From contig JAGBLN010000045.1 of the NCBI GenBank assembly GCA_017635395.1, positions 21,146 through 85,145 on the forward strand: 64,000 nt of DNA. Reading direction: 5' to 3'. The DNA is from Lachnospiraceae bacterium (GTDB lineage: Bacteria > Bacillota > Clostridia > Lachnospirales > Lachnospiraceae). The position numbers were made by a program, and so were the translations under genes. The notes under the pieces are model-generated. The model did no database searches. It saw only the letters and a list, made by a program, of their open reading frames with translations, and had not been told where the DNA came from. Below are positions 1 through 64,000 of the stretch, in pieces. The number at the start of each line of letters is the position of its first letter. Position 1 is the first letter of the stretch.

Positions 1-26
1 TAAACAGTATTTTAACAATCCCTGCA

Positions 27-51
27 ATAAAAACACATGCCCTGTTTTTAT
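27..51 (-). terminator. Candidate terminator after aspS
   Basis: An 8-bp inverted repeat (ATAAAAAC / GTTTTTAT, 9-nt loop) lies just past the aspS stop. The T-rich arm could serve as terminator on either strand. The stem is AT-rich and weak, so this is tentative. Confidence 0.35.
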
Positions 52-53
52 GA

Positions 54-1811
54 TTACTCTACATCCTTCACGGCTATATGTATTTCATCAAGCTGCTTCT
101 GCTCTACTGTCGCAGGAGCACCCATCATTATATCCTGGGCCTGTTTGTTCATGGGGAACGGGATAATCTCCCTGATGGAATCCTCGCCCACAAGAAGCAT
201 TACCATTCTGTCAACGCCGGGTGCGATACCTGCGTGAGGAGGTGCACCATAGCAGAATGCATTATACATAGCGGGGAACTTAGCTTTTACATCATCCTCA
301 CCAAGTCCCACAAGCTTAAATGCCTTGACCATTATCTCGGGATCATGGTTTCTTACTGCACCGCTTGAAAGCTCTACGCCGTTGCAGACCAGATCATACT
401 GGTATGCCAGTATGCTTAAAGGATCTTCAGCGTCAAGTGCCTCAGCACCTCCCTGTGGCATGGAGAAAGGATTGTGGCAAAACTCAAGTTCTCCGGACTC
501 CTCACCGATCTCGTACATAGGGAAATCAACTATCCAGCAGAACTCATAGCATTCCTTGTCAAAATGTCCTTCCGATGCCTGGCCGAGAACGCGTCTCAGC
601 ACACCTGCGGTCTTTATGGCAGCACTCTTTTTGCCTGCACTTACAGCCACGAAGCACCCGGGCTTTAATCCCAGCTTTTCATTAAGCTCATCCTTGATGT
701 CCGCAAGGAACTTAGATATACCGCCTACATATTCGCCGTTTTCGTCTACCCTGAACCAGTATGACTTGCTGCCGCTCTCTGTCTCAACATCAGCGATCAT
801 CTTGTCTATCTCTTTACGGGTAGCCTTATAGCCGTCTGTTACAACAGCCTTTATGACAGCATCCTTGAAAGGTTCAAATTCAGTACGTCCGAGAAGCTCT
901 GTCACATCCTGAACGATCAGGTCTATGCGCAGGTCGGGCTTATCAGTTCCGTACTTTTCCAGACTCTCAAGATAAGGTATACGCTTGAAAGGAACCTGTG
1001 AAGCCCTGTTGTATGTTCCGTATTTTTCAAATACAGGAGGAAGTACCTTTTCGATAACACCGAAAACATCTTCCTGTCCTGCAAAAGCCATCTCCATATC
1101 CAGCTGGTAAAACTCACCCGGGCTTCTGTCGGCCCTGGCATCTTCATCCCTGAAGCAGGGCGCAATCTGAAAATATCTGTCAAAGCCTGATGCCATAAGG
1201 ATCTGCTTGAACTGCTGGGGTGCCTGGGGCAGAGCATAAAAATGTCCGGGAAATTTCCTTGAAGGTACGAGATAGTCCCTTGCACCTTCAGGTGATGAAC
1301 ATGTAAGTATAGGTGTGGTTATCTCAGTAAAATCCTCAGCATTCATACGGTTCCTGAGCTCTGTTACCACCTTGCTCCTAAGTACTATCCGGTCCTTAAC
1401 CTCGGGATTTCTTAAATCAAGATATCTGTATTTTAATCTGAAATTTTCATCGGCATTCCTTGACTGTCTTATTTCAAAAGGAAGCTCATTGTAAATGCAC
1501 TTTCCGAGAATCTTTACCTCTGTGGGAACTACTTCTATATCACCTGTAGCAAGCTTGTCAGTCTTATTGGAACGCTCCCTTACCACACCGGTAACCTGTA
1601 TGGTTGATTCCTTGTTTATGCCGTCAATCTTTGAAAGCATCTCTTCGTCTTCGAATACCAGCTGGGTCACTCCATAGAAATCCCTGAGCTGCAGAAATGC
1701 AAGATTTTTGCTCACCTGTCTTAAATTTTCATACCACCCGGCAAGGGTTACTGTCTTTCCCGCATCGGAAAGCCTCAGTTCATTACAGGTATGTGTTCTT
1801 GATTGTATCAT
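54..1811 (-). CDS. aspS: Aspartyl-tRNA synthetase
   Basis: Charges tRNA-Asp with aspartate in the cytosol; class II synthetase. Residues 1-105 form the OB-fold anticodon-binding domain. The class II catalytic core follows, with motif 2 (FRDEDARADR, about 220-229) and motif 3 (GVDRMVML, about 532-539); the intervening segment is long enough for the bacterial GAD insertion. The length of 585 residues is normal for bacterial AspS. The ATG is preceded by a purine-rich GGAGAAAC stretch. The gene lies 11 nt downstream of a small unknown gene on the same strand and may be co-transcribed with recU and that gene. No T-box leader is visible. Identification is secure. Confidence 0.97.
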   Translation of the reverse strand: MIQSRTHTCNELRLSDAGKTVTLAGWYENLRQVSKNLAFLQLRDFYGVTQLVFEDEEMLSKIDGINKESTIQVTGVVRERSNKTDKLATGDIEVVPTEVKILGKCIYNELPFEIRQSRNADENFRLKYRYLDLRNPEVKDRIVLRSKVVTELRNRMNAEDFTEITTPILTCSSPEGARDYLVPSRKFPGHFYALPQAPQQFKQILMASGFDRYFQIAPCFRDEDARADRSPGEFYQLDMEMAFAGQEDVFGVIEKVLPPVFEKYGTYNRASQVPFKRIPYLESLEKYGTDKPDLRIDLIVQDVTELLGRTEFEPFKDAVIKAVVTDGYKATRKEIDKMIADVETESGSKSYWFRVDENGEYVGGISKFLADIKDELNEKLGLKPGCFVAVSAGKKSAAIKTAGVLRRVLGQASEGHFDKECYEFCWIVDFPMYEIGEESGELEFCHNPFSMPQGGAEALDAEDPLSILAYQYDLVCNGVELSSGAVRNHDPEIMVKAFKLVGLGEDDVKAKFPAMYNAFCYGAPPHAGIAPGVDRMVMLLVGEDSIREIIPFPMNKQAQDIMMGAPATVEQKQLDEIHIAVKDVE

Positions 1812-1822
1812 TTTGTTTCTCC

Positions 1823-2278
1823 CTATTTTATATTGTCTATTTTTATGATAACATCATCATTTTTTTGAAAAACGGTAATGTTTCCACCCTCTATGACAGT
1901 CAACAGCTCATTTTTATTAAATATCCTGACTTCTTCAGTAAACTGGAATCTTAACAATACACCTTCAGAAGATCCCAGACGGTACTTGATCTCTTCAGTC
2001 GGTCTCAGGATAAAAGCCGTATGAGGAGTATCCCTGTCTATTATAGTCCATATCTTAGCAGTAAGCTCACCGCTTTTTCCAACGAATATCAGATAATCAT
2101 CACCCGGCACAGATATTGGAATCTGCTCTTCCGTATCACGGTAATGCCTGTAATCGACCTTGGAAAAAGAGGACTCCTCCATCCATTTGTCAAGCTCCTC
2201 ACGGCTGAGAGTCCGTCTCTCTATCTGCTTACTGGACATCGGCCTGCGGCCGGAAAAAACATTTTCATTATCACTCAC
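1823..2278 (-). CDS. Conserved hypothetical protein between recU and aspS
   Basis: I do not recognise this 151-residue protein. It is soluble and rich in charged residues with predicted beta-type segments in the C-terminal half; no signal peptide, membrane segment or catalytic motif is seen. The start is set at a GTG because a strong GGAGGGG sits 6 nt before it. An ATG five codons upstream is possible but that ATG overlaps the ribosome binding site itself and has none of its own. It lies 45 nt after recU and 11 nt before aspS, same strand, so it is probably the middle gene of a small operon. Product function is unknown. Confidence 0.7.
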   Translation of the reverse strand: MSDNENVFSGRRPMSSKQIERRTLSREELDKWMEESSFSKVDYRHYRDTEEQIPISVPGDDYLIFVGKSGELTAKIWTIIDRDTPHTAFILRPTEEIKYRLGSSEGVLLRFQFTEEVRIFNKNELLTVIEGGNITVFQKNDDVIIKIDNIK

Positions 2279-2308
2279 AATGTACCCCTCCATACTGATC
2301 GCGACCGA

Positions 2309-2327
2309 TTAATTATAGCATAATTAA
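2309..2327. promoter_or_regulatory. Perfect 8-3-8 inverted repeat overlapping a TATAAT
   Basis: TTAATTAT-agc-ATAATTAA is a perfect AT-rich palindrome at the recU 3' end. Read on the minus strand it contains GCTATAAT, a possible -10 box for the downstream unknown gene and aspS, but no good -35 is seen 17 nt upstream. It may be an operator, or a chance AT-rich palindrome. Confidence 0.3.
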
Positions 2328-2863
2328 GGAGCATCTGCCATATTCAGATACTTATCGACCATATCCAGATAGGGAACGAACAGGTCGCGTTTTTGTGGCA
2401 GTATCCATTCCGGATCAAGCTCATCAAAACGGAAACTTTTCCTTCCGCCATTCTTTGCCCTGTCCCAGAAAGGCATAAGCTCATCAATGCTAAGATAATA
2501 ATATATATCTCTTTTTGTATAGTTTATCAGGAAAAAAGCCACACCGTTCTGCCTCTTAAAGTCGAGCATAAAATTCACCTGGTGCTCATGGATATTCTGC
2601 AATGAAAAAGTATCCGTTGCAGATTCCTTGGCGTCAAAACAAATGGGATACCCCTGCACCACACCTATATAGTCCACAGTACTTTTCTGGTCAAAATACG
2701 CAAGTGTAATGTGGCTTGTCTCCTTATCGATCCTGATAGGCGTAATAGGCGTAGGGATCTTCTGCACCAGTGCGAGTCCTCCGTCCCTGTATTTTTCATT
2801 TGTCCTGTTTATCATTTCCTCAAAGGCAGAACCTCTGAGACCTCTTGATGACCAGGTTGCCAT
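2324..2863 (-). CDS. recU: Holliday junction resolvase RecU
   Basis: Structure-specific endonuclease that cleaves Holliday junctions during recombination and chromosome segregation in Firmicutes. At 179 residues it is close to the usual size. The N-terminus has the RG...FE region of the family (RGLRGSAFEE), and the nuclease core has the D-Y-x-G...D-A-K-E arrangement (STVDYIGV, then FDAKES around residue 77) that supplies the metal ligands, followed by the conserved NIHEHQ segment. The ATG is preceded by GGAGG 6 nt away. RecU genes often neighbour a penicillin-binding protein; that is not the case here. Confidence is high from the motif order. Confidence 0.9.
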   Translation of the reverse strand: MATWSSRGLRGSAFEEMINRTNEKYRDGGLALVQKIPTPITPIRIDKETSHITLAYFDQKSTVDYIGVVQGYPICFDAKESATDTFSLQNIHEHQVNFMLDFKRQNGVAFFLINYTKRDIYYYLSIDELMPFWDRAKNGGRKSFRFDELDPEWILPQKRDLFVPYLDMVDKYLNMADAP

Positions 2864-2930
2864 CTGTAACCTCCGGTATTTTTACTGTTTATTTTCACAT
2901 CACAGTAAGCGAAATCAATATTTTTAAAAC

Positions 2931-2948
2931 TTTCCTTTCGTAAGGAAA
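2931..2948 (-). terminator. Weak hairpin after the patatin gene
   Basis: TTTCCTT/AAGGAAA forms a 7-bp stem with a 4-nt loop, followed on the minus strand by GTTTTAAAAA. It could terminate the lipase transcript. The rest of 2864-3021 shows nothing recognisable. Confidence 0.3.
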
Positions 2949-3021
2949 TCTGCCACTTTCAACACCCAAAATCCGGTGTAACACAGCAATAACAAAATAA
3001 CCGAAATATATAGTCTCTCAT

Positions 3022-4104
3022 TTATGCAAGGTACTCCCGCAGCCTGTCAAGAGCATCCTCAGTCTCCTGGTATCCCTGCCAGTACAGAGCCTTGATCTTC
3101 TCCATATCAGATTCCAGTCTTCCAATGGTAACAGGTGTCTTCGGCTCAAGTATCATAAGCCTGCCCTCTTTTTCAAGCCGTTCCAGATCATCACACTGTG
3201 CATTATACTGCTCATTGCTGGTTGTTGCAGACCTTACAAAATCCGGAAATTTCCTGTACACTGTTTCAAGAGCCCTTTTTTCAGCTTTGCTTATAGTCTT
3301 CTTTCTGTATTCACGTTCCCTGGTCCTGATGACCACGATCTTTTCAAAGTCCTGTTCAAGAGCCCAGTCATATGGAATCTTATCTGAACAGCCGCCATCC
3401 AGATAAGGAACTCCGTTCATTACAACAGGCTTTGTCACCAGTGGCATTGAAGCAGACGCCCTTACCGCCCGCTTTATGCTGCGGCATTTTCCTCTTTCAA
3501 AAAATGCAGGCTTACCGGTATGCATATCCGTTGCCACAGTAATGAACCGCCTTGACTTGCGCTTGAAAAACTCTTCATCAAAGGGTTCTATTTCATTGTA
3601 CGTATCATACAGGAACGAAAAACCAACAAGGCTCTTATCATTATAGAGAGCCTTGTAGCCCACATACCTGGGATCGTGACGGAAACCGATATTGAGCCTT
3701 GCAGAACGTCCTATCTGGCCCGACATATAGTCAAGGCCCGTGATCGCACCAGCCGAAACGCCCAATACGCACTGAAAATTAATATCATTTACCATAAGGC
3801 AGTCCAGAACACCGCTGTCATAAGCACCGCCCCTAAAAGCACCGCCCTCTATGACCAGACATCCCTCAGTTATCTTTTCTGACGCATGACCTTCAGGAAT
3901 TGGCCTTTCTCCTTCGGTAATTTCCTCAGTGAAAATCCCGTCACGGAACCTGTCCGCCAGCCTGTCAAGTTCAGACTCCTCACAGTCTTTTGTCTGTTTT
4001 AGTAAGTCTTCAAGACCATGAATCCTATCTGACAGGATTTTTTCCTCCTGTCTTAATTCCGATATCCGTTCCTCAATGTCCTGTATCAGTTCTTCCCTTA
4101 TCAT
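3022..4104 (-). CDS. Patatin-like phospholipase family protein
   Basis: Probable serine acyl hydrolase (patatin fold) acting on lipids or esters; substrate unknown. Residues 1-45 are predicted coiled coil (heptad-like Leu/Ile with many Glu/Lys). The patatin domain starts near residue 83 with the oxyanion glycine-rich loop (GGAFRGG), then the nucleophile elbow GVSAG, and the catalytic-dyad Asp in DGGCSDKIP. All catalytic elements appear intact. The C-terminal 80 residues are alpha-helical and resemble the extension of YjjU-type bacterial patatins. No signal peptide, so probably cytosolic or membrane-associated. Start ATG has GGAGAG upstream. It stands alone between two hairpins, so probably monocistronic. 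Confidence 0.88.
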   Translation of the reverse strand: MIREELIQDIEERISELRQEEKILSDRIHGLEDLLKQTKDCEESELDRLADRFRDGIFTEEITEGERPIPEGHASEKITEGCLVIEGGAFRGGAYDSGVLDCLMVNDINFQCVLGVSAGAITGLDYMSGQIGRSARLNIGFRHDPRYVGYKALYNDKSLVGFSFLYDTYNEIEPFDEEFFKRKSRRFITVATDMHTGKPAFFERGKCRSIKRAVRASASMPLVTKPVVMNGVPYLDGGCSDKIPYDWALEQDFEKIVVIRTREREYRKKTISKAEKRALETVYRKFPDFVRSATTSNEQYNAQCDDLERLEKEGRLMILEPKTPVTIGRLESDMEKIKALYWQGYQETEDALDRLREYLA

Positions 4105-4123
4105 TCGATATTCTCTCCGACTG

Positions 4124-4155
4124 TAAAACGCCTCCCGCTTTACGGAAGGCGTTTA
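4124..4155 (-). terminator. Terminator after the 202-residue unknown gene
   Basis: AAACGCCT...AGGCGTTT arms enclose a further TCC/GGG pairing, then GTTTTAC on the minus strand. It lies directly downstream of the 4203-4811 gene and upstream of the patatin start, separating the two transcripts. Confidence 0.65.
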
Positions 4156-4202
4156 TAAATAATCATACCGTTATCCAACGAATACTGCTTTCAGAGTCAT
4201 GC

Positions 4203-4811
4203 TCATTCAGTTACTCCGTTTGACTCCTTGTACTTATCGAAAAGCTCATGCACTGCATCCCGGGTCTTCTGGCTGATCTCGGGAAGCTCGCCTCCCCATG
4301 CTCCTGTAGCCTGTTTGAAGCCCTTGTCAAATGCCGCACGCATCTCTTCCATCTTGTCAGGATCTCCGCCTGTCAGAGCCATGGCAAAATCGAAAATCCT
4401 TTCGGATGTCTGTTTTACGCCATAGTATCCGTCCTCGGAAATATCCTTCTGTGCCTGTGCCCTTGTAGCCTCATCCACCTCAAGGTTTGCAAAGAAATCC
4501 TTAAGATTTCCGGTAGCCAGGGAGAAAGCCTTGCCCTGACCGGAGATAAGCTTATTGACTATATCCTCCAGCTGCTGGGTGCGTGCCAGATTCTCCTGCT
4601 TAAGCTTTGCTACAAGTTCTGTGTTCTGTGTGTAAGTCTTCTTAGTCGATTCAGCATTAGCCTCTTCACTGCGTTCATAAACTACGCCTTCAGATCCTGT
4701 TGCTGATGTGAGAGCACTCTTTTCATCAGTACTCTTCGCAGACTTAGTGCTGTCATATGCATACTGACTCTGCACTGATACTGCATTAGCCGTAATTCCG
4801 TTTACGCTCAT
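4203..4811 (-). CDS. Conserved hypothetical protein, strongly promoted
   Basis: A 202-residue soluble protein of unknown function. The first 75 residues are Ser/Thr/Lys/Glu-rich and look disordered. Residues 75-200 are helical, with conserved-looking EDGYYGVKQTSERI, FAMALTGGDP and FDKGFKQATGAWGG segments. I recall similar unnamed proteins from other motile Clostridia and Proteobacteria but no established role. No signal peptide or membrane segment. Start ATG has AAAGGA 10 nt upstream. It is monocistronic: a perfect-consensus sigma-A promoter precedes it and a clear terminator follows it, implying high expression. Confidence 0.75.
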   Translation of the reverse strand: MSVNGITANAVSVQSQYAYDSTKSAKSTDEKSALTSATGSEGVVYERSEEANAESTKKTYTQNTELVAKLKQENLARTQQLEDIVNKLISGQGKAFSLATGNLKDFFANLEVDEATRAQAQKDISEDGYYGVKQTSERIFDFAMALTGGDPDKMEEMRAAFDKGFKQATGAWGGELPEISQKTRDAVHELFDKYKESNGVTE

Positions 4812-4863
4812 AATTCACCAATCCTTTCTGAATAAAAATGCAGCAACCTACAGTTACAAACAC

Positions 4864-4892
4864 ATTATAGCAAAATGGTGCTATTGTGTCAA
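4864..4892 (-). promoter_or_regulatory. Perfect-consensus sigma-A promoter
   Basis: On the minus strand TTGACA (4892-4887), a 17-nt spacer and TATAAT (4869-4864) match the housekeeping consensus at all 12 positions. It drives the unknown gene 4203-4811, with a leader of about 45 nt. Confidence 0.85.
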
Positions 4893-4920
4893 ACCTGGCA
4901 CTGTTCAGCGAAAGACAATA

Positions 4921-4954
4921 ATAAAAAAGGGGCTGGTTTGAAAAATCAGTCCCT
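4921..4954 (-). terminator. Terminator of the liv operon
   Basis: On the minus strand a GGGACTGATTT / AAACCAGCCCC stem (two mismatches) is followed by TTTTTTATT. It is 70-100 nt past the livF stop. Confidence 0.7.
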
Positions 4955-5023
4955 CTTGTACTCCGTTATTTTTCAGCTATTATCACCATGCATTCTGCCA
5001 GCAATTATGAGACTATTCTGACA

Positions 5024-5734
5024 TCAGTCGCCCAGATAAGCCTTCCTTACGGAATCATCATGAAGCAGCTCTTCACCGGTACCGGAATTGACTATCTTTC
5101 CGGTCTCAAGGACATAGGCCCTGTCTGCGATGGACAGCGCCATCTGGGCATTCTGCTCTACCAAAAGGATGGTGGTGCCGTCCTTATTAAGCGCACTGAT
5201 TATGTCGAATATCTGCTCTACCAAAATAGGCGCCAGTCCCATTGAGGGTTCGTCAAGCATCATAAGTCTGGGCTTACTCATAAGAGCTCTTCCCATGGCA
5301 AGCATCTGCTGCTCACCGCCTGAAAGTGTTCCTGCGATCTGCTTCTGCCTTTCCTTAAGCCTAGGAAACTGCTCAAAGACCTTCTCTATGGTCTCCAGAG
5401 CTTCTGCATTATTTCTTGTATATGCGCCCATCTCAAGATTTTCCTTGACGGTAAGCTGCTGGAATATGCGCCTGCCTTCCGGACAGAGTGCCATGCCTTC
5501 TCTCAGTATCTTATGGGCAGGAGTCGTAGTCAGATCCTTTCCACAGAACTTAACGCTGCCGCTTTTTGCCTTCAGCAGGCCGCCGACGGTATTGAGGGTT
5601 GTAGATTTTCCGGCACCATTGGCACCGATCAGAGTCACCACTTCACCCTCATTTACCTCGAAGGATATTCCTTTTATCGCATGAATGCTTCCGTAAAACA
5701 CATTCAGATCATTAACTTCCAGCATCGCTGCCAT
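5024..5734 (-). CDS. livF: Branched-chain amino acid ABC transporter ATP-binding protein LivF
   Basis: One of the two cytosolic ATPases that power high-affinity uptake of Leu/Ile/Val. 236 residues, normal for LivF. Walker A GANGAGKST is at 37-45, the signature LSGGEQQ near 137 and Walker B (LMMLDEPSMGL) follows. The start chosen (MAAMLEV) has AAGGAGG 5 nt upstream; a longer frame reaching 5779 lacks a ribosome binding site. It is the last gene of livH-M-G-F, 86 nt after livG and followed by a terminator. The substrate could be another amino acid or urea/amide; the full five-gene set with a LivJ-type binding protein favours branched-chain amino acids. Confidence 0.93.
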   Translation of the reverse strand: MAAMLEVNDLNVFYGSIHAIKGISFEVNEGEVVTLIGANGAGKSTTLNTVGGLLKAKSGSVKFCGKDLTTTPAHKILREGMALCPEGRRIFQQLTVKENLEMGAYTRNNAEALETIEKVFEQFPRLKERQKQIAGTLSGGEQQMLAMGRALMSKPRLMMLDEPSMGLAPILVEQIFDIISALNKDGTTILLVEQNAQMALSIADRAYVLETGKIVNSGTGEELLHDDSVRKAYLGD

Positions 5735-5820
5735 ATTTCCTCCTTCTGCCGCTATCTTGCGGCTCCCCGAAAGATTCACTGCCGGCCACGGATCTATCCG
5801 GCTTATATACCATGCTTTTA

Positions 5821-6687
5821 TTACTCATCCTTTTTGGATCCGAGATAAGCCTCTATAACCTGTGGATTGTTCTGTATCTCAACAGGCGTGCCCTTGGCGA
5901 TTATCCGTCCGAAATTGAGCACCGCGATAGTCTCGCATATACCCATAACCAGCTTCATATCATGCTCGATAAGCATTACGGCAATGCCGAATTCATCCCT
6001 TATCTTGCGGATGTTCTCCATGAGTTCCTCAGTTTCCGAAGGGTTCATGCCCGCTGCAGGCTCATCCAGCAGAAGGATCTTAGGCTCAGTTGCCAGAGCC
6101 CTGACGATCTCAAGTCTTCTCTGTGCACCATACGGAAGCGAATCTGCCGGGACATCAGCCTGATCTGCCATACCGAATATATCAAGCAGTTCCAGAGCCT
6201 TTTCATGAGCCTTCTTTTCTTCTTTCCAATAAGAAGGCAGTCTGAAGATACCGCTCATCATACTGTAATTGATATGGTTATGAAGACCTATCTTTACATT
6301 TTCCTCTACGGTCAGCTTATCAAAAAGCCTTATATTCTGGAATGTTCTGGCAATACCCGCTTCGTTAACAGCCGCAGGAGTCATTCCGTGGGTATCCTTG
6401 CCACACAGAAGTATGGTACCTCTTGTAGGCTGATAAACCTTTGTGAGCAGGTTGAAAATGGTAGTCTTGCCGGCACCGTTCGGTCCGATAAGTCCCATTA
6501 TCTCTGTGGCACCCACGCCTATATTGAATTCATCAACTGCTGTAAGTCCGCCGAAATCTATTCCCAGGTGTCTTGTCTCAAGAACAAGAGGCTTATCCAT
6601 ATCCCTCTTGTTTATGATGGTATCACTGGGGAGATTTACTATATTGCTTTCAGAGGCAGTTTTCTTCTCATTTGCATCAGACATCAT
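5821..6687 (-). CDS. livG: Branched-chain amino acid ABC transporter ATP-binding protein LivG
   Basis: Second ATPase of the Liv importer. 288 residues; the first 30 are a polar extension beyond the typical start. Walker A GPNGAGKTT is at about 68-76. The signature region has the LivG-specific YGAQRRLEIVRAL instead of LSGGQ, followed by Walker B ILLLDEPAAGMNP, which separates it from LivF. Two adjacent ATG codons are preceded by AAGGAGGT. Its start overlaps the livM stop by ATGA, indicating translational coupling. Confidence 0.94.
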   Translation of the reverse strand: MMSDANEKKTASESNIVNLPSDTIINKRDMDKPLVLETRHLGIDFGGLTAVDEFNIGVGATEIMGLIGPNGAGKTTIFNLLTKVYQPTRGTILLCGKDTHGMTPAAVNEAGIARTFQNIRLFDKLTVEENVKIGLHNHINYSMMSGIFRLPSYWKEEKKAHEKALELLDIFGMADQADVPADSLPYGAQRRLEIVRALATEPKILLLDEPAAGMNPSETEELMENIRKIRDEFGIAVMLIEHDMKLVMGICETIAVLNFGRIIAKGTPVEIQNNPQVIEAYLGSKKDE

Positions 6688-7781
6688 GCCACCTCCTTTG
6701 CTTCATTATTACTCTTCTTTTTGTTGAAGATACCGGCCAGGATAGCCTTTACCTTTTCATTGTTCGTAAGCAGCATTACAAGTATGAGAACGATAGCATA
6801 TACTAACATTCTGTAATCCTGGAAGTCTCTCAACATCTCAGGAAGTACCGTAAGCACTGCCGCTGCGATAAGGGCACCTGTCATATTTCCTATTCCGCCA
6901 AGCACAACGAATACCAGTATGAGTATCGATGTGTTAAAGTCGAATTTCTTAGGCACTATTGTCGAATAATTAAGGGCATAGAGAGCACCTGCAGCGCCTG
7001 CCAGTGCAGCTGATGTAACAAAAGCCATCATCTTATACTTGGTGATATGAAGGCCTGATGCCTCAGCCGCTATACGGTTGTCCCTTATAGCCATTATGGC
7101 CCTTCCGGATCTTGAATTAACAAGATTCTGTACGATCACAAGTACTACCAGCAAAAGAACCACGCCTGCCGCAAAGATCGAGATCTTCTTAATGGATGTG
7201 GCACCCATGGGTCCATTTAAAACAGTTGTACCGGTCAGTGCGGCAGGATCCAGTGAGAAATGAAGGCCAGTATCATCTATATAAATATACAGACAGTAAA
7301 GCAGGTTCTTTATTATCTCACCGAATGCAAGTGTAACAATGGCCAGATAGTCACCATTCAGCCTTAGCACCGGGATACCGATAAGAACACCGGCAACTCC
7401 TGCAATAACGGCACCTGCCACTATTGATGCCACAAGTATCAGGATCTGCAGTCCGAGATTCTTCGAAAGTGTTGCTGCCGCAGGTGAATTGGACAGTATA
7501 ACCGCCTCTACCACCACTCCGGTGAAAGCGCCTATGGACATAAAGCCCGCATGTCCGAGACTCAGTTCGCCTGATATACCAACTACCAGGTTAAGTGATA
7601 CAGCCATTATCATGTATGAAACCACAGGTATCAGCTGACCTTTAAGTGAGTTGCTGAGTATCCCTGTAGATGACAGCGTTTGGAATATCACGAAAAATGC
7701 CAGCACGATTCCATAATTTAAGAAGGCATTCTTTGAAGCTTTGCTCATTTTCTTTTTTGTCATTTTCTCTTCTGCCATCAT
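6684..7781 (-). CDS. livM: Branched-chain amino acid ABC transporter permease LivM
   Basis: Membrane permease subunit of the Liv importer, pairing with LivH. 365 residues with about ten hydrophobic segments; the cytoplasmic loop contains the EAA-type coupling motif region (GRAIMAIRDNRIAAEASG) conserved in LivM proteins. Both ends are charged (Lys-rich start, Lys/Asn-rich end). AAGGAGG precedes the double ATG. It starts 12 nt after livH and overlaps livG by 4 nt. Confidence 0.94.
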   Translation of the reverse strand: MMAEEKMTKKKMSKASKNAFLNYGIVLAFFVIFQTLSSTGILSNSLKGQLIPVVSYMIMAVSLNLVVGISGELSLGHAGFMSIGAFTGVVVEAVILSNSPAAATLSKNLGLQILILVASIVAGAVIAGVAGVLIGIPVLRLNGDYLAIVTLAFGEIIKNLLYCLYIYIDDTGLHFSLDPAALTGTTVLNGPMGATSIKKISIFAAGVVLLLVVLVIVQNLVNSRSGRAIMAIRDNRIAAEASGLHITKYKMMAFVTSAALAGAAGALYALNYSTIVPKKFDFNTSILILVFVVLGGIGNMTGALIAAAVLTVLPEMLRDFQDYRMLVYAIVLILVMLLTNNEKVKAILAGIFNKKKSNNEAKEVA

Positions 7782-7793
7782 TTGCCTCCTTCC

Positions 7794-8702
7794 TCAGACC
7801 TTTTCCCTGATCTTTTTGCCCAAAAGTCCGCTGGGCCTTACCAGAAGGACAATGATAAGTACTGCAAATACGAATATATCAGAGGGAACCGAAGGGAACT
7901 TGGCCCTTGCGATTATCTCTATCACGCCGAGCAGTATGCCGCCTATCATGGCGCCCGGTATGGAACCTATACCACCGAATACCGCTGCAACGAAGGCTTT
8001 GATACCGGGCATAGCTCCTGTAGTAGGCACCAGATTTGGATATGCGGTACAGAGCAGCACACCTGCTATCGCAGCAAGACCTGAGCCGATTGCAAAGGTC
8101 ATTGATATTGTGAAGTCAACATTTATTCCCATAAGGGTTGCAGCGCCCTTATCCTCTGATACGGCACGCATGGCCTTACCCATCTTGGTCTTATTTGTGA
8201 AAAGAGTCAGGCCTACCATTATGGCGATATTTACAAGTATGGTGATAAGCGTCGTAGCAGATATAACTATGCCGCCGCTCTCCGTTCCGTCAGCAGCCAC
8301 TTCTACCTGGCCTATAACCAGGGGCGGAATGGATGCAAATATATCCGGGAAAACCTTAGGGTTGGAAGTCCATATGAGAAGCGCCGCATTCTGCAGGAAA
8401 TATGACACACCTATTGCAGTGATGAGCACCGCAAGGGATGTGGCATTACGCAGGGGCTTGTATGCCAGTCTCTCAACAACAATACCCAGTATGGTGCAGA
8501 CCACCATTGAAAAGAGTACTGCAAGCGCAGGCGGCCATCCAAGATATGTCATGGTACAGAAGGAAGCATATCCTCCCACCATTATGACATCACCATGTGC
8601 GAAATTCAGCATCTTTGCTATACCATAAACCATGGTATAACCAAGCGCTATTATCGCATAAACACTTCCCAGGCTGATTCCGTTTATTAAATAAGTCAGC
8701 AT
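7794..8702 (-). CDS. livH: Branched-chain amino acid ABC transporter permease LivH
   Basis: First permease gene of the Liv operon. 302 residues, about eight membrane segments, opening with the typical LivH N-terminus (INGISLGSVYAIIALGYTM) and the conserved NFAHGDVIM segment. The start is placed at the ATG beginning MLTYLING, with GGGAG 7 nt upstream; the frame extends 15 codons further without a ribosome binding site. A possible CodY-binding site lies about 60 nt upstream. Confidence 0.94.
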   Translation of the reverse strand: MLTYLINGISLGSVYAIIALGYTMVYGIAKMLNFAHGDVIMVGGYASFCTMTYLGWPPALAVLFSMVVCTILGIVVERLAYKPLRNATSLAVLITAIGVSYFLQNAALLIWTSNPKVFPDIFASIPPLVIGQVEVAADGTESGGIVISATTLITILVNIAIMVGLTLFTNKTKMGKAMRAVSEDKGAATLMGINVDFTISMTFAIGSGLAAIAGVLLCTAYPNLVPTTGAMPGIKAFVAAVFGGIGSIPGAMIGGILLGVIEIIARAKFPSVPSDIFVFAVLIIVLLVRPSGLLGKKIREKV

Positions 8703-8761
8703 AGCGTTCTCCCTGTCTAATAAGTATCTTTCTGTTACCAAATCCACATCTTACGATAGAT

Positions 8762-8776
8762 CATTTTCCGTAAATG
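8762..8776. promoter_or_regulatory. Candidate CodY box ahead of livH
   Basis: CATTTTCCGTAAATG matches the CodY consensus AATTTTCWGAAAATT at 11 of 15 positions, with mismatches arranged symmetrically. CodY is known to repress branched-chain amino acid transport genes, and codY itself is in this window. Such loose matches also occur by chance in AT-rich spacers. Confidence 0.35.
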
Positions 8777-8866
8777 TGGTGAAAAAGCACTCAACAAGTT
8801 TCTATTCTACTACATTCCCTGCACTAAATCGAGTACATTTTCATCACATCTACTCTGTTTTAAAGA

Positions 8867-8897
8867 ATAAGGGCTGCCCTTATCCGGACAGCCCCTG
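8867..8897 (-). terminator. Terminator-like hairpin at the end of the livJ transcript
   Basis: On the minus strand GGGCTGTCC / GGGCAGCCC arms (one mismatch) are followed by TTATTCTTT. It probably ends or attenuates the livJ transcript before livH. Confidence 0.6.
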
Positions 8898-8944
8898 TAA
8901 GATTTAAGCCTAAAAATTCAGTCGGTTCCGGTCTGTATTACATA

Positions 8945-9080
8945 CCGTAACTGTTCAGAACCCTTCGTGTTCTTCCAGTTACGGCAGCCTGCAATTAAAG
9001 GTTTGCTTCGCAAACAGCAGGCTGCCATTCCAGAATCCACTCATTCGTACGCCTTCAGCAGCAAGTGCTTCGGGCTATCC
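8945..9080 (-). other. Tandem stem-loops in the livJ 3' region
   Basis: Within the 387-nt spacer between livJ and livH, three more stem-loops precede the terminator: a 31-bp repeat element able to fold (9048-9078), a two-tier hairpin with GGCAGCCTGC/GCAGGCTGCC arms (8983-8992, 9017-9026) enclosing GTTTGC-TTC-GCAAAC, and another two-tier hairpin with CCGTAACTG/CAGTTACGG arms (8945-8953, 8976-8984) enclosing AGAAC/GTTCT. The last two share the CGG at 8982-8984, so they may be mutually exclusive at their base. No ORF of note lies here. Likely roles are RNA stabilisation of livJ mRNA or attenuation; a small RNA cannot be excluded. Confidence 0.6.
9048..9078. repeat. Dispersed 31-bp repeat, copy 1
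   Basis: Identical at 27 of 31 positions to 36903-36933, all four differences being transitions. Imperfectly palindromic (GCCT-tc-AGCA, 5-nt loop, TGCT-tc-GGGC). It sits 12 nt past the livJ stop. Confidence 0.7.
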
Positions 9081-9089
9081 TGACAGTTA

Positions 9090-10340
9090 TTACATACCTA
9101 CATATGCACCGTTCTGGATAACAACAGCCTTAGGAGCCTTGTTTACCTCACCTGTGCTGTTCCATACCATGCCTGCACCTGTGATACCGTCAGCTGAGAA
9201 GTTAGGATCTGTAAATACAGATATAAGGATCTCGCAAAGCTCTTCGTGAGACATACCTGTTACATCAAGACCACCGTTATTTGCTGCATAGTACTGAAGA
9301 GCAGCGTAGATAGCGTAAGGGCAGTCATAACCGTCAGCAGCGAACTGTGAAGGCACTTCGTTGTAGTTCTCGTTGTACTTTGCTACGAAATTCTGTGTCT
9401 TCTCATCAGCAGCATCAGCTGAGAAAGGTGTAAGAAGGATTACGCCCTCTGCAAGAGATGTATCGAATCCCTCAAGAGTAAGGATACCGTCCATACCGTC
9501 AACACCGAACATCTTAGGTGAATAACCCATCTCTGAAGCCTGTCTTAAGATCAGGGACGCAGGCTGATAGTAGATAGGAAGGAAAAGGAGATCTGCTCCT
9601 GCATCCTTTGCAGCACCAAGCTGTACCTTGAAGTCTGTAGCAGTATCATCAGTAAATGTTGTCTCTGAAACAACCTCAAGACCAAGCTCATCAGCCTTTG
9701 CCTTGAATGTCTGATAGATACCTGATGAATAAGCATCACCATTGTTGTAGATTATAGCAACCTTTGTTGCAAGTGCATTGTCAACGATGTACTGAGCTGA
9801 TGCAGAACCCTGGTTAGGATCTGAGAAGCAAAGCTGGAATACGTTGTCCTTGCCCTCTGTAACAGTAGGTGAAGAAGCTGAAGGTGTAAGCATGAATACA
9901 CGGTCGGAATTAGCCTCTGCTGAAACAGCTACGCAGGGAGAAGTAGTAACAGTACCTACTATAACCTGAACATCATTATCAAGCAGTGTATGATATGCAT
10001 TTACAGAGATTTCAGGATCATGCACATCATCCTGAGGATCAAGTGTCATCTGGAAACCTGTTCCAAGTGCGTTGATCTCGTCAACAGCGATGGTAGCACC
10101 GTTCTTTACAGCTGTTCCGTAAATTGCAGCAGCGCCTGTCATAGGTCCGATAACACCTACATTAAGAGTACCTGTAAGCTCACCGCCTTCACCTGTTGTC
10201 TGAGCCTCAGTACCTGCGCCTTCATCGCCTGTTGTCTGAGTCTCTGTGCCTGTTGTCTCGCCGCTTCCTGATGTACATGCAGTAAGAGCTGTTACTGACA
10301 TAACACCTGCAAGAAGCATACCCAAAAGTTTCTTTTTCAT
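9090..10340 (-). CDS. livJ: Branched-chain amino acid ABC transporter substrate-binding lipoprotein LivJ
   Basis: Extracellular lipid-anchored receptor that delivers Leu/Ile/Val to LivHMGF. 416 residues. The N-terminus is a lipoprotein signal (MKKK, hydrophobic stretch, lipobox LTAC with Cys22), then a Thr/Gly/Glu-rich linker to about residue 52, then the type I periplasmic-binding fold (GVIGPMTGAAAIYG start, ANSDRVFMLTPSASSPT, FGVDGMDG). The chosen ATG has AAGGAGG 6 nt upstream; the frame extends 28 codons further with no signal peptide. It is followed by a hairpin-rich spacer and then livH. A separate gene for the receptor upstream of the permease operon is a common arrangement. Confidence 0.94.
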   Translation of the reverse strand: MKKKLLGMLLAGVMSVTALTACTSGSGETTGTETQTTGDEGAGTEAQTTGEGGELTGTLNVGVIGPMTGAAAIYGTAVKNGATIAVDEINALGTGFQMTLDPQDDVHDPEISVNAYHTLLDNDVQVIVGTVTTSPCVAVSAEANSDRVFMLTPSASSPTVTEGKDNVFQLCFSDPNQGSASAQYIVDNALATKVAIIYNNGDAYSSGIYQTFKAKADELGLEVVSETTFTDDTATDFKVQLGAAKDAGADLLFLPIYYQPASLILRQASEMGYSPKMFGVDGMDGILTLEGFDTSLAEGVILLTPFSADAADEKTQNFVAKYNENYNEVPSQFAADGYDCPYAIYAALQYYAANNGGLDVTGMSHEELCEILISVFTDPNFSADGITGAGMVWNSTGEVNKAPKAVVIQNGAYVGM

Positions 10341-10769
10341 AATTTGCCTCCTTTTTTTACGCAGATCACTCTGCCTCCCATTGACCAAGTGCCCTAAAAT
10401 TAAAAAATTCCAAAGACAGGACAAATGCCCTATGCTTTGAAACCCCCTTGTTTCAGTACATTTGATCTATGAGTTATGTTACCACTCAATTTGTCATAAT
10501 TCAAGATATTTCATTTGTATAATATGTACAAAATTACAATGACCATTAGCCTTGAGGATACAAATTTTCACAATCCCGAACAATACCACCTATGCACAAC
10601 TTACTATGGCTTGTATTTTCTATGTACTGTTGTATCATTACAACATTGAGCGTTATTACATTTTTCCGCACCGATAGCTCACCTGCCGGCGGGGCAGTTC
10701 GCCAGCTCACTTTACACCGGCAGAAGAGCATATACGGTGTAGAGAATCCACTATATGCACGGAGGCATT
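10341..10769. other. Divergent intergenic region between livJ and a HAD phosphatase gene
   Basis: 429 nt without a gene. Minus strand: a candidate livJ promoter (see 10476-10504) and a TTGTA-N7-TACAA inverted repeat near 10519-10535. Plus strand: TTGTAT-N16-TATCAT near 10610-10637 could serve the HAD gene, and TACACCG (10712-10718) can pair with CGGTGTA (10735-10741) just before it. Duplicated GCTCAC motifs occur around 10677 and 10706. No known riboswitch was recognised. Confidence 0.5.
10476..10504 (-). promoter_or_regulatory. Candidate livJ promoter
   Basis: Minus strand TTGAAT (10504-10499), 17-nt spacer, TAACAT (10481-10476). Only a moderate match to consensus; an alternative TTGTAC-N17-TATCTT lies about 25 nt upstream. 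Confidence 0.3.
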
Positions 10770-11375
10770 ATGATCAAAAACATCATCTTTGACATAGGCA
10801 TGGTACTTGCTGACTTCAGATATGAAGCATATATGCGTGATGACCTGGGATTCGATGACGAAACGATAAGAGTCTTTAAAGAACGCATAGTAGAAAATCC
10901 ACTTTGGAATGAGATTGACAGGAGTGCCATTCCGCTTGATGAGGTTATACGAGAAATGAAATCCCGTGTTCCTGAATACCATGATGAGGCAGAGATTTTT
11001 TTTGACCGCGTGGTTAATATCATCGCGTCCTATGACTACAGCAGGCCATGGCTCGAGGAATTAAAAGCAAAAGGATACAGAGTTTATCTCCTCTCCAATT
11101 ATTCAAAGGATTATTTTGAACTGCACAGAAAGTCGAAATTCACCTTTGTTGACCTCGTAGATGGCATGGTAATATCCGGTTTTGAAAAAATAAACAAACC
11201 TGAACCCGAGATTTATAAAATCCTGTTAAACAGGTATTCACTTATCCCCGAAGAATGCGTCTTCATGGACGACCGTGAAGTCAATGTAGAAGCAGCAAAA
11301 AAGCTTCACATACACGCCTTCGTTTTCAACGGTTACGAAGACGCACGCGCGAAGCTTGATACACTACTATCATAA
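10770..11375 (+). CDS. HAD-superfamily (subfamily IA) phosphatase
   Basis: Probable small-molecule phosphatase of the YihX-like type; substrate unknown. 201 residues. HAD motif I is FDIGMVL with nucleophile Asp8 (second Asp of DxD replaced by Gly, as is usual in YihX relatives), motif II is the Ser of LLSNYS, motif III the Lys of NKPEPEIY, and motif IV the acidic pair in FMDDRE. The helical cap lies between motifs I and II. The ATG at 10770 has GGAGG 4 nt upstream; an ATG five codons earlier overlaps that site. Convergent with the next gene on the minus strand. Confidence 0.87.
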   Translation: MIKNIIFDIGMVLADFRYEAYMRDDLGFDDETIRVFKERIVENPLWNEIDRSAIPLDEVIREMKSRVPEYHDEAEIFFDRVVNIIASYDYSRPWLEELKAKGYRVYLLSNYSKDYFELHRKSKFTFVDLVDGMVISGFEKINKPEPEIYKILLNRYSLIPEECVFMDDREVNVEAAKKLHIHAFVFNGYEDARAKLDTLLS

Positions 11376-11405
11376 CTTTCAACGCTGACAGACCACCTGG
11401 CCGCA

Positions 11406-11436
11406 AGGGAAATCAAACTAACCTATCCCTTTTTAC
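11406..11436 (+). terminator. Weak terminator after the HAD gene
   Basis: AAGGGA/TCCCTT arms with a long loop followed by TTTTT, 30 nt past the HAD stop and touching the 3' end of the convergent gene. Confidence 0.35.
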
Positions 11437-12827
11437 ACAGGATTTCCGCCCTGCCCATTCCCGAATGTATTGTTATTTCCAAAAGTATCCGCATTACCGA
11501 ACGGATCAGAGTTCCCAAAGTTATATGAATTGCCAGTTCCCGGTACTGATGCCCCCGGATTCTGCGGTGCACCATACAGTCCTGTACCGGAATTACTGCC
11601 ATAAGAATTCAAGCTGTCATAATTCTGTGACAGGCCATTTCCTGAAAAAACATTCTCTGCCGGCTGCTGAGCTACGCCACCCAGAATTGGATCCATAGAC
11701 GCACTCCCGCCTGGGATCTGTGACTGCAGGCCGTTACCGTTAAGTCCCGCGGTCTTGCTCTCAAAAGTATTAACAGGCTGAGGCGCGCCGCCCCCCAGAT
11801 AGGAATCCATGCTCCTGCCTGCAGGCTGTGCAAAAGGATTAGGATTATTTACAGGCTGGGTTTCAGTAGAAGCGCCTACTATTTCAGGGGCAACAGTCTG
11901 GTTTCCGAACATCGGATTAACATTTTTCAGCGCATCGGGTGTATCCGTAGGCGCAGTCTGGGGTGCGAAATTCTCTGCAGTCTTTCCATAAGCTGTAACA
12001 GCCCCGCCCTGAGCAGCAAATCCGGCAGATGCTGCATCTGTATCTACCTTGGCTGAACTTGAAAATGCAGAGCTTAGTGTAGAAGCGTTAAAGTTATCCT
12101 GATCATTTCCCTGTGGTCCGTAATACTCTCTTGCAGTCTTAGGCGCCATGGCATTCATAAAATTCTCATCCCTGCGCTCTTTTATTAACAGAGCCAGACA
12201 TACCAGACCAATAATTATAAATATGACACCAAGTATAAGCGTTGTACGATGCTGACCTTTATCCTGTACAATGAAGTAAGGAGTGTAATATGCCAGAGTT
12301 TCCTCTCTTGAAAGAGAAAGGCCGGTCTCCTCATTATATTCCATGAGCAGGTCTATGTCCTCATTGGAAAACTTCTTGAGCACACCGTCTGCCCTAAATA
12401 TGGTGGTAGGCATGTTCTCATAGGTGCAAAGACTGCTTTCATACCAGTTCCAGGTCTTATCCATCTGGCTTTCGAACATGGAATACTGTGATGTTCCGGC
12501 AGCAATGATAATGGAATGATCCCAGCACATCTCACCATTGCTGTCCTGATATATTATCGGGACTTCAAAATATCCGGAAGTCTCCCTTTCGGAGGTAACA
12601 ACGCCAAAGGTCTTATGCTGGGTTACAACAGAAATAGGCTGTCCCCAGACGCACCTGACATCCACTGCAACATGCTGACCGTTCTTAAGCGCCGCAAATC
12701 CTGCATCATCCAGCTCATACAGATCCACCGCAGGTTTTGAAAGCGCAATGACATTCTTTACCGAAGGAAAGAACATCACTAAACCTAATATCAGAAATAC
12801 CAGCATCAGTTTTAATTTCATACTCAT
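11433..12827 (-). CDS. Membrane protein with Asn/Gly/Gln-rich C-terminal tail, function unknown
   Basis: 464 residues that I cannot assign to a named function. Residues 5-28 are an N-terminal membrane anchor or uncleaved signal; about 30-190 form an extracellular domain with two Cys residues and Trp/Tyr-rich segments; a second membrane segment lies near 193-217 (TTLILGVIFIIIGLVCLALL), followed by a charged stop. The remaining 240 residues are low complexity, increasingly rich in Asn, Gly, Gln, Pro and Ser, ending in repeats of the GN-D/T-FG type. Topology suggests outside domain, cytosolic disordered tail. ATG preceded by GAGGG. The next upstream gene is a PTS EIIC 51 nt away. Confidence 0.7.
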   Translation of the reverse strand: MSMKLKLMLVFLILGLVMFFPSVKNVIALSKPAVDLYELDDAGFAALKNGQHVAVDVRCVWGQPISVVTQHKTFGVVTSERETSGYFEVPIIYQDSNGEMCWDHSIIIAAGTSQYSMFESQMDKTWNWYESSLCTYENMPTTIFRADGVLKKFSNEDIDLLMEYNEETGLSLSREETLAYYTPYFIVQDKGQHRTTLILGVIFIIIGLVCLALLIKERRDENFMNAMAPKTAREYYGPQGNDQDNFNASTLSSAFSSSAKVDTDAASAGFAAQGGAVTAYGKTAENFAPQTAPTDTPDALKNVNPMFGNQTVAPEIVGASTETQPVNNPNPFAQPAGRSMDSYLGGGAPQPVNTFESKTAGLNGNGLQSQIPGGSASMDPILGGVAQQPAENVFSGNGLSQNYDSLNSYGSNSGTGLYGAPQNPGASVPGTGNSYNFGNSDPFGNADTFGNNNTFGNGQGGNPV

Positions 12828-12878
12828 GGCAAACCCTCAATAATTTTTTCCACAAACTACGCATCCATAGATCCTGTA

Positions 12879-13985
12879 TTACTCCAGTTTAAGATCCCCA
12901 TCCTTTACCCAGCCTAACTTCCTGCACACCATATTGATAAGCGGTGCAATAATTGCCGGCAGTACAATGGATATCAGTATAAGCCCTATCCACTCCCACG
13001 CTCCAGGCGTTATTGCAGTTGCCCCCTGTGCAAGCGCTGCTTCACTGGGATTTGTCCAGCCCGTGAACACACCTATCTGTCCCACTAATCCACAGGTACC
13101 CATACCTGACGATACAGGCGCACCATTCATCTGAAGTTTGAACAAACATGTAGCCAGCGGGCCTGTTATGGCACTGGTCACTATAGGAGCGATCCATATA
13201 CGGGGGTTCTTTATTATGTTAGGCATCTGCAGCATGGAAGTACCAATTCCCTGAGATACGATACCGCCCCATTTATTTTCCTTAAAGCTCATAACAGCAA
13301 ATCCGACCATCTGAGCACAACATCCTGCAACAGCAGCTCCGCCTGCAAGACCTGTAAGTCCGAATGCTGCACAAATGGCAGCAGAAGATATAGGCAATGT
13401 AAGCGCAACGCCTACCAACACAGAAACAAGTATCCCCATAAGGAAAGGCTGAAGCTCTGTAGCCCACATAATGAGATTTCCTGTCCACATGGCAGCCCGT
13501 CCGAGCGGAGGTGCCACCAGTGCAGACAAACCTACACCTACGCCAATCGTTACAAGCGGGGTCAGCAGTATATCAACCTTTGTTTCCTTTGATACAAGCT
13601 TTCCGATTTCAGCAGAAAAGATAGCAACCACCAGCACCGCAAGAGGACCGCCGGCACCACCAAGAGCATTGGAAGAAAACCCGACTGCAATAAGAGAAAA
13701 CAGAACCAGCGGAGGGCACTTCAGGGCATAGCCGATTGCAACGGCCATGGCAGGGCCACTCATCGCACTTGCAAGTCCGCCTACCGTATATTCCTTCTCA
13801 GCTACAGTCGCAACCGTCTGCGTAAGAAAGCCTATGTGGAACTGCTTTCCTATCGTATCTATTATTGTACCTATGAGCAGTGAACAGAAAAGTCCCTGCG
13901 CCATCGCTCCCAGCGCATCAATACCATATCTTTTTAATGATATTTCAATATCCTTCTTTTTTAAGAAATCCTTTAACTTGTCCAT
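12879..13985 (-). CDS. PTS sugar transporter EIIC-like membrane protein (EIIC_2 family)
   Basis: Predicted sugar permease domain of the phosphotransferase type, 368 residues with about nine to ten membrane segments. It belongs by sequence appearance to the small EIIC_2 family (GIDALGAMAQGLFCSLLIGTI; SNALGGAGGP; NGAPVSSGMGTCGLVGQIG). No EIIA or EIIB domain is fused or encoded nearby, so it must borrow phosphoryl donors or act differently. Substrate unknown. Start set at MDKLKDF, where GGAGG lies 9 nt upstream; the frame runs 21 codons further. May be co-transcribed with the following membrane protein gene. Confidence 0.8.
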   Translation of the reverse strand: MDKLKDFLKKKDIEISLKRYGIDALGAMAQGLFCSLLIGTIIDTIGKQFHIGFLTQTVATVAEKEYTVGGLASAMSGPAMAVAIGYALKCPPLVLFSLIAVGFSSNALGGAGGPLAVLVVAIFSAEIGKLVSKETKVDILLTPLVTIGVGVGLSALVAPPLGRAAMWTGNLIMWATELQPFLMGILVSVLVGVALTLPISSAAICAAFGLTGLAGGAAVAGCCAQMVGFAVMSFKENKWGGIVSQGIGTSMLQMPNIIKNPRIWIAPIVTSAITGPLATCLFKLQMNGAPVSSGMGTCGLVGQIGVFTGWTNPSEAALAQGATAITPGAWEWIGLILISIVLPAIIAPLINMVCRKLGWVKDGDLKLE

Positions 13986-14107
13986 CGTTTTCTGCCTCCG
14001 GCACATATTTGTGATTGTTGTAGACTGCCATTTCAGACGCAATGGCAACGGGTTATTTTTATCTTAAAACTCCGGTTCTGTCAAGAGAATAATTTACAGA
14101 AATAACC

Positions 14108-14138
14108 CAAAAGACTGACGGCCCGAAGCCGTCAGTCG
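14108..14138 (-). terminator. Terminator after the orphan pilin gene
   Basis: Perfect GACTGACGG/CCGTCAGTC stem with a 7-nt loop, followed on the minus strand by TTTTGGG. About 30 nt past the pilin stop. Confidence 0.75.
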
Positions 14139-14166
14139 CACTTTTTAAACATTGCAGATAGTCCAT

Positions 14167-14706
14167 CTAGTGTATCGAAATAACCTTGGATGCTTCATTA
14201 TCCGGATCTTCAAGAGCCTTCCATGCATTAGCATCACTTCCAGACGGTCCCGCATGTATCTGCTTTTTTCCGGTATTGTCAGTATTGGTTATCCACATTG
14301 CCAGCGGATTGTCCGCACTGCCCTTATACTGTACATATATAGTACTTGAGGAATTGTGCGTTGATTTTATTTCATTGATATAATTTGCCTGACTGAAGTC
14401 GCTCCATCCCAGCGTATCCAGCGCCTCTTTTGCAAATAATGTGGATGTATCAATCTCATCAAGCTTCATTGGTGCATCTGCCATCTTTGCTATTTCTTCC
14501 ATAGAATCAGACCGCTGCACGACATCCGGATCAGTCGAAGCATATGTGACAGCCGCATATATGGAATTAAGCATCTGTATATCAGAAGATATCTTTGCTT
14601 TTTCAATATACCTAATCAGTATCGGTGCCATAACAGCAACCAGGATAGCCATTATAGCAATAACAATTATTAGTTCTACAAGCGAAAAACCTTTATCCTT
14701 TTTCAT
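14167..14706 (-). CDS. Orphan type IV prepilin
   Basis: A 179-residue type IV pilin or pseudopilin outside the pil cluster. Class III signal: short basic leader MKKDKG, cleavage before Phe, Glu at +5 (FSLVE), then a hydrophobic helix (IIVIAIMAILVAVMAPILI). The stretch after the helix (YIEKAKISSD) resembles the major pilin of the pil cluster at 44643-45131 (YIEKSKIRKD), so the two look paralogous. The C-terminal domain is polar with no Cys pair. ATG preceded by GGGGAGAGGG. It has its own terminator and seems monocistronic, about 30 kb from the assembly genes that would be needed. Confidence 0.88.
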   Translation of the reverse strand: MKKDKGFSLVELIIVIAIMAILVAVMAPILIRYIEKAKISSDIQMLNSIYAAVTYASTDPDVVQRSDSMEEIAKMADAPMKLDEIDTSTLFAKEALDTLGWSDFSQANYINEIKSTHNSSSTIYVQYKGSADNPLAMWITNTDNTGKKQIHAGPSGSDANAWKALEDPDNEASKVISIH

Positions 14707-14965
14707 ATTCTTTCCCTCTCCCCGTAAATGCCATTCCGATGACGCTTTACATAAAAAAACCGATTCAGCCTTTCCGCGCCACCATTGGCCACCCCCCGGC
14801 TTCCTCTTGATTAAAATATACCACCACAGTAGACATAATAAAAGATTTCTTTATATCTCTTTTTTCTTGACTCATGGAATAAATGCCCTTAAAATACCTA
14901 TGTTGCAGCGATAATTCCGTCTGCAATGCAATCATCAAATACGATTTTCCATTAGGAGGAACAAA

Positions 14966-15565
14966 ATGAACATAGTCTGTTTAGATCTCGAAGGTGTACT
15001 TGTACCTGAAATATGGATTGCATTTTCTGAAGCAAGTGGCATACCTGAATTAAAGCGCACCACCAGGGATGAGCCTGACTATGACAAACTTATGAAATGG
15101 CGTATCGGCATCCTCAAAGAGCACGGCCTCGGCCTCAAAGAGATTCAGAACGTTATTGCTACCATCGATCCCCTTCCCGGTGCAAAAGACTTCCTTGATG
15201 AACTGCGGAGCATAACCCAGGTCATAATAATAAGTGATACATTTTCCGAATTTGCCACTCCCCTCATGAAAAAACTGGGATGGCCCACCATATTCTGCAA
15301 TTCCCTTGAGGTTGCCTCAGACGGTGAGATCACAGGATTTAAGATGAGGATTGCCGACTCAAAACTCACCACAGTAAAGGCACTTCAGTCCATAGGATAC
15401 GATACCATAGCAAGCGGCGACAGCTACAATGATTTAGCCATGATAAAAGCAAGCAAATCAGGATTCCTTTTCAGGTCTACAGAACAGATAATCAAAGACA
15501 ATCCTGAGCTTCCTGCTTTTGAGAACTATGACGAGCTTCTTGATGCAATAAAAAAAGCTCTGTAA
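14966..15565 (+). CDS. thrH: Bifunctional phosphoserine phosphatase/homoserine phosphotransferase ThrH
   Basis: HAD-family enzyme; the characterised Pseudomonas ThrH dephosphorylates phosphoserine and can transfer the phosphate to homoserine, linking serine and threonine synthesis. 199 residues, matching family length. Motif I is DLEGVLVPE with nucleophile Asp7 and Glu9, as in ThrH rather than the DxD of SerB; motif II Ser in IIISDTF; motif IV GDSYND. ATG preceded by AGGAGG 6 nt away. Stands alone on the plus strand between two genes that are not metabolically related. Confidence 0.9.
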   Translation: MNIVCLDLEGVLVPEIWIAFSEASGIPELKRTTRDEPDYDKLMKWRIGILKEHGLGLKEIQNVIATIDPLPGAKDFLDELRSITQVIIISDTFSEFATPLMKKLGWPTIFCNSLEVASDGEITGFKMRIADSKLTTVKALQSIGYDTIASGDSYNDLAMIKASKSGFLFRSTEQIIKDNPELPAFENYDELLDAIKKAL

Positions 15566-15569
15566 TAAT

Positions 15570-15612
15570 TTACGGCGGCAGGTACTTGTGAACAAATACT
15601 TACTGCCGTAAA
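15570..15612 (+). terminator. Hairpin after thrH
   Basis: TTACGGCgGCAGGTA can pair with TACTTACTGCCGTAA (arms with small bulges). No T-run follows, so it may be a stability hairpin rather than a true terminator. Confidence 0.35.
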
Positions 15613-15684
15613 CATATTAAGTTCTTCTATAAATACAATAAATAAGTACAATATATTCAATTCATACGCGCTTTCCCTTGATTT

Positions 15685-15712
15685 TTGTGGTAAAATTGTA
15701 TTGTTCTATACA
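15685..15712 (+). promoter_or_regulatory. Candidate promoter of the chemoreceptor gene
   Basis: TTGTGG (15685-15690), 16-nt spacer, TATACA (15707-15712), about 40 nt before the start. No sigma-28 motif (TAAA/GCCGATAA) was found here. Confidence 0.35.
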
Positions 15713-15753
15713 ACCTATTTTCATGAAAAAAACAAAAAGGAAGGTATGTGCGT

Positions 15754-17517
15754 ATGAAATTATTAGACAACGTCAGTGTCCGTGGGAAACTTTTTCTTAT
15801 TTCGATTCCTCTGTCCATAGCCTTGATAGTCTCCGTGATATTTATGGCTGTTGAGATCAGCAGCACAGAGAAGGAAGTGGCTGAAGTTTACTACGATACC
15901 CTCTACACAGTTAACAGCAATCTTCTTAATGCGGACCGCGATTTTTACCAGTCTATGAAGGGTGCCATGCAGTATTATGACTTTGCTAACGGTTTTACTG
16001 CCGCCCCTCCCGAATTCGCAGAAACTCAGCTGCCGGGAGCACTGGACGATTATGATTCCAACAAACAACAGGTATATGACAATGTAAATGCAGCTATAGA
16101 AGCTGCTAAAGTAAATGATGAGCTTTTCACCCAAATTCCGTCGGCAGACGGCACAACCTTTGCCGATGAAGCCGTAAAATTTGAAGAAGATATGGCTGCA
16201 TGGGAAGCATCCTATAATGTAAAGGATAATACCGGTGACTGGGAAGCATTCCATGACACCTTCTCTACAGCAAGAAGTTCCTTAAACAATATGCAGGAGA
16301 TCACAGAAGCCTGGGCCGAATCCGAGCACAAGGCCCTGGTACTTGAGATCAGGATCAAGATCATAGTTATCTCTCTCATCTTTGCAGCGCTGATCGTTAT
16401 CCTTGCTATTCTGGTACTTCTCGTTATGCACGGGATCCGTTCCGGGATCAACAGGATCACAAATGACCTTGAGGAGCTTGCAAAAGGTAACCTTACCATC
16501 TCCTACCCTGATGATTCCAGGATAGGAAGAGACGAAATCGGCAAGATCACTATGAGTGCTAAAAAGCTTACCATGAAGCTTCGTGATGTTATGTCACAGA
16601 GCAACAGCATGTCCGGCGAAGTAACCGATACCAGCACAGAACTCGCTGACAGTGCTTCACAGGCAGCTCAGGCTTCCGGTCAGGTAACCGATGCCGTAAC
16701 AGAGATCTCCAAGGGTGCCGTATCACAGGCTGAAAGCGTAGAAAGCGCTGCCGGTAATACAGACGATATCGGAAGAAATATTGAGAATATAACCGAGGCA
16801 GTCAGCGAAATGGACCGTTATGCAGAGGAAATGAAGGAAGCCTGCGACAAGTCAATGAGCTCACTCGATAAGCTGATTCGCCAGAGTGAGGAAGTTACTG
16901 CATCAGTAAAAGATATCGGAGATACCATCAATTCAACCAATGATTCCGCTAAATCAATATCCGAGTTTACTCAGGCTATCACAGATATCGCTACACAGAC
17001 TAACCTCCTCTCCCTGAACGCTTCCATAGAGGCAGCACGTGCCGGCGACGCAGGCCGCGGTTTCGCAGTCGTAGCCGATGAGATACGACAGCTCGCCGAC
17101 CAGTCCAGCGACAGTGCTGAAAAGATCAAATCCATTGTTGAGCAGCTGTTGGCAGATTCCGCTTCCTCCGTAAATGTATTGGAAAAGCTGAATGAAAGCT
17201 TCAGTGTACAGGCTGAGCAGCTCGACTCCACCAAGAGCAATATGGAGATCATGTCCGGTAATGTAGCAAGTGTTAAGGATACATCCTCAAGCATCACCAA
17301 ACAGGTTATGTCACTGAACGATGCTAAGAACGGACTGATGGAGATCATTTCAGACCTGTCCGCAATCTCTGAAGAAAATGCTGCTTCCACTGAAGAAACA
17401 AACGCTTCCATGGAAGAGCTTAATGCTACATTTACGATAATAAGCGAATCCGCAGGAAGATTACAGACACTTGCCGAGGAACTGAGAGAAAATATCAGCT
17501 ATTTCAAGGTAGAATAG
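15754..17517 (+). CDS. Methyl-accepting chemotaxis protein
   Basis: Transmembrane chemoreceptor that would regulate CheA; ligand unknown. 587 residues. TM1 about 13-35, an extracellular helical sensor domain to about 205, TM2 about 207-230, HAMP about 231-285, then the cytoplasmic signalling coiled coil with the conserved hairpin tip ([21 protein letters not shown]) near residue 415-436. The C-terminus has no CheR-docking pentapeptide. I prefer ATG 15754, with AAGGAAGG about 9 nt upstream, over a GTG two codons earlier. Ends with tandem stops TAG TAA. No che genes are nearby. Confidence 0.95.
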
Positions 17518-17535
17518 TAACACTCAAAAGATTTA

Positions 17536-17564
17536 AGGCACCGCGTCACAGCGGTGCCTTTTTT
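17536..17564 (+). terminator. Terminator of the chemoreceptor gene
   Basis: Perfect GGCACCGC/GCGGTGCC stem, 6-nt loop, then TTTTTTC; 20 nt after the stop. Classic intrinsic terminator. Confidence 0.9.
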
Positions 17565-17634
17565 CATTATCCTTACAGTTTGAACAGGAATCACCTCCCA
17601 TGGTCAGAGTCAGTTCATACCGTTCCGGTTATTT

Positions 17635-18288
17635 TTATCTTCTTTCAAGAATATACTTACAAATGGGATTTCCCATGGAAGAAAACTTCTCTTCGTATTC
17701 AGTCATCACATTCCCTTGCATCATATCTTTATCCGCATGTAAGTCATATGAAAGGGCCGTTATCTTAAAGGCGCTTGCCTCTACTTCTTCAACAGCAAAA
17801 TCAAACAGCGCCCTATTATCAGTCTTGAATTCTATCCGTCCGTCTTTCTTAAGAATGCGGTCATAACGTTCCAGAAACTGCCTGCTCTCAAGCCGTCTCT
17901 TGGCATGCCGGTCTTTAGGCCAGGGATCCGAAAAGTTAAGATATATCCGGTCTACCTCCCCTTCTTCGAACACATCGCAGATATATTCCGCATCCATCCT
18001 GATAAAACGAACATTAAGTTCTTCACCCTGTTCTGTCCGCTCTTCCATTTTCTGTATGGCGCGCAGGAGCACCGAAGAATACTTTTCAATTCCCAGGTAA
18101 TTTGCCTCCGGATATTTCTCTGCCATATCCATTATGAACCGGCCCTTCCCCATTCCGATTTCCAAGCGTATGGGAAGGTCATTTCCGAAAACCTCCTTCC
18201 ACATACCCTTCTGCGCAGTCTCATCATGAATAACGAAATCGCTTTCTGCTATGATATCTCTTGAACCTGTAATATTTCTTAATCTCAT
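17635..18288 (-). CDS. trmB: tRNA (guanine-N7-)-methyltransferase TrmB
   Basis: SAM-dependent enzyme making m7G46 in the tRNA variable loop. 217 residues, typical. The SAM-binding loop EIGMGKGRF is at about 42-50, and the family hallmark FSDPWPKDRHAKRRL is near 118-132, followed by the FKTDN segment. ATG has GAGGAT just upstream. It follows the transglutaminase gene by 18 nt and may be the last gene of the moxR-DUF58-transglutaminase transcript, though the functions are unrelated. Confidence 0.95.
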   Translation of the reverse strand: MRLRNITGSRDIIAESDFVIHDETAQKGMWKEVFGNDLPIRLEIGMGKGRFIMDMAEKYPEANYLGIEKYSSVLLRAIQKMEERTEQGEELNVRFIRMDAEYICDVFEEGEVDRIYLNFSDPWPKDRHAKRRLESRQFLERYDRILKKDGRIEFKTDNRALFDFAVEEVEASAFKITALSYDLHADKDMMQGNVMTEYEEKFSSMGNPICKYILERR

Positions 18289-18306
18289 ATATGATCCTCT
18301 ATGCCC

Positions 18307-20526
18307 CTAAAACATCGTCCAGAACAGTCTCAGCCTTTTCTTAATCCCCAAGGTATTTATATGTGCCCTCAGTTCTATATTCGCCTTATGCATGCACTCC
18401 ACAGCCTCCTGCCCCGGAACAGCCCCCTTATAAAGGTATTCCTCGTAACCAGGGATAAATCCAAGCAGTTCGGTCGGCGTTACTTTTTCTGCACGGTGCA
18501 TGAATTCCTCAATAGTCTCTCCTGACTCCATATCCAGGCCAAGGATATGAAGCAGATTCATATTTCGCCCAAACATTGTAACAAATTTTTTCTCATCATT
18601 CATTAACAAATATTGCAGCCTGCGTATCAGCAATATGACGATCATCAGCAGAAGTGTCACAATAACTGTTATTACTGCGATTACAGCCGCATAGAACAAA
18701 AGGCTTCTGTTATCTTTCTTCCCGCCTCCATCCGATTCATCTGCCACATCAGAAGAAACCGAATCCTCGGAAACAGTATAGTTAAATGATACACTATCAA
18801 GCTCTGCTATATCAGTATCATCCGCAGACTGCCAGTACCTGCTCACCTTATATCCCGGCGTCGGCTCAAAAGCCACCCATCCTATACCGCTGATATAGCA
18901 TTCCGGCCAGGCATGGGCTGAATTGCCAGTCACCTCAACTGTTTTGTATTTTTCAGGAATCACCATGAAGCCCTGTACATATCTGGCAGGTATTCCTTCA
19001 TATCTTGCAAGCAGTACAAAGGCCGTAGCGTAATACACACAGTATCCCGTTTTCTTTTCAAAAATCAGATGGTCTAGGAATTCCTCCGCTGTATCAATAT
19101 CCGGCGGCATTGCACCCGGACTCATGGAATACTCCATGGAAGACAGCAGTCCTTCGATGCGCCTTAGCTTTTCCATGTCGTTGTCTGCACCTTCCATCAG
19201 ATCAGCAAGCAGCGCCTCCATTCTCTCTGAAACCTTTGTCTCAGGCAGATATACTGATTCCATACGTTCCCGGTATTCCAAATAACTCTCATATCTATAA
19301 GCAGCATTCTCAGAAACCCCATACTGCTCCGCAACAGAATTCCATACAGCCTCATCATCACTACGCTCATCCGTTACCAGCTTTACAAAAGAAGGGCTAT
19401 TATTATTGATATAGCAATACCGGAGCGAATATGATATCCCCTCATCTGTCCTGTCATAATGAAGGTCGCTGCCGGTCTCGCTTATACTTAAGTTTTTATC
19501 AGCAGAAGTAAGTTTTACTATTTTATCCGGCGCAAAGATATACTCCGGTGCATCGTCCTGAAGCTTTATCCTAAGGTCTGCAGTCCTGAAGTACTCATTA
19601 GGATCAGCTTCGGGATCCAGCGAGACTCCGTAAACAAGTTCAAGAGTGTCCAGCTCCCTATCGACATTTTCCTCCGTATAGGTCTTAGCCCATTCCCTGC
19701 CTGTAAAACTGTCAAAACTCTTTCCGTAAAGATAAACAGCAAAAGGAACATTGGCTCCATACCCCACTTCCAGTACAGGATGATCATTAGGCTTGAGTTC
19801 CGCACCAAAGCCCGGTTCCTCCGAAAAACCTATAAAGGCATCGCCATAACCCTTGCCGCTTCCCTTTGCCAGTTTCTTTTCTATTTTGTCTATCTGCTCT
19901 GCGGCACTTGCAACGATACGTTTTACAAAGCCCCAGTCATAGGGCTTGTCTGAGTTTGGAACAAATACGATACCCAAAGCAAAAAGAATGATAAACGGCG
20001 AAATAGCGACCAGATGGTCCTTATGTCCCGTATCCCCTGTTTTTTTCCACCTTATCTGTATCTCGTCCGCCACAACACAAAATACTGATCCCAACATGAG
20101 TGCAACTACCAGCTTATCCGGACTTATCTTCATAATGAGAGCAGCGGCAAGCAGCGAAATGATCATGCACCCAAGAATGATACGGCCAGCGCTGAAGCTT
20201 ATCAAAAGCCTTGTTATAGAAAAAGCTGCAGCTGCAATGCAGATGCAAATTAAAACGTCAATATTCTCCGTAAGCAGCCTTTCACGGAGTTCCTCCGGAC
20301 ATATAAAGAATACTGCCACAACAGACGAAATAAGGATTCCGCTTAATATAATCTTGCCTTCCGCCTTAAGGTGCAGCAAGAGAATTCCTGTTGCCGTTAC
20401 CGCAAATGATATGATTCCTGCCTGAAAATAAACATTTCCGTCACGCCTGTCTGTGAGATACCATGTGAGCATAGCCATGACAACCGGCAATATATAAACC
20501 GTATCATAGAGCATCTTCTTAATCAT
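18307..20526 (-). CDS. Transglutaminase-like membrane protein (TgpA-type)
   Basis: 739 residues. About six to seven membrane segments in residues 8-190, then a large extracellular region with a transglutaminase/protease-like domain: Cys496 in KTGYCVYYATAF, His538 in NSAHAWPE and Glu554 in FEPTPG in place of the more usual Asp. A further membrane segment is near 600-630, followed by a cytosolic DUF4129-like tail. Family members pair with MoxR ATPases and DUF58 proteins; cell-surface remodelling is suspected but substrates are unknown. Start is ATG 20526, overlapping the DUF58 stop (TGATG), with GGGAGG 7 nt upstream; a GTG one codon earlier is the alternative. Confidence 0.88.
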   Translation of the reverse strand: MIKKMLYDTVYILPVVMAMLTWYLTDRRDGNVYFQAGIISFAVTATGILLLHLKAEGKIILSGILISSVVAVFFICPEELRERLLTENIDVLICICIAAAAFSITRLLISFSAGRIILGCMIISLLAAALIMKISPDKLVVALMLGSVFCVVADEIQIRWKKTGDTGHKDHLVAISPFIILFALGIVFVPNSDKPYDWGFVKRIVASAAEQIDKIEKKLAKGSGKGYGDAFIGFSEEPGFGAELKPNDHPVLEVGYGANVPFAVYLYGKSFDSFTGREWAKTYTEENVDRELDTLELVYGVSLDPEADPNEYFRTADLRIKLQDDAPEYIFAPDKIVKLTSADKNLSISETGSDLHYDRTDEGISYSLRYCYINNNSPSFVKLVTDERSDDEAVWNSVAEQYGVSENAAYRYESYLEYRERMESVYLPETKVSERMEALLADLMEGADNDMEKLRRIEGLLSSMEYSMSPGAMPPDIDTAEEFLDHLIFEKKTGYCVYYATAFVLLARYEGIPARYVQGFMVIPEKYKTVEVTGNSAHAWPECYISGIGWVAFEPTPGYKVSRYWQSADDTDIAELDSVSFNYTVSEDSVSSDVADESDGGGKKDNRSLLFYAAVIAVITVIVTLLLMIVILLIRRLQYLLMNDEKKFVTMFGRNMNLLHILGLDMESGETIEEFMHRAEKVTPTELLGFIPGYEEYLYKGAVPGQEAVECMHKANIELRAHINTLGIKKRLRLFWTMF

Positions 20527-21692
20527 CACAGCACCTCCCGCAGATCAGCATCAGGCGCTATCACATGTATCATACAGCGTGGAAGATCCAATGACGTAAA
20601 ATCCTTTTCGTGGCTAGCGTTTATGATATATACAAGAATAAACACACCGCTCTGACCAAGGCTTCGGATAAGATTCTCAGTTTCAGGACTTATGTCATAA
20701 AGAACCATTATCAGGATTTTACTGTTTATCACCGCACTGCTTTCCGAAAGCAGTGCGGCCATCTTCCCCTGCTTATCCTGCATTTGTTCAAAGCGGTACT
20801 TGGAAACACGTGAATAAAAAGCGTTGAATCCGTCCGTATCCCTCACAGCGTCCGCCGACAGTTCATCCTGGTATGAAAAAACGCTGACAGGAGTACGCGC
20901 ATTCAGATAATACATAGTCAGTGCAATCACCATCTCACATATTTTGTTTTCCAGCGGAAGATATATTCCCGGATCCTCGGAATACCTTCCGGGTTCCATC
21001 GCTATGCTTATGCCCTGTTTTTCTATGCCAACGGTCTGACGGACTAAAAGCTTTCCCTTTCCTGCGCTTGCACGCCAGTGTATCATTCTGGCATCGTCAC
21101 CAGGCTGATACTCCCTCACCACCACATCCGGCTCTCCTGTGGCATTATAAGTATCTGCCATGACACCAAGCGATTCATCTATGGTACCTACACTATCAAG
21201 CACAACTATCTTTGGGAGGACCGTTACCCTGAAAGGTTCAGGATTACGGTACGTAAAGCTAAAGAGATTTAAAAAGTCGCGGATAACAACCTCCTTTACC
21301 CCGGCCTCATACTCTCCCCTGTATCTGCATAAGAGTTTCGTATCCCTCTTTATCCCGGTACGCGGCATAAGCTCATATTCGGCAGAATCATCAACTCCCT
21401 CCAACGCAGAAAACCTGCTATAAAAATTCATGCGTACGCTGGTAAATGCAAAATAATCCTCGTTCTGAAGCGTGATATAAAAATCAGACAGTTCATCAGC
21501 CACCACATGTCTGGAATTCATCCGCTGATAAATCTTAAACCTGAGAAATACAAGAATTAAATAAATAAAAGATACTATTGGCACAAGGGTGACCGCAGCA
21601 AAAAAACCGTAGCTTACGGTTCCTCCGAAAAAAGATATGCCCACTAAGGACATGATCCATAATATGATCAGAATGATCCGGTTCCTCTTCAT
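20526..21692 (-). CDS. DUF58 domain protein
   Basis: 388 residues. Two N-terminal membrane segments (about 5-47), then a beta-rich region and the DUF58 signature REYQPGDDARMIHWRASA near 195-212, followed by a von Willebrand A-like domain. In the conserved MoxR-DUF58-transglutaminase module this protein is thought to act as an adaptor handled by the MoxR chaperone. Start follows an AT-rich leader with GGAGC upstream. It begins 16 nt after moxR and is coupled to the transglutaminase gene by overlap. Confidence 0.88.
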   Translation of the reverse strand: MKRNRIILIILWIMSLVGISFFGGTVSYGFFAAVTLVPIVSFIYLILVFLRFKIYQRMNSRHVVADELSDFYITLQNEDYFAFTSVRMNFYSRFSALEGVDDSAEYELMPRTGIKRDTKLLCRYRGEYEAGVKEVVIRDFLNLFSFTYRNPEPFRVTVLPKIVVLDSVGTIDESLGVMADTYNATGEPDVVVREYQPGDDARMIHWRASAGKGKLLVRQTVGIEKQGISIAMEPGRYSEDPGIYLPLENKICEMVIALTMYYLNARTPVSVFSYQDELSADAVRDTDGFNAFYSRVSKYRFEQMQDKQGKMAALLSESSAVINSKILIMVLYDISPETENLIRSLGQSGVFILVYIINASHEKDFTSLDLPRCMIHVIAPDADLREVL

Positions 21693-21708
21693 AAAACAAT
21701 GCTCCGAT

Positions 21709-22653
21709 TCAGTCTTCAGTCTTTTCCATAGGGACTTTAACTTTAAGGATCAGAGCCTTTAATATGGAATCAACATTCTCCTTCTTTATCTTAGCTTCCG
21801 AGGTAAGGCTGAGCCTGTGATGCAGTGTGCATACGGCAACATCCTTGATGTCATCAGGCTTTACGTAATCTCTCCCCCGCAAAAAAGCGTCTGCCTGTGC
21901 AGCCCTTATAAGATATAAAAATGCCCTTGATGAAGCACCGATCACAAACGAAGATTCCTTTCTTGTCATATCGATGATATTTCTTGCATACTCAATGACA
22001 TTATCCTTTATCTGTACTTTTTCAACTTCCCTGCGTAATTTAATGATATCCTCCGCCGTACAGATACTCCCTATAGCATCGGTTTTCTTGCCTTCAAGGA
22101 AGTTCTTCACCATGCGGATCTCTTCATCATGATCCGGATACCCCAGGGAAAGCCGCATCATAAAACGGTCCAGGGAAGCTTCCGGCAAAGGAAAAGTTCC
22201 GATAAATTCAACAGGATTCTGGGTGGCGATCACCATAAAGGGCTCCGGCAGTTTATATACCGTTCCGTCAACCGTTACGCTTCCCTCTGCCATTGCCTCA
22301 AGCAGTGCGGACTGGGTTTTGGGCGAAGTACGGTTTATCTCATCTGCAAGTATAATCTGACGCTGTATAGCGCCTTCCCTGTACTCAAATTCTGAAGTCT
22401 TCATATTGAACACAGAAGACCCAACCACGTCCCCCGGCAGCGTATCCGGCGTAAACTGAATCCTTCCGAAAGTCATATCAACTGAAGCAGCCAGGGTCTT
22501 TGCCAAAGTAGTCTTTCCCACCCCGGGGACATCTTCCAGAAGCACATGGCCTCCTGCAAGCAGACAGATCAAAAGCTTGTCTGTCACATCGTTTTTTCCA
22601 ACGAAATATTCGCCTATCTGTTTCTTTAATTTTCCAGCAATATCGTTCTGCAT
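21709..22653 (-). CDS. MoxR-family AAA+ ATPase
   Basis: Cytosolic chaperone-like ATPase of the MoxR branch, 314 residues. Walker A DVPGVGKTTLAK at about 41-52, Walker B LADEINRTSPKTQSALLEAM near 95-115, sensor 1 in ATQNPVEF, and the C-terminal lid with sensor 2 region (GASSRAFLYLIRAAQ). First gene of a three-gene module with DUF58 and transglutaminase proteins, which is a conserved association. GGGGAG precedes the ATG and a good sigma-A promoter lies 45 nt upstream. Confidence 0.93.
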   Translation of the reverse strand: MQNDIAGKLKKQIGEYFVGKNDVTDKLLICLLAGGHVLLEDVPGVGKTTLAKTLAASVDMTFGRIQFTPDTLPGDVVGSSVFNMKTSEFEYREGAIQRQIILADEINRTSPKTQSALLEAMAEGSVTVDGTVYKLPEPFMVIATQNPVEFIGTFPLPEASLDRFMMRLSLGYPDHDEEIRMVKNFLEGKKTDAIGSICTAEDIIKLRREVEKVQIKDNVIEYARNIIDMTRKESSFVIGASSRAFLYLIRAAQADAFLRGRDYVKPDDIKDVAVCTLHHRLSLTSEAKIKKENVDSILKALILKVKVPMEKTED

Positions 22654-22698
22654 ATACTATTGACTCCCCATATAAATTCCGGCATTAATACCCGTTCC

Positions 22699-22727
22699 AT
22701 TATAATTGTTTGGCCGCATACGTTCAA
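22699..22727 (-). promoter_or_regulatory. Sigma-A promoter of the moxR operon
   Basis: Minus strand TTGAAC (22727-22722), 17-nt spacer, TATAAT (22704-22699). Divergent from the carboxypeptidase promoter at 22791. Confidence 0.65.
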
Positions 22728-22790
22728 TACGCGCTATCATATGCTGAATCCGTATATATTGGCAGGCACTCCGCACAAACAATACACTCC

Positions 22791-22819
22791 TTGCATGCCC
22801 CATTGTAAAATGCTATAAT
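22791..22819 (+). promoter_or_regulatory. Sigma-A promoter of the D,D-carboxypeptidase gene
   Basis: TTGCAT (22791-22796), 17-nt spacer, TATAAT (22814-22819). Predicts a leader of about 60 nt to the preferred start. Confidence 0.65.
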
Positions 22820-22887
22820 CCATTTATGTAAACCGCAGTAATACTGGAATTATCAATCTTATAGATTGTTTGTATATTTTGAAACTC

Positions 22888-24579
22888 ATGAATAGAATAA
22901 TCCCCTTTTGCAAGAATGACACTATGCATGTACTGCGCCGGGCAGGCGTTTTTTTCTGTGCGGTTGTCATACTGTTAGTAACACAGAGCCAATTCACCCT
23001 TGAGGTCTTTGCTACCCAGGAGGAACTCAACCAGGAATCAGAAGACAGGAAAAAAGAGCCGGTCCAGACAAATGAAATTGAGAACTGGCCCCAGGGGCCT
23101 GCCATTGGTGCGGAAGGCGCCATACTGCTGGAAGCAAACACCGGAGCCCTGCTCTATGCGAAAAACATTGACGAAAAGCTCTATCCGGCTTCGATAACAA
23201 AACTTATGTGCTGCCTGGTCGCAGTTGAAAACTGTGCCTTAGATGAAGTCATCACGGTCAATCAGTCAGCCATCGACGCAAATGCCGCAGACGGCTCCAG
23301 CATGGGGCTTAAAGCTGGCGAACAGCTTACTCTTGAGGAACTGCTTTACGGGATCCTCATCAATTCCGCAAACGAAGGCTGTAATGTTGTAGCAGAGCAT
23401 ATTGCAGGCTCTATCGACGCGTATGTGGACATGATGAATGCAAGAGCTGCAGAGCTTGGCTGTACCGGTACGCATTTTGTCACGGCCAACGGGCTTTACA
23501 ATGAAGACCACTATACTACAGCCCACGATATGGCGCTTATCGGAGTTGCTTTCTTTTCACATGACAACCTCTGCCGCATAGCAAGCACTCCCCGCTATAC
23601 TATTCCTGAAACTGCAACTCACGGCGAACATGTACTTCACTCCAAGAATAAACTCTATGTCGGCGGTGATTACGAATATGCTGACCTGGTAGGCTCGAAA
23701 ACAGGTTTCACAAACGCATCAAGGCAGACACTCGTATCCTGTGCGGAGCGTGGCGGAATGAGGCTTGTAGCCGTGATCCTTAAGGAAGAAAGTCCTCTGC
23801 AGTTTGCTGATACCGTAGAACTCTTTGAGTACGGTTTCAACAACTTCTCCATGATAGATCCCGATGAATTTGAAACCGGATATACCATAAGCAATTCAGG
23901 CTTTTTTAATTCCGGGACTGACATATTCGGCAGCACTGCTCCACTTCTTGCAACGGCCCCGTCGGCCGGCGTTGTACTGCCGGGAAACCTCACATTTTCA
24001 GACCTGTCATCCAGCATAAGCTATGATGACCTTTCTGAAAACGCCATAGCTAAAATAGAATACTCCTACGCAGGAGCAAGTCTGGGCAGCACAGACATAG
24101 TCTTAAATCCCGAAACGGCATTAAGCTTTAACTTCCAGCTGAAAAATGCCGACGGAAGTTCCGTCAGTGAAAACCCGTCTGTCACACAGGAGGACGGTAC
24201 TGTATCAGCCAAAACATCGGTTTCCGATAGTGACGATAATGCCTTAGAAACTGAAACTCCTGAAGAAAAGGAAAAAATATATATCAATGTTTATCACGTT
24301 CTATTTACAATCTTAGGAATCGCCGGTGCCCTAATCGTACTCTTCATAATCTACAGGCTCAGCCGCGGATATTTCAGGCACCGCAAACGCCTTGCCCGGA
24401 TCAAAAGGGAACGAGGAAAGATAATCAAAGACAGAAACAGCCTTCGAAGGGATTTCCGGAGAAGGAATTCCCACCGTTCCGCCAAGAATACTGATAAGCT
24501 GATACTCAAGAGAAAATCAGACGAACATCCCACAAGAAAGCATTCAAGACGAAGGCCGCCACGAAGAAAACCTAAATAA
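22888..24579 (+). CDS. D-alanyl-D-alanine carboxypeptidase (peptidase S11)
   Basis: Low-molecular-weight penicillin-binding protein that trims the terminal D-Ala of peptidoglycan stem peptides outside the cell. With the start at 22888 it has 563 residues: a signal-like hydrophobic segment about 18-35, catalytic SITK (Ser102-Lys105), SAN (160-162) and KTG (271-273), all intact. A DacF-like C-terminal domain follows, then a Ser/Thr/Glu-rich stretch, a membrane segment about 468-495 and a 65-residue strongly basic Arg/Lys-rich cytosolic tail. No ribosome binding site distinguishes the starts; TTG 22870 and ATG 22924 are alternatives. Confidence 0.9.
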   Translation: MNRIIPFCKNDTMHVLRRAGVFFCAVVILLVTQSQFTLEVFATQEELNQESEDRKKEPVQTNEIENWPQGPAIGAEGAILLEANTGALLYAKNIDEKLYPASITKLMCCLVAVENCALDEVITVNQSAIDANAADGSSMGLKAGEQLTLEELLYGILINSANEGCNVVAEHIAGSIDAYVDMMNARAAELGCTGTHFVTANGLYNEDHYTTAHDMALIGVAFFSHDNLCRIASTPRYTIPETATHGEHVLHSKNKLYVGGDYEYADLVGSKTGFTNASRQTLVSCAERGGMRLVAVILKEESPLQFADTVELFEYGFNNFSMIDPDEFETGYTISNSGFFNSGTDIFGSTAPLLATAPSAGVVLPGNLTFSDLSSSISYDDLSENAIAKIEYSYAGASLGSTDIVLNPETALSFNFQLKNADGSSVSENPSVTQEDGTVSAKTSVSDSDDNALETETPEEKEKIYINVYHVLFTILGIAGALIVLFIIYRLSRGYFRHRKRLARIKRERGKIIKDRNSLRRDFRRRNSHRSAKNTDKLILKRKSDEHPTRKHSRRRPPRRKPK

Positions 24580-24582
24580 ATT

Positions 24583-24611
24583 AATCCCACACAAAATGTG
24601 CGGGATTTTTG
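24583..24611. terminator. Bidirectional terminator between convergent genes
   Basis: ATCCCACAC/GTGCGGGAT arms (one mismatch), then TTTTTG on the plus strand; serves the carboxypeptidase gene and possibly the convergent HD-GYP gene. Confidence 0.7.
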
Positions 24612-24617
24612 ATGCAA

Positions 24618-25688
24618 TTATTTATAACTCTTACATACAATCTCTATCGCAGTTCTTGACCTTGCAAAGCATTCGACTAATTTCGGTGAAAACGAACCAG
24701 CGCTTCCGCTGACTATCATCTCATATGCCTTGGGCATATCGAAAGCGTCACGGTATGTCCTGTCGCTTATAAGCGAATCATAAACATCAGCCAGTGCAAC
24801 GATCTGAGCCTCAATAGGAATAGCCTCCCCTTTCAGATGATCAGGATATCCGCTTCCGTCATACCTTTCATGATGATGCCTGCATATGTTATAGCTAAGG
24901 TCATAGTACCGCTGTTCACGAAGTTCAGGAATCTGGCTTAACACCTCGCACCCCATGGTGGTATGGGACTTCATGACCTCGAATTCGTCTGCAGAAAGTT
25001 TTCCCGGCTTGAGAAGAATGGAATCTGAGATCGTTATCATTCCGATATCGTGGAGAGCCGACGCGCTTTCTATAAGCGCCGCTTTCTCCTGGGTGATATT
25101 GTATTCGCCCGGATATACGTGCTCCAGTGCCTCTGCAAGCGTCTTGCTTATAGCCTTTATCTTCTGGATATGGGTGCTGGATTCCAGATTTCTGAATTCC
25201 ACCATGGAACTCATGACCTCGATTATACGGTCATTTAGGGAATTAAGCTCTTTGTTCTTCTCCAGTATCTGTGATGTCTGCTGCTTAATAAGCAGCTCCA
25301 TCTCATCCTTGCTCCGGTACATTTTGATGAGATTGTTTACCCGGCCTTTTACAACCAGCGGTGAAAAAGGCTTATAAGTAAAATCGGTAGCTCCGTTTTC
25401 AAAACATTCCGTAATGATTGCCTCATCCCTGTTGGTAGTCATCATAAGCACCGGTATGTGCTTGATTACGCCTTTTAATTTAAGTACCTTAAGCAGTGCC
25501 CTGCCGTCTATAATGGGCATGTCAACGTCAACCATCATTAAGATTACATCCTTAGGGTGGGCCATGACATATTCCATAGCCTCACGCCCGTTAGAAGTCA
25601 GCGCTACTTTATATTCCTCATGAAATAATTCCCGCAACAGATCGCCATTGCTAAGATCATCATCTGCAACCAAGATCGTATCTTTCAT
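24618..25688 (-). CDS. Response regulator with HD-GYP domain
   Basis: Probable phosphorylation-controlled cyclic-di-GMP phosphodiesterase. 356 residues. Receiver domain 1-125 with acidic pocket (ADDD, 8-11), phosphoacceptor Asp54, switch Thr84/85 and Lys106. A coiled linker (128-160) leads to an HD-GYP domain with His213-Asp214 and DGSGYP at 277-282, so the GYP motif and metal-binding residues look intact. No partner histidine kinase is adjacent. ATG preceded by GGGGAAG. It follows a DUF342 gene by 93 nt on the same strand, so co-transcription is possible, and both could tie into motility control. Confidence 0.93.
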   Translation of the reverse strand: MKDTILVADDDLSNGDLLRELFHEEYKVALTSNGREAMEYVMAHPKDVILMMVDVDMPIIDGRALLKVLKLKGVIKHIPVLMMTTNRDEAIITECFENGATDFTYKPFSPLVVKGRVNNLIKMYRSKDEMELLIKQQTSQILEKNKELNSLNDRIIEVMSSMVEFRNLESSTHIQKIKAISKTLAEALEHVYPGEYNITQEKAALIESASALHDIGMITISDSILLKPGKLSADEFEVMKSHTTMGCEVLSQIPELREQRYYDLSYNICRHHHERYDGSGYPDHLKGEAIPIEAQIVALADVYDSLISDRTYRDAFDMPKAYEMIVSGSAGSFSPKLVECFARSRTAIEIVCKSYK

Positions 25689-25781
25689 CTTCCCCTTTTT
25701 CCCCTTTCCGTCGCTTCTAGCGGCTACGCATATCGGTTCGCTGAACCTTCAGTGGTAATCCCCGTCCAGCCCGATTCCGGC

Positions 25782-27779
25782 CTACTTTGATATGATATGT
25801 CTGCCCTGACTGCAGAATCTCACATCACGGCTGTCCTTAGCCGTAAGCAGGAAGCTTCCGTTTAGTTTTATGAGCGTATTCTCATATACCACATCCGTAA
25901 CACGGATGAAATTGTCGCTTGTGCCATTTATCTTTTCATCAAGCTTCCGCTGTTCTTCCCTTAATGCTGCAAGCTGTTTCTTCTGCTGTTCCAGTGCATC
26001 CTCCAGCTTTAAGTATGAAGGATGGGTACGGCCCTTAAGTGCTCCTACCTTGCCCAGGATGGCATTCATGCCGTCCCTTATGCGCTCCATATCCGCATCC
26101 AGTGCTTTCATGCGCTGAGTAAGTGACAGCAGCTGCTCGCCATAGTCATTAAGACGGCCTACCTCAATTTCTGTCCTTGCATGGGATTCATTGCCTATGA
26201 CACCAGCAGTCACGCTGTTTGAAGCTTTTACTTTGCCTCCGCAAATAAGAGGTTTCTTTCCCACTACCCTCACACTGTCACGGCAGTATGCCATTGAATT
26301 CATAAGGTAGCCAGCCTCTATATTGCCGCCTGCAACTATATTTGTATTCTCAAAGAATGCGGCTACAATATTTCCCCTGGCCTCGACTATGCCCACATTA
26401 TTTCCGTTCACTCCGCGTCTTATTATTATGTTCTTTCCGGCTTTAAGCCTTGCACCCTCTACATATCCGTCAACGATTATATCGCCTTCAGCCTCTACCT
26501 TGGCATTCTTCATAACAGAACCGCTAATGTGTATGGTACCGTTAAAGCTTATATTATCCTTACCGTAAACTACATCGCCTTTAATCTCCAGCTGCTCGTA
26601 AATGGACAGCTTTCCATTCTGCATTGTGATATAGCCGCCCTTTTCGGAAACATAGGTAACACCGTCATCAAGGCAGTGGATAAAATTAGCCTTAATGGGT
26701 TCAAGGTCATGTCCTACATAGCTCAGTATTTCCCTTCCGGAAACCGTCATTCCGCTCTTGCCAAGCTTAGCCTTATGGTATACTGCAACCTTATCTCCTG
26801 CTTTTACCGCAGAAATTTCCTTTTGTGCCCTATAGTCAATGCTTCCGTCATCCTTTACCTTAGGAGGCTCGTCAAAGGACTCAAAGAAATATTCATAATA
26901 GCCGTCCACACCCTCAGCAGGCTCAGAACCTTCTGCCAGCAGGTATTCCTTGCCAACCTCGTAATCTGACAGGTTCATAGTTTCACTGTCAATGCAGAAT
27001 CCATTGGTTATTCCCATACGGTCTATAAGCCTGAAGAAAGCAGGCACGGTAAAGTCCTCAGGCAGCTTTTCCGTCAGCTTGAAATATGCCTTCATATGGC
27101 CATCCTTGGTATGGACGCTTATTCCGCTGCTGTAATCTTTTATCGTATAGTCAAGCTGGTTCCTGTTTAACTTGAACTGTTCTGTGAACAATATCTGATG
27201 AGCCTTCTTCATGTCTGAAAGGCTGCAGATAAGACGTGCATAATTGCTTACGTCAAGCTTTTCCATAAGGCCTAGCCTGATCTCGCGCATCTGCCTGTCA
27301 CGATAATACTTATTGGCATATATGCTGACATCCAGGTTAGCTTCAAGGCCCATCCTGATTTCACGCATCTGCCTGAACATCAGATCGGCACTGTCATAGT
27401 ATGTCACATCCAGGCCCCGGTCTATGCCCTTCTTTATTTCATCAAGCTGCGGAAAAGAATAAATAGATTTGTCATATTCATCGATAGATTTCGGAATGGC
27501 CTTTTTTTCAATAGTGGCTTCTATGGAATCCAGATCCAGGCCATCCAGCACCTTTGTAAAATCATCATTAGCTACAGTAAGTGCACTTAAGTTTTCCGAC
27601 GCCACGCTATCCGTGTCCAAATCCCCGGAAAGGTCAGGCATAAGACTGCCAAGGCCACTCAGTTTTGACTGGTCGCTCTTATTCTGAGTCTCCTGCACAT
27701 TATACAGAAGATCTATGAGATTTTCTTCACTGTAGAGATCCCCCAGATCCCCAAGATCACTAAAATCGAAATCCTCGGC
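25782..27779 (-). CDS. FapA/DUF342 protein with N-terminal 26-residue repeats
   Basis: About 666 residues; the start codon is GTG at 27782-27780, with GGGAGG 7 nt upstream (the coding region therefore spans 25782-27782). Residues 1-95 are acidic and Leu/Asp-rich. Residues 112-189 hold three tandem 26-residue repeats (pattern Q-(M/L)-x-EI-(R/K)-x-G-(L/I)-...-LDV). Residues 200-530 match the DUF342 (FapA) polymer-forming beta-solenoid region, with many short G-D/N-I/V strands. The C-terminus has a coiled coil (about 560-625). DUF342 proteins are linked to polar flagellar function in Vibrio; the role in Clostridia is unproven. No signal peptide. Lies downstream of a YcxB-like gene and upstream of HD-GYP. 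Confidence 0.85.
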   Translation of the reverse strand, partial: AEDFDFSDLGDLGDLYSEENLIDLLYNVQETQNKSDQSKLSGLGSLMPDLSGDLDTDSVASENLSALTVANDDFTKVLDGLDLDSIEATIEKKAIPKSIDEYDKSIYSFPQLDEIKKGIDRGLDVTYYDSADLMFRQMREIRMGLEANLDVSIYANKYYRDRQMREIRLGLMEKLDVSNYARLICSLSDMKKAHQILFTEQFKLNRNQLDYTIKDYSSGISVHTKDGHMKAYFKLTEKLPEDFTVPAFFRLIDRMGITNGFCIDSETMNLSDYEVGKEYLLAEGSEPAEGVDGYYEYFFESFDEPPKVKDDGSIDYRAQKEISAVKAGDKVAVYHKAKLGKSGMTVSGREILSYVGHDLEPIKANFIHCLDDGVTYVSEKGGYITMQNGKLSIYEQLEIKGDVVYGKDNISFNGTIHISGSVMKNAKVEAEGDIIVDGYVEGARLKAGKNIIIRRGVNGNNVGIVEARGNIVAAFFENTNIVAGGNIEAGYLMNSMAYCRDSVRVVGKKPLICGGKVKASNSVTAGVIGNESHARTEIEVGRLNDYGEQLLSLTQRMKALDADMERIRDGMNAILGKVGALKGRTHPSYLKLEDALEQQKKQLAALREEQRKLDEKINGTSDNFIRVTDVVYENTLIKLNGSFLLTAKDSRDVRFCSQGRHIISK

Positions 27780-27832
27780 CACGGTCTAGCCTCCCCTCAG
27801 GCACTGAAACAACCTGCATTTCTTAATGCATA

Positions 27833-28426
27833 CTATTTTGAGACCTTCTCATTTTTATCTTTTTCGTCAGCTGATGCTGACTTATTTTTATCATCAAATA
27901 TGGTTTTTCCGGCCCGTCTGTTGATATATGCCTTAAAGGCCTCCACATCCGTTCCGTCCTTAAAGCCCTTTTTGAAAAGCACCTGGCCGTGCTCTATCAT
28001 TCCTGGCACGCTGAGGATCAATATGTATTCATCCTCGGTTTCATATACCCGCTCTATAGTCCTATAGTTAAATGAAAAACCTGTTTCATTAACCTTTACA
28101 TGTATATTATCGGCATTGAACTTAACAATCTCAACTATTACATCGCCATGATCGTTCTGCAGCTTCCTGTAATCAATCCATTCCCTAAAGCTGTATCCAA
28201 AAAATATCATGAAAAAGAAGTACAGTGTAAGCACGGCAAAAAGCGAAGCGACCAGTCTGCTCCCCAGAAATATGATACTAAGCACAAAACAGACGGCAAA
28301 CAGAATGGTAAACACTAATGCCAGTATGCGGGTCTGCTTCTGTAGCTTCCGATAACAATACCTGAAATACTGGGAATGCAGCTTCCTTGTCAGGATAAAC
28401 TTATTCTCATACATTAACTTCGCCAT
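27833..28426 (-). CDS. YcxB-like membrane protein
   Basis: 197 residues with two adjacent membrane segments (about 34-56 and 58-78) and a C-terminal cytosolic domain of PH-like appearance (FNADNIHVKVNETGFSFNYRTIERVYE), the arrangement of the YcxB family, whose function is not established. The tail is Lys/Asp/Ser-rich. The ATG lacks a strong ribosome binding site. It is the first gene after the flagellar operon terminator, 50 nt before the DUF342 gene, and may begin a YcxB-DUF342-HD-GYP transcript. Confidence 0.7.
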   Translation of the reverse strand: MAKLMYENKFILTRKLHSQYFRYCYRKLQKQTRILALVFTILFAVCFVLSIIFLGSRLVASLFAVLTLYFFFMIFFGYSFREWIDYRKLQNDHGDVIVEIVKFNADNIHVKVNETGFSFNYRTIERVYETEDEYILILSVPGMIEHGQVLFKKGFKDGTDVEAFKAYINRRAGKTIFDDKNKSASADEKDKNEKVSK

Positions 28427-28598
28427 ATCAGTTACAAAACCCCGATTTTTATTTTATCATATGTATGACGATATGGTAAACATAATTTTTTTATTTAAAA
28501 CCTAATTTCGGTTCTCACATACATATTTATATATTTTACCACATAATCCCCCCTGCTTTGTGACGGATTCACACATGTGAACCCCCGATTATACATAA

Positions 28599-28646
28599 AA
28601 AAGGGTCAGACCCTTTTGACTATCAGTCCAAAGGGTCTGACCCCGA
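28599..28646 (-). terminator. Strong terminator of the flagellar operon
   Basis: Perfect 14-bp arms (GGGTCAGACCCTTT / AAAGGGTCTGACCC) with a further GACT/AGTC pairing in the loop, followed on the minus strand by TTTTTTATG. It begins 12 nt past the flgE stop and ends the 12-gene operon. Confidence 0.92.
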
Positions 28647-28657
28647 TCATTCAACTA

Positions 28658-30490
28658 TTATCTCTTAAGATTTACCAGTTCCTCAAGCAGTGTATCGGAA
28701 ACGGTTATGATACGTGAGTTAGCCTGGAAACCACGCTGTGTTGTGATCAGCTCAGTAAACTCACTGGAGAGGTCTACGTTGGACATTTCCAGAACACCGG
28801 TTGACATGTAACCGCCGTCAGCTGTGATATCAACACCGATACCGTCAAACTCGCCGGAGTTAAGTGTTGCCTTATACAGGTTATCACCCTGCTTTTCAAG
28901 ACCTGCTGCATTCGAGAAGGATGCAACAGCGATCTGGCCCAGGAGCTTGGTCTGGCCGTTATCATATGCGCCGTAGATCATACCATTATTCTGAATGGAT
29001 ACGCCTGTCATTTTTCCCAACGCACATCCTGTGCCCTTTCCGTCTGCATCACCTGAAGTTGCGGATGCTGTGGATGTTCCCTCGTTGTTAAGGTTCTTTG
29101 TAGCTGACATATCTATGTTAATTGCCTTAGCAAAAGGATTCTCAGTGCTGGATTCCTTGGGCTCAATGGTAAGGTTGAATGCCGATATATTGGTAGATCC
29201 GTTAAGTCCGGTAAGGGAACCTGTTGCCTGATTATATCTAACAGATATTGCAGTACCTGCAGGTGTAACGTAACCATCGGTACTAAGCGTTCCGTCTGCA
29301 TCAAAAAGATTTACAGTTGTGCTTCCATCCGAATCGGTATAAGTATACTGATTTGCTTTTAACAGTGAACCGATAGTAATGGGATTTGATGTAGTGTCAT
29401 TAGCCTGAACCGTCAGTGAAAGGAAATCCTCGTAATTATCAAATCCGAACGCCTCAGCATAAGCCTTTGCGGCATCAGCCTTGGTATAGTTGATGGTCTT
29501 GGTAGGATCCTTGGGATCAGGATAAGACAGGCCATTATATGTTGTATCTCCGTCTGAAATCTTTCCTGTAGAAGGATCATAGTTGCTAAAAATGTTATTA
29601 GGAGTAAGTTCGATTTCCTGTGCCGGAGACCATTTTGAATCCTTATACTTGATCACGCCGTTAGAAGGATTTTCCATATCATATCCGTCAAGCAGTGAAT
29701 AAGATGCCGCCTTCGTTGCGTAAGAGTTTGCACCCGAAGAATTTGATCCTGTATAAACCTTTGCATCGAACTTATCCAGGATGGACTCGTTATTCGCATC
29801 AAGGACATCCTTAAGATTCAGGATGTAATTACCCTCTTCATCCGTTCCGTTCATCCTGAACCTTGCGGTATAGGAATAACCCATGTTGTCATAGAATGCG
29901 AGATTTATGACTTTACCGTCACCGAGAACCTGAGAATCAAGCTTATCGATGATACCTGTCATGGTAGCCTGCTCAGTAGCCTTGGGATCACTGGTCATAT
30001 TTTCAGGAGACATGATCTGAAGCTTCTTAACATTATCCTGAACGATCTCGCCGTCTTTATTTACAAGCCAGCCCATAACATTGTAACCGTTTGAGCTCAT
30101 GGCAAGGTTACCTACTGCATCAACATAGAAAGATCCGTCTCTTGTGAAATAATTGGATGAACCGTCGGATACTACGAAGAAGGAATTACCTGTTATACGC
30201 AAATCGAATGCATTACCTGTAGTCTGTGTAGAACCCTGCTGTGTAATAGCAGTGCTTATGGCTGCAGACTGAACACCAAGACCTATCTGCTTTGCATTGG
30301 TACCTGCAGTACCTGTGGTCTCGTTAGGGCCGCTGGCAGACTGTGTGGTCTGATACATTAATTCGGAGAAAGTGATGGACTGAGACTTGTATGCTACGGT
30401 ATTAACATTGGCAATGTTGTTACCGATAACGTCCATCTTGACCTGGTGTGTTTTTAACCCCGCAACTCCGGAGTAAAGTGATCTCATCAT
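28658..30490 (-). CDS. flgE: Flagellar hook protein FlgE
   Basis: Structural subunit of the flagellar hook, exported by the flagellar type III system and polymerised under FlgD. 610 residues, long for FlgE (commonly 400-500), with a large central domain. N-terminus has the D0 helix and the rod/hook signature (SLYSGVAGLKTHQVKMDVIGNNIANVNT); C-terminus has the matching D0 helix (FTELITTQRGFQANSRIITVSDTLL). Low Cys, Asn/Ser/Thr-rich middle as expected for an exported polymer. GGAGG precedes the ATG pair. Last gene of the operon, 160 nt after flgD. Confidence 0.95.
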   Translation of the reverse strand: MMRSLYSGVAGLKTHQVKMDVIGNNIANVNTVAYKSQSITFSELMYQTTQSASGPNETTGTAGTNAKQIGLGVQSAAISTAITQQGSTQTTGNAFDLRITGNSFFVVSDGSSNYFTRDGSFYVDAVGNLAMSSNGYNVMGWLVNKDGEIVQDNVKKLQIMSPENMTSDPKATEQATMTGIIDKLDSQVLGDGKVINLAFYDNMGYSYTARFRMNGTDEEGNYILNLKDVLDANNESILDKFDAKVYTGSNSSGANSYATKAASYSLLDGYDMENPSNGVIKYKDSKWSPAQEIELTPNNIFSNYDPSTGKISDGDTTYNGLSYPDPKDPTKTINYTKADAAKAYAEAFGFDNYEDFLSLTVQANDTTSNPITIGSLLKANQYTYTDSDGSTTVNLFDADGTLSTDGYVTPAGTAISVRYNQATGSLTGLNGSTNISAFNLTIEPKESSTENPFAKAINIDMSATKNLNNEGTSTASATSGDADGKGTGCALGKMTGVSIQNNGMIYGAYDNGQTKLLGQIAVASFSNAAGLEKQGDNLYKATLNSGEFDGIGVDITADGGYMSTGVLEMSNVDLSSEFTELITTQRGFQANSRIITVSDTLLEELVNLKR

Positions 30491-30650
30491 AAGGCATGTC
30501 CTCCTTCATGTTTTATATATTGAGGAGGGCCCGTAAATCCTTTTGAACGTTCCTCATCCTTGAGAAACCATCCTCTTGTCTTATAACCTTACAATTATTA
30601 TATCGGGCTTTTGCCCCTAAAGTTTATATCAGCATGCAAATAAATGATGT

Positions 30651-31658
30651 TTATGCATTATCATCAGTATCCGAAGCTACGGTATCCGCATTTTCTGTTT
30701 CCAATGCTTCAGTTTCTTCCCCTGAATCCTCGGACTTCTCCGCTGTTTCTGCGGCAGCCTCTGATGAAGCTGCTTCCGTTGCGGTTTCTGAAGGAACCTC
30801 ATCCTCTGATGATGTTTCAGTACTCTCTGACACTGCCTCAGCACTTTCTGAAGCGTCCGCTTCTGCATCACTGCTGTCAGCCTTTGATTCTGTACCTGAA
30901 ACAGGCGTTACAGCCTCAGCCGCCTTATCTGCAGCTGTCTCCTGAACCGGAACCTCCTCCTGAACAGGCGCTGCCTGTTCTGCCGCAGCCTTCTCCTGTT
31001 TAGCCTGCTCGTCAGCAATGATCTTCTGGAGGGCCTTACGGTACTGGTCTATACCGTCAGCAAAGCTTTCATCAAGAAAACCTTTCTCGAAATCACTCAT
31101 ATCGTCATACTCTGCCACAACAGCAGATGCCGCATTGAAATAATCCTTTGTCATAAGAGAAGGTGCCGGAAGCTTCTTTATGGCTTCTATAAGATCATCT
31201 GCCCTGTCAGACGCTGCCACATATCTGTCGCTTACGACAGTCTTAAGGTCGTTTATGGAATACAGGGAACCGTCAATTGAAAGATATGCCTTTCCTTCTT
31301 CATAGGTCACATAGTCAACCACGCCTGATACCTCATCAGTATTGCCGGCGTCATCCCTTACGCTCATGATAACAGTCTTGCCTGTCAGGCTGTCTGCCTT
31401 CATTGCATTCATATTATCGCCTATAGCCTGTACCTCCGACACCTGCGTGAATGTCGCATACTGGCTGATCCACTCTGTATTGGATGTAGGCTCAAGAGGA
31501 TCCTGATTCTGCATTTCTGCTACTAGCAACGTAAGGAAAGCCTCGGAATCAATCTGCGACTTATCCTTTTCTGAAGCTGACGCAAGCGACTTGCTGGAAG
31601 CAGTGCTGCTCTGTACTTTTCCGTCTACTACGGGAGCTACCAGACCTTTTATATCCAT
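30651..31658 (-). CDS. flgD: Flagellar hook assembly protein FlgD with acidic tail
   Basis: Hook cap protein needed to polymerise FlgE. 335 residues. Residues 35-100 hold the conserved FlgD core (FLTLLVAEMQNQDPLEP...AIGDNMNAMKADSLTGK), followed by a short beta domain (about 100-145) and a helical segment. Residues 218-335 are a very acidic Ala/Glu/Ser/Thr-rich tail with no counterpart in textbook FlgD (about 220-230 residues), probably disordered. AGGAGG precedes the ATG. It starts 43 nt after the TAA that closes the extended fliK frame. Confidence 0.92.
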   Translation of the reverse strand: MDIKGLVAPVVDGKVQSSTASSKSLASASEKDKSQIDSEAFLTLLVAEMQNQDPLEPTSNTEWISQYATFTQVSEVQAIGDNMNAMKADSLTGKTVIMSVRDDAGNTDEVSGVVDYVTYEEGKAYLSIDGSLYSINDLKTVVSDRYVAASDRADDLIEAIKKLPAPSLMTKDYFNAASAVVAEYDDMSDFEKGFLDESFADGIDQYRKALQKIIADEQAKQEKAAAEQAAPVQEEVPVQETAADKAAEAVTPVSGTESKADSSDAEADASESAEAVSESTETSSEDEVPSETATEAASSEAAAETAEKSEDSGEETEALETENADTVASDTDDNA

Positions 31659-31701
31659 AACAGTTCCTCCTTATAATCATCCTAATGAATTAAGTATATT
31701 C

Positions 31702-31878
31702 TTAAATCCTGTAATCCATCTTGTTTCCGTCTGCCTGCATCATCTGTGCTGTAACGGCATCTGCTTCATCTATATCTTCCGGTATGCCTGCAAAGTCACC
31801 CAGATCAATCTTCCTGGTGGCACGCCTGAGCCTTTCCTGCTCGCTTGCCTCCGCATCTGACTGGCCGTCATTTCCCTA
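31702..31878 (-). pseudogene. In-frame continuation of fliK beyond an amber codon
   Basis: Reading on past the fliK TAG (31878-31876) in the same frame gives 57 further codons to a TAA at 31704-31702. The encoded tail (starts GNDGQSDAEASEQERLRRAT, then KIDLGDFAG, ends with QMMQADGNKMDYRI) is acidic, free of rare-looking codons and ends 43 nt before flgD. As I recall, FliK proteins of related Lachnospiraceae end in a similar RRATRKI...AQMM..NGN..D tail, which suggests the TAG is a recent nonsense change, a sequencing error or a read-through site. Confidence 0.75.
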
Positions 31879-33189
31879 TTCGAGATTCTGCTCAAAAGCA
31901 TGGGATGAAACAGTAACTTCAACAGCATCAATCTTAACACCCTGCTCCTCAAGGTTCTGCTTGAGCACCATTATCTGGCTTTCAAGTGCAGCCCTGGCAG
32001 CCTCAGTCTCCGTTGAAAACTGAGCAGTAACCACGCCGGACTTACTGACAAGATTGATTGCCACATTACCGAGGCTTGCCGGATGAAGGCTTAATTCCAG
32101 GGATGAAAAATCATCCTTTACCTGGGATTTTATCTTCTCTATTACCTGCTCTGCTACTTCGGCAGGATTGCTCAGATAGCTCTGAGGCCTTGCTTCCGCT
32201 GTCGGCTCTGCCAGCCCCGGCTCCTGTACGCTTACCGCATCCTGTGCATTGCCTGCGGTGTGGACATCATGCCTTACATCGTGCCTGTTATCACGCTTTA
32301 CGGTATTATTTGCATCAGACGGCGTATTGCTTTCATCGCCTGCATCATCAGCATCATTATTATCATTTTGTGTATTAAGCGCAGCATTTTCAACAGGCAC
32401 AGTATCCTCTGGAATATCTGCTGCCTGAACAAGGCTTTCTGCATTAGGCACTTCATCTGTTTCTACTGCTGCCTGAACGTCTTCTGTTCCTGCAGCAATC
32501 ACATCCATAACTTCGCTTACTTCAGCCGGTTCCAGTCCTGCTTCCTCCAGAACCTCGACTACCATCTTGTTAAGTTCTCCTGCAGTATCCAATATGTTCT
32601 GATCGGTCAGCAGGCTCTCAACACCTCCATCTCCCATTACATCTGCCGCAAGCATATTCATATTCTCCGGCATTACAAGGTCTGCTGTGGAAATTGTCAG
32701 ATCTTCACAGGCTTGAACGATTTCTGGAACATCTACATTCAGTATCTCTGCGGTCTTTTCAACGATCACATCAATCACCTGTATTACTGCTTCGATTTCC
32801 TTCTCATCAACAACAGCATCCGCTGCAGTATCGTTGATTTCTTCTACAGTTCCCGCCTTGCTTTCATCCTTTGCGGACACCTTATCTGATGTACCAGATT
32901 TTGAAACATTATCATTCGATGAGCTTTTCTCATTCTTAACATCAGACTTATCATAAGACTTTTTGTCCGCAGAAACACCTGCAGACGAACTGTCCTTACT
33001 GTTGCCTGAAAAATTACTGCTGTCTGTCTGGATATCCCGGTTCTGAAAATTGATCTGGCCGGTGGCATTTGCGAATGCACTCTTGAAATCAGCTGTCTGG
33101 CCATTACGGGACGAACTTCCATTCCTGTCCATACCGTCCGTAATGTTATTGACCAGCATCTGGCTGTTAAGATCGCTTATAGATGTCAT
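31876..33189 (-). CDS. fliK: Flagellar hook-length control protein FliK (ends at an in-frame amber)
   Basis: Exported molecular ruler that measures the hook and switches export specificity through FlhB. 437 residues to the TAG. The long Ser/Asp/Glu/Ala-rich N-terminal part (1-345) is low complexity, as usual for the ruler. The C-terminal Flg_hook domain (about 350-430; SLELSLHPASLGNVAINLV...FSTETEAARAALE) is complete before the stop. Start is the ATG at 33189 with AAGGAG 7 nt upstream, six codons inside the open frame. The frame continues 57 codons past the TAG, see the separate entry. Located between the MotE-like gene and flgD, the normal position. Confidence 0.88.
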   Translation of the reverse strand: MTSISDLNSQMLVNNITDGMDRNGSSSRNGQTADFKSAFANATGQINFQNRDIQTDSSNFSGNSKDSSSAGVSADKKSYDKSDVKNEKSSSNDNVSKSGTSDKVSAKDESKAGTVEEINDTAADAVVDEKEIEAVIQVIDVIVEKTAEILNVDVPEIVQACEDLTISTADLVMPENMNMLAADVMGDGGVESLLTDQNILDTAGELNKMVVEVLEEAGLEPAEVSEVMDVIAAGTEDVQAAVETDEVPNAESLVQAADIPEDTVPVENAALNTQNDNNDADDAGDESNTPSDANNTVKRDNRHDVRHDVHTAGNAQDAVSVQEPGLAEPTAEARPQSYLSNPAEVAEQVIEKIKSQVKDDFSSLELSLHPASLGNVAINLVSKSGVVTAQFSTETEAARAALESQIMVLKQNLEEQGVKIDAVEVTVSSHAFEQNLE

Positions 33190-33336
33190 AATGATTCTCC
33201 TTAGCACATCCCTGCGGTCCGTCGTCCGGATGCGGTGATACCGTTTAAATGACCGCTTCCCTGCGGTCTTAAATATCCCGGTTCACAATATTTATCGTCA
33301 AAAGTTTATGAACACTTAACCCCTTATATTTTATCT
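33190..33336 (-). other. Spacer with duplicated GC-rich motif between the MotE-like gene and fliK
   Basis: 147 nt, the largest gap inside the flagellar operon between these genes. TCCCTGCGGTC occurs twice (33209-33219 and 33258-33268); the second copy closes a GACCGC-ttccct-GCGGTC hairpin. It may be a processing or attenuation element; no promoter is obvious. Confidence 0.45.
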
Positions 33337-34194
33337 TCAGTCAGGGTCCATTATCCTTGTCACCTGAGCTGCCATTTCCGGATCCATCGCTCCAAGTATC
33401 GCACCGCGCTGGGCACTGTTCATTGCCCCCAGTATCTTTCCTACAAGGTCGAGGGACGAGCCCATGGTATTGAATATCTCCGCTGCATCCTTGGGCTCCA
33501 TAGCAGCATACGCAGCCGCATAATCCGTTATCTCAGCATCAACAGCTTCCTTCTTTACCACTTCCTGGTAAAGGTACTGGGCTGTCTCAGGATCCATGCT
33601 CTCATAATACTTCCTGTAAGCATCCTCCCCCGGGCCGTTGTCCGCATAAACCACTTCCTCATAGAATTCGGTCTTTATACGCTGGAACTCTGTCTGCTGA
33701 TCCTCGAAGGTCTTTAATCTGTTTACCTCAGCCTTGAGCTCCTCTATCTGCTGTACATAAGTACCATTGGCAGTCTGTGCACTGGTAAGTTCAAGTTCCA
33801 GTGCCTGTATCTGCGCTACCGCATCAGCAAGTGAGGAATAGCCGTAATATGCCTCCAGGTCATCCGTTTCCGTCACGCCGTCACTTGGAAGCACTTTATT
33901 TATAACTGGAACATTTCCTATGACAGGACGGAGCACATTGGAACCCAGCCCTCCCACATCAAGCTTTATCAGGATACAGATTATGCCGATCCAGATAAGG
34001 ACTATGAATACGGTAACCAGTATCATGGACAGTCCGCCGCCGGGGGCATCATCATCCAGGTCAGCCTCTTTGTCAGCCAGTTCCTTGGCCCTTTTTTTAG
34101 CCTCTTTGCTCTGGGCTTTCTGTTCTGCCCTGAGTTTCTTCTTTTCCTCGGCTAATTTCTTTTTTTCCGCTTTTATATCAATTTCCTGTGCCAT
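33337..34194 (-). CDS. MotE-like flagellar operon protein (MgtE N-terminal-like domain)
   Basis: 285 residues. A highly basic/acidic N-terminus (1-48, Lys/Glu/Ala-rich), one membrane segment (about 54-77), a coiled coil (about 120-170) and a C-terminal MgtE-N-like helical domain (AAAYAAMEPKDAAEIFNTMG ... ILGAMDPEMAAQVTRIMDPD). This domain order matches MotE, a stator chaperone described in some bacteria, and the unnamed protein that lies between fliJ and fliK in many Clostridia. It lacks the transport domain of MgtE, so it is not a magnesium transporter. GGAGAAG precedes the ATG. Confidence 0.8.
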   Translation of the reverse strand: MAQEIDIKAEKKKLAEEKKKLRAEQKAQSKEAKKRAKELADKEADLDDDAPGGGLSMILVTVFIVLIWIGIICILIKLDVGGLGSNVLRPVIGNVPVINKVLPSDGVTETDDLEAYYGYSSLADAVAQIQALELELTSAQTANGTYVQQIEELKAEVNRLKTFEDQQTEFQRIKTEFYEEVVYADNGPGEDAYRKYYESMDPETAQYLYQEVVKKEAVDAEITDYAAAYAAMEPKDAAEIFNTMGSSLDLVGKILGAMNSAQRGAILGAMDPEMAAQVTRIMDPD

Positions 34195-34275
34195 ATATCT
34201 TCTCCGTGATTTCGCCTCCGGTGTGCAGACGAATAACTACAGCTTTGTCAAAGTCAGACTGTTTCAAGCTTCACG

Positions 34276-34731
34276 CTACTCCTGATCCGCTTTCTTTGCC
34301 CCATATACATAGCTGGTCAGCTGATCTACCTCCAGTGACTCAGCAGCAGCTTCCTCGCTCATGAATTCTTCAAAAGCATTTTCCTTAAGCTTTTCGTGTA
34401 TCTTTCTTTCCTTTACAGCGTCCTCCATACGGGCGCGCGCATTCTCAAGGTTTTTCTGGGCCACCTTTACCTTAAGCTTCTGTTTTTTTATTTCTTCTTT
34501 GTTGTATTTCTGCTCATATTCATTTTCCATGATATGGCGTATATCCAGGTCGCCGTTCCGAAGCCTTGCCGATTCTGCTTCAAGCTCCGCGGCTCTCATA
34601 TTCAATGCTGCGAGCTTATCCTCCTCGTCATTCAGTATCTTCCGGCGCTCCGCAAAGGCCTGTTTTGCCTGCTCTTCAAAATTCTCCATCAGGTTCAGGA
34701 TATTCTGAAGCCTGTAATTAAACTTTGCCAT
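34276..34731 (-). CDS. fliJ: Flagellar export chaperone FliJ
   Basis: General chaperone and coiled-coil stalk of the FliI-FliH export ATPase. 151 residues, almost entirely predicted coiled coil with strong heptads and charged residues, the normal FliJ size and character (FNYRLQNILNLMENFEEQAKQ start). ATG overlaps the fliI stop by one base (TGATG), as is common for this pair. GGAG precedes it inside fliI. Confidence 0.9.
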   Translation of the reverse strand: MAKFNYRLQNILNLMENFEEQAKQAFAERRKILNDEEDKLAALNMRAAELEAESARLRNGDLDIRHIMENEYEQKYNKEEIKKQKLKVKVAQKNLENARARMEDAVKERKIHEKLKENAFEEFMSEEAAAESLEVDQLTSYVYGAKKADQE

Positions 34732-36038
34732 CAGCCATCTCCGAACAGCTTGTTCATCATGCCTACGGTATCTTCGAATTCAAACTTGTCTTCAACATCC
34801 TGACAGAGAAAATCATTCACTGCATCTATCTTTGATATTGCATAGTCAATCCTTGGATTAGAGCCCTTCTTATATGCGCCTATATTTATCAAGTCCTCTG
34901 AGTCGTTATAGGTAGCCATGACATTCTTGAGCTCGCCTGCCAGCTTCCGGTGCTCCTTCGTGGTCACCATACTCATACATCTCGATATGGACTGGAGCAC
35001 ATCCACAGCCGGATAATGGTTCCTGTGGGCCAATTTCCTGTTAAGCATTATATGGCCGTCAAGTATACTTCTGGCTGTATCTGTTATAGGCTCATTAAAA
35101 TCATCACCATCTACAAGTACTGCATAAAGTCCGGTGATAGATCCTTTATCGCTCTTTCCAGCCCGTTCAAGGAGCTTGGGCATTTCGGAATAAACCGACG
35201 GCGGATAGCCTCTTGTAACAGGGGGTTCGCCTATGGCAAGGCCTATCTCACGCTGTGCCATGGAGAAACGGGTAAGGTTGTCCATCATGAGAAGCACATC
35301 CTTGCCCTGATCCCTGAAATACTCAGCAATGGCTGTAGCGGTCTGGGCGGCCTTCTTTCTTTCAAGAGCAGGCTTATCGGAAGTCGCCACCACTACCACA
35401 GATCTTTTTAAACCTTCTGCGCCAAGATCCCTTTCTATAAACTCCCGCACTTCCCTGCCTCGCTCTCCTATGAGCGCGATAACATTGAGCTCTGCCCTGG
35501 TATTCCTTGCAAACATACCCATGAGGGTTGACTTACCCACACCGGAACCTGCAAATATTCCTATCCTCTGTCCCTTGCCCACGGTGATCAGTCCGTCGAC
35601 AGACTTAACCCCCAAGGGCAGCGGCTCGTTGATTATAGACCTGGTCATTGCGTCAGGGCTTGCGGCTTCCAAGGGATACCAGGTCTCACCCACAGGGGTA
35701 AAATCACTTACAGGCCTCCCCAGCCCATCTAAAACCTGACCCAAAAGAAAATCCCCAACCTGTACGGAAAGGGGATGCTCCTCATTTTCAACTATGCAGC
35801 CGGAGCCTATCCCTTCAGTCTCTTCATAAGGCATGAGCAGAGTCATGTTCTTCTTGAACCCCACCACTTCGGACATTATCACCCTGCCGTCCGTGGTAGT
35901 GATCTTGCACATATCGCCCATCTTGGCATCAGGCCCTGCGCTTTCCAGCGTAAGCCCCACCACATTTACTATCTTGCCTAATTTTCTATAATATACTCTG
36001 CCGGCAGCATCGTATTTATCAAGATTAATCTCTGACAT
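34731..36038 (-). CDS. fliI: Flagellum-specific ATPase FliI
   Basis: Cytosolic hexameric ATPase energising flagellar protein export, related to the F1 beta subunit. 435 residues. Walker A AGSGVGKST at 163-171, the GERGREVREF segment near 194-203, Walker B VLLMMDNLTR near 250, and the conserved AIGEPPVTRGYPPSVY loop. Starts 2 nt after the fliH stop and overlaps fliJ. Confidence 0.96.
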   Translation of the reverse strand: MSEINLDKYDAAGRVYYRKLGKIVNVVGLTLESAGPDAKMGDMCKITTTDGRVIMSEVVGFKKNMTLLMPYEETEGIGSGCIVENEEHPLSVQVGDFLLGQVLDGLGRPVSDFTPVGETWYPLEAASPDAMTRSIINEPLPLGVKSVDGLITVGKGQRIGIFAGSGVGKSTLMGMFARNTRAELNVIALIGERGREVREFIERDLGAEGLKRSVVVVATSDKPALERKKAAQTATAIAEYFRDQGKDVLLMMDNLTRFSMAQREIGLAIGEPPVTRGYPPSVYSEMPKLLERAGKSDKGSITGLYAVLVDGDDFNEPITDTARSILDGHIMLNRKLAHRNHYPAVDVLQSISRCMSMVTTKEHRKLAGELKNVMATYNDSEDLINIGAYKKGSNPRIDYAISKIDAVNDFLCQDVEDKFEFEDTVGMMNKLFGDG

Positions 36039-36040
36039 CT

Positions 36041-36892
36041 TTATGGCTCATAACTAAGTATGCGAAGTTGTTTTTCCAACAGATCCATCTGCGTCCCTAA
36101 ACCGCAGTCCCATATTCCGCCGTCTGATTCAATCAGGCAGTCATTCGGCTTCAGGGTAGCATCCTCTATTACCTCAAAACGGTCCGGCATGATACCGGTT
36201 CCCTTTGCGATATTCTCCTTTATCAGCTGTACATTCACATAGTCAGCTGCGGATACATGAACTATATAATTCCTGCTGCCGTCCAGATTGGTAAGCACTC
36301 TTTTTAAGAGATAGGCGATAGTCTCCTTATCATCTTCCAGCCTTACTCCTGTCACCTTTGCGAAAATCCCGCTCAGCTTATCTATCAGCAGAGGCTCAAG
36401 CGCCCTGCTTTTTTCTTCATATTCCTTCTGGAGTTTCTGTCTTTCAACTTCCAGTTCCTGCTGTAGCTTTTCGTATTTCTCAAGGCCTGCCCGTTCGCCT
36501 TCCTGTCTGCCTGCTTCAAAGCCCTCAGCATGGCCTTTCTGCCTGGCTTCCTCTGTCACGGATTCAGCTTCTTTTTTGGCATCTTCAATGATAGCCTCTG
36601 CATTTTCCTTTGCTTCATCTATCATTGCCTGGGCCTGAGCCGCGGAAAGCGCACTGTTTTCATGTATTATCGGCCCGTTTTCCTCTTCGTCCTCCCGGTC
36701 AGAAACAAGCCGCTCAACCATTTCAGCATCAAGCCCTTCGGAAAAGCCTTCCTCTATTGCCTCAGGCTCTTCTTCCTGCATATGGGTAGCCAGTTCTTCA
36801 AGACGCCTTGCTATCCTGTCATTGGCATCTATCTTGACTACCTTTACATCGTTCAGCTTTACATTGTATCCTTTGACAAAATTCGATGACAA
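36041..36892 (-). CDS. fliH: Flagellar export ATPase regulator FliH
   Basis: Negative regulator/stator of FliI. 283 residues. Residues 1-80 are variable and acidic, about 85-165 form a coiled coil with Ala/Glu-rich GxxxG-like repeats (EGFEAGRQEGERAGLEKYE), and the C-terminal third is the conserved FliH/V-ATPase E-like domain. The start codon is TTG at 36892, supported by TAGGAG 6 nt upstream; no better ATG exists before the conserved part. A dispersed 31-bp repeat abuts this ribosome binding site. Confidence 0.88.
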   Translation of the reverse strand: MSSNFVKGYNVKLNDVKVVKIDANDRIARRLEELATHMQEEEPEAIEEGFSEGLDAEMVERLVSDREDEEENGPIIHENSALSAAQAQAMIDEAKENAEAIIEDAKKEAESVTEEARQKGHAEGFEAGRQEGERAGLEKYEKLQQELEVERQKLQKEYEEKSRALEPLLIDKLSGIFAKVTGVRLEDDKETIAYLLKRVLTNLDGSRNYIVHVSAADYVNVQLIKENIAKGTGIMPDRFEVIEDATLKPNDCLIESDGGIWDCGLGTQMDLLEKQLRILSYEP

Positions 36893-36902
36893 AACGCGCT
36901 CC

Positions 36903-36933
36903 TACGCCCTCAGCAACAAGTACTTCAGGCTAT
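36903..36933. repeat. Dispersed 31-bp repeat, copy 2
   Basis: Copy of 9048-9078 (27 of 31 identical) in the 59-nt fliG-fliH spacer. On the minus strand its base changes keep most stem pairs as G-U. Its end overlaps the TAGGAG ribosome binding site of fliH, so folding could affect fliH translation. Confidence 0.7.
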
Positions 36934-36951
36934 TCCGAATAAATACCACTA

Positions 36952-37965
36952 TTAAACAATGATATCGTCGCCGCCGCCTCTGGATATTACTATCTCACCG
37001 GCATCCTCGAGCTTTCTTATCTCATTAACGATCTTCTGCTGTGCATCTTCAACATCCTTCATACGCACAGGTCCCATGAATTCCATATCTTCCTTGATCA
37101 TATCAGCAAGACGCTGTGAAAGGTTCTTGAATATCTTGCCCTGTACTTCCTCGTTAGCACCCTTAAGCGCAAGGGACAGCTCATTGTTCTCAACATCCCT
37201 GAGTACACGCTGCACAGCCTTATCATCAAGCTGCATAATATCCTCAAATACGAACATCTTCTTCTTGATCTCATCAGCAAGCTCAGGATCCTCGATGCCC
37301 AGGATCTCCATGATATGCTTTTCAGTACCACGGTCAGTGGAATTGAGAATTTCAACAACCTGATCAACACCGCCAATCTGGGTGTAATCCTGATTAACCA
37401 GATTAGCCAGCTTGCTTTCAAGAACTCGTTCTACTTCCTGTATAACATCAGGGCTGGTCCTGTCCATGGTTGCAATACGCCTGGCAACATCCGCCTGGGA
37501 ATCAGAAGGAAGCGCTGACAAGATAAGCGCCGCCTGATTAGAGGAAAGATACGAAAGTATAAGTGCTATAGTCTGGGGATGCTCATCCTGAATAAAGGAA
37601 AGCAGCTGGGAAGCATCTGTTTTCCTTACAAACTCGAAAGGCTTAACCTGCAGGGATGCTGTAAGCTTTCCGATAACATCCAATGCCTTATCAGCACCGA
37701 GCGCCTTCTCTAACAGCTCCTTGGCGTAGCCAATACCACCTTCTGCAATATACTGCTGAGCCAGACAGATTTCATAAAACTCATTTATGACATCTTCTTT
37801 AATCTGCGGCGATATGCTTCTTGTATTTGCTATCTCTAATGTAAGGTCCTCTATTTCCTCTTCTTTCAGATGCTTAAAGACCGTAGCAGAAGTCTCCGGT
37901 CCCAGCGTTATAAGCAATATAGCAGCTTTTTGAAGTCCTGAAAGATTACTACCTTCCGAAGCCAT
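36952..37965 (-). CDS. fliG: Flagellar motor switch protein FliG
   Basis: Rotor protein linking MS ring and stators. 337 residues, typical. N-terminal FliF-binding domain (LSGLQKAAILLITLGPETSATVFKHL), middle domain with the EHPQTIALILSYL motif at about 128-140, and C-terminal torque domain with the conserved charged helix (LALKGANEEVQGKIFKNLSQR) carrying Lys/Arg/Asp/Glu residues. GAGAGG precedes the ATG. Follows fliF by 24 nt. Confidence 0.97.
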   Translation of the reverse strand: MASEGSNLSGLQKAAILLITLGPETSATVFKHLKEEEIEDLTLEIANTRSISPQIKEDVINEFYEICLAQQYIAEGGIGYAKELLEKALGADKALDVIGKLTASLQVKPFEFVRKTDASQLLSFIQDEHPQTIALILSYLSSNQAALILSALPSDSQADVARRIATMDRTSPDVIQEVERVLESKLANLVNQDYTQIGGVDQVVEILNSTDRGTEKHIMEILGIEDPELADEIKKKMFVFEDIMQLDDKAVQRVLRDVENNELSLALKGANEEVQGKIFKNLSQRLADMIKEDMEFMGPVRMKDVEDAQQKIVNEIRKLEDAGEIVISRGGGDDIIV

Positions 37966-37989
37966 TTTAATCCTCTCTTTTAACTATTA

Positions 37990-39594
37990 TTACAGATCTT
38001 CATTAAACCAGTTACGCAGCAGGTTTGCGGCCGCGTCCGGATTGTCTTCCACAAATTTCTCGACAATCTTCCTGGCTTCAGATTTATCCTCTACGCCGAT
38101 CTCCTCAAGCTCTTCCTGAGGCGTGGACTGAAGTATCTCATCGATGGAAACTTCAGGCTCAGGCTCCTCTTCCCTTGCCTGGCGCATGCTGCGCAGGATA
38201 ACGAATGCCAGCAGGCCCAGGATAAGAAGTATGAGCAGAACTGTAAGGATATCTGTTATATCCATTGCCAGACCTTCGTGATCAACAAAGAAAGGCTCCT
38301 CGTACGAAAGAATGGTTATATGTTCCACGCCTATACCGGTGGCTGTAGATACTGCCTGCACAAGATCCGGATCAACCTCCAGCTTTGTGCGTACATCATT
38401 ATTAAGCTTGTACTGATCCCAACTGATACCCTCAAGCAGACCCTGATCCTTTACATCATCCTCACGGATCACCTTGTATGTAAGGGTGGTCACGGAAAGC
38501 GATGACTCATCATACTTTATGGCACCTGCAGGTATCTGCTGCAGAAGAGTGGACTCATTAGGCAGGTAGTCATAGGACTCCTCCACTACATGAGCATTTG
38601 AATATTCATTATCCTCATATTCATAGCCAGTCTCAGTATTGGAATCTGTTCCCGGCACGCCGGATACTCCGCCGCTAGAGTCAGACTGGTAAATATCTTT
38701 GCTGGCAAGCACACCCTGATCCTTGTCCTCATCAGGCCAGTACAGATGGTTTGCCTTTTCCGTATAACTATTATCAAGCACGACATTTACAGCCGCCTCA
38801 ATGGACGAAAACTGATTGGTAGCTGTCAGTACCCTGATAACTTCAGAACGCATGCTGTTAGCCACCTGTTCCTGAAGAGCATACTGGCTTGATGCAGAAC
38901 CATATGTGGAATTATCATTAGTTCCCGCAAAAAGCAGATTGCCGTCGCTGTCAAGGATGGTAACATGCTCGGTCGTGTCATTTCCCAATGCAGTAGCAAC
39001 AAACCTTGCTATAGCCTCCGCATTTTCCCTGGTACACACATCTGAAAGATCTAAGTTTACGGCAGCATAAGCTTCCTTGTTCTGTGCGATCAGTGTACCG
39101 TTTTCCTCAGGAAGGCTTAACTGTACTGAAGCCTTATTTACGAAACTGTAGGACTCAAGTTCTTCCTCCATGAAATCCTGCAGATAAACAATATACCTCT
39201 TCTGCGTATTTGACTCAGTGGTGAAGAAATTACCGTTCGTCACATTGTCTATGGACATAGCATCCGTAGAAATGTTATTGGAGCCAAGAAGAAGATTAGC
39301 CTTGGTATAATCCTTACGGTTTATGCTGATTTCCAGGCCATCCTCACTGGTCACATAGACGATATTTTCGCCTTCCAGCAGTGCAATGACCTCATTGGCC
39401 TGCTTGGCATTCTCGGCGGTATATATCTTTACATACTCAGGACGGGTAACAGCAAAAATAAGCACGGCAAAGGCGAATACCGTTGCTATGGCAATTGCTA
39501 CGATAGTGATTTTCTGTCTGCGTGAAAATTTCTCCCACCACTCCAAAAGCCTCTGGGGGAGTGCCCTGAACCACGCAACTATTCGATCTACCAT
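37990..39594 (-). CDS. fliF: Flagellar MS-ring protein FliF
   Basis: Forms the membrane MS ring that seeds the basal body. 534 residues. Membrane segments at about 26-48 and 441-463, with YscJ-like ring-building motifs between them (EVIALLEGENIVY, QKRYIVYLQDFMEEELESY, ASVQLSLPEE). The C-terminal cytosolic tail ends in the acidic FliG-binding helix (ARKIVEKFVEDNPDAAANLLRNWFNED). AAAGGA precedes the ATG. Confidence 0.97.
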   Translation of the reverse strand: MVDRIVAWFRALPQRLLEWWEKFSRRQKITIVAIAIATVFAFAVLIFAVTRPEYVKIYTAENAKQANEVIALLEGENIVYVTSEDGLEISINRKDYTKANLLLGSNNISTDAMSIDNVTNGNFFTTESNTQKRYIVYLQDFMEEELESYSFVNKASVQLSLPEENGTLIAQNKEAYAAVNLDLSDVCTRENAEAIARFVATALGNDTTEHVTILDSDGNLLFAGTNDNSTYGSASSQYALQEQVANSMRSEVIRVLTATNQFSSIEAAVNVVLDNSYTEKANHLYWPDEDKDQGVLASKDIYQSDSSGGVSGVPGTDSNTETGYEYEDNEYSNAHVVEESYDYLPNESTLLQQIPAGAIKYDESSLSVTTLTYKVIREDDVKDQGLLEGISWDQYKLNNDVRTKLEVDPDLVQAVSTATGIGVEHITILSYEEPFFVDHEGLAMDITDILTVLLILLILGLLAFVILRSMRQAREEEPEPEVSIDEILQSTPQEELEEIGVEDKSEARKIVEKFVEDNPDAAANLLRNWFNEDL

Positions 39595-39651
39595 TTGCTT
39601 GTCCTTTCCTTGACTCTGTCAGGCCAGCATTTATGCGATGCCAGTCCCATA

Positions 39652-39975
39652 TTATATCTGCATATTGATTAACGTCCTGTATGACTCCATAAATGCATTT
39701 TTTACAGCCACAGTATACTGCAGTGATGTAGAGGCTTTCTGAAGCGCCACAGCCAGGTCATGAGTACTTGTAGCCTCGCCCATTGCAAGTTTTATCTCTT
39801 CATTTTCAGCCTGTGACAGATATCCGTTGGTCTGATTGACATTGCTGATCATAGAATTAAAAATTGCGCCGAACATATCGTCATCTTCTTTTTCCCTGAT
39901 CATGCTGCGTTCTGTCAGCGGCTCTATTGTTCTCAGGTTATCCCTGAATACATTTGTTGCATTTATCGGTCCCAT
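39652..39975 (-). CDS. fliE: Flagellar hook-basal body complex protein FliE
   Basis: Small export-gate-to-rod adaptor linking MS ring and proximal rod. 107 residues, normal length. The C-terminal half has the conserved FliE pattern (GEATSTHDLAVALQKASTSLQYTVAVKNAFMESYRTLINMQI). GAGGT lies before the ATG. Sits in the standard flgB-flgC-fliE-fliF order. Confidence 0.95.
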   Translation of the reverse strand: MGPINATNVFRDNLRTIEPLTERSMIREKEDDDMFGAIFNSMISNVNQTNGYLSQAENEEIKLAMGEATSTHDLAVALQKASTSLQYTVAVKNAFMESYRTLINMQI

Positions 39976-39999
39976 GGATCATACCTCTAATAATTTAAA

Positions 40000-40503
40000 T
40001 CAGGATTTTGCAGTAAGCTCCAGCCCCTTGGTTGCCATTGCTTTGCTTGCGCTAAACACAGTCGCATTTGCCTCATAGGCCCTTGACGCATCTATAAGGT
40101 TGGTCATCTCAGTAACAGTATTTACATTGGGATAAGTCACATAACCGTTCTCGTCCGCATCAGGATGGGAAGGATCGTAAACCATATTCATCTGGGTATC
40201 ATCATCCTCATGGATATCGTCAATCTTGACACCATAGCCTATCATGTCATCAGCAATTGCATGACGGCCTATCCTCTGCTGTGTACGTCCATCACCAACA
40301 ATGGAATTAAGCACCCTTCCGAAATGCCTTCTGTCCGCCTCGGTCTCCTGGGTTGCAAAAGTTACCACCTTACGTCTATAGGGAGTCCCGTCAGCAGTGC
40401 GGGTGGTATTGGCATTAGCCACATTCTCCGCAATGGTATCCATACGGTAACGCTCAGCGGTAAGTCCCGTGGCCGATATATCAAAAGCTGTAAACATTCC
40501 CAT
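40000..40503 (-). CDS. flgC: Flagellar basal-body rod protein FlgC
   Basis: Proximal rod subunit. 167 residues, slightly longer than the typical 135-150 because of an inserted loop in the middle. N-terminal rod signature (FDISATGLTAERYRMDTIAENVANANT) and C-terminal helix (NTVTEMTNLIDASRAYEANATVFSASKAMATKGLEL) are clear. GGAGG precedes the ATG; 16 nt after flgB. Confidence 0.95.
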   Translation of the reverse strand: MGMFTAFDISATGLTAERYRMDTIAENVANANTTRTADGTPYRRKVVTFATQETEADRRHFGRVLNSIVGDGRTQQRIGRHAIADDMIGYGVKIDDIHEDDDTQMNMVYDPSHPDADENGYVTYPNVNTVTEMTNLIDASRAYEANATVFSASKAMATKGLELTAKS

Positions 40504-40519
40504 GAATTATTTCCTCCAA

Positions 40520-40912
40520 TCAGGTGGACATTGCCGTCCGCAGGTTTGAAAACTCATTCTGCATGCAGCTAACCAGTGCATTGTATGTGATCTGGTTTTC
40601 TGCAAGATACACATTTTCGGTATCTACATCTACATTATTTCCATCCATACGGTAGCTGTAGTCAAAAGCATCCGTATAAACCCTGGGCTCAATCCTAGAC
40701 AGCTGCAGGTTATACACGCGCTGGTCCAGATTGTCATACTCGACTTTATTAAGCACCCTGGTAAATTCTTCCTCAAATGACACATCCTGACGCTTGTAAC
40801 CGGGAGTGTCAGCATTTGCTATGTTGTTTGATATTGCTTCATTCCTAAGCCAGGCTGCATCCGCGGCCTTATCAAGGGCATCTACGTATGAAAAAACATG
40901 TCCGTTTACCAC
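40520..40912 (-). CDS. flgB: Flagellar basal-body rod protein FlgB
   Basis: Proximal rod subunit, first gene of the operon. 130 residues from a GTG start at 40912, which has AAGGAGG 5 nt upstream; the open frame runs 26 codons further, but that part has no ribosome binding site and no FlgB similarity. Contains the rod signature LRNEAISNNIANADTPGYKR and the C-terminal helix (TYNALVSCMQNEFSNLRTAM). Confidence 0.93.
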   Translation of the reverse strand: MVNGHVFSYVDALDKAADAAWLRNEAISNNIANADTPGYKRQDVSFEEEFTRVLNKVEYDNLDQRVYNLQLSRIEPRVYTDAFDYSYRMDGNNVDVDTENVYLAENQITYNALVSCMQNEFSNLRTAMST

Positions 40913-41300
40913 TCTCTCCTCCTTGCCGACGGCGCCTCCAAAGTATAAAAAAATACACGGTTGCAATCCGTCTAACCCGAATGCATCCATGCATTATCGA
41001 AAACAACCTGTCCTTGTTGTCCCACAACGTATGAGTCCTAAGGCCCTCATACATATTATATCGGCTTAGCTTATAAATTTGTGTACAGTTTTCCGACTTC
41101 AAAATTATGGATAATTGATAGCAGTTATGCTCAATTACCCATAAATATCTTATGTACACTAATATTATAATGTTTTCAACATAAAATACAAGTGAAAATT
41201 GTGTTATTTCAACTAAATATTGCTTTATTTATGCAAAAACCACACCATATATTGTAATATGGTGTGGCCTTTACGGTTTACATAACCCTATGTTTTCTAT
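40913..41300 (-). promoter_or_regulatory. Flagellar operon promoter region and codY terminator
   Basis: 388 nt without a gene. The codY terminator is at 41239-41268. On the minus strand TATAAT at 41060-41055 overlaps GCCGATAT at 41065-41058, seven of eight bases of the sigma-28 -10 element, but the -35 for either factor is poor. A second TATAAT with TTGTAT 16 nt upstream lies near 41166-41193. The flgB operon must start here; which sigma factor is used cannot be settled by eye. Confidence 0.45.
41239..41268 (-). terminator. Terminator of codY
   Basis: Perfect CCACACCATAT/ATATGGTGTGG stem with a 6-nt loop, followed on the minus strand by TTTTTG; about 35 nt past the codY stop. Confidence 0.85.
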
Positions 41301-42125
41301 TTATCCTTCCGTGATCGAATAAATCAGTTCATTGATAACCTTTATCTCTGTGCCCCTGACCCCCCTGGACCTGGTCTCAAAAACGCCTGCACCAGCCATT
41401 TTCTTGACCGCATTCACAAGGCTGGTCCTTGATATTCCGCTCTCCTCCGACAGTTTGGTCAGATTTACGATACCGCAGCCGTTCTCGTCAAGTTTTGAAA
41501 GAACAGCACGTACAGATTCCGTTTCAGAACGGCTGGTCACCTCCAGCACGCCGTTCACGGTCTTTTCCATACGGTCGCTCTCATCGTTCTCTTCTTTTTT
41601 AGAACGCATCATTTCAAGTCCTACAACCGTGGCTGCATATTCAGAAAGGATGATATCGTCTATACCATACTCTTCGCCGTTCCTGTACACAAAAAGTGTT
41701 CCCAGCCTCTCACCGCCTATGAAAATAGGCGTGATCATAACCCGGTACTCCACATGCCTTTCGTCCTGACCGGAAGGAGATTCTCCACGATTACGCCTCT
41801 CGTAGCCATGGGCAGTCTTCCAGGAGAACCCCAGCGCCAGCAGGCCAGCATTTTCCTGAGTTGAAAGTATTGAGAGAAAACGGTCATTCAAGGCGTTGTC
41901 TATATAGTTGCCAACCTCGTATCCCAGCATCTCCTCAATTTTCTCCACTGAGCCGTTTTCACAGGCCCCGAGCACCTTGCCCTTACGGCTTATGACAAGC
42001 GCATCGGATGAAAGAGTATCCGACACCACCGTGCATATATCCGTAAATGCCACCTTTGATGATACATTATTGTGTAAAAGACTTCCTATGCGTCTTGTCC
42101 TGTCCAGTAAGCTTATCCCAGCCAT
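41301..42125 (-). CDS. codY: GTP- and branched-chain amino acid-sensing repressor CodY
   Basis: Global nutritional regulator of low-GC Firmicutes; binds DNA when Ile/Leu/Val and GTP are plentiful. 274 residues (B. subtilis CodY 259). N-terminal GAF-type ligand domain (1-155), linker, and C-terminal winged helix with IVNLTKLSEESGISRTSLV near 218-236 and the wing (SRGVRGTEIKVIN). Probably controls livJ/livHMGF in this window. It lies between topA and the flagellar operon, an arrangement reported for Roseburia and Eubacterium rectale relatives. ATG preceded by AAGGGGAC. Confidence 0.95.
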   Translation of the reverse strand: MAGISLLDRTRRIGSLLHNNVSSKVAFTDICTVVSDTLSSDALVISRKGKVLGACENGSVEKIEEMLGYEVGNYIDNALNDRFLSILSTQENAGLLALGFSWKTAHGYERRNRGESPSGQDERHVEYRVMITPIFIGGERLGTLFVYRNGEEYGIDDIILSEYAATVVGLEMMRSKKEENDESDRMEKTVNGVLEVTSRSETESVRAVLSKLDENGCGIVNLTKLSEESGISRTSLVNAVKKMAGAGVFETRSRGVRGTEIKVINELIYSITEG

Positions 42126-42272
42126 TTTGTCCCCTTAATGATCCTGTTATTTTCACTATATCTCCGGTCATAGGCTGCGCAGCCGTCAATGCCACTCCTT
42201 CATCTCCGGCGGTATCGCATCATGATCCGGACAATGCCGTATTCGCCAATATAGTCCTGAAGCACTCCCGAT

Positions 42273-44369
42273 TCAGTCCGCAGACTCGGTCTGCTCCTCT
42301 GTGTGTCCGCACTGCTCGTCAGTGCAGGCAAGCTTTTTGCCCTTTATAACCATCATGCCGCCGCAATCCGGGCATTTCTTTGCCACCGGCCTGTTCCAGT
42401 TCATAAAATCACATTCAGGTATGTTCTCGCAGCCGTAATACCTTCTGCCCTTCTTGGTCATTCGAATAACGATCTCACCGTCGCATTTCGGACACTTAAC
42501 ACCTACCTTCTCGTAGTAGGGCTTTGTATTGCGGCACTCCGGGAAACCGGGGCATGCAAGGAACCTGCCGTGAGGTCCGTACTTGATCACCATTTTCCTG
42601 CCGCAGCTGTCGCAGACAATATCCGTCTCCTCATCCCTTATCTCTATGTGGGCCAGCTCCTCTTCAGCTTTCTTTACTGCCGTATCGAGATCCGGATAAA
42701 AATTCTCGATTATGGTCTTCCATTTTATATCACCGTCTCCAACGCCATCAAGCATGCTTTCCATATTAGCGGTGAACTTAGGATCGACAATTGCCGGGAA
42801 TTCATCAACCATTATCTTGTTTACCGCTTCCCCCAGCTCGGAAACAAACAGGTTCTTATTTTCCTTAAGGACATACCTGCGGTACAGTATGGTGGAAATA
42901 GTCGGTGCGTAGGTTGAAGGTCTTCCAATCCCCTGCTCCTCAAGAGCCCTTACAAGGCTTGCTTCCGTGAAGTGAGCAGGCGGCTGAGTAAAATGCTGTT
43001 TTTTCTCCAGTTCCTTAAATATAATATCCCCGAGAGAATCTGCCTCTTTTATAAGGAATGAATTCTCAGACTTGCCGCTGTCTTCATCACGGCCTTCATC
43101 CGCATAGACCTTCATAAAGCCTTCGAATTTAACGCTGGATGCAGATGCCGAAAAAACTATTCCTTCTGCCTCAAGCTTAAGAGACAATGTCTCATAGGTA
43201 GCCGGCGCCATACGGCTGGCAGCAAAGCGCTTCCATATTAGGTCATAAAGCCTGTACTGGTCTCGGCTAAGGTCATTTTTAAGCTTTGCCGGTGTATTAT
43301 TTATATCCGTAGGACGGATTGCCTCATGAGCATCCTGTATCTTCTTCTCATCATCCTTCTTTTTTATAGGGCGATCTGCTGTAAGAAATTCCTCACCATA
43401 GGAAGCCTTAATAAAATCTTCAGCCATCTCCTTAGCATAATCCGACACACGGGTGGAATCGGTACGAAGATATGATATAAGAGCAGTCGTACCCTGTCCC
43501 TTTATCTGCACGCCTTCGTAAAGCTGCTGTGCAATCTGCATGGTCTTCTTGGTTGAAAAGTTAAGAGCCTTGCTGGCCTCCTGCTGAAGCGTAGAGGTAG
43601 TAAACGGAAGCGGAGCTTTTCTGCATCGCTCCCCTTTCTTCTTTTCTTTTATCGTAAACGAAGCATCTGAGAGCTTCTTCTCAAGACGATCAGCCTCAGA
43701 AGCATTGTCGATTGTTTTCTTGCCGTTTTCATCGGAATAAAAATGTGCAACAAAGGACTTTTTTGTTTCCTTAGGAAGAAGAACTGCATCCACAGTCCAG
43801 TACTCTGTAGGAATAAATGCATTGATCTCATCTTCCCTGTCGCATATCATACGGAGAGCAACACTCTGTACCCGTCCGGCAGAGAGACCGCGCTTAACCT
43901 TGGACCAGAGCAGTGGCGAAATCCTGTAGCCCACCATACGGTCAAGTATACGTCTTGCCTGCTGTGCATCCACCAGGTTCATGTCTATCTCACGGGCGTT
44001 CTTTATTGATTCCTTTACCGCATTCTTTGTTATCTCATTGAAGGAAATACGTGCTACATTTTTATCTGCCAGCTTAAGTGCTTCATACAGATGCCAGCTG
44101 ATTGCCTCACCCTCGCGGTCCGGGTCGGTTGCCAGATATATTTTATCCGCTTTCTTCACTTCCTTACGAAGCATTGAAAGAATATCGCCCTTGCCGCGAA
44201 TTGTGATATACCTTGGTTCGTAATCATTTTCCACATCTATGCCCAGCTGTGATTTAGGCAGGTCACGCACATGCCCCTGACTGGCCACCACTTCATAATT
44301 GGATCCCAGGAATTTCTTTATTGTCTTGACCTTTGCAGGTGATTCGACGATAACAAGATTTTTTGCCAT
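42273..44369 (-). CDS. topA: DNA topoisomerase I
   Basis: Type IA topoisomerase that relaxes negative supercoils. 698 residues. Toprim domain with Glu9 and DPDREGE at 82-88, catalytic Tyr300 in SYLRTDSTR, and three C-terminal zinc ribbons (CDSC...C, CPKC...C, CPDC...C) at about 575-690. Size and architecture are standard for Firmicutes. Followed by codY after 147 nt. dprA, often found upstream of topA in relatives, is absent; a pilus operon takes its place. Confidence 0.97.
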   Translation of the reverse strand: MAKNLVIVESPAKVKTIKKFLGSNYEVVASQGHVRDLPKSQLGIDVENDYEPRYITIRGKGDILSMLRKEVKKADKIYLATDPDREGEAISWHLYEALKLADKNVARISFNEITKNAVKESIKNAREIDMNLVDAQQARRILDRMVGYRISPLLWSKVKRGLSAGRVQSVALRMICDREDEINAFIPTEYWTVDAVLLPKETKKSFVAHFYSDENGKKTIDNASEADRLEKKLSDASFTIKEKKKGERCRKAPLPFTTSTLQQEASKALNFSTKKTMQIAQQLYEGVQIKGQGTTALISYLRTDSTRVSDYAKEMAEDFIKASYGEEFLTADRPIKKKDDEKKIQDAHEAIRPTDINNTPAKLKNDLSRDQYRLYDLIWKRFAASRMAPATYETLSLKLEAEGIVFSASASSVKFEGFMKVYADEGRDEDSGKSENSFLIKEADSLGDIIFKELEKKQHFTQPPAHFTEASLVRALEEQGIGRPSTYAPTISTILYRRYVLKENKNLFVSELGEAVNKIMVDEFPAIVDPKFTANMESMLDGVGDGDIKWKTIIENFYPDLDTAVKKAEEELAHIEIRDEETDIVCDSCGRKMVIKYGPHGRFLACPGFPECRNTKPYYEKVGVKCPKCDGEIVIRMTKKGRRYYGCENIPECDFMNWNRPVAKKCPDCGGMMVIKGKKLACTDEQCGHTEEQTESAD

Positions 44370-44375
44370 GAATGT

Positions 44376-44412
44376 TCTTCCCCTTCATTAATTACTTCAT
44401 TAAATACTTCAT
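44376..44412 (-). repeat. Short tandem repeats in the topA leader
   Basis: On the minus strand three near-direct repeats of about 11-12 nt (consensus TTAATGAAGTA) run up to the topA ribosome binding site. The wider spacer 44370-44593 is AT-rich and otherwise featureless. Confidence 0.5.
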
Positions 44413-44594
44413 CAGTCACTTAAACTTACTTAATTAAATGCTTATATGAATAAAAGCAGATATGCAACAATGCCTGGCCGATTACATAAAACCGCAGCAT
44501 GCCTGATATCAATAAAAGATGTATTTACAACTCACGGTAAAATACTATACAAAGAAAAAAAAGAATTGTCAAATGGAATTTTATTTATATTAAA

Positions 44595-44619
44595 ACAGCC
44601 ACCGGTTTCCGGTGGCTGT
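44595..44619 (-). terminator. Terminator of the type IV pilus operon
   Basis: Perfect ACAGCCACCGG/CCGGTGGCTGT stem, 3-nt loop, followed on the minus strand by TTTTAATATAAA; 23 nt after the major pilin stop. Confidence 0.85.
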
Positions 44620-44642
44620 AAATAACTGATTATACAAAAGAA

Positions 44643-45131
44643 CTACTTGTCGTATGGTGCCTCAGCTTTAGGAGCAAGTTGTATTTCTCCGATAGATGTA
44701 GTCACTGAAACAGTAGCAGTTATAACATCACCACTTCTTTTCAGATTAATATGCCACACACTGGGCGAGTACTTTTTATAGGCAAATTCGGGACCATTTC
44801 CTAAATTGCTCACAAGAGTTCCCTCCAGAAGCGGATAATTACCAGGAGCTATATATTTGCTTCCAACATTGAAAATCAAAGGGACGGTTGCTCCATCCGC
44901 CATGCGGCCTACAAGCTCTCTGTGAATCTCCGGCTCACCCAAAGCCTGTTCCACAGTAGAAACAATTACACCTGCGTTTGACACATCCTTCCTTATTTTA
45001 GATTTCTCTATGTATTTAATCAAACCGGCAGCAAGAACCGCCACAAGCACTGCAATAATACCCACCACAATAAGAAGTTCTACAAGCGAAAACCCCTTAT
45101 CAGCCCCCTTTTTTCTTTTCATCAATTTCAT
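44643..45131 (-). CDS. Type IV major-pilin-like protein
   Basis: Last gene of the pil cluster and the best candidate for the main pilus subunit. 162 residues. Basic leader ending in Lys-Gly, cleavage before FSLVE (Glu at +5), hydrophobic helix LLIVVGIIAVLVAVLAAGLI, then a small mixed domain without cysteines. It resembles the orphan pilin at 14167-14706 just after the helix. A strong hairpin precedes it (45165-45192) and a terminator follows it, which would suit separate accumulation of a short, abundant pilin mRNA. Confidence 0.88.
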   Translation of the reverse strand: MKLMKRKKGADKGFSLVELLIVVGIIAVLVAVLAAGLIKYIEKSKIRKDVSNAGVIVSTVEQALGEPEIHRELVGRMADGATVPLIFNVGSKYIAPGNYPLLEGTLVSNLGNGPEFAYKKYSPSVWHINLKRSGDVITATVSVTTSIGEIQLAPKAEAPYDK

Positions 45132-45164
45132 TCCGACAATAAACCTGCCTTTCCTGATATATAA

Positions 45165-45192
45165 TGTCAGACAGTCCTAAGACTGTCTGACA
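45165..45192 (-). other. Perfect hairpin upstream of the major pilin gene
   Basis: TGTCAGACAGTC/GACTGTCTGACA, 12 bp with a 4-nt loop and no following T-run, lies in the 82-nt gap before the pilin gene. It resembles RNA-processing or 5'-stabilising hairpins rather than a terminator. Confidence 0.65.
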
Positions 45193-45213
45193 ACGATAAT
45201 TATTCCTAAAATA

Positions 45214-46716
45214 TTAGTGCTGACCGTCAAGAAGAGCCTTTTCATCACTCGAAAGAGTCCTATTGATCGGATATAAGTAAATCTTAAATGATTCAGTTAT
45301 ACCAGGACTCGGCCAGGTTACCTCAACCTGTATATAAAACTTATGACCATTTTTCAGCATCCCGTCAGTAGCATTTATATACTCACTGCATCTGTCACTA
45401 TTCCATGTAGCCGAATTATTATATGTCACTACCGTATTTGATGTAGCATCCACATAATTGCGAAGAGAAGGAAGCTGAACATGAAACTCTTTCGATGAAT
45501 CGTCAGTGTCGTCAACAATCTTCCAGCCATTGCTTATATTTTCCGATTCATGATAAAAGATAACAGTCGAGGATGAACCCTGTGAACTGGGAGCTGTACC
45601 GGTATCACTATCATCAGTAGTAGCGCCATTCAGTTTGTGCAAGGTAGTGCCATCGCTATCGCCATCAAAATGATGCCCTGATGCAGACTGTATCATATAG
45701 GAATATTTAACGGTTTCTGCATCCTTAAGGCTAATTCCCTTGAATTCAGTAAGACCTGTAACCGCATATGAAGGCTCACATGCAGGTATATAATAGTATG
45801 AGTAACCATTAAAGCCATAGGAAACCGGATTAGTATGAGCACTTATCTCGAGCGGGTTCGTATCATCAATAACAGTCACGGTACCGCTGACAAGATCTGT
45901 AACAGTACCCGTCGCATAAATCATATAGGGGCCATACTCTTTATCTTTATGCGCATTGTCATTATATGATGACAAAATAGCAAGTTTCTTACCGCTTATT
46001 GCATATTCCGTTGTAGAACTCTTTTTATTGCCGTTAGATGAATCAATGAAATAGAAATCATTATAATCATACTGTTTGCCGTCTATAGTCTCATCAAACA
46101 TCTTATCGAGATCATATTCCGCATATCTCTTTACATCTATGAATTTCTTTGCAGAAGAAGTATTCTGTGACTCTCCTGTTCCACCACTTCCTATCTCATT
46201 TCTGAAATAAACATCCTCAGCCGCAGTATACGAATAATTTTCATTTTTCAACTTAACATACACTGTAACATTATCGTTACTGTAGGAAGTCATATCCACA
46301 TTAAAATCATCAACATAATCAGCAAAAGGAATCGGAGATGTCATTCCTGTCTTCTGATAAGTAAGAGTACCAAAATACTTTCCCGCAGTCGGATCAGGAT
46401 CCTCATACTTTATAGTAGTAACCACTGAAGTGATTGTTCCGTCAGCAGGATTTATTTCGTTGTTGGATATGGAAAGAGTTTTATTTGCAGAAACAAACTC
46501 AACACTTCCATTACAATCAACCAACAGATCTTCCAGCTGCTGAACAACCTGCTGTGCTTCGGTCTGAATCTGAACCTCGTAGTTTCCCTTTCTGTATATA
46601 GTGGAACTATTGGACATCACTGCATAAACTTCCATAAGCATGATGACAAGTATAGCCATTGCCACCAGTAATTCCACCAGGGTGTAGCCTTTCTCTGAAT
46701 TCTTAAATTTTCTCAT
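45214..46716 (-). CDS. PilW-like minor pilin
   Basis: 500 residues, much larger than most pilins. Prepilin leader ending SEKG, then YTLVE (Glu +5) and a hydrophobic helix to about residue 32. The helix continuation (EVQIQTEAQQVVQQLEDLL) fits the PilW/GspJ class. The body is Ser/Thr/Asp/Tyr-rich, likely beta-structured and exposed, perhaps a tip or initiating subunit. GGGAGG precedes the ATG. Fourth of the four minor pilins before the major pilin. Confidence 0.82.
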   Translation of the reverse strand: MRKFKNSEKGYTLVELLVAMAILVIMLMEVYAVMSNSSTIYRKGNYEVQIQTEAQQVVQQLEDLLVDCNGSVEFVSANKTLSISNNEINPADGTITSVVTTIKYEDPDPTAGKYFGTLTYQKTGMTSPIPFADYVDDFNVDMTSYSNDNVTVYVKLKNENYSYTAAEDVYFRNEIGSGGTGESQNTSSAKKFIDVKRYAEYDLDKMFDETIDGKQYDYNDFYFIDSSNGNKKSSTTEYAISGKKLAILSSYNDNAHKDKEYGPYMIYATGTVTDLVSGTVTVIDDTNPLEISAHTNPVSYGFNGYSYYYIPACEPSYAVTGLTEFKGISLKDAETVKYSYMIQSASGHHFDGDSDGTTLHKLNGATTDDSDTGTAPSSQGSSSTVIFYHESENISNGWKIVDDTDDSSKEFHVQLPSLRNYVDATSNTVVTYNNSATWNSDRCSEYINATDGMLKNGHKFYIQVEVTWPSPGITESFKIYLYPINRTLSSDEKALLDGQH

Positions 46717-46773
46717 TACAACCTCCCATCATACAAAGCAAAAGCCCGCATCATAACATCTATACAATTCGAC

Positions 46774-47349
46774 TTAAAAATTCCAGATTCCAACATCATG
46801 CCGACCGGTTTCAGGATAAATAAATGCCCTTGCGCCACGCTTTTTATTCTTAAAAATATAACACACACAGGAATCGCTAGTATAATCAGAATACGACGGA
46901 GTCCCCCCGCTATAACTGACAACACACATCCCACCAGACGGTCTGAAAGAATACTGTGCAACATATCCTTCCGGAAGAATTGCACCACCTGTTGCACTGT
47001 CAGAAGCGGAAAGCTCAACAGAAATAGCGGCACTCGCAATCTGATCCATCTGATTTGCCGTAGCTGCATAGCCATCAGCCGCACTTCCTATATAGCAATA
47101 GGTCTTGTCCCCTATAACTTTAATGGTAAGTGTACCAGCATCCAACCCCTTAGCCATAGCAGTTGATCTCGCTGTGGCAAAGGATGAATTAAGAGAGTTA
47201 GCAGCCTTGGAAACATTCGCGTTGCTCACAATATTGAAGCTCAGGGCCGCAATGCCTACAACAATCATCATAATGGCAATTACTACCATTACTTCAACAA
47301 GTGAGAAACCTTTATTGCCTGATAAATTTTTCTTAATGCCTTTTCCCAT
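46774..47349 (-). CDS. GspH/FimT-like minor pilin
   Basis: 191 residues from ATG 47349 (AAGGGGTG upstream). Leader ends NKG, cleavage before FSLVE (Glu +5), hydrophobic helix VMVVIAIMMIVVGIAALSF. The region after it (ANSLNSSFATARSTAMAKG) matches the GspH/FimT pattern, with a compact beta-type C-terminal domain containing two Cys. Starts 9 nt after the PilX-like gene, so tightly coupled. Confidence 0.85.
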   Translation of the reverse strand: MGKGIKKNLSGNKGFSLVEVMVVIAIMMIVVGIAALSFNIVSNANVSKAANSLNSSFATARSTAMAKGLDAGTLTIKVIGDKTYCYIGSAADGYAATANQMDQIASAAISVELSASDSATGGAILPEGYVAQYSFRPSGGMCVVSYSGGTPSYSDYTSDSCVCYIFKNKKRGARAFIYPETGRHDVGIWNF

Positions 47350-47358
47350 AATCACCCC

Positions 47359-49095
47359 TTATTCCTTACTCCAGTTCTCATAAATGACTGTAGATGTAGT
47401 AGGATCAGAAACTGTGCTAACGGAAGAGAAAAGCTTTGTAATAATTCCGCTTGTATTGTCAGCAAGAAGATACTTAAGAGGTAGATAGCATGTTCCGTCC
47501 GTCTTATTGTAATATATTGTCCTGGTCTCACTGCCATAGGTATATGACTTTTCTTCATACCCTGAAGGCTTTGTAAGCGGCATCTCAGTACCTGCAGAAG
47601 GACCTTTCATTCCTGAGTTTCCAATATTATGTCCATCAGAATCTCCCAATTCGCCAGTATCTTTTATAGCCGGTAAACAGGTGTTTATAAGCCAATTATA
47701 CTGTTCCTTGTCCATCCTCTGCATATATGATGCATTGGTATAATCCGATCCGTTAAACAAATAACCGTAACTGGACACTACCGTCGAATTTGTACAGATT
47801 CCCTTTATGGAAACAAGCTTATTCGGTACCAATGCAAGAGTATTTTCAAGGCCTGAATTGATAACATCCGGTGCACACATCTGGAGCTTAAGTTTAGGAG
47901 TACTTGCACCCTTGAAACCTATATCGCTGTACGTAACCCTTGCATTCTCACTGTTTATAAAATAATGATTAAAGTCAAAATAATCAATCTTCCCGGGTGA
48001 CGGAGATGCCTTATAATTCCAAAACATTACATTATCACAGAAAAGCTGACAAACAAGTCCATCCGGTGATGATGAATCATACATAGGACATATGGAACCG
48101 CCCGGATATGACCAGCCTTCTTCTATAGAATTATCCGGATCAATTATATCGGCATGCGTTTTGCCGGTGATACTGCCGGTAAGCTTAAGACTACCTGTTA
48201 CAACCAGTTTTGCACCGGAAGAGAGCTTAAGATCACCCATTATATATACATCACCCCATATCTCAACAACAGAATCACCGCCTGAGCAATTGACAATAAC
48301 ATCACCATTATAGATTGCTCGCTCACTCAGCATATGCACCGATGCACCGCCGTTAATATACAGGCTGGCGCCGGCAGGAATAGTCTTTCCGTCAAGCGTA
48401 TAATCCTTATCAACACCACCTTCACGATACTTCTGTGAGTATGCACATCCGGTCATTATAAAATCACCGCCACCTATATATACCGGCTTGTCAGTAATAA
48501 TACTGAAATCACATATATCAAGATCCCCTTCTCCCTGAGGACTAAACTTTATTATGATATCTGATGTGATTGTACTCACATAACCCTTTTCATCTGTAGA
48601 AGTAATGACCACACCCTTCAGCTTGACCTGTGTATCCGTATCTTCGTAGTTTTTCACTCCGGCCGGATAGGATGTTGTAACAACTATACTTGCATCATTT
48701 CTGGCAGTCCTTATATAATCCTGCACTTTAGCGGGATCATAAGTGGATTTTCCCTTGGCCGGTCCAGCTCCCACCTTTGAACGAATCTCAGCAATAGCAG
48801 CCTCGATATCACCGCCAGATTTACCCTTGTCAACAGCAATCTGCTGCAGTTCGGACGAAAGATCATCCAATGCGAATTCAGCAGTATAAAAATTATCAGT
48901 GGAACCATAACGCATTACTTTCGTAAGATAATTCATATACACCATGTAAAGGAGAGAAGTAGCTATTATCGCAATAAATGTAATGGCAATAAGCACAGAT
49001 ATAAGTGCTGCACCACGATCATTTGTGATTTTGCGTTTTTCCCCCTTGTTCTTCTGTATAAACCTTTCGGATATTCTTTTTAAAGCCTTCACCAT
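47359..49095 (-). CDS. PilX/GspK-like minor pilin with beta-solenoid-like body
   Basis: 578 residues from ATG 49095 (AAGGAG 8 nt upstream). A basic leader of 28 residues ends DRG, cleavage would precede AALIS: Glu+5 is missing, as in GspK and many PilX proteins that cap the pseudopilus. The helix is followed by the FYTAEFALDDLSSELQQIA pattern of PilX. Residues 203-310 are short Gly-rich strand repeats (VYIGGGDF, SLYINGGASVHM, GDVIVNCSGG, GDVYIMGDLKL, KLVVTGSLKLTGSI) resembling bactofilin/DUF342-type solenoids. A large C-terminal domain of unknown type follows. Probably a tip subunit. Confidence 0.82.
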   Translation of the reverse strand: MVKALKRISERFIQKNKGEKRKITNDRGAALISVLIAITFIAIIATSLLYMVYMNYLTKVMRYGSTDNFYTAEFALDDLSSELQQIAVDKGKSGGDIEAAIAEIRSKVGAGPAKGKSTYDPAKVQDYIRTARNDASIVVTTSYPAGVKNYEDTDTQVKLKGVVITSTDEKGYVSTITSDIIIKFSPQGEGDLDICDFSIITDKPVYIGGGDFIMTGCAYSQKYREGGVDKDYTLDGKTIPAGASLYINGGASVHMLSERAIYNGDVIVNCSGGDSVVEIWGDVYIMGDLKLSSGAKLVVTGSLKLTGSITGKTHADIIDPDNSIEEGWSYPGGSICPMYDSSSPDGLVCQLFCDNVMFWNYKASPSPGKIDYFDFNHYFINSENARVTYSDIGFKGASTPKLKLQMCAPDVINSGLENTLALVPNKLVSIKGICTNSTVVSSYGYLFNGSDYTNASYMQRMDKEQYNWLINTCLPAIKDTGELGDSDGHNIGNSGMKGPSAGTEMPLTKPSGYEEKSYTYGSETRTIYYNKTDGTCYLPLKYLLADNTSGIITKLFSSVSTVSDPTTSTVIYENWSKE

Positions 49096-49140
49096 AATCT
49101 CATCTCCTTCTGAATCTGCCGTTATCTCCATATTCAGTCA

Positions 49141-49956
49141 TCAACCGTTACGATTCTTTATGCCGGTTGACATCGACATTATCGGATCCTTATTCAGCCT
49201 GGTGGTCATATCTTTCTTGTCTATCTCATAAATATATACCATAGCTTCATATGAATAATACTTTTGAGCAGCTGTATGCGCCATAGGGACAAACTGCACC
49301 ACCGCATCAAAGTAATACCCTTCCGAATGGAGACCCGCATAGCACAAGAATGAAATCTTGCCATCCTCATCAGTCACTCCGATAAGCTTAGGACTATTAT
49401 AGGGAGTCGATCCTAAGATTGAATGAAAATCTGCCGCTGCCGCTCTGTTCATTGAAATAGCCATTGCCTTATTTTCACTGACAAGGGAATTTGTGCTTAC
49501 AGTCATCACAGGCGTTCCCCATTTGATTTCATTCTGTGATATCGATGACAATCCCGCTTTCACATTTGTCATTCCATTCCACGACGCACTGGATATGCCA
49601 TTCACCTGCATATTATAAATATTAACACTTACAACCTCAGATCCGCCAATGTTGCTGCTTACAAATCCACCTGTTGACAGAGCAAGATTCCCACTCAGAT
49701 CCGCCGTACCTATATTGGATATGGACAGTTTCACGCCCTCATAGGTCTTGCCTGAATATCCCTCAATTATAGACTGTGCAAGGTCATTAGCCGCCATCAT
49801 TTTTCTTGATTTCTGATTTACCCTCATCGAGGTAATGAAAGATGCACATATAGGAACAATCACAATGACAAAAAGAGCCATCGCCACTACCAACTCAATA
49901 AGTGACACGCCCTTATTATCCAGCATTCTGCTTCGTTTTCTTATGCTTTTTTCCAT
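49141..49956 (-). CDS. PilV-like minor pilin
   Basis: 271 residues from ATG 49956 with GGGAGG 6 nt upstream; the frame runs 15 codons further without one. Leader of 17 residues ends NKG, cleavage before VSLIE (Glu +5), hydrophobic helix LVVAMALFVIVIVPICASFI. The following helix and Ser/Asn-rich body fit PilV/GspI-type proteins, although larger than usual. First of four consecutive minor pilin genes. Confidence 0.83.
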   Translation of the reverse strand: MEKSIRKRSRMLDNKGVSLIELVVAMALFVIVIVPICASFITSMRVNQKSRKMMAANDLAQSIIEGYSGKTYEGVKLSISNIGTADLSGNLALSTGGFVSSNIGGSEVVSVNIYNMQVNGISSASWNGMTNVKAGLSSISQNEIKWGTPVMTVSTNSLVSENKAMAISMNRAAAADFHSILGSTPYNSPKLIGVTDEDGKISFLCYAGLHSEGYYFDAVVQFVPMAHTAAQKYYSYEAMVYIYEIDKKDMTTRLNKDPIMSMSTGIKNRNG

Positions 49957-50142
49957 CCGAAACCTCCCTGTACCTACCCTCATTTCAAGAAAAACACACA
50001 CAACTTAAGGTTATATTAACATAATGTCCATTTAGTAACAACACTATTTAGTGCATTTTTTTTCATTCTCTATGGTGTCTGTTTCTTTCCATAAAAAAGT
50101 ACACTTTATTCAGCATTCTTTTTTACAAAAAGAAATTGCCGC

Positions 50143-50162
50143 AGCACAGTTTTTACTGTGCT
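50143..50162 (-). terminator. Hairpin after pilO
   Basis: AGCACAGT/ACTGTGCT stem, 4-nt loop, followed on the minus strand by GCGGCAATTTCTTTTTG. It lies in the 224-nt gap between pilO and the minor pilins and may be a partial terminator. The rest of that gap is AT-rich with no clear promoter. Confidence 0.45.
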
Positions 50163-50180
50163 ACAGCATCTCTTCCTAAA

Positions 50181-51068
50181 TTAGTTATTCTCCGCAGGAG
50201 CTTCTTCTGCAGGTGCTTCTTCTGCGGCAGCTTCCGCAGGCGCGCCATCTTCAAGCGCATCGTTCTTCGCCTCAACACCTTCTTCCGACAGTTCCTCATC
50301 AAGCACAAGCGGACCGAATACACCATTGTTACCATTTATACCATTGGTACCATAGTCGTATGCCATGCCCCTTATGTCATAAGCATCGATGTTGGGGAAT
50401 ATCTCAACAGGAGCCAATACACGATCCGGATCATTTGTGTTCTTAATAGCATACTGTTCTATAACAAAGCTTCCCGTCACAACACCTGTAGCTTCATCAT
50501 AGTCGGCAGTGAAACCTCTATAACACATAGGGCATGTCTGCTGATCAATAAAGTAACTGAGCAGATTCTTCATACCAACATAATATGTGGAATATGTAAT
50601 CGTCGACTGATTAATTACGCTTGTATAAGGAGTAGAAATCTCATCGCTCTGAATAGGAACCTCATCATTTTCCGAATATGATATAGTATCAAAAAGCACA
50701 ATCTGAGCGCCTTCATCCCACGTAACCCTTCTGGTATCCTTATCAAAGTTTGCCGTTGTCAAGTCATGGTTTAATTCTGTATCAAGCAGGAACTGCGTAT
50801 AATTTTCCTGACGGATATCAGCAGGATAGGATGCCACGATAGCTTCAGTTTCGTTGTTCAGTTCATCTGTCCTCTTAAGGAATTCTTCCCTATGCTTATC
50901 CATCTCCTGCAACTCGTTATACCTTGCCTCAAGAGTTACATATTCCTGCTTGAGAGCCTCTGTATCAACCTTTGCATCCTTAATATAGAATACGTACGGA
51001 AAAGCAACTATGGCAATGACCAGCAGGATCATTATGATAGTAGCATCTCTGTCTGAAAGTCTGCCCAT
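50181..51068 (-). CDS. pilO: PilO-like type IV pilus assembly protein
   Basis: Inner alignment-complex protein linking PilMN to the pilus platform. 295 residues. One membrane segment (about 10-28) near the N-terminus, a coiled coil (about 35-80), and a PilO-like domain outside the membrane. The C-terminal 35 residues are Ala/Glu/Pro-rich with four near-repeats of AEEAPA. Two Cys in QTCPMCYR. ATG overlaps the last base of the pilMN stop (TAATG), so translation is coupled. Assignment rests on topology and order more than on motifs. Confidence 0.78.
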   Translation of the reverse strand: MGRLSDRDATIIMILLVIAIVAFPYVFYIKDAKVDTEALKQEYVTLEARYNELQEMDKHREEFLKRTDELNNETEAIVASYPADIRQENYTQFLLDTELNHDLTTANFDKDTRRVTWDEGAQIVLFDTISYSENDEVPIQSDEISTPYTSVINQSTITYSTYYVGMKNLLSYFIDQQTCPMCYRGFTADYDEATGVVTGSFVIEQYAIKNTNDPDRVLAPVEIFPNIDAYDIRGMAYDYGTNGINGNNGVFGPLVLDEELSEEGVEAKNDALEDGAPAEAAAEEAPAEEAPAENN

Positions 51069-53020
51069 TATTCAATCACCTCCTCATCAGAAGCCGGAGC
51101 GGCAGCGTCAGCATCAGGATTATCTCCCGTAGTATCCGCACTCTCGGAAATGCTAAGCACTATAGCCTTGTCCCCTGTTATTCCTGCTTCCTCACTCACA
51201 CGTTCTTCTACATCATAATCATATCCAAGAGTTACGGTCACTTTGATTTCATCCTGAACAAGCTCAACCCAGAGATCATTGATTGTCTCAAGAGTAAGCT
51301 CTTCCGGATAATCTTCACCAGCCTCTCCTGTTGCCATATCGATTATCAGTTTTTCGAGATCTGACTGGCTGTCAACCTGGACATAATCACCAAGTATAAG
51401 CGGATCCTCGGAAAGCATCCTCAAGTAGGGATCTTCCCCGTTGGCACCATCAGCCGAATTTGCACTGGGCGATGTAAACCGGATGCAATAGCTTTCAGTC
51501 AAATCAGGTACTTCGATTCCCTTAACATAATCAAGTTTCTGAAGTTCAACAAGAACATCAGCCACTTCATTTTTCGCTGTTGTATGCCAGCCTGTTTTCA
51601 GATCAAAAGTCACCCTGCCATCCTGTGCATCAATAGAATTGATAACTGTATCAGCAGGAAGGATTTCCTCGAGATCGCCTACGAACTGTGGCATAAGATT
51701 ATTCGGATTTTCTTTTTCATACTTGAAAGTGTCCAATGCTGCAAACAGATACTGGGCATTAACATAGTCCTGCCTTATCTGCTCTATATCAGCTATAGCA
51801 TCAATATTTGCCTGCATCTGATCCCTTGCATCCTTGGCAACCTTGTGCTGGATGAATGTAACTCCGGTCCAGCCAAGCATAATAACAGCTGCAACGCCAA
51901 GAACGATCTTGAGATATTTAAGCATGTCCGAAGTCTCAATAGCAGACTTCTTGCCTGATGTTATCACCAGATCCATCGGGTCTATAACAGATCCAATATT
52001 GGGAAGATATCTCAGTACTTCCTCAGCCTTAAGTGCTGCCTGTCCCTTGATGGTAACGCCAGCCAAGGTGTCAAAATGCTCAACCCTTGCACCAAGCTCA
52101 CGCTCAAGGATCTTCTCGATACCAGCGATAGCTGAACCTTCACCAAACACCTTGATTCCCTGCAGCGTAGCACTGGGATCGTTAGCATTCTTGGTTCTGT
52201 GGTATTCAACAGCACGTCCGATACCGTTTACCATCCCCTGCACAGCCTGTGCATATTCATCAGCGGTAACGTGCTGATCAAGAAGTGCCTCGTTAGAAAG
52301 AAGGGTTCTCGCATCTTTCTCGGATATCTTCTTGACATCCATGAGGGCATTTATAACTGCGGTCTTACCATAGTTAACATTACGCTGAAGAACGAGAGTC
52401 TTACCACGCATAACGTTTACATATGTCTGGTCCATTTCAATCTGGAGAACCAGATCTGTACGGCCCGGCTGCATCTGCAAACGAAGAAGCTGAATTACGG
52501 AATTACCGAAATAATCGATATGTTTAACACTTAACTTAAGTTCTTCAGCCAGCTCGTAGTAACATCTTACCAGATCCATAGGTGCAGCAACTGCAGAGAT
52601 ACGATAGAACCTCTTGTTTGCACCATCCGCATTCATGGTTACTTCTTCGAGAAGCGAATAAGCGAAGACATAATCCCCCGATCCGCTCATCGGGAAATAA
52701 TCCCCCGAATTTGCCTGCAGCACCTGCTGCAGCTTCCTCATGTTCTTCACATAAGGCATCTCCACCTCTTTGCTGGCAATTTTCTTACTGGCAATGGTAA
52801 AGATAACATCTTTTGAACTGAACCCCCGTCCGAAAATAGCAGTACGAACTGCCTCGGCGGTAGCCGTGACATCTGTCAGATATCCGTCGTTGAAACAGCC
52901 GGCAGGTGTTGCTATCTCAGCGGCATTGCTGAGAAGAACCTGATCTTTGCCGCTCTTTGTGATCTCAGCGATACGGATCATGTCGGAACTGACGTAGATT
53001 GTCAAAAACTTATTGGCCAT
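51068..53020 (-). CDS. pilMN: PilM-PilN fusion protein
   Basis: 650 residues. Residues 1-345 form a PilM actin-like cytosolic domain (LTIYVSSDMIRIAEI start, QIEMDQTYVNVMRG phosphate-loop region, VFGEGSAIAGIEKIL near 291-305). A linker and a single membrane segment (371-390) lead to a PilN-like extracellular part with coiled coil and ferredoxin-like fold. The usual PilN N-terminal PilM-binding motif becomes the linker. Fused PilMN is known from Clostridioides difficile. GGGGAG precedes the ATG. The C-terminus is acidic (Asp/Ala-rich). Confidence 0.87.
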   Translation of the reverse strand: MANKFLTIYVSSDMIRIAEITKSGKDQVLLSNAAEIATPAGCFNDGYLTDVTATAEAVRTAIFGRGFSSKDVIFTIASKKIASKEVEMPYVKNMRKLQQVLQANSGDYFPMSGSGDYVFAYSLLEEVTMNADGANKRFYRISAVAAPMDLVRCYYELAEELKLSVKHIDYFGNSVIQLLRLQMQPGRTDLVLQIEMDQTYVNVMRGKTLVLQRNVNYGKTAVINALMDVKKISEKDARTLLSNEALLDQHVTADEYAQAVQGMVNGIGRAVEYHRTKNANDPSATLQGIKVFGEGSAIAGIEKILERELGARVEHFDTLAGVTIKGQAALKAEEVLRYLPNIGSVIDPMDLVITSGKKSAIETSDMLKYLKIVLGVAAVIMLGWTGVTFIQHKVAKDARDQMQANIDAIADIEQIRQDYVNAQYLFAALDTFKYEKENPNNLMPQFVGDLEEILPADTVINSIDAQDGRVTFDLKTGWHTTAKNEVADVLVELQKLDYVKGIEVPDLTESYCIRFTSPSANSADGANGEDPYLRMLSEDPLILGDYVQVDSQSDLEKLIIDMATGEAGEDYPEELTLETINDLWVELVQDEIKVTVTLGYDYDVEERVSEEAGITGDKAIVLSISESADTTGDNPDADAAAPASDEEVIE

Positions 53021-53210
53021 CCTTATTGCTCCCCTTTCATTGTTTTGTGTATTAATAAACCGGTTAATAAGCTATTTATTTTGCCGGATTTATCCGAATT
53101 ACATGTAAAAATAACGCACTTTTAGCATCACAAAACACCACGAATATCAATATACCACAAACTCGAATAAATTTCCATAATAAATAAAAGAAATTTATAA
53201 TAAAATTTTG
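53021..53210 (-). other. AT-rich spacer between the prepilin peptidase gene and pilMN
   Basis: 190 nt, very AT-rich. A GTATATT at about 53144-53150 on the minus strand could be a -10 box for pilMN, with no convincing -35; a palindromic AACCGGTT core occurs near 53057-53064. No gene or terminator is evident. Confidence 0.35.
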
Positions 53211-53930
53211 CTATTTCATAACGCTGTTAACGTAGTTCATATACATCTGCACAATCCTGTCCCCTGCACACATAACTATCACACCCGCTGCTGCAAGGTA
53301 TGGGCCGAACGCAAGCACATGTTCCTTCTTTGAAACAGCCATTATAATTCCATGTATCACAGCTCCCATTAAGGAACCTATAGCCATTACCAAAAATATT
53401 CCTTTCCAACCCAGGAGTAGCCCCATAGCTGCAGTAAGTTTTATATCTCCGCCGCCCATCGCTTTTCCTTTGCTTAAAAGTGCGATTAGTAGGAATATAC
53501 CACTTACCAATACCCCACCTATCAGATATTCATACCAATGACTCAGATCTGTTATTAGTCTGATCACCCCCAGCACAGCAATAAGAACATCATAAAGGGG
53601 TGGAATTTCAAATATCATAATATCAACATATGACAGACCCACCAGCATAGTCGACGCCGGTGCGTATAAAGCAAGTTTAAGAACCGCCTCTGTTGTCACG
53701 CCATCTTTAAGGATCACACAGCCCAAGATCAGCCATGTCAAAATCGACACAGGTATTATCCAAGCTTCCTTCGATCTGACTTTCCATTTGTAGTTTTTTC
53801 TGATCTCCTTAGGATCATTTTCATCTTCTTCCGGCCCCAATGCAACACGGTATCCTGAATACCATGATGCAGCAAAACCGCCGACCGCTCCCAAAACCAA
53901 AAGTGATATGTATATCAAGGGCAATGCCAT
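53211..53930 (-). CDS. pilD: Prepilin peptidase (A24 family) without the N-terminal methylase domain
   Basis: Membrane aspartic protease that removes the leader from the pilins encoded nearby. 239 residues from ATG 53930; a TTG six codons earlier is unlikely because AAGGA sits between them. About six membrane segments. Catalytic Asp103 in YVDIMIFEIPP and Asp162 in GGGDIKL are both present. The N-terminal cytosolic loop (30-55) is charged and lacks the CxxC pairs and the conserved methyltransferase region of PilD. This may be a peptidase-only enzyme. Confidence 0.88.
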   Translation of the reverse strand: MALPLIYISLLVLGAVGGFAASWYSGYRVALGPEEDENDPKEIRKNYKWKVRSKEAWIIPVSILTWLILGCVILKDGVTTEAVLKLALYAPASTMLVGLSYVDIMIFEIPPLYDVLIAVLGVIRLITDLSHWYEYLIGGVLVSGIFLLIALLSKGKAMGGGDIKLTAAMGLLLGWKGIFLVMAIGSLMGAVIHGIIMAVSKKEHVLAFGPYLAAAGVIVMCAGDRIVQMYMNYVNSVMK

Positions 53931-53945
53931 TTTTATATCCTTCTC

Positions 53946-53974
53946 CAAAAACCGCCCGCACTTAGTGCGGGCGG
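53946..53974 (-). terminator. Strong hairpin with T-run just before the prepilin peptidase gene
   Basis: Perfect CCGCCCGCAC/GTGCGGGCGG stem with a 3-nt loop and TTTTTGG on the minus strand, between pilC and pilD. The U-run ends 16 nt before the pilD ATG, so it is either a leaky terminator that lowers pilD expression or a leader attenuator. Confidence 0.7.
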
Positions 53975-54001
53975 CAAATCACACCTTATTTCTTCTCCGA
54001 A

Positions 54002-55210
54002 TTATGAAAGTGCATCGTAGAGTGTAAACATAGGTGAGAAAATAGCGACAGCCATATATCCTACTACAACAGCCATTACGATGATGATTGCCGGCTCAAG
54101 GAGTGTCATCATCTGCTCTGTAGCAAGCTGAACATCCTCCTCGTAATAATCAGCCACGTTTTCAAGCATTGACTCTATATTACCGGTCTCCTCACCAATA
54201 GCAACCATGTGAACAACCATGGGAGGGAATAATCCGCATGTCTGAAGCGGTCTCGAAAGTGGAACGCCTCGAAGCACCTGTTCCTTAGCCTCTTTCATTG
54301 CTCTCTTATACAGGAGATTTTCCATGGAACGTCCGGTCAGATCAATTGCATCAACCATGGGAACACCGGCTGAAAGCAGCGTACATAAGGTACGCCCCAG
54401 TCTTGCACAGGCACTCTTTGTCTTTATAGGTCCCAGGACAGGAATCTTGATTGCAAGTGCACTGGTAACCTCCTTGCCAGAATCAGTAGCCGCATATGCC
54501 TTCCATCCAAAAATGACCGCAACAGTGATTATCAAAAGTAACCACCACCATGCAACCATGAAGTCACTTATATGAACCAGCACCATGGTAGATGCCGGCA
54601 TTTCTACATCCAGGTCTGCGAACATATTCATGAAGGTAGGTACAACGAATACCATCATGGCAACCAGAACGCCGATCATTACTATGATAAGCACTATAGG
54701 ATAAGTAACAGCCTTCTTAACAGCCTGGGTAAGAGCAGCATCCTTCTCGAACTGAATTGACATTCTGTCAAAAGACTTATCCAGTGAACCCGATGCTTCA
54801 CCGGCTTCAACCATGTTGCAGAGCATTTCCGGGAAAACACCACCCTGTCTCTTCATGGACTTTGCCAGAGTTTCACCCTTCGCTATATCTGTATGAACGG
54901 CATTTATAGCATCCTGCAGTGCCGCATTTTCCGTCTGATCCGCAAGCATGCCAAAAGCTTCAACCACGCTGACACCAGCCTTATTTATTGATGAAAACTG
55001 GTGGCAGAAAAGAGCCAAATCTCTGTATGATACTTTTTTTGCCTTATGGAGAATCCCCAGTGCATTAGACCCTGTAGACTCTTCGCATTTAACGACAATA
55101 TTCTTGTCATTCTTGAGCATTGACATTGCCGCATCTCTGGATTTAGCCTCTAAAGTGCCTTTTTTCTCCTTTCCTGCTGCGGTGATAACCTGATACTGAT
55201 AAGTTGCCAT
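54002..55210 (-). CDS. pilC: Type IV pilus platform protein PilC
   Basis: Polytopic inner-membrane platform for PilB/PilT. 402 residues from ATG 55210; AGGTGGG lies about 10 nt upstream. N-terminal domain (MATYQYQVITAAGKEKKG), then two T2SSF repeats, with membrane segments near 165-190, 213-235 and 372-395. Hallmarks include FCHQFSSINKAGVSVVEAF, FPEMLCNMVEAGEASGSLD and the second-repeat equivalents FPPMVVHMVAIGEETG. Follows pilB by about 100 nt. Confidence 0.94.
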   Translation of the reverse strand: MATYQYQVITAAGKEKKGTLEAKSRDAAMSMLKNDKNIVVKCEESTGSNALGILHKAKKVSYRDLALFCHQFSSINKAGVSVVEAFGMLADQTENAALQDAINAVHTDIAKGETLAKSMKRQGGVFPEMLCNMVEAGEASGSLDKSFDRMSIQFEKDAALTQAVKKAVTYPIVLIIVMIGVLVAMMVFVVPTFMNMFADLDVEMPASTMVLVHISDFMVAWWWLLLIITVAVIFGWKAYAATDSGKEVTSALAIKIPVLGPIKTKSACARLGRTLCTLLSAGVPMVDAIDLTGRSMENLLYKRAMKEAKEQVLRGVPLSRPLQTCGLFPPMVVHMVAIGEETGNIESMLENVADYYEEDVQLATEQMMTLLEPAIIIVMAVVVGYMAVAIFSPMFTLYDALS

Positions 55211-55312
55211 ACGCTGTTTCCCACCTTTTCTTTTATTTTGTTCCGGTCTAACCTGCCGCACTAACCGGAAAATTATCGCAACCCTCGGAATTTACTCCGA
55301 GCTTTACTTCAA

Positions 55313-57055
55313 TTATTCGGCTGACTCTTCTTCATCAGAAGTCTTATTTGCCTCAGTCTGCGCATCCATATCATAAGCCACACGTACCATTTCCGCTATA
55401 GACGTAGTTCCCTCTATAACATTACGGGCACCCGACATACGAAGAGTGTTCATTCCTTCACTGATCGCAGCATTTTCAATTTCCTCAGCTGTAACAGTTT
55501 CATGGAGAATCCTTCTGATGGCAGCAGATATAGGCATGATCTCATATATAGCCTTTCTGCCCTTATAACCATTACCACATTTTTCACAGCCTACAGGCTC
55601 GTATACCGTGATCTGTTCCCCCTGTTCCCTGCCGAGCAGTACTAATTCCTGAGGGGTTGCCATATGAGGCGCCTTACATTCAGGGCATAGCCTTCTTACA
55701 AGACGCTGCGCAATGATACCAACCACAGCATCACCGATCATATAAGGCTCAACACCCATATCAATAAGACGGGTGATCGATGCCGATGTAGAGTTTGTAT
55801 GCAGCGTAGATATAACAAGGTGACCTGTGATAGACGCCTGAACGGCTATCTGTGCAGTCTCACCGTCTCGAATCTCACCGATCATTATGATGTCCGGGTC
55901 CTGACGGAGAATGGATCTGAGCGCTGATGCAAACGTAAGTCCTGCCTTGACATTAACCTGCACCTGGTTGATACCTGCGATATTCGCTTCCACAGGATCC
56001 TCAACGGTTATGATATTAACATCAGGCTTGTTAAGTTCGTTTAATACAGTATAACATGTAGTAGATTTACCGGAACCGGTAGGACCGGTAACAAGTATGA
56101 TACCATGAGGGTTGTTCATGATACCGTCAAGCTTCATTTCATCATCGGGATAAAGGCCAAGGTACTTCTTCTCCTGGGTAAGTCCCTGCTTCTTGGTAAG
56201 TCGCATAACGGTCTTTTCGCCGTACACGGTAGGAAGTATGGAAACACGGACGTCGAATTCAACGCCATCAACCACATAGGTAAGACGTCCGTCCTGAGGC
56301 TTTCTCTTCTCAGAAATATCCAGACCAGATATGATTTTGATACGCGCCGTCATAGCCGCAAGCATTGTTGATGAATACTGCGCATCCTCCTGAAGCATAC
56401 CGTCGACACGGTTTCTTACTCTCAGCCCGTGCTCAAGGGGTTCAATATGTATATCAGAAGCGCCTTCACGTACCGCCTGCTGTATCATGGAACGTACAAT
56501 CTTAACGATAGGAGACTCTCCTACAGCATCATCCTCTTCCTTTGCCGTATCTTCCCTGAACTCATCCGCATGCTCAGCTTCAAACTGTGCAGCAGCATCA
56601 TTACTCTCCTGCCTGCCGTACATCTTACCCAGATAAACGCTTATCATTTTCTGAGGAGCGTAATACGGAATGATTGTCATACTGGAAACCATTTCCAGGT
56701 CATCCAGTATAGCAAGGTTCATAGGATCCGACATAGCTACCTTCAGCTCTGTAATGCTTTCAAAGCCAAAAGGGATAACCTCATGTTTCCTTACCAGATC
56801 GTCGCCGACTGCAGCTATAGCCTGAGGATCAGCCTCCTTCAGATCATCATCCGTTGCAAGCTCGTATCCCTGTGTCTCATGCATAAATTTTGCAAAGTTA
56901 GCATCCGAAACAAGTCCCATCGCCATGATGGTTTCACCCAATTTCATATGGGTATTTTTCTGCTCTAAAAGCGCACTTTCAAGCTGCTCCTGAGTCAGCA
57001 GTCCAGCCTCTATCAGCTGGTCACCAAGTCTTTTTTTCTGACCAAAAATAGCCAT
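55313..57055 (-). CDS. pilB: Type IV pilus extension ATPase PilB
   Basis: Cytosolic hexameric ATPase that powers pilus assembly. 580 residues. N-terminal T2SSE_N/MshEN-like domain (1-155; KKRLGDQLIEAGLLTQEQLE), then the ATPase domain with Walker A LVTGPTGSGKST near 322-333, Asp box, Walker B IMIGEIRDGETA, His box STLHTNS, and a tetracysteine zinc element (CPEC...CEKC) near 475-510. MshEN-type N-domains can bind c-di-GMP in relatives; whether this one does is unknown. AGGAGG is 11 nt before the ATG. Confidence 0.95.
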   Translation of the reverse strand: MAIFGQKKRLGDQLIEAGLLTQEQLESALLEQKNTHMKLGETIMAMGLVSDANFAKFMHETQGYELATDDDLKEADPQAIAAVGDDLVRKHEVIPFGFESITELKVAMSDPMNLAILDDLEMVSSMTIIPYYAPQKMISVYLGKMYGRQESNDAAAQFEAEHADEFREDTAKEEDDAVGESPIVKIVRSMIQQAVREGASDIHIEPLEHGLRVRNRVDGMLQEDAQYSSTMLAAMTARIKIISGLDISEKRKPQDGRLTYVVDGVEFDVRVSILPTVYGEKTVMRLTKKQGLTQEKKYLGLYPDDEMKLDGIMNNPHGIILVTGPTGSGKSTTCYTVLNELNKPDVNIITVEDPVEANIAGINQVQVNVKAGLTFASALRSILRQDPDIIMIGEIRDGETAQIAVQASITGHLVISTLHTNSTSASITRLIDMGVEPYMIGDAVVGIIAQRLVRRLCPECKAPHMATPQELVLLGREQGEQITVYEPVGCEKCGNGYKGRKAIYEIMPISAAIRRILHETVTAEEIENAAISEGMNTLRMSGARNVIEGTTSIAEMVRVAYDMDAQTEANKTSDEEESAE

Positions 57056-57209
57056 TTTTCTTTATTCCTCCTGAAATCATCTGAACAAATCGGGAATCAT
57101 GATGAACTGTTCCGAAGACACAGAATACCCCCATTCCCCACACTGCCATAAATTATTACACAAAACATTCCAAAATGGAATATCAAATTTTATTTTTTTC
57201 GAAAATCGC
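57056..57209 (-). promoter_or_regulatory. pilB upstream region with a 6-3-6 palindrome
   Basis: Between the pilT terminator and pilB. ATTCCA-AAA-TGGAAT (57167-57181) is a perfect inverted repeat, 17 nt upstream of TAATAA on the minus strand, thus in the -35 position of a possible promoter lacking a consensus -35. It could be an activator or repressor site. Confidence 0.4.
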
Positions 57210-57249
57210 AAAAAAACGACCGGATCAAGTTTTTACTTTAATCCGGCCG
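57210..57249 (-). terminator. Terminator of pilT
   Basis: GGCCGGAT/ATCCGGTC stem on the minus strand with a 15-nt loop, followed by GTTTTTTTG; about 20 nt after the pilT stop. It separates pilT from the pilB operon. Confidence 0.85.
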
Positions 57250-57266
57250 CATTACAATTCATAAAA

Positions 57267-58328
57267 TTATCTTAACTTCTGAGCCATTCCATCAGGATCA
57301 ACAGCGTACTGTATAGCCATATCTCTGGTGATCTTGCCTTCCTGGAAGAGTGCTGTGATAGCTTCGTCCATAGCGATCATACCCAATTTTCTGTTGGTCT
57401 GCATTACGGAAAGCAGCTGATGTGACTTACCTTCACGGATAAGAGCACGAACTGCGGAGTTAGCGATCATAACCTCGAATGCAGCGGCACGCCCCTGACC
57501 GTCAGCGGTAGGAATGAGCTGCTGTGAAATAACGGCTTCCAAAACGTTTGCCAACTGTACTCTGATCTGCTGCTGCTGGTGTGGCGGGAATACGTCAATA
57601 ATACGGTCGACGGTTGATGCAGCACCGATAGTATGCAATGTTGAAAGCACTAAGTGTCCGGTCTCGGCTGCAGTGATGGCAACTGAGATAGTCTCGAAGT
57701 CACGCATCTCGCCGACGAGGATAACGTCAGGGTCTTCACGGAGCGCAGCTCTCAGAGCGTTTGCATATGTCATGGAGTCAAAACCGATCTCACGCTGGTT
57801 AACCATTGAAGTCTTATGCAAGTGCAAATACTCGATAGGGTCCTCAAGCGTAATGATATGTGCATCTCTGTGCTCGTTTACCATGTTGATAACGGAAGCA
57901 AGTGATGTGGACTTACCGGAACCGGTAGGACCTGTAACCAGGATAAGACCTCTCTTTCTAGTATAAAGATCTACGAAAGCCTGGGGCAGACCTAACTGCT
58001 CAGGGCTGGGTACTACGGTATTAACTGTTCTGAGTGCCAGTGCAACAGAGCCTCTCTGTCTGAAAGCATTAACTCGGTATCTTCCTATAGGATCTACCGC
58101 AAATGACATATCCAGCTCACCCTTGCTATTGAAGATTTCTCTCTGGTGGTCATTTGTAATGGAAAGCATGAGCTCCAATGTATCATCCGGAGTAAGTACC
58201 GGAAACTGTTCCATTCTCACCAGATGACCGTTAACACGCATCATCGGAGGAAGCTGCACCGTAAGGTGCACGTCGGAAGCTTTTGCCTGCTTTGCAACCA
58301 GCAATACATCACTAACTTTGATCGACAT
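57267..58328 (-). CDS. pilT: Pilus retraction ATPase PilT
   Basis: Hexameric ATPase that depolymerises pili and drives twitching. 353 residues, standard. N-terminal PAS-like domain (KASDVHLTVQLPPMMRVNG), Walker A LVTGPTGSGKST near 128-139, Asp box ITLEDPIEYLH, Walker B VGEMRDFETI, His box STLHTIGAAST and the VFPPHQQQQIR element; the region NSAVRALIREGK stands for the AIRNLIRE motif. Presence of PilT argues for retractile pili. Own terminator follows, so it is a separate transcript. Confidence 0.96.
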   Translation of the reverse strand: MSIKVSDVLLVAKQAKASDVHLTVQLPPMMRVNGHLVRMEQFPVLTPDDTLELMLSITNDHQREIFNSKGELDMSFAVDPIGRYRVNAFRQRGSVALALRTVNTVVPSPEQLGLPQAFVDLYTRKRGLILVTGPTGSGKSTSLASVINMVNEHRDAHIITLEDPIEYLHLHKTSMVNQREIGFDSMTYANALRAALREDPDVILVGEMRDFETISVAITAAETGHLVLSTLHTIGAASTVDRIIDVFPPHQQQQIRVQLANVLEAVISQQLIPTADGQGRAAAFEVMIANSAVRALIREGKSHQLLSVMQTNRKLGMIAMDEAITALFQEGKITRDMAIQYAVDPDGMAQKLR

Positions 58329-58525
58329 TCTTTTGCCCTCTCTCCCGATCTTCTTGTTTAAAAGATCTTTTTATTTTTTGCTATAATGAGTCCAAAATAA
58401 ACCCCAAATACACTGCACAACATGCCCGTGCATTCAAACAACAATGGAATTATATCAAAAACCTTTCCATTCTGTAAAGTAATAATTGATTCCCAATATG
58501 ATTCATTTCGTGTTTTTTTATAAAA

Positions 58526-58554
58526 TTGTTATTTTTGCGATTGCGTTGTATAAT
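58526..58554 (+). promoter_or_regulatory. Sigma-A promoter of the YfhO gene pair
   Basis: TTGTTA (58526-58531), 17-nt spacer, TATAAT (58549-58554), giving a leader of about 32 nt to the first YfhO-like gene. The remaining 58329-58525 shows no feature. Confidence 0.7.
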
Positions 58555-58592
58555 TTTCCTTGCAACTACACTCTCATCAAAGGAGACATAAC

Positions 58593-61361
58593 ATGACAGA
58601 CATCGAAAAAAATCCGGCAAAAGACAAAAAGCAAATCTCTTTTACCCCGTTTATATCTCCCCTGATATCATTTTTTTTCGGCAGCATCCTGTTTGCGGTC
58701 CTGCTTTCCATAAATGGCTTCCTTTTTCCCGGTGGTGGAAGCATGTGCAACGGTGACAATTTTGACCAGTATATTGCTTTCATTGAATCGTTCATGAGGG
58801 TGCTTAAGGGCGAGCAGGATTTCTGGTATTCATTCTCCCTGTATGCAGGTGCAGGTTCTGTACTTACATACACTTACTATACGCTCAGTCCTCTCAACCT
58901 CCTCTACCTTGTTCCTTTCATTTCAATAATAACTGCTACTCACGTGATAGCAGCGATAAAGACAGGGCTTGCTGCCGCTGCATTTTCCTTTTATTCCGAA
59001 CATACACTTAAGACGAAACGCCTTTCTTCAGTTTTCTTTTCATTATGCTATGCATTCTGCTCCTGGGCAGTAGTCATGAGCATGAACTGTATGTGGGCCG
59101 ACAGTTTATATGCGCTTCCTATACTAATTGCACTTCTGACAGACTTTATAAAAGTTCCTGCTAAAAAACGTTTCCTCTCACTTACAGCCTGCTACGCCTA
59201 TCTTTTTATAACAAACTTTTATATGGGCTACATTATGGGAATATTTTCTGCGCTCGTTTTCATTGCAGCTACAGTATGTTCCGAGAACTGGTCCGCAGGA
59301 GCTGTTACGATCAAGGGACAAATCAGCGCTATGTTGAAAAAATCAGTCCTTTTCCTTTTCTCAGTACTTCTGGCCGCTGCCCTATGCGCAGCACTGTTAG
59401 TACCGACTGCTTACTTTTTGATTAACCATCTTAAGGGTTACTCTGATTCGTTCATTACCCTTTCTGCATCCATCCCGGATATTTTCAGTTCCCTGTATGC
59501 CTGCAGTGCCCAGGGGCTGTACAGTTCAACACCGTATATATACTGTGGCATTCCGGTACTTTTACTGATGCCGTTTTATTTCTTTACAGACCGTATCCCA
59601 TTTATAAACAAGGTCTGCACCGCCGTAATGCTGGTATTTTATTTCTGCGGAACCATTATTCTGCCTGTTTACAAAGCGCTTCACGCCTTTGACAATCCGA
59701 ACCACTATTCCTTCCGCTTTTCTCCTTGTATCGTATTTATATTGGTTTCAATGGCGGCAAGAGTCTGGGCAGAGGGCATAAGGATAAAAAACAAGACTTT
59801 ATGGATAATGATTGCCGGCCTTACAGGCGTTTACTCATTCCTTGTCATCTGCAATGACATAACAGGAATAGCCCCCGTTTCAGATACTTACCTTGTGATC
59901 AATGCAATTTTCATGTTCCTGTGGGGAGCTATCTATATTGGGCTGCACTACGAAAAAACAGAAAACCAGAAAATAGCAAAATATTTGAAGTTCATTCCTG
60001 CCACAGCACTGACACTGCTTTCAATCGAGCTGCTCATCAGCAGTTCTGTATCCCTCAGGTCTTTTGCCGGGGATTCAGCAGCTAACGGTCCGCGTACAGA
60101 TTCAGATACTTTTGACTTCTGGTTCAATGAAGAGTCTGCAGCAGTAAATGAACTCCAAGCCCATGACAACAGTTTCTACAGGGTAAGGGTAAACGGAGAA
60201 AAATGTTTTAACGGTGCCTCACTTTTTGGAACCAACACCCTTACCTCCTTTGCCTCCTTTGAGGAAGCTTCACAGAGAAATGTATTCGCTAACCTCGGAA
60301 TAGGTAATTCCTACCATATGCTTTTTGATATCAGCGGTACCGCACCTGTTGATATGCTGTTTTCAATAAAATATGCTATCGACATTCCCAATTCACCTGA
60401 AAGCGGCCATGCATCCATAACCGCAAATGAAAGGGCACTTCCACTTGCATACATGGTAAGCCCCGACCTGGCATACTACAGCTCCGGTCCTAATCCATTT
60501 GATAACACCAACAATCTACTCCAATGTATGACTGGCCAGGATATTGCTGTATACGAGCCGATCTCCGCAGATGTAATAACAACAGAAACATTCAACACAT
60601 ATGTCTATGCTCTTGGGGACGACACCGCCTTTGACATGATGACTGACAGCATCAACCTTGGCTGGGTCACTTATAACATCCCTGTTTCAGATAACAAAGC
60701 GCCATATGTTTATTTCACGCCGTTAAATGGGACATATTTCAATTCCCCAGCCCCCTACGTAATAAGAGACAGCAAAACCGGTTTTGATTGTGACCTTACA
60801 ATAGCAAGCGGTGCCATATATGAAGCGGATACACATTCCCCTGAGGCTGAAAGCAATGTTTCTGAGGACTGCTCCCGCCTAACCCTGTATGTCAATACAA
60901 ACGGATACAAATCCTATGCCGTTGATGACATCAATTTCGCATACTACAACGATGCTGCTCTTACAGACGCCTACAATCTGCTTGCCCCAGGTGCCATGCA
61001 GATCACTTCTTTCACCGATACGCGAATAGAAGGAACTGTCAATGCCACAGAAGACATGCCACTTCTTTTCACAACCATTCCATATGACAAAGGATGGAGT
61101 GCATATGTAGATGGCACCCCCAGCAAGATATATGTCACCTTGGATGACACATTCTGCACGCTTGCACTGGCTCCCGGCGAGCACAGCATCATCTTTATAT
61201 ACACTCCCCCTTATGCCTTTGCAGGAAGCATAATCAGCACGATGGCGATTGTAGTATTCTTGATTGTTTTCATCATCTCCGGAATGCCTAAAAAAACTGC
61301 TTTGGCAAAAAAAGACGATACTAATACTGCACCTGCTGACACATCCGACGGAGAAAAGTGA
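58593..61361 (+). CDS. YfhO-family membrane protein (putative GT-C glycosyltransferase)
   Basis: 922 residues, from ATG 58593 with AAGGAG 7 nt upstream. N-terminal half has about 12 membrane segments; the first external loop carries GDNFDQYIAFIE followed by the W-Y-S...G-x-G-S...Y...P-N-L-L-Y-L pattern typical of YfhO, in a position used for the catalytic acid in GT-C enzymes. The extracellular part (about 490-880) ends with the family signature PLLFTTIPYDKGWSAYVDG, then a last membrane segment (889-910). YfhO of Bacillus and Listeria is linked to glycosylation of teichoic acids; the acceptor here is unknown. Confidence 0.88.
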   Translation: MTDIEKNPAKDKKQISFTPFISPLISFFFGSILFAVLLSINGFLFPGGGSMCNGDNFDQYIAFIESFMRVLKGEQDFWYSFSLYAGAGSVLTYTYYTLSPLNLLYLVPFISIITATHVIAAIKTGLAAAAFSFYSEHTLKTKRLSSVFFSLCYAFCSWAVVMSMNCMWADSLYALPILIALLTDFIKVPAKKRFLSLTACYAYLFITNFYMGYIMGIFSALVFIAATVCSENWSAGAVTIKGQISAMLKKSVLFLFSVLLAAALCAALLVPTAYFLINHLKGYSDSFITLSASIPDIFSSLYACSAQGLYSSTPYIYCGIPVLLLMPFYFFTDRIPFINKVCTAVMLVFYFCGTIILPVYKALHAFDNPNHYSFRFSPCIVFILVSMAARVWAEGIRIKNKTLWIMIAGLTGVYSFLVICNDITGIAPVSDTYLVINAIFMFLWGAIYIGLHYEKTENQKIAKYLKFIPATALTLLSIELLISSSVSLRSFAGDSAANGPRTDSDTFDFWFNEESAAVNELQAHDNSFYRVRVNGEKCFNGASLFGTNTLTSFASFEEASQRNVFANLGIGNSYHMLFDISGTAPVDMLFSIKYAIDIPNSPESGHASITANERALPLAYMVSPDLAYYSSGPNPFDNTNNLLQCMTGQDIAVYEPISADVITTETFNTYVYALGDDTAFDMMTDSINLGWVTYNIPVSDNKAPYVYFTPLNGTYFNSPAPYVIRDSKTGFDCDLTIASGAIYEADTHSPEAESNVSEDCSRLTLYVNTNGYKSYAVDDINFAYYNDAALTDAYNLLAPGAMQITSFTDTRIEGTVNATEDMPLLFTTIPYDKGWSAYVDGTPSKIYVTLDDTFCTLALAPGEHSIIFIYTPPYAFAGSIISTMAIVVFLIVFIISGMPKKTALAKKDDTNTAPADTSDGEK

Positions 61362-64000
61362 TGAAGATTTTCATGGCAAAAAAACTGTATCCACTATACT
61401 CTGCCCTTTTCGCCGCAGCAATTTTCATTGCAGGTCTTAGCCTTATAGGGATAATAGGGTTCGGGAACAAGATCATCCTCTTCGGAGACCTTGACGCACA
61501 GTATATACCGTTTATTAAAATGTTTCTCCGTGCCATCACTGGGAAAGAGGACTACTGGTACTCTTTTTCCAATTATCTCGGCTCCGGCACTGCACTTACC
61601 TACGCATACTACTGCATTAATCCTTTTAACCTGATCTTCCTTTTTGACAGTGTTCCAGAATCCGTTCTTTCCATCATATTGATCACTGCAAAAATTGCCC
61701 TTGCCGCATATACATTCCAGATTTTTGAATCTAAGGCACTCAAGCTGGATTCCCCGCTTACCATTGCCTTTTCCGTCTGCTACACTCTCGGCGCATATTC
61801 TGCTGCAATGTATACTAATATAATGTGGCTGGATGCAATATACATACTTCCCATACTGACATACTTGACGATGAAGGCTGCCGGTGGGACTTCAAGGACA
61901 GAAGATGAAACAGAAGACGATTCAAAATTTCCGTTCATTTCACTAACGCTGACTTTTGCCTATCTTTTCATAACCAATTTCTACCTGGCATTTATGGCCG
62001 GCATTTTCGAGGCAATGGTCTTTATACTTTCATTTCTTAGATACCGTAAGGAAAATGCCCTGCGGCAGTTCTTCCAAAGAGGCGTGAAATATGCTGCTTC
62101 AGTCATGCTTGCCGCTGCATTATGTGCAGCCGCCCTGATTCCTGCCGCATACTTCCTGTACACCCACATGGCCCAGGATAATCAGGCATTCAAGGAGCTT
62201 TTCGCAACCGTTCCTGATATAATCAATTCTTTTTTCATAGGCGCTTTTCCAGGGCTTGACAATAACACACCTTTCTTGTATTCCTCGTTGCCGGTCCTGC
62301 TGCTAACACCCTTTTTCTTTTCCACAAAAACGGTTTCATTTCGTGAAAAGATACTGGTAGCTATAGGTCTTGTATACTACCTATTATGCATGCTGCTACT
62401 TCCGCTATACGAATTCATGCATGCATTCGACTTCCCCAACTGGTACGCCTACAGGTTTTCTTTCTGCTTAACTTTTGTTTTATGTGCCATGGCATCCGTT
62501 ACCATACTCCACGCAAAAGAAATCAACAATAAGGCATATACAATATATACTTTCTCCCTTATGGTGCTTTATTCCGTCATGATACCGATTTGCGCTCTAC
62601 GCTATAAATCATATCAGCTAGGAAACACAAACAATATGATGTTCATAAACATTGTATTCCTGCTCATATACCTGCTTATGCTGCTAATTTATAAAAAGGT
62701 TCGTTCCACGAAAGCCGTACGAGTACTAATGGTTTCCTTCGTCGCGATCATTGGCCTTGAAGTCCTGGCAAACTTTTACATCACTGAAATAAACCGTGGT
62801 GACCTCATAAACGAAATAGCGGAAGAACAATGGCTCACAGAGGGTGATGCAGTACAGAAAATAAAGGCAGCTGACCCAGGCGTATACCGTATAAGCGTAA
62901 TGAACCAGACAAACTCCAACGCCCCCTCCTGGTTCGGATACATGGGGCTTAATACCTTTTCATCATCGGATGACTACAATCTCCGTCACGCCCTCTATAA
63001 CCTCGGTATATATGCCACAAACAGGGCGATCCTTGAAGCAGGTTATACTCCTGTAACATATGCCCTTACAGGGGCAAAATACAGGATCATTGAATATTCC
63101 GAACGTGACGAGTTAGAGAATTCACCGGAAACAGTTTCCACAAACATAATAGTCCAGCCTAGGATAGAGGAATTTGACGCTACCCTTCCCATAATATTCA
63201 TGGCAAACAGTGACATAAAAAACTACGAAGCAGGCACTGATCCTTTTATAAACCAGGAAAGGCTGATGTCCTGCCTTACCGGCAGCGAGCAGGATTTTTT
63301 CACACCGATAGCTATCGATGACCTGAAAATAGGTAGATATAACGCAGAGATACAGACAAATTACCAAGCTACCTTTTTTACAAAAAAAAGCACCCTGTCG
63401 GATATACTGTATTACTCTTTTGTGCGCCCCCACAACGACGAAGAGACCTTTTACGGATGCTTCTACCAGGAAGAGGGCGAAGCCGTACGCAAAACCATGT
63501 ATGTTATATGCGCTCCCGATGGTTGGTGGGAAACTGCCGAGTTGAAACGCGGCGGCATAGTCACCAGCGACACCCTCTTAGAGGCCAATTTTGATTATTT
63601 TGACGACATCGACACAGATACCGTATATGATGAAATAGCAATCTACACAACGGACCCAGAGGTAGAAACCGGCAGCTGCCGTACAATGTTTTTTTATTCA
63701 TATCCCAAGGAAAACAATCTAAAGGAAATTTGTGATGACCTTACTGCCACAGCGCCAACTATAACATCATTCCGGTCATCCGACATAAAAGCCACCGTAC
63801 ACGTAACCAAAGACCGGCCTATACTCTTTACTACGATTCCCTATGACGAGGGCTGGAGAATATACTGTGACGGAAAGGAGATCGAAACCTGCTCTAATGT
63901 TGAAAACGCCTTTCTCGGTGCCGAACTGCCCGAGGGAGACCACGAAATAGAATTGAAATACACAGCACGTTTTGCAAAGGTCCCCAATCCCCAATCCCCA
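61361..64000 (+). CDS. Second YfhO-family membrane protein (partial, runs off the window)
   Basis: Starts at ATG 61361, overlapping the previous stop by one base (TGATG), and stays open for 880 codons to the window edge. It is a paralogue of its neighbour: external loop GDLDAQYIPFIKMFLRA, then WYSFSNYLGSGTALTYAYY, about 12 membrane segments, an external domain, and near the end PILFTTIPYDEGWRIYCDG. Only the final membrane segment and tail seem to be missing. Coupled translation suggests the two proteins work together or on related substrates. Confidence 0.88.
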   Translation, partial: MKIFMAKKLYPLYSALFAAAIFIAGLSLIGIIGFGNKIILFGDLDAQYIPFIKMFLRAITGKEDYWYSFSNYLGSGTALTYAYYCINPFNLIFLFDSVPESVLSIILITAKIALAAYTFQIFESKALKLDSPLTIAFSVCYTLGAYSAAMYTNIMWLDAIYILPILTYLTMKAAGGTSRTEDETEDDSKFPFISLTLTFAYLFITNFYLAFMAGIFEAMVFILSFLRYRKENALRQFFQRGVKYAASVMLAAALCAAALIPAAYFLYTHMAQDNQAFKELFATVPDIINSFFIGAFPGLDNNTPFLYSSLPVLLLTPFFFSTKTVSFREKILVAIGLVYYLLCMLLLPLYEFMHAFDFPNWYAYRFSFCLTFVLCAMASVTILHAKEINNKAYTIYTFSLMVLYSVMIPICALRYKSYQLGNTNNMMFINIVFLLIYLLMLLIYKKVRSTKAVRVLMVSFVAIIGLEVLANFYITEINRGDLINEIAEEQWLTEGDAVQKIKAADPGVYRISVMNQTNSNAPSWFGYMGLNTFSSSDDYNLRHALYNLGIYATNRAILEAGYTPVTYALTGAKYRIIEYSERDELENSPETVSTNIIVQPRIEEFDATLPIIFMANSDIKNYEAGTDPFINQERLMSCLTGSEQDFFTPIAIDDLKIGRYNAEIQTNYQATFFTKKSTLSDILYYSFVRPHNDEETFYGCFYQEEGEAVRKTMYVICAPDGWWETAELKRGGIVTSDTLLEANFDYFDDIDTDTVYDEIAIYTTDPEVETGSCRTMFFYSYPKENNLKEICDDLTATAPTITSFRSSDIKATVHVTKDRPILFTTIPYDEGWRIYCDGKEIETCSNVENAFLGAELPEGDHEIELKYTARFAKVPNPQSP

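Follow-up and report, generated by a model that had tools for sequence, protein, structure and literature searches.

The closest described system is the FliK protein of Salmonella. According to PMC6972891, its core (residues 268-352) binds FlhB and its tail (residues 353-405) is disordered. In PMC10965912, residues 301-350 and the five C-terminal residues are reported to be important for export switching, and the suppressors described there include A405V, which alters the final residue of the protein. Furthermore, a 2026 proposal has the switch flipped by an action of the last five FliK residues on the cleaved FlhB part (PMC13344023). In the literature, we found no paper linking a fliK nonsense mutation with polyhooks, or a fliK stop codon with Lachnospiraceae.

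We analysed a stretch of 64,000 nucleotides (the window) from a Lachnospiraceae bacterium, which lies on contig C37 of a draft genome (G000; 2.10 Mb, 58 contigs, 72.6% complete). The fliK gene of the window is encoded on the minus strand. It starts with the ATG at 33189 and reaches an in-frame TAG at 31878-31876, which is codon 438, after 437 residues; the gene as it stands thus occupies 31876..33189. When the frame was translated with X at the stop, it remained open for 57 more codons up to a TAA at 31704-31702, and position 31702, the lower end of the stretch singled out in an earlier note on this DNA, is the final base of that TAA. This continuation including the TAA (31702..31875, minus strand) would be untranslated unless the TAG is read through. 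The earlier note had reported the TAG inside fliK and the 57-codon continuation to TAA, and both were borne out by the sequence and its translation. The next gene, flgD (30651..31658, minus strand), is an open frame starting at 31658; the TAA is separated from it by 43 nt and the TAG by 217 nt. These figures had been given correctly, but the accompanying view of 43 nt as the normal spacing was not supported: in the seven relatives measured, the distance from the fliK stop to flgD was 119, 113, 206, 18, 13, 12, and 211 nt, and the argument fails because both 43 and 217 are near gaps found among these relatives.

Upstream of fliK, a gene with a weak collar-protein match, fliJ, fliI, fliH, fliG, fliF, fliE, flgC, and flgB follow at 33337..40990 on the minus strand, and all of them are open. 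The gene between fliJ and fliK (33337-34194, minus strand) matched the FlbB collar protein with only 24 bits against a cut-off of 110; we presume that it is possibly MotE-like.

Pfam PF02120 (Flg_hook, the T3S4 domain) matched residues 351-429 of the encoded protein over profile positions 2-80 of 85 (E 7.9e-17), with a score of 61.3 bits against the curated cut-off of 29.8. The solved FliK domain of PDB 2rrl was aligned to residues 352-434, and an NCBIfam profile search gave no match to a FliK model at E 0.001. Judging from the Pfam and 2rrl matches, the TAG, which is nine residues beyond the end of the Pfam match, lies just beyond the folded switch domain. The gene is also located in the flagellar hook/basal-body operon, ahead of flgD. 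The protein therefore shares with the FliK proteins of PF02120 both the Flg_hook domain above the cut-off and the flagellar operon context, whereas the final 58 residues of the relatives' protein are missing owing to the TAG. The C-terminal tail with its terminal motif, a feature outside the PF02120 definition and common to the relatives read, is present in the relatives, and in the window it is found only behind the TAG. The window protein is a truncated FliK rather than a member of a different family.

The FliK domain was then searched for in 60 genomes, consisting of the genome itself, 34 genomes of the same genus, one other member of the family, and 24 members of the order. The domain turned up in 56 of them: the genome itself, 33 of the 34 same-genus genomes, the family member from outside the genus, and 21 of the 24 order members. 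The same-genus genome giving no match (G011, 72% complete) was left out of the counts. Reading outside the genus covered 13 of the 22 matches, namely 12 of the 21 order members plus the single other member of the family, and the phylum was represented by the best-scoring 30 of 84 other genomes with a Flg_hook match. The codon homologous to the TAG was a sense codon in all 33 same-genus FliK sequences (glutamine in 32 and glutamate in one), and the same tail continued to the same endpoint in every one of them. Three close relatives, 97-99% identical over the FliK domain, also kept the tail. FliK ended at the position of the TAG in none of the 33 same-genus sequences, none of the 13 others in the order, and none of the best 30 of 84 from the phylum; in these last 30, the domain match was followed by 43-67 residues. 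The stop is private to this draft genome among the genomes examined. As would be expected of a nonsense allele, it is absent in the relatives while the ancestral continuation is conserved.

These comparisons also bear on the earlier note, which had described FliK as truncated relative to its relatives and had pointed to relatives ending naturally at this position as what would remove that argument. None of the relatives ends there, and the truncation stands. In addition, the tail motif that the note had attributed to relatives is real: all 33 same-genus sequences carry an invariant MM and DG close to the C-terminus. It is the alignment with the same-genus relatives, rather than the gap to flgD, that is the real evidence for a truncation.

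Beyond the genus, the tail could not be aligned along most of its length and only its end was alike. The last five residues followed a pattern: hydrophobic at the first position, D or N at the second, aromatic, aliphatic, or H at the third, unrestricted at the fourth, and A, V, or I at the last. This pattern was written after the tails had been inspected, and the counts are descriptive: it was found in 13 of 13 order-level sequences, 21 of the 30 phylum-level sequences (the best 30 of 84), and 29 of 33 same-genus sequences, being missed in 9 of 30 and 4 of 33. As a background, 5 of 2279 other positions in the final 60 residues of the 43 proteins read outside the genus fitted it. Two narrower patterns gave counts of 13, 19, and 25 and of 13, 14, and 25 for the order, phylum, and same-genus sets, respectively. 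The terminal motif of the relatives' tails resembles that of E. coli K-12 FliK, the C-terminus of which is VDIFA. In the window, the site of the motif is formed by the last five codons of the tail (MDYRI; 31705..31719, minus strand), as judged by translation and motif comparison, and the Salmonella counterpart is important for the switch according to PMC10965912. Compared with Salmonella FliK as described in PMC10965912 and PMC6972891, the window protein is missing the counterpart of the disordered end, including the last five residues. The truncation leaves the folded switch domain in place and takes away the tail together with its conserved last five residues.

Subsequently, selection on the tail was examined by comparing the window with the relatives. 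Against three close relatives, the tail showed 17-23 synonymous and 2-6 nonsynonymous differences, corresponding to a nonsynonymous/synonymous ratio of 0.02-0.09, and the ratio in the domain before the tail was 0.02-0.03. In the comparison with G003, the ratio was 0.091 in the tail versus 0.018 in the domain; with the more distant G004 and G027, it was 0.28-0.34 versus about 0.22. The tail thus appears to be constrained, though somewhat less than the preceding domain, and since its ratios are above those of the domain, part of the tail may tolerate change. Two differences from G026 and G034 were observed in the tail, both of them in the last two residues, conservative, and within the variation of the genus. 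The tail is ancestral and was formerly under purifying selection. If the tail is assumed to have been neutral since the stop arose, the stop would account for no more than roughly 6-13% of the branch leading to the relatives; this bound is rough, as it was obtained with the Jukes-Cantor correction at near-saturated sites, with half of the distance given to the window branch and two changes counted. Because the tail still looks constrained, the stop is recent, false, or read through. The constraint fits a young mutation, a consensus error, and read-through alike, and the first two need no further assumption.

A false stop is the main rival to a recent mutation. The TAG would then be a miscalled base or a minority allele chosen by the assembler, and the FliK of the organism would be intact. 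This explanation is consistent with the incompleteness and the many contigs of the draft, with a stop that is private and confined to a single codon, and with a tail that looks functional behind it; moreover, a draft gives one consensus base, which would be the same for an error or for a minority variant. We therefore looked at how often in-frame stops occur elsewhere in the assembly. When the longest non-overlapping open reading frames (ORFs) were used to compare the genes of the window with those of the close relatives G026, G034, and G003 (49, 26, and 28 gene comparisons, respectively), the fliK TAG was the sole in-frame stop, and it was detected against all three. An unfiltered ORF comparison gave many other ORFs with in-frame stops, which as a group were presumed to be antisense or overlapping shadow ORFs. 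In the filtered comparison, an 83-aa ORF of G026, perhaps not a gene, matched window positions 14702-14963 in two pieces with 71% coverage.

On the other contigs of the genome, 130 comparisons over 110 ORFs revealed no confirmed stop inside a gene. In-frame stops were flagged in three of the 130, two of them upstream of the likely start and the third in a 108-aa ORF that lies opposite open frames and was judged to be a shadow. Two more comparisons had low coverage; one was at the edge of the examined stretch, and the other was opposite an open 157-aa gene and was also judged to be a shadow. A further three of the 130 comparisons matched none of the chosen ORFs of the genome. Since no other in-frame stop was confirmed, either in the window genes with relatives or in the 110 other ORFs, the assembly is not rich in errors at this level, although a single error could still have occurred at this codon. 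With this evidence on either side, we consider a consensus error or a mixture somewhat unlikely, yet a serious competitor.

The same comparisons bear on the state of the flagellar genes. flgE, flgD, fliJ, fliI, fliH, fliG, fliF, fliE, flgC, and flgB were open and recognisable, and decay of the whole flagellar cluster was ruled out because no other in-frame stop was present. FlhB was full length, contained the NPTH site, and was 97-98% identical to that of two relatives; there is accordingly no obvious compensating loss, and compensation through loss of the C-terminal part of FlhB was ruled out. Three Flagellin_N matches were found in the genome, as against four in each of two relatives.

We also considered some degree of read-through at the amber codon, which would give a short and a long FliK and tune hook length. 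General recoding of TAG was ruled out by an intact release factor RF1 and by the use of TAG as a normal stop. Of the 50 window ORFs overlapped by genes of relatives, 10 end in TAG, fliK included, and one runs off the window; an ORF was counted here if the match of a relative's gene overlapped it on the same strand, with no requirement on frame. RF1 was full length (511.7 bits against the TIGR00019 cut-off of 423.25) and adjoined prmC, and RF2 was full length and above its family cut-off. The view in the earlier note that TAG is a normal stop elsewhere and that recoding is unlikely agrees with these results. The 28 tRNA loci read included none with a CUA anticodon; this tRNA set is incomplete and also lacks tRNAs for Ala, Cys, Ile, Lys, Phe, and Tyr. 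Two matches to pyrrolysine synthetase were weak and neither was above the cut-off in this 72.6% complete genome, and a pyrrolysine system is improbable for the genome as assembled.

Read-through would also produce the intact and constrained tail behind the stop, and a suppressor tRNA could be encoded in the missing quarter of the genome, given that tRNAs for the six amino acids were not found either. On the other hand, the stop is found in none of the 33 same-genus relatives and is not conserved between species, RF1 is intact, and neither a CUA anticodon nor a synthetase above the cut-off was detected. Taken together, these findings make read-through very improbable. The same low standing is given to its fuller version, in which a real amber, fixed in the species, undergoes partial read-through; most FliK would then be short and switch-weak, and a minority long and switch-competent. 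If this were true, the ratio of short to long FliK would set the frequency of hook completion, and hence flagellar number or hook length.

Reversible switching of fliK by phase variation is scarcely credible. Around the stop, the repeat search detected neither direct repeat families nor tandem arrays; it found one imperfect 12-nt inverted pair, 92% complementary, at 31535-31546 and 32069-32080. The pair flanks the stop, but its arms are 522 nt apart and such pairs often arise by chance. Moreover, the difference from the relatives is one codon, and the lesion occurs in no relative.

Two further Flg_hook matches were observed in the genome. A second, distant FliK-like protein is encoded at C1:35718-37949, where a 651-residue open frame scored 29.8 bits, which is at the cut-off. 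This gene is followed by one for a 97-aa protein resembling the C-terminal domain of FlhB, which is also found in G034 and G026. We take this pair to resemble the YlqG/YlqH (FlhX) pair of Bacillus. The genome thus possesses a pair of the YlqG/YlqH type, but at a separate locus with no evident connection to the TAG. The third match (C24:15148-15348, 33.6 bits) is in a 1022-residue open frame just upstream of a flagellin match at C24:15528.

Another alternative is that the short FliK works well enough, with the core alone switching export in this lineage and the tail being dispensable. The folded switch domain is indeed nearly complete over the Pfam profile, and the distant FliK-like protein and its small partner resembling the FlhB C-terminus might help. 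However, every one of the 33 FliK proteins found within the genus has the tail, the end of which is conserved beyond the genus too, and the occurrence of the FlhB-like member of the second pair in G034 and G026 argues against a compensation peculiar to this genome. We regard a functional short form as quite improbable. Neither it nor read-through has positive support of its own.

Of the four options raised in the earlier note, a nonsense mutation and an assembly error are retained. Phase variation is left with one chance-like inverted pair in the repeat search, and read-through with a stop in one genome only, no suppressor tRNA found, and RF1 present; neither has gained positive evidence. The observation is confirmed, and it is most likely of an ordinary kind rather than a new regulatory device. 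Our best reading, which we consider probable, is a recent nonsense substitution in fliK of the sampled strain or population that is predicted to weaken or abolish the switch from hook to filament. Under this reading, the substitution would have created the TAG, and translation would stop there to give a FliK of 437 residues that retains the ruler region along with the folded switch domain but lacks the C-terminal tail. By analogy with Salmonella, the short FliK would still be produced and exported, and its core may still contact FlhB, and the switch would trip poorly without the terminal residues. Hooks would then run on as polyhooks, with few or no filaments and with motility poor or absent. 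The predicted phenotype is transferred from Salmonella, a distant organism; the effects in Salmonella are laboratory measurements and that in the window FliK is a prediction, and the similarity to 2rrl is weak (E 0.0012).

With a recent nonsense substitution as the probable explanation, the use of the finding would be that of a natural truncation separating the folded switch domain of FliK from its tail. In addition, it points to a short motif at the C-terminus of FliK, located where the last five residues of the Salmonella protein lie and shared by Lachnospirales-type relatives, much of the phylum sample, and E. coli K-12.
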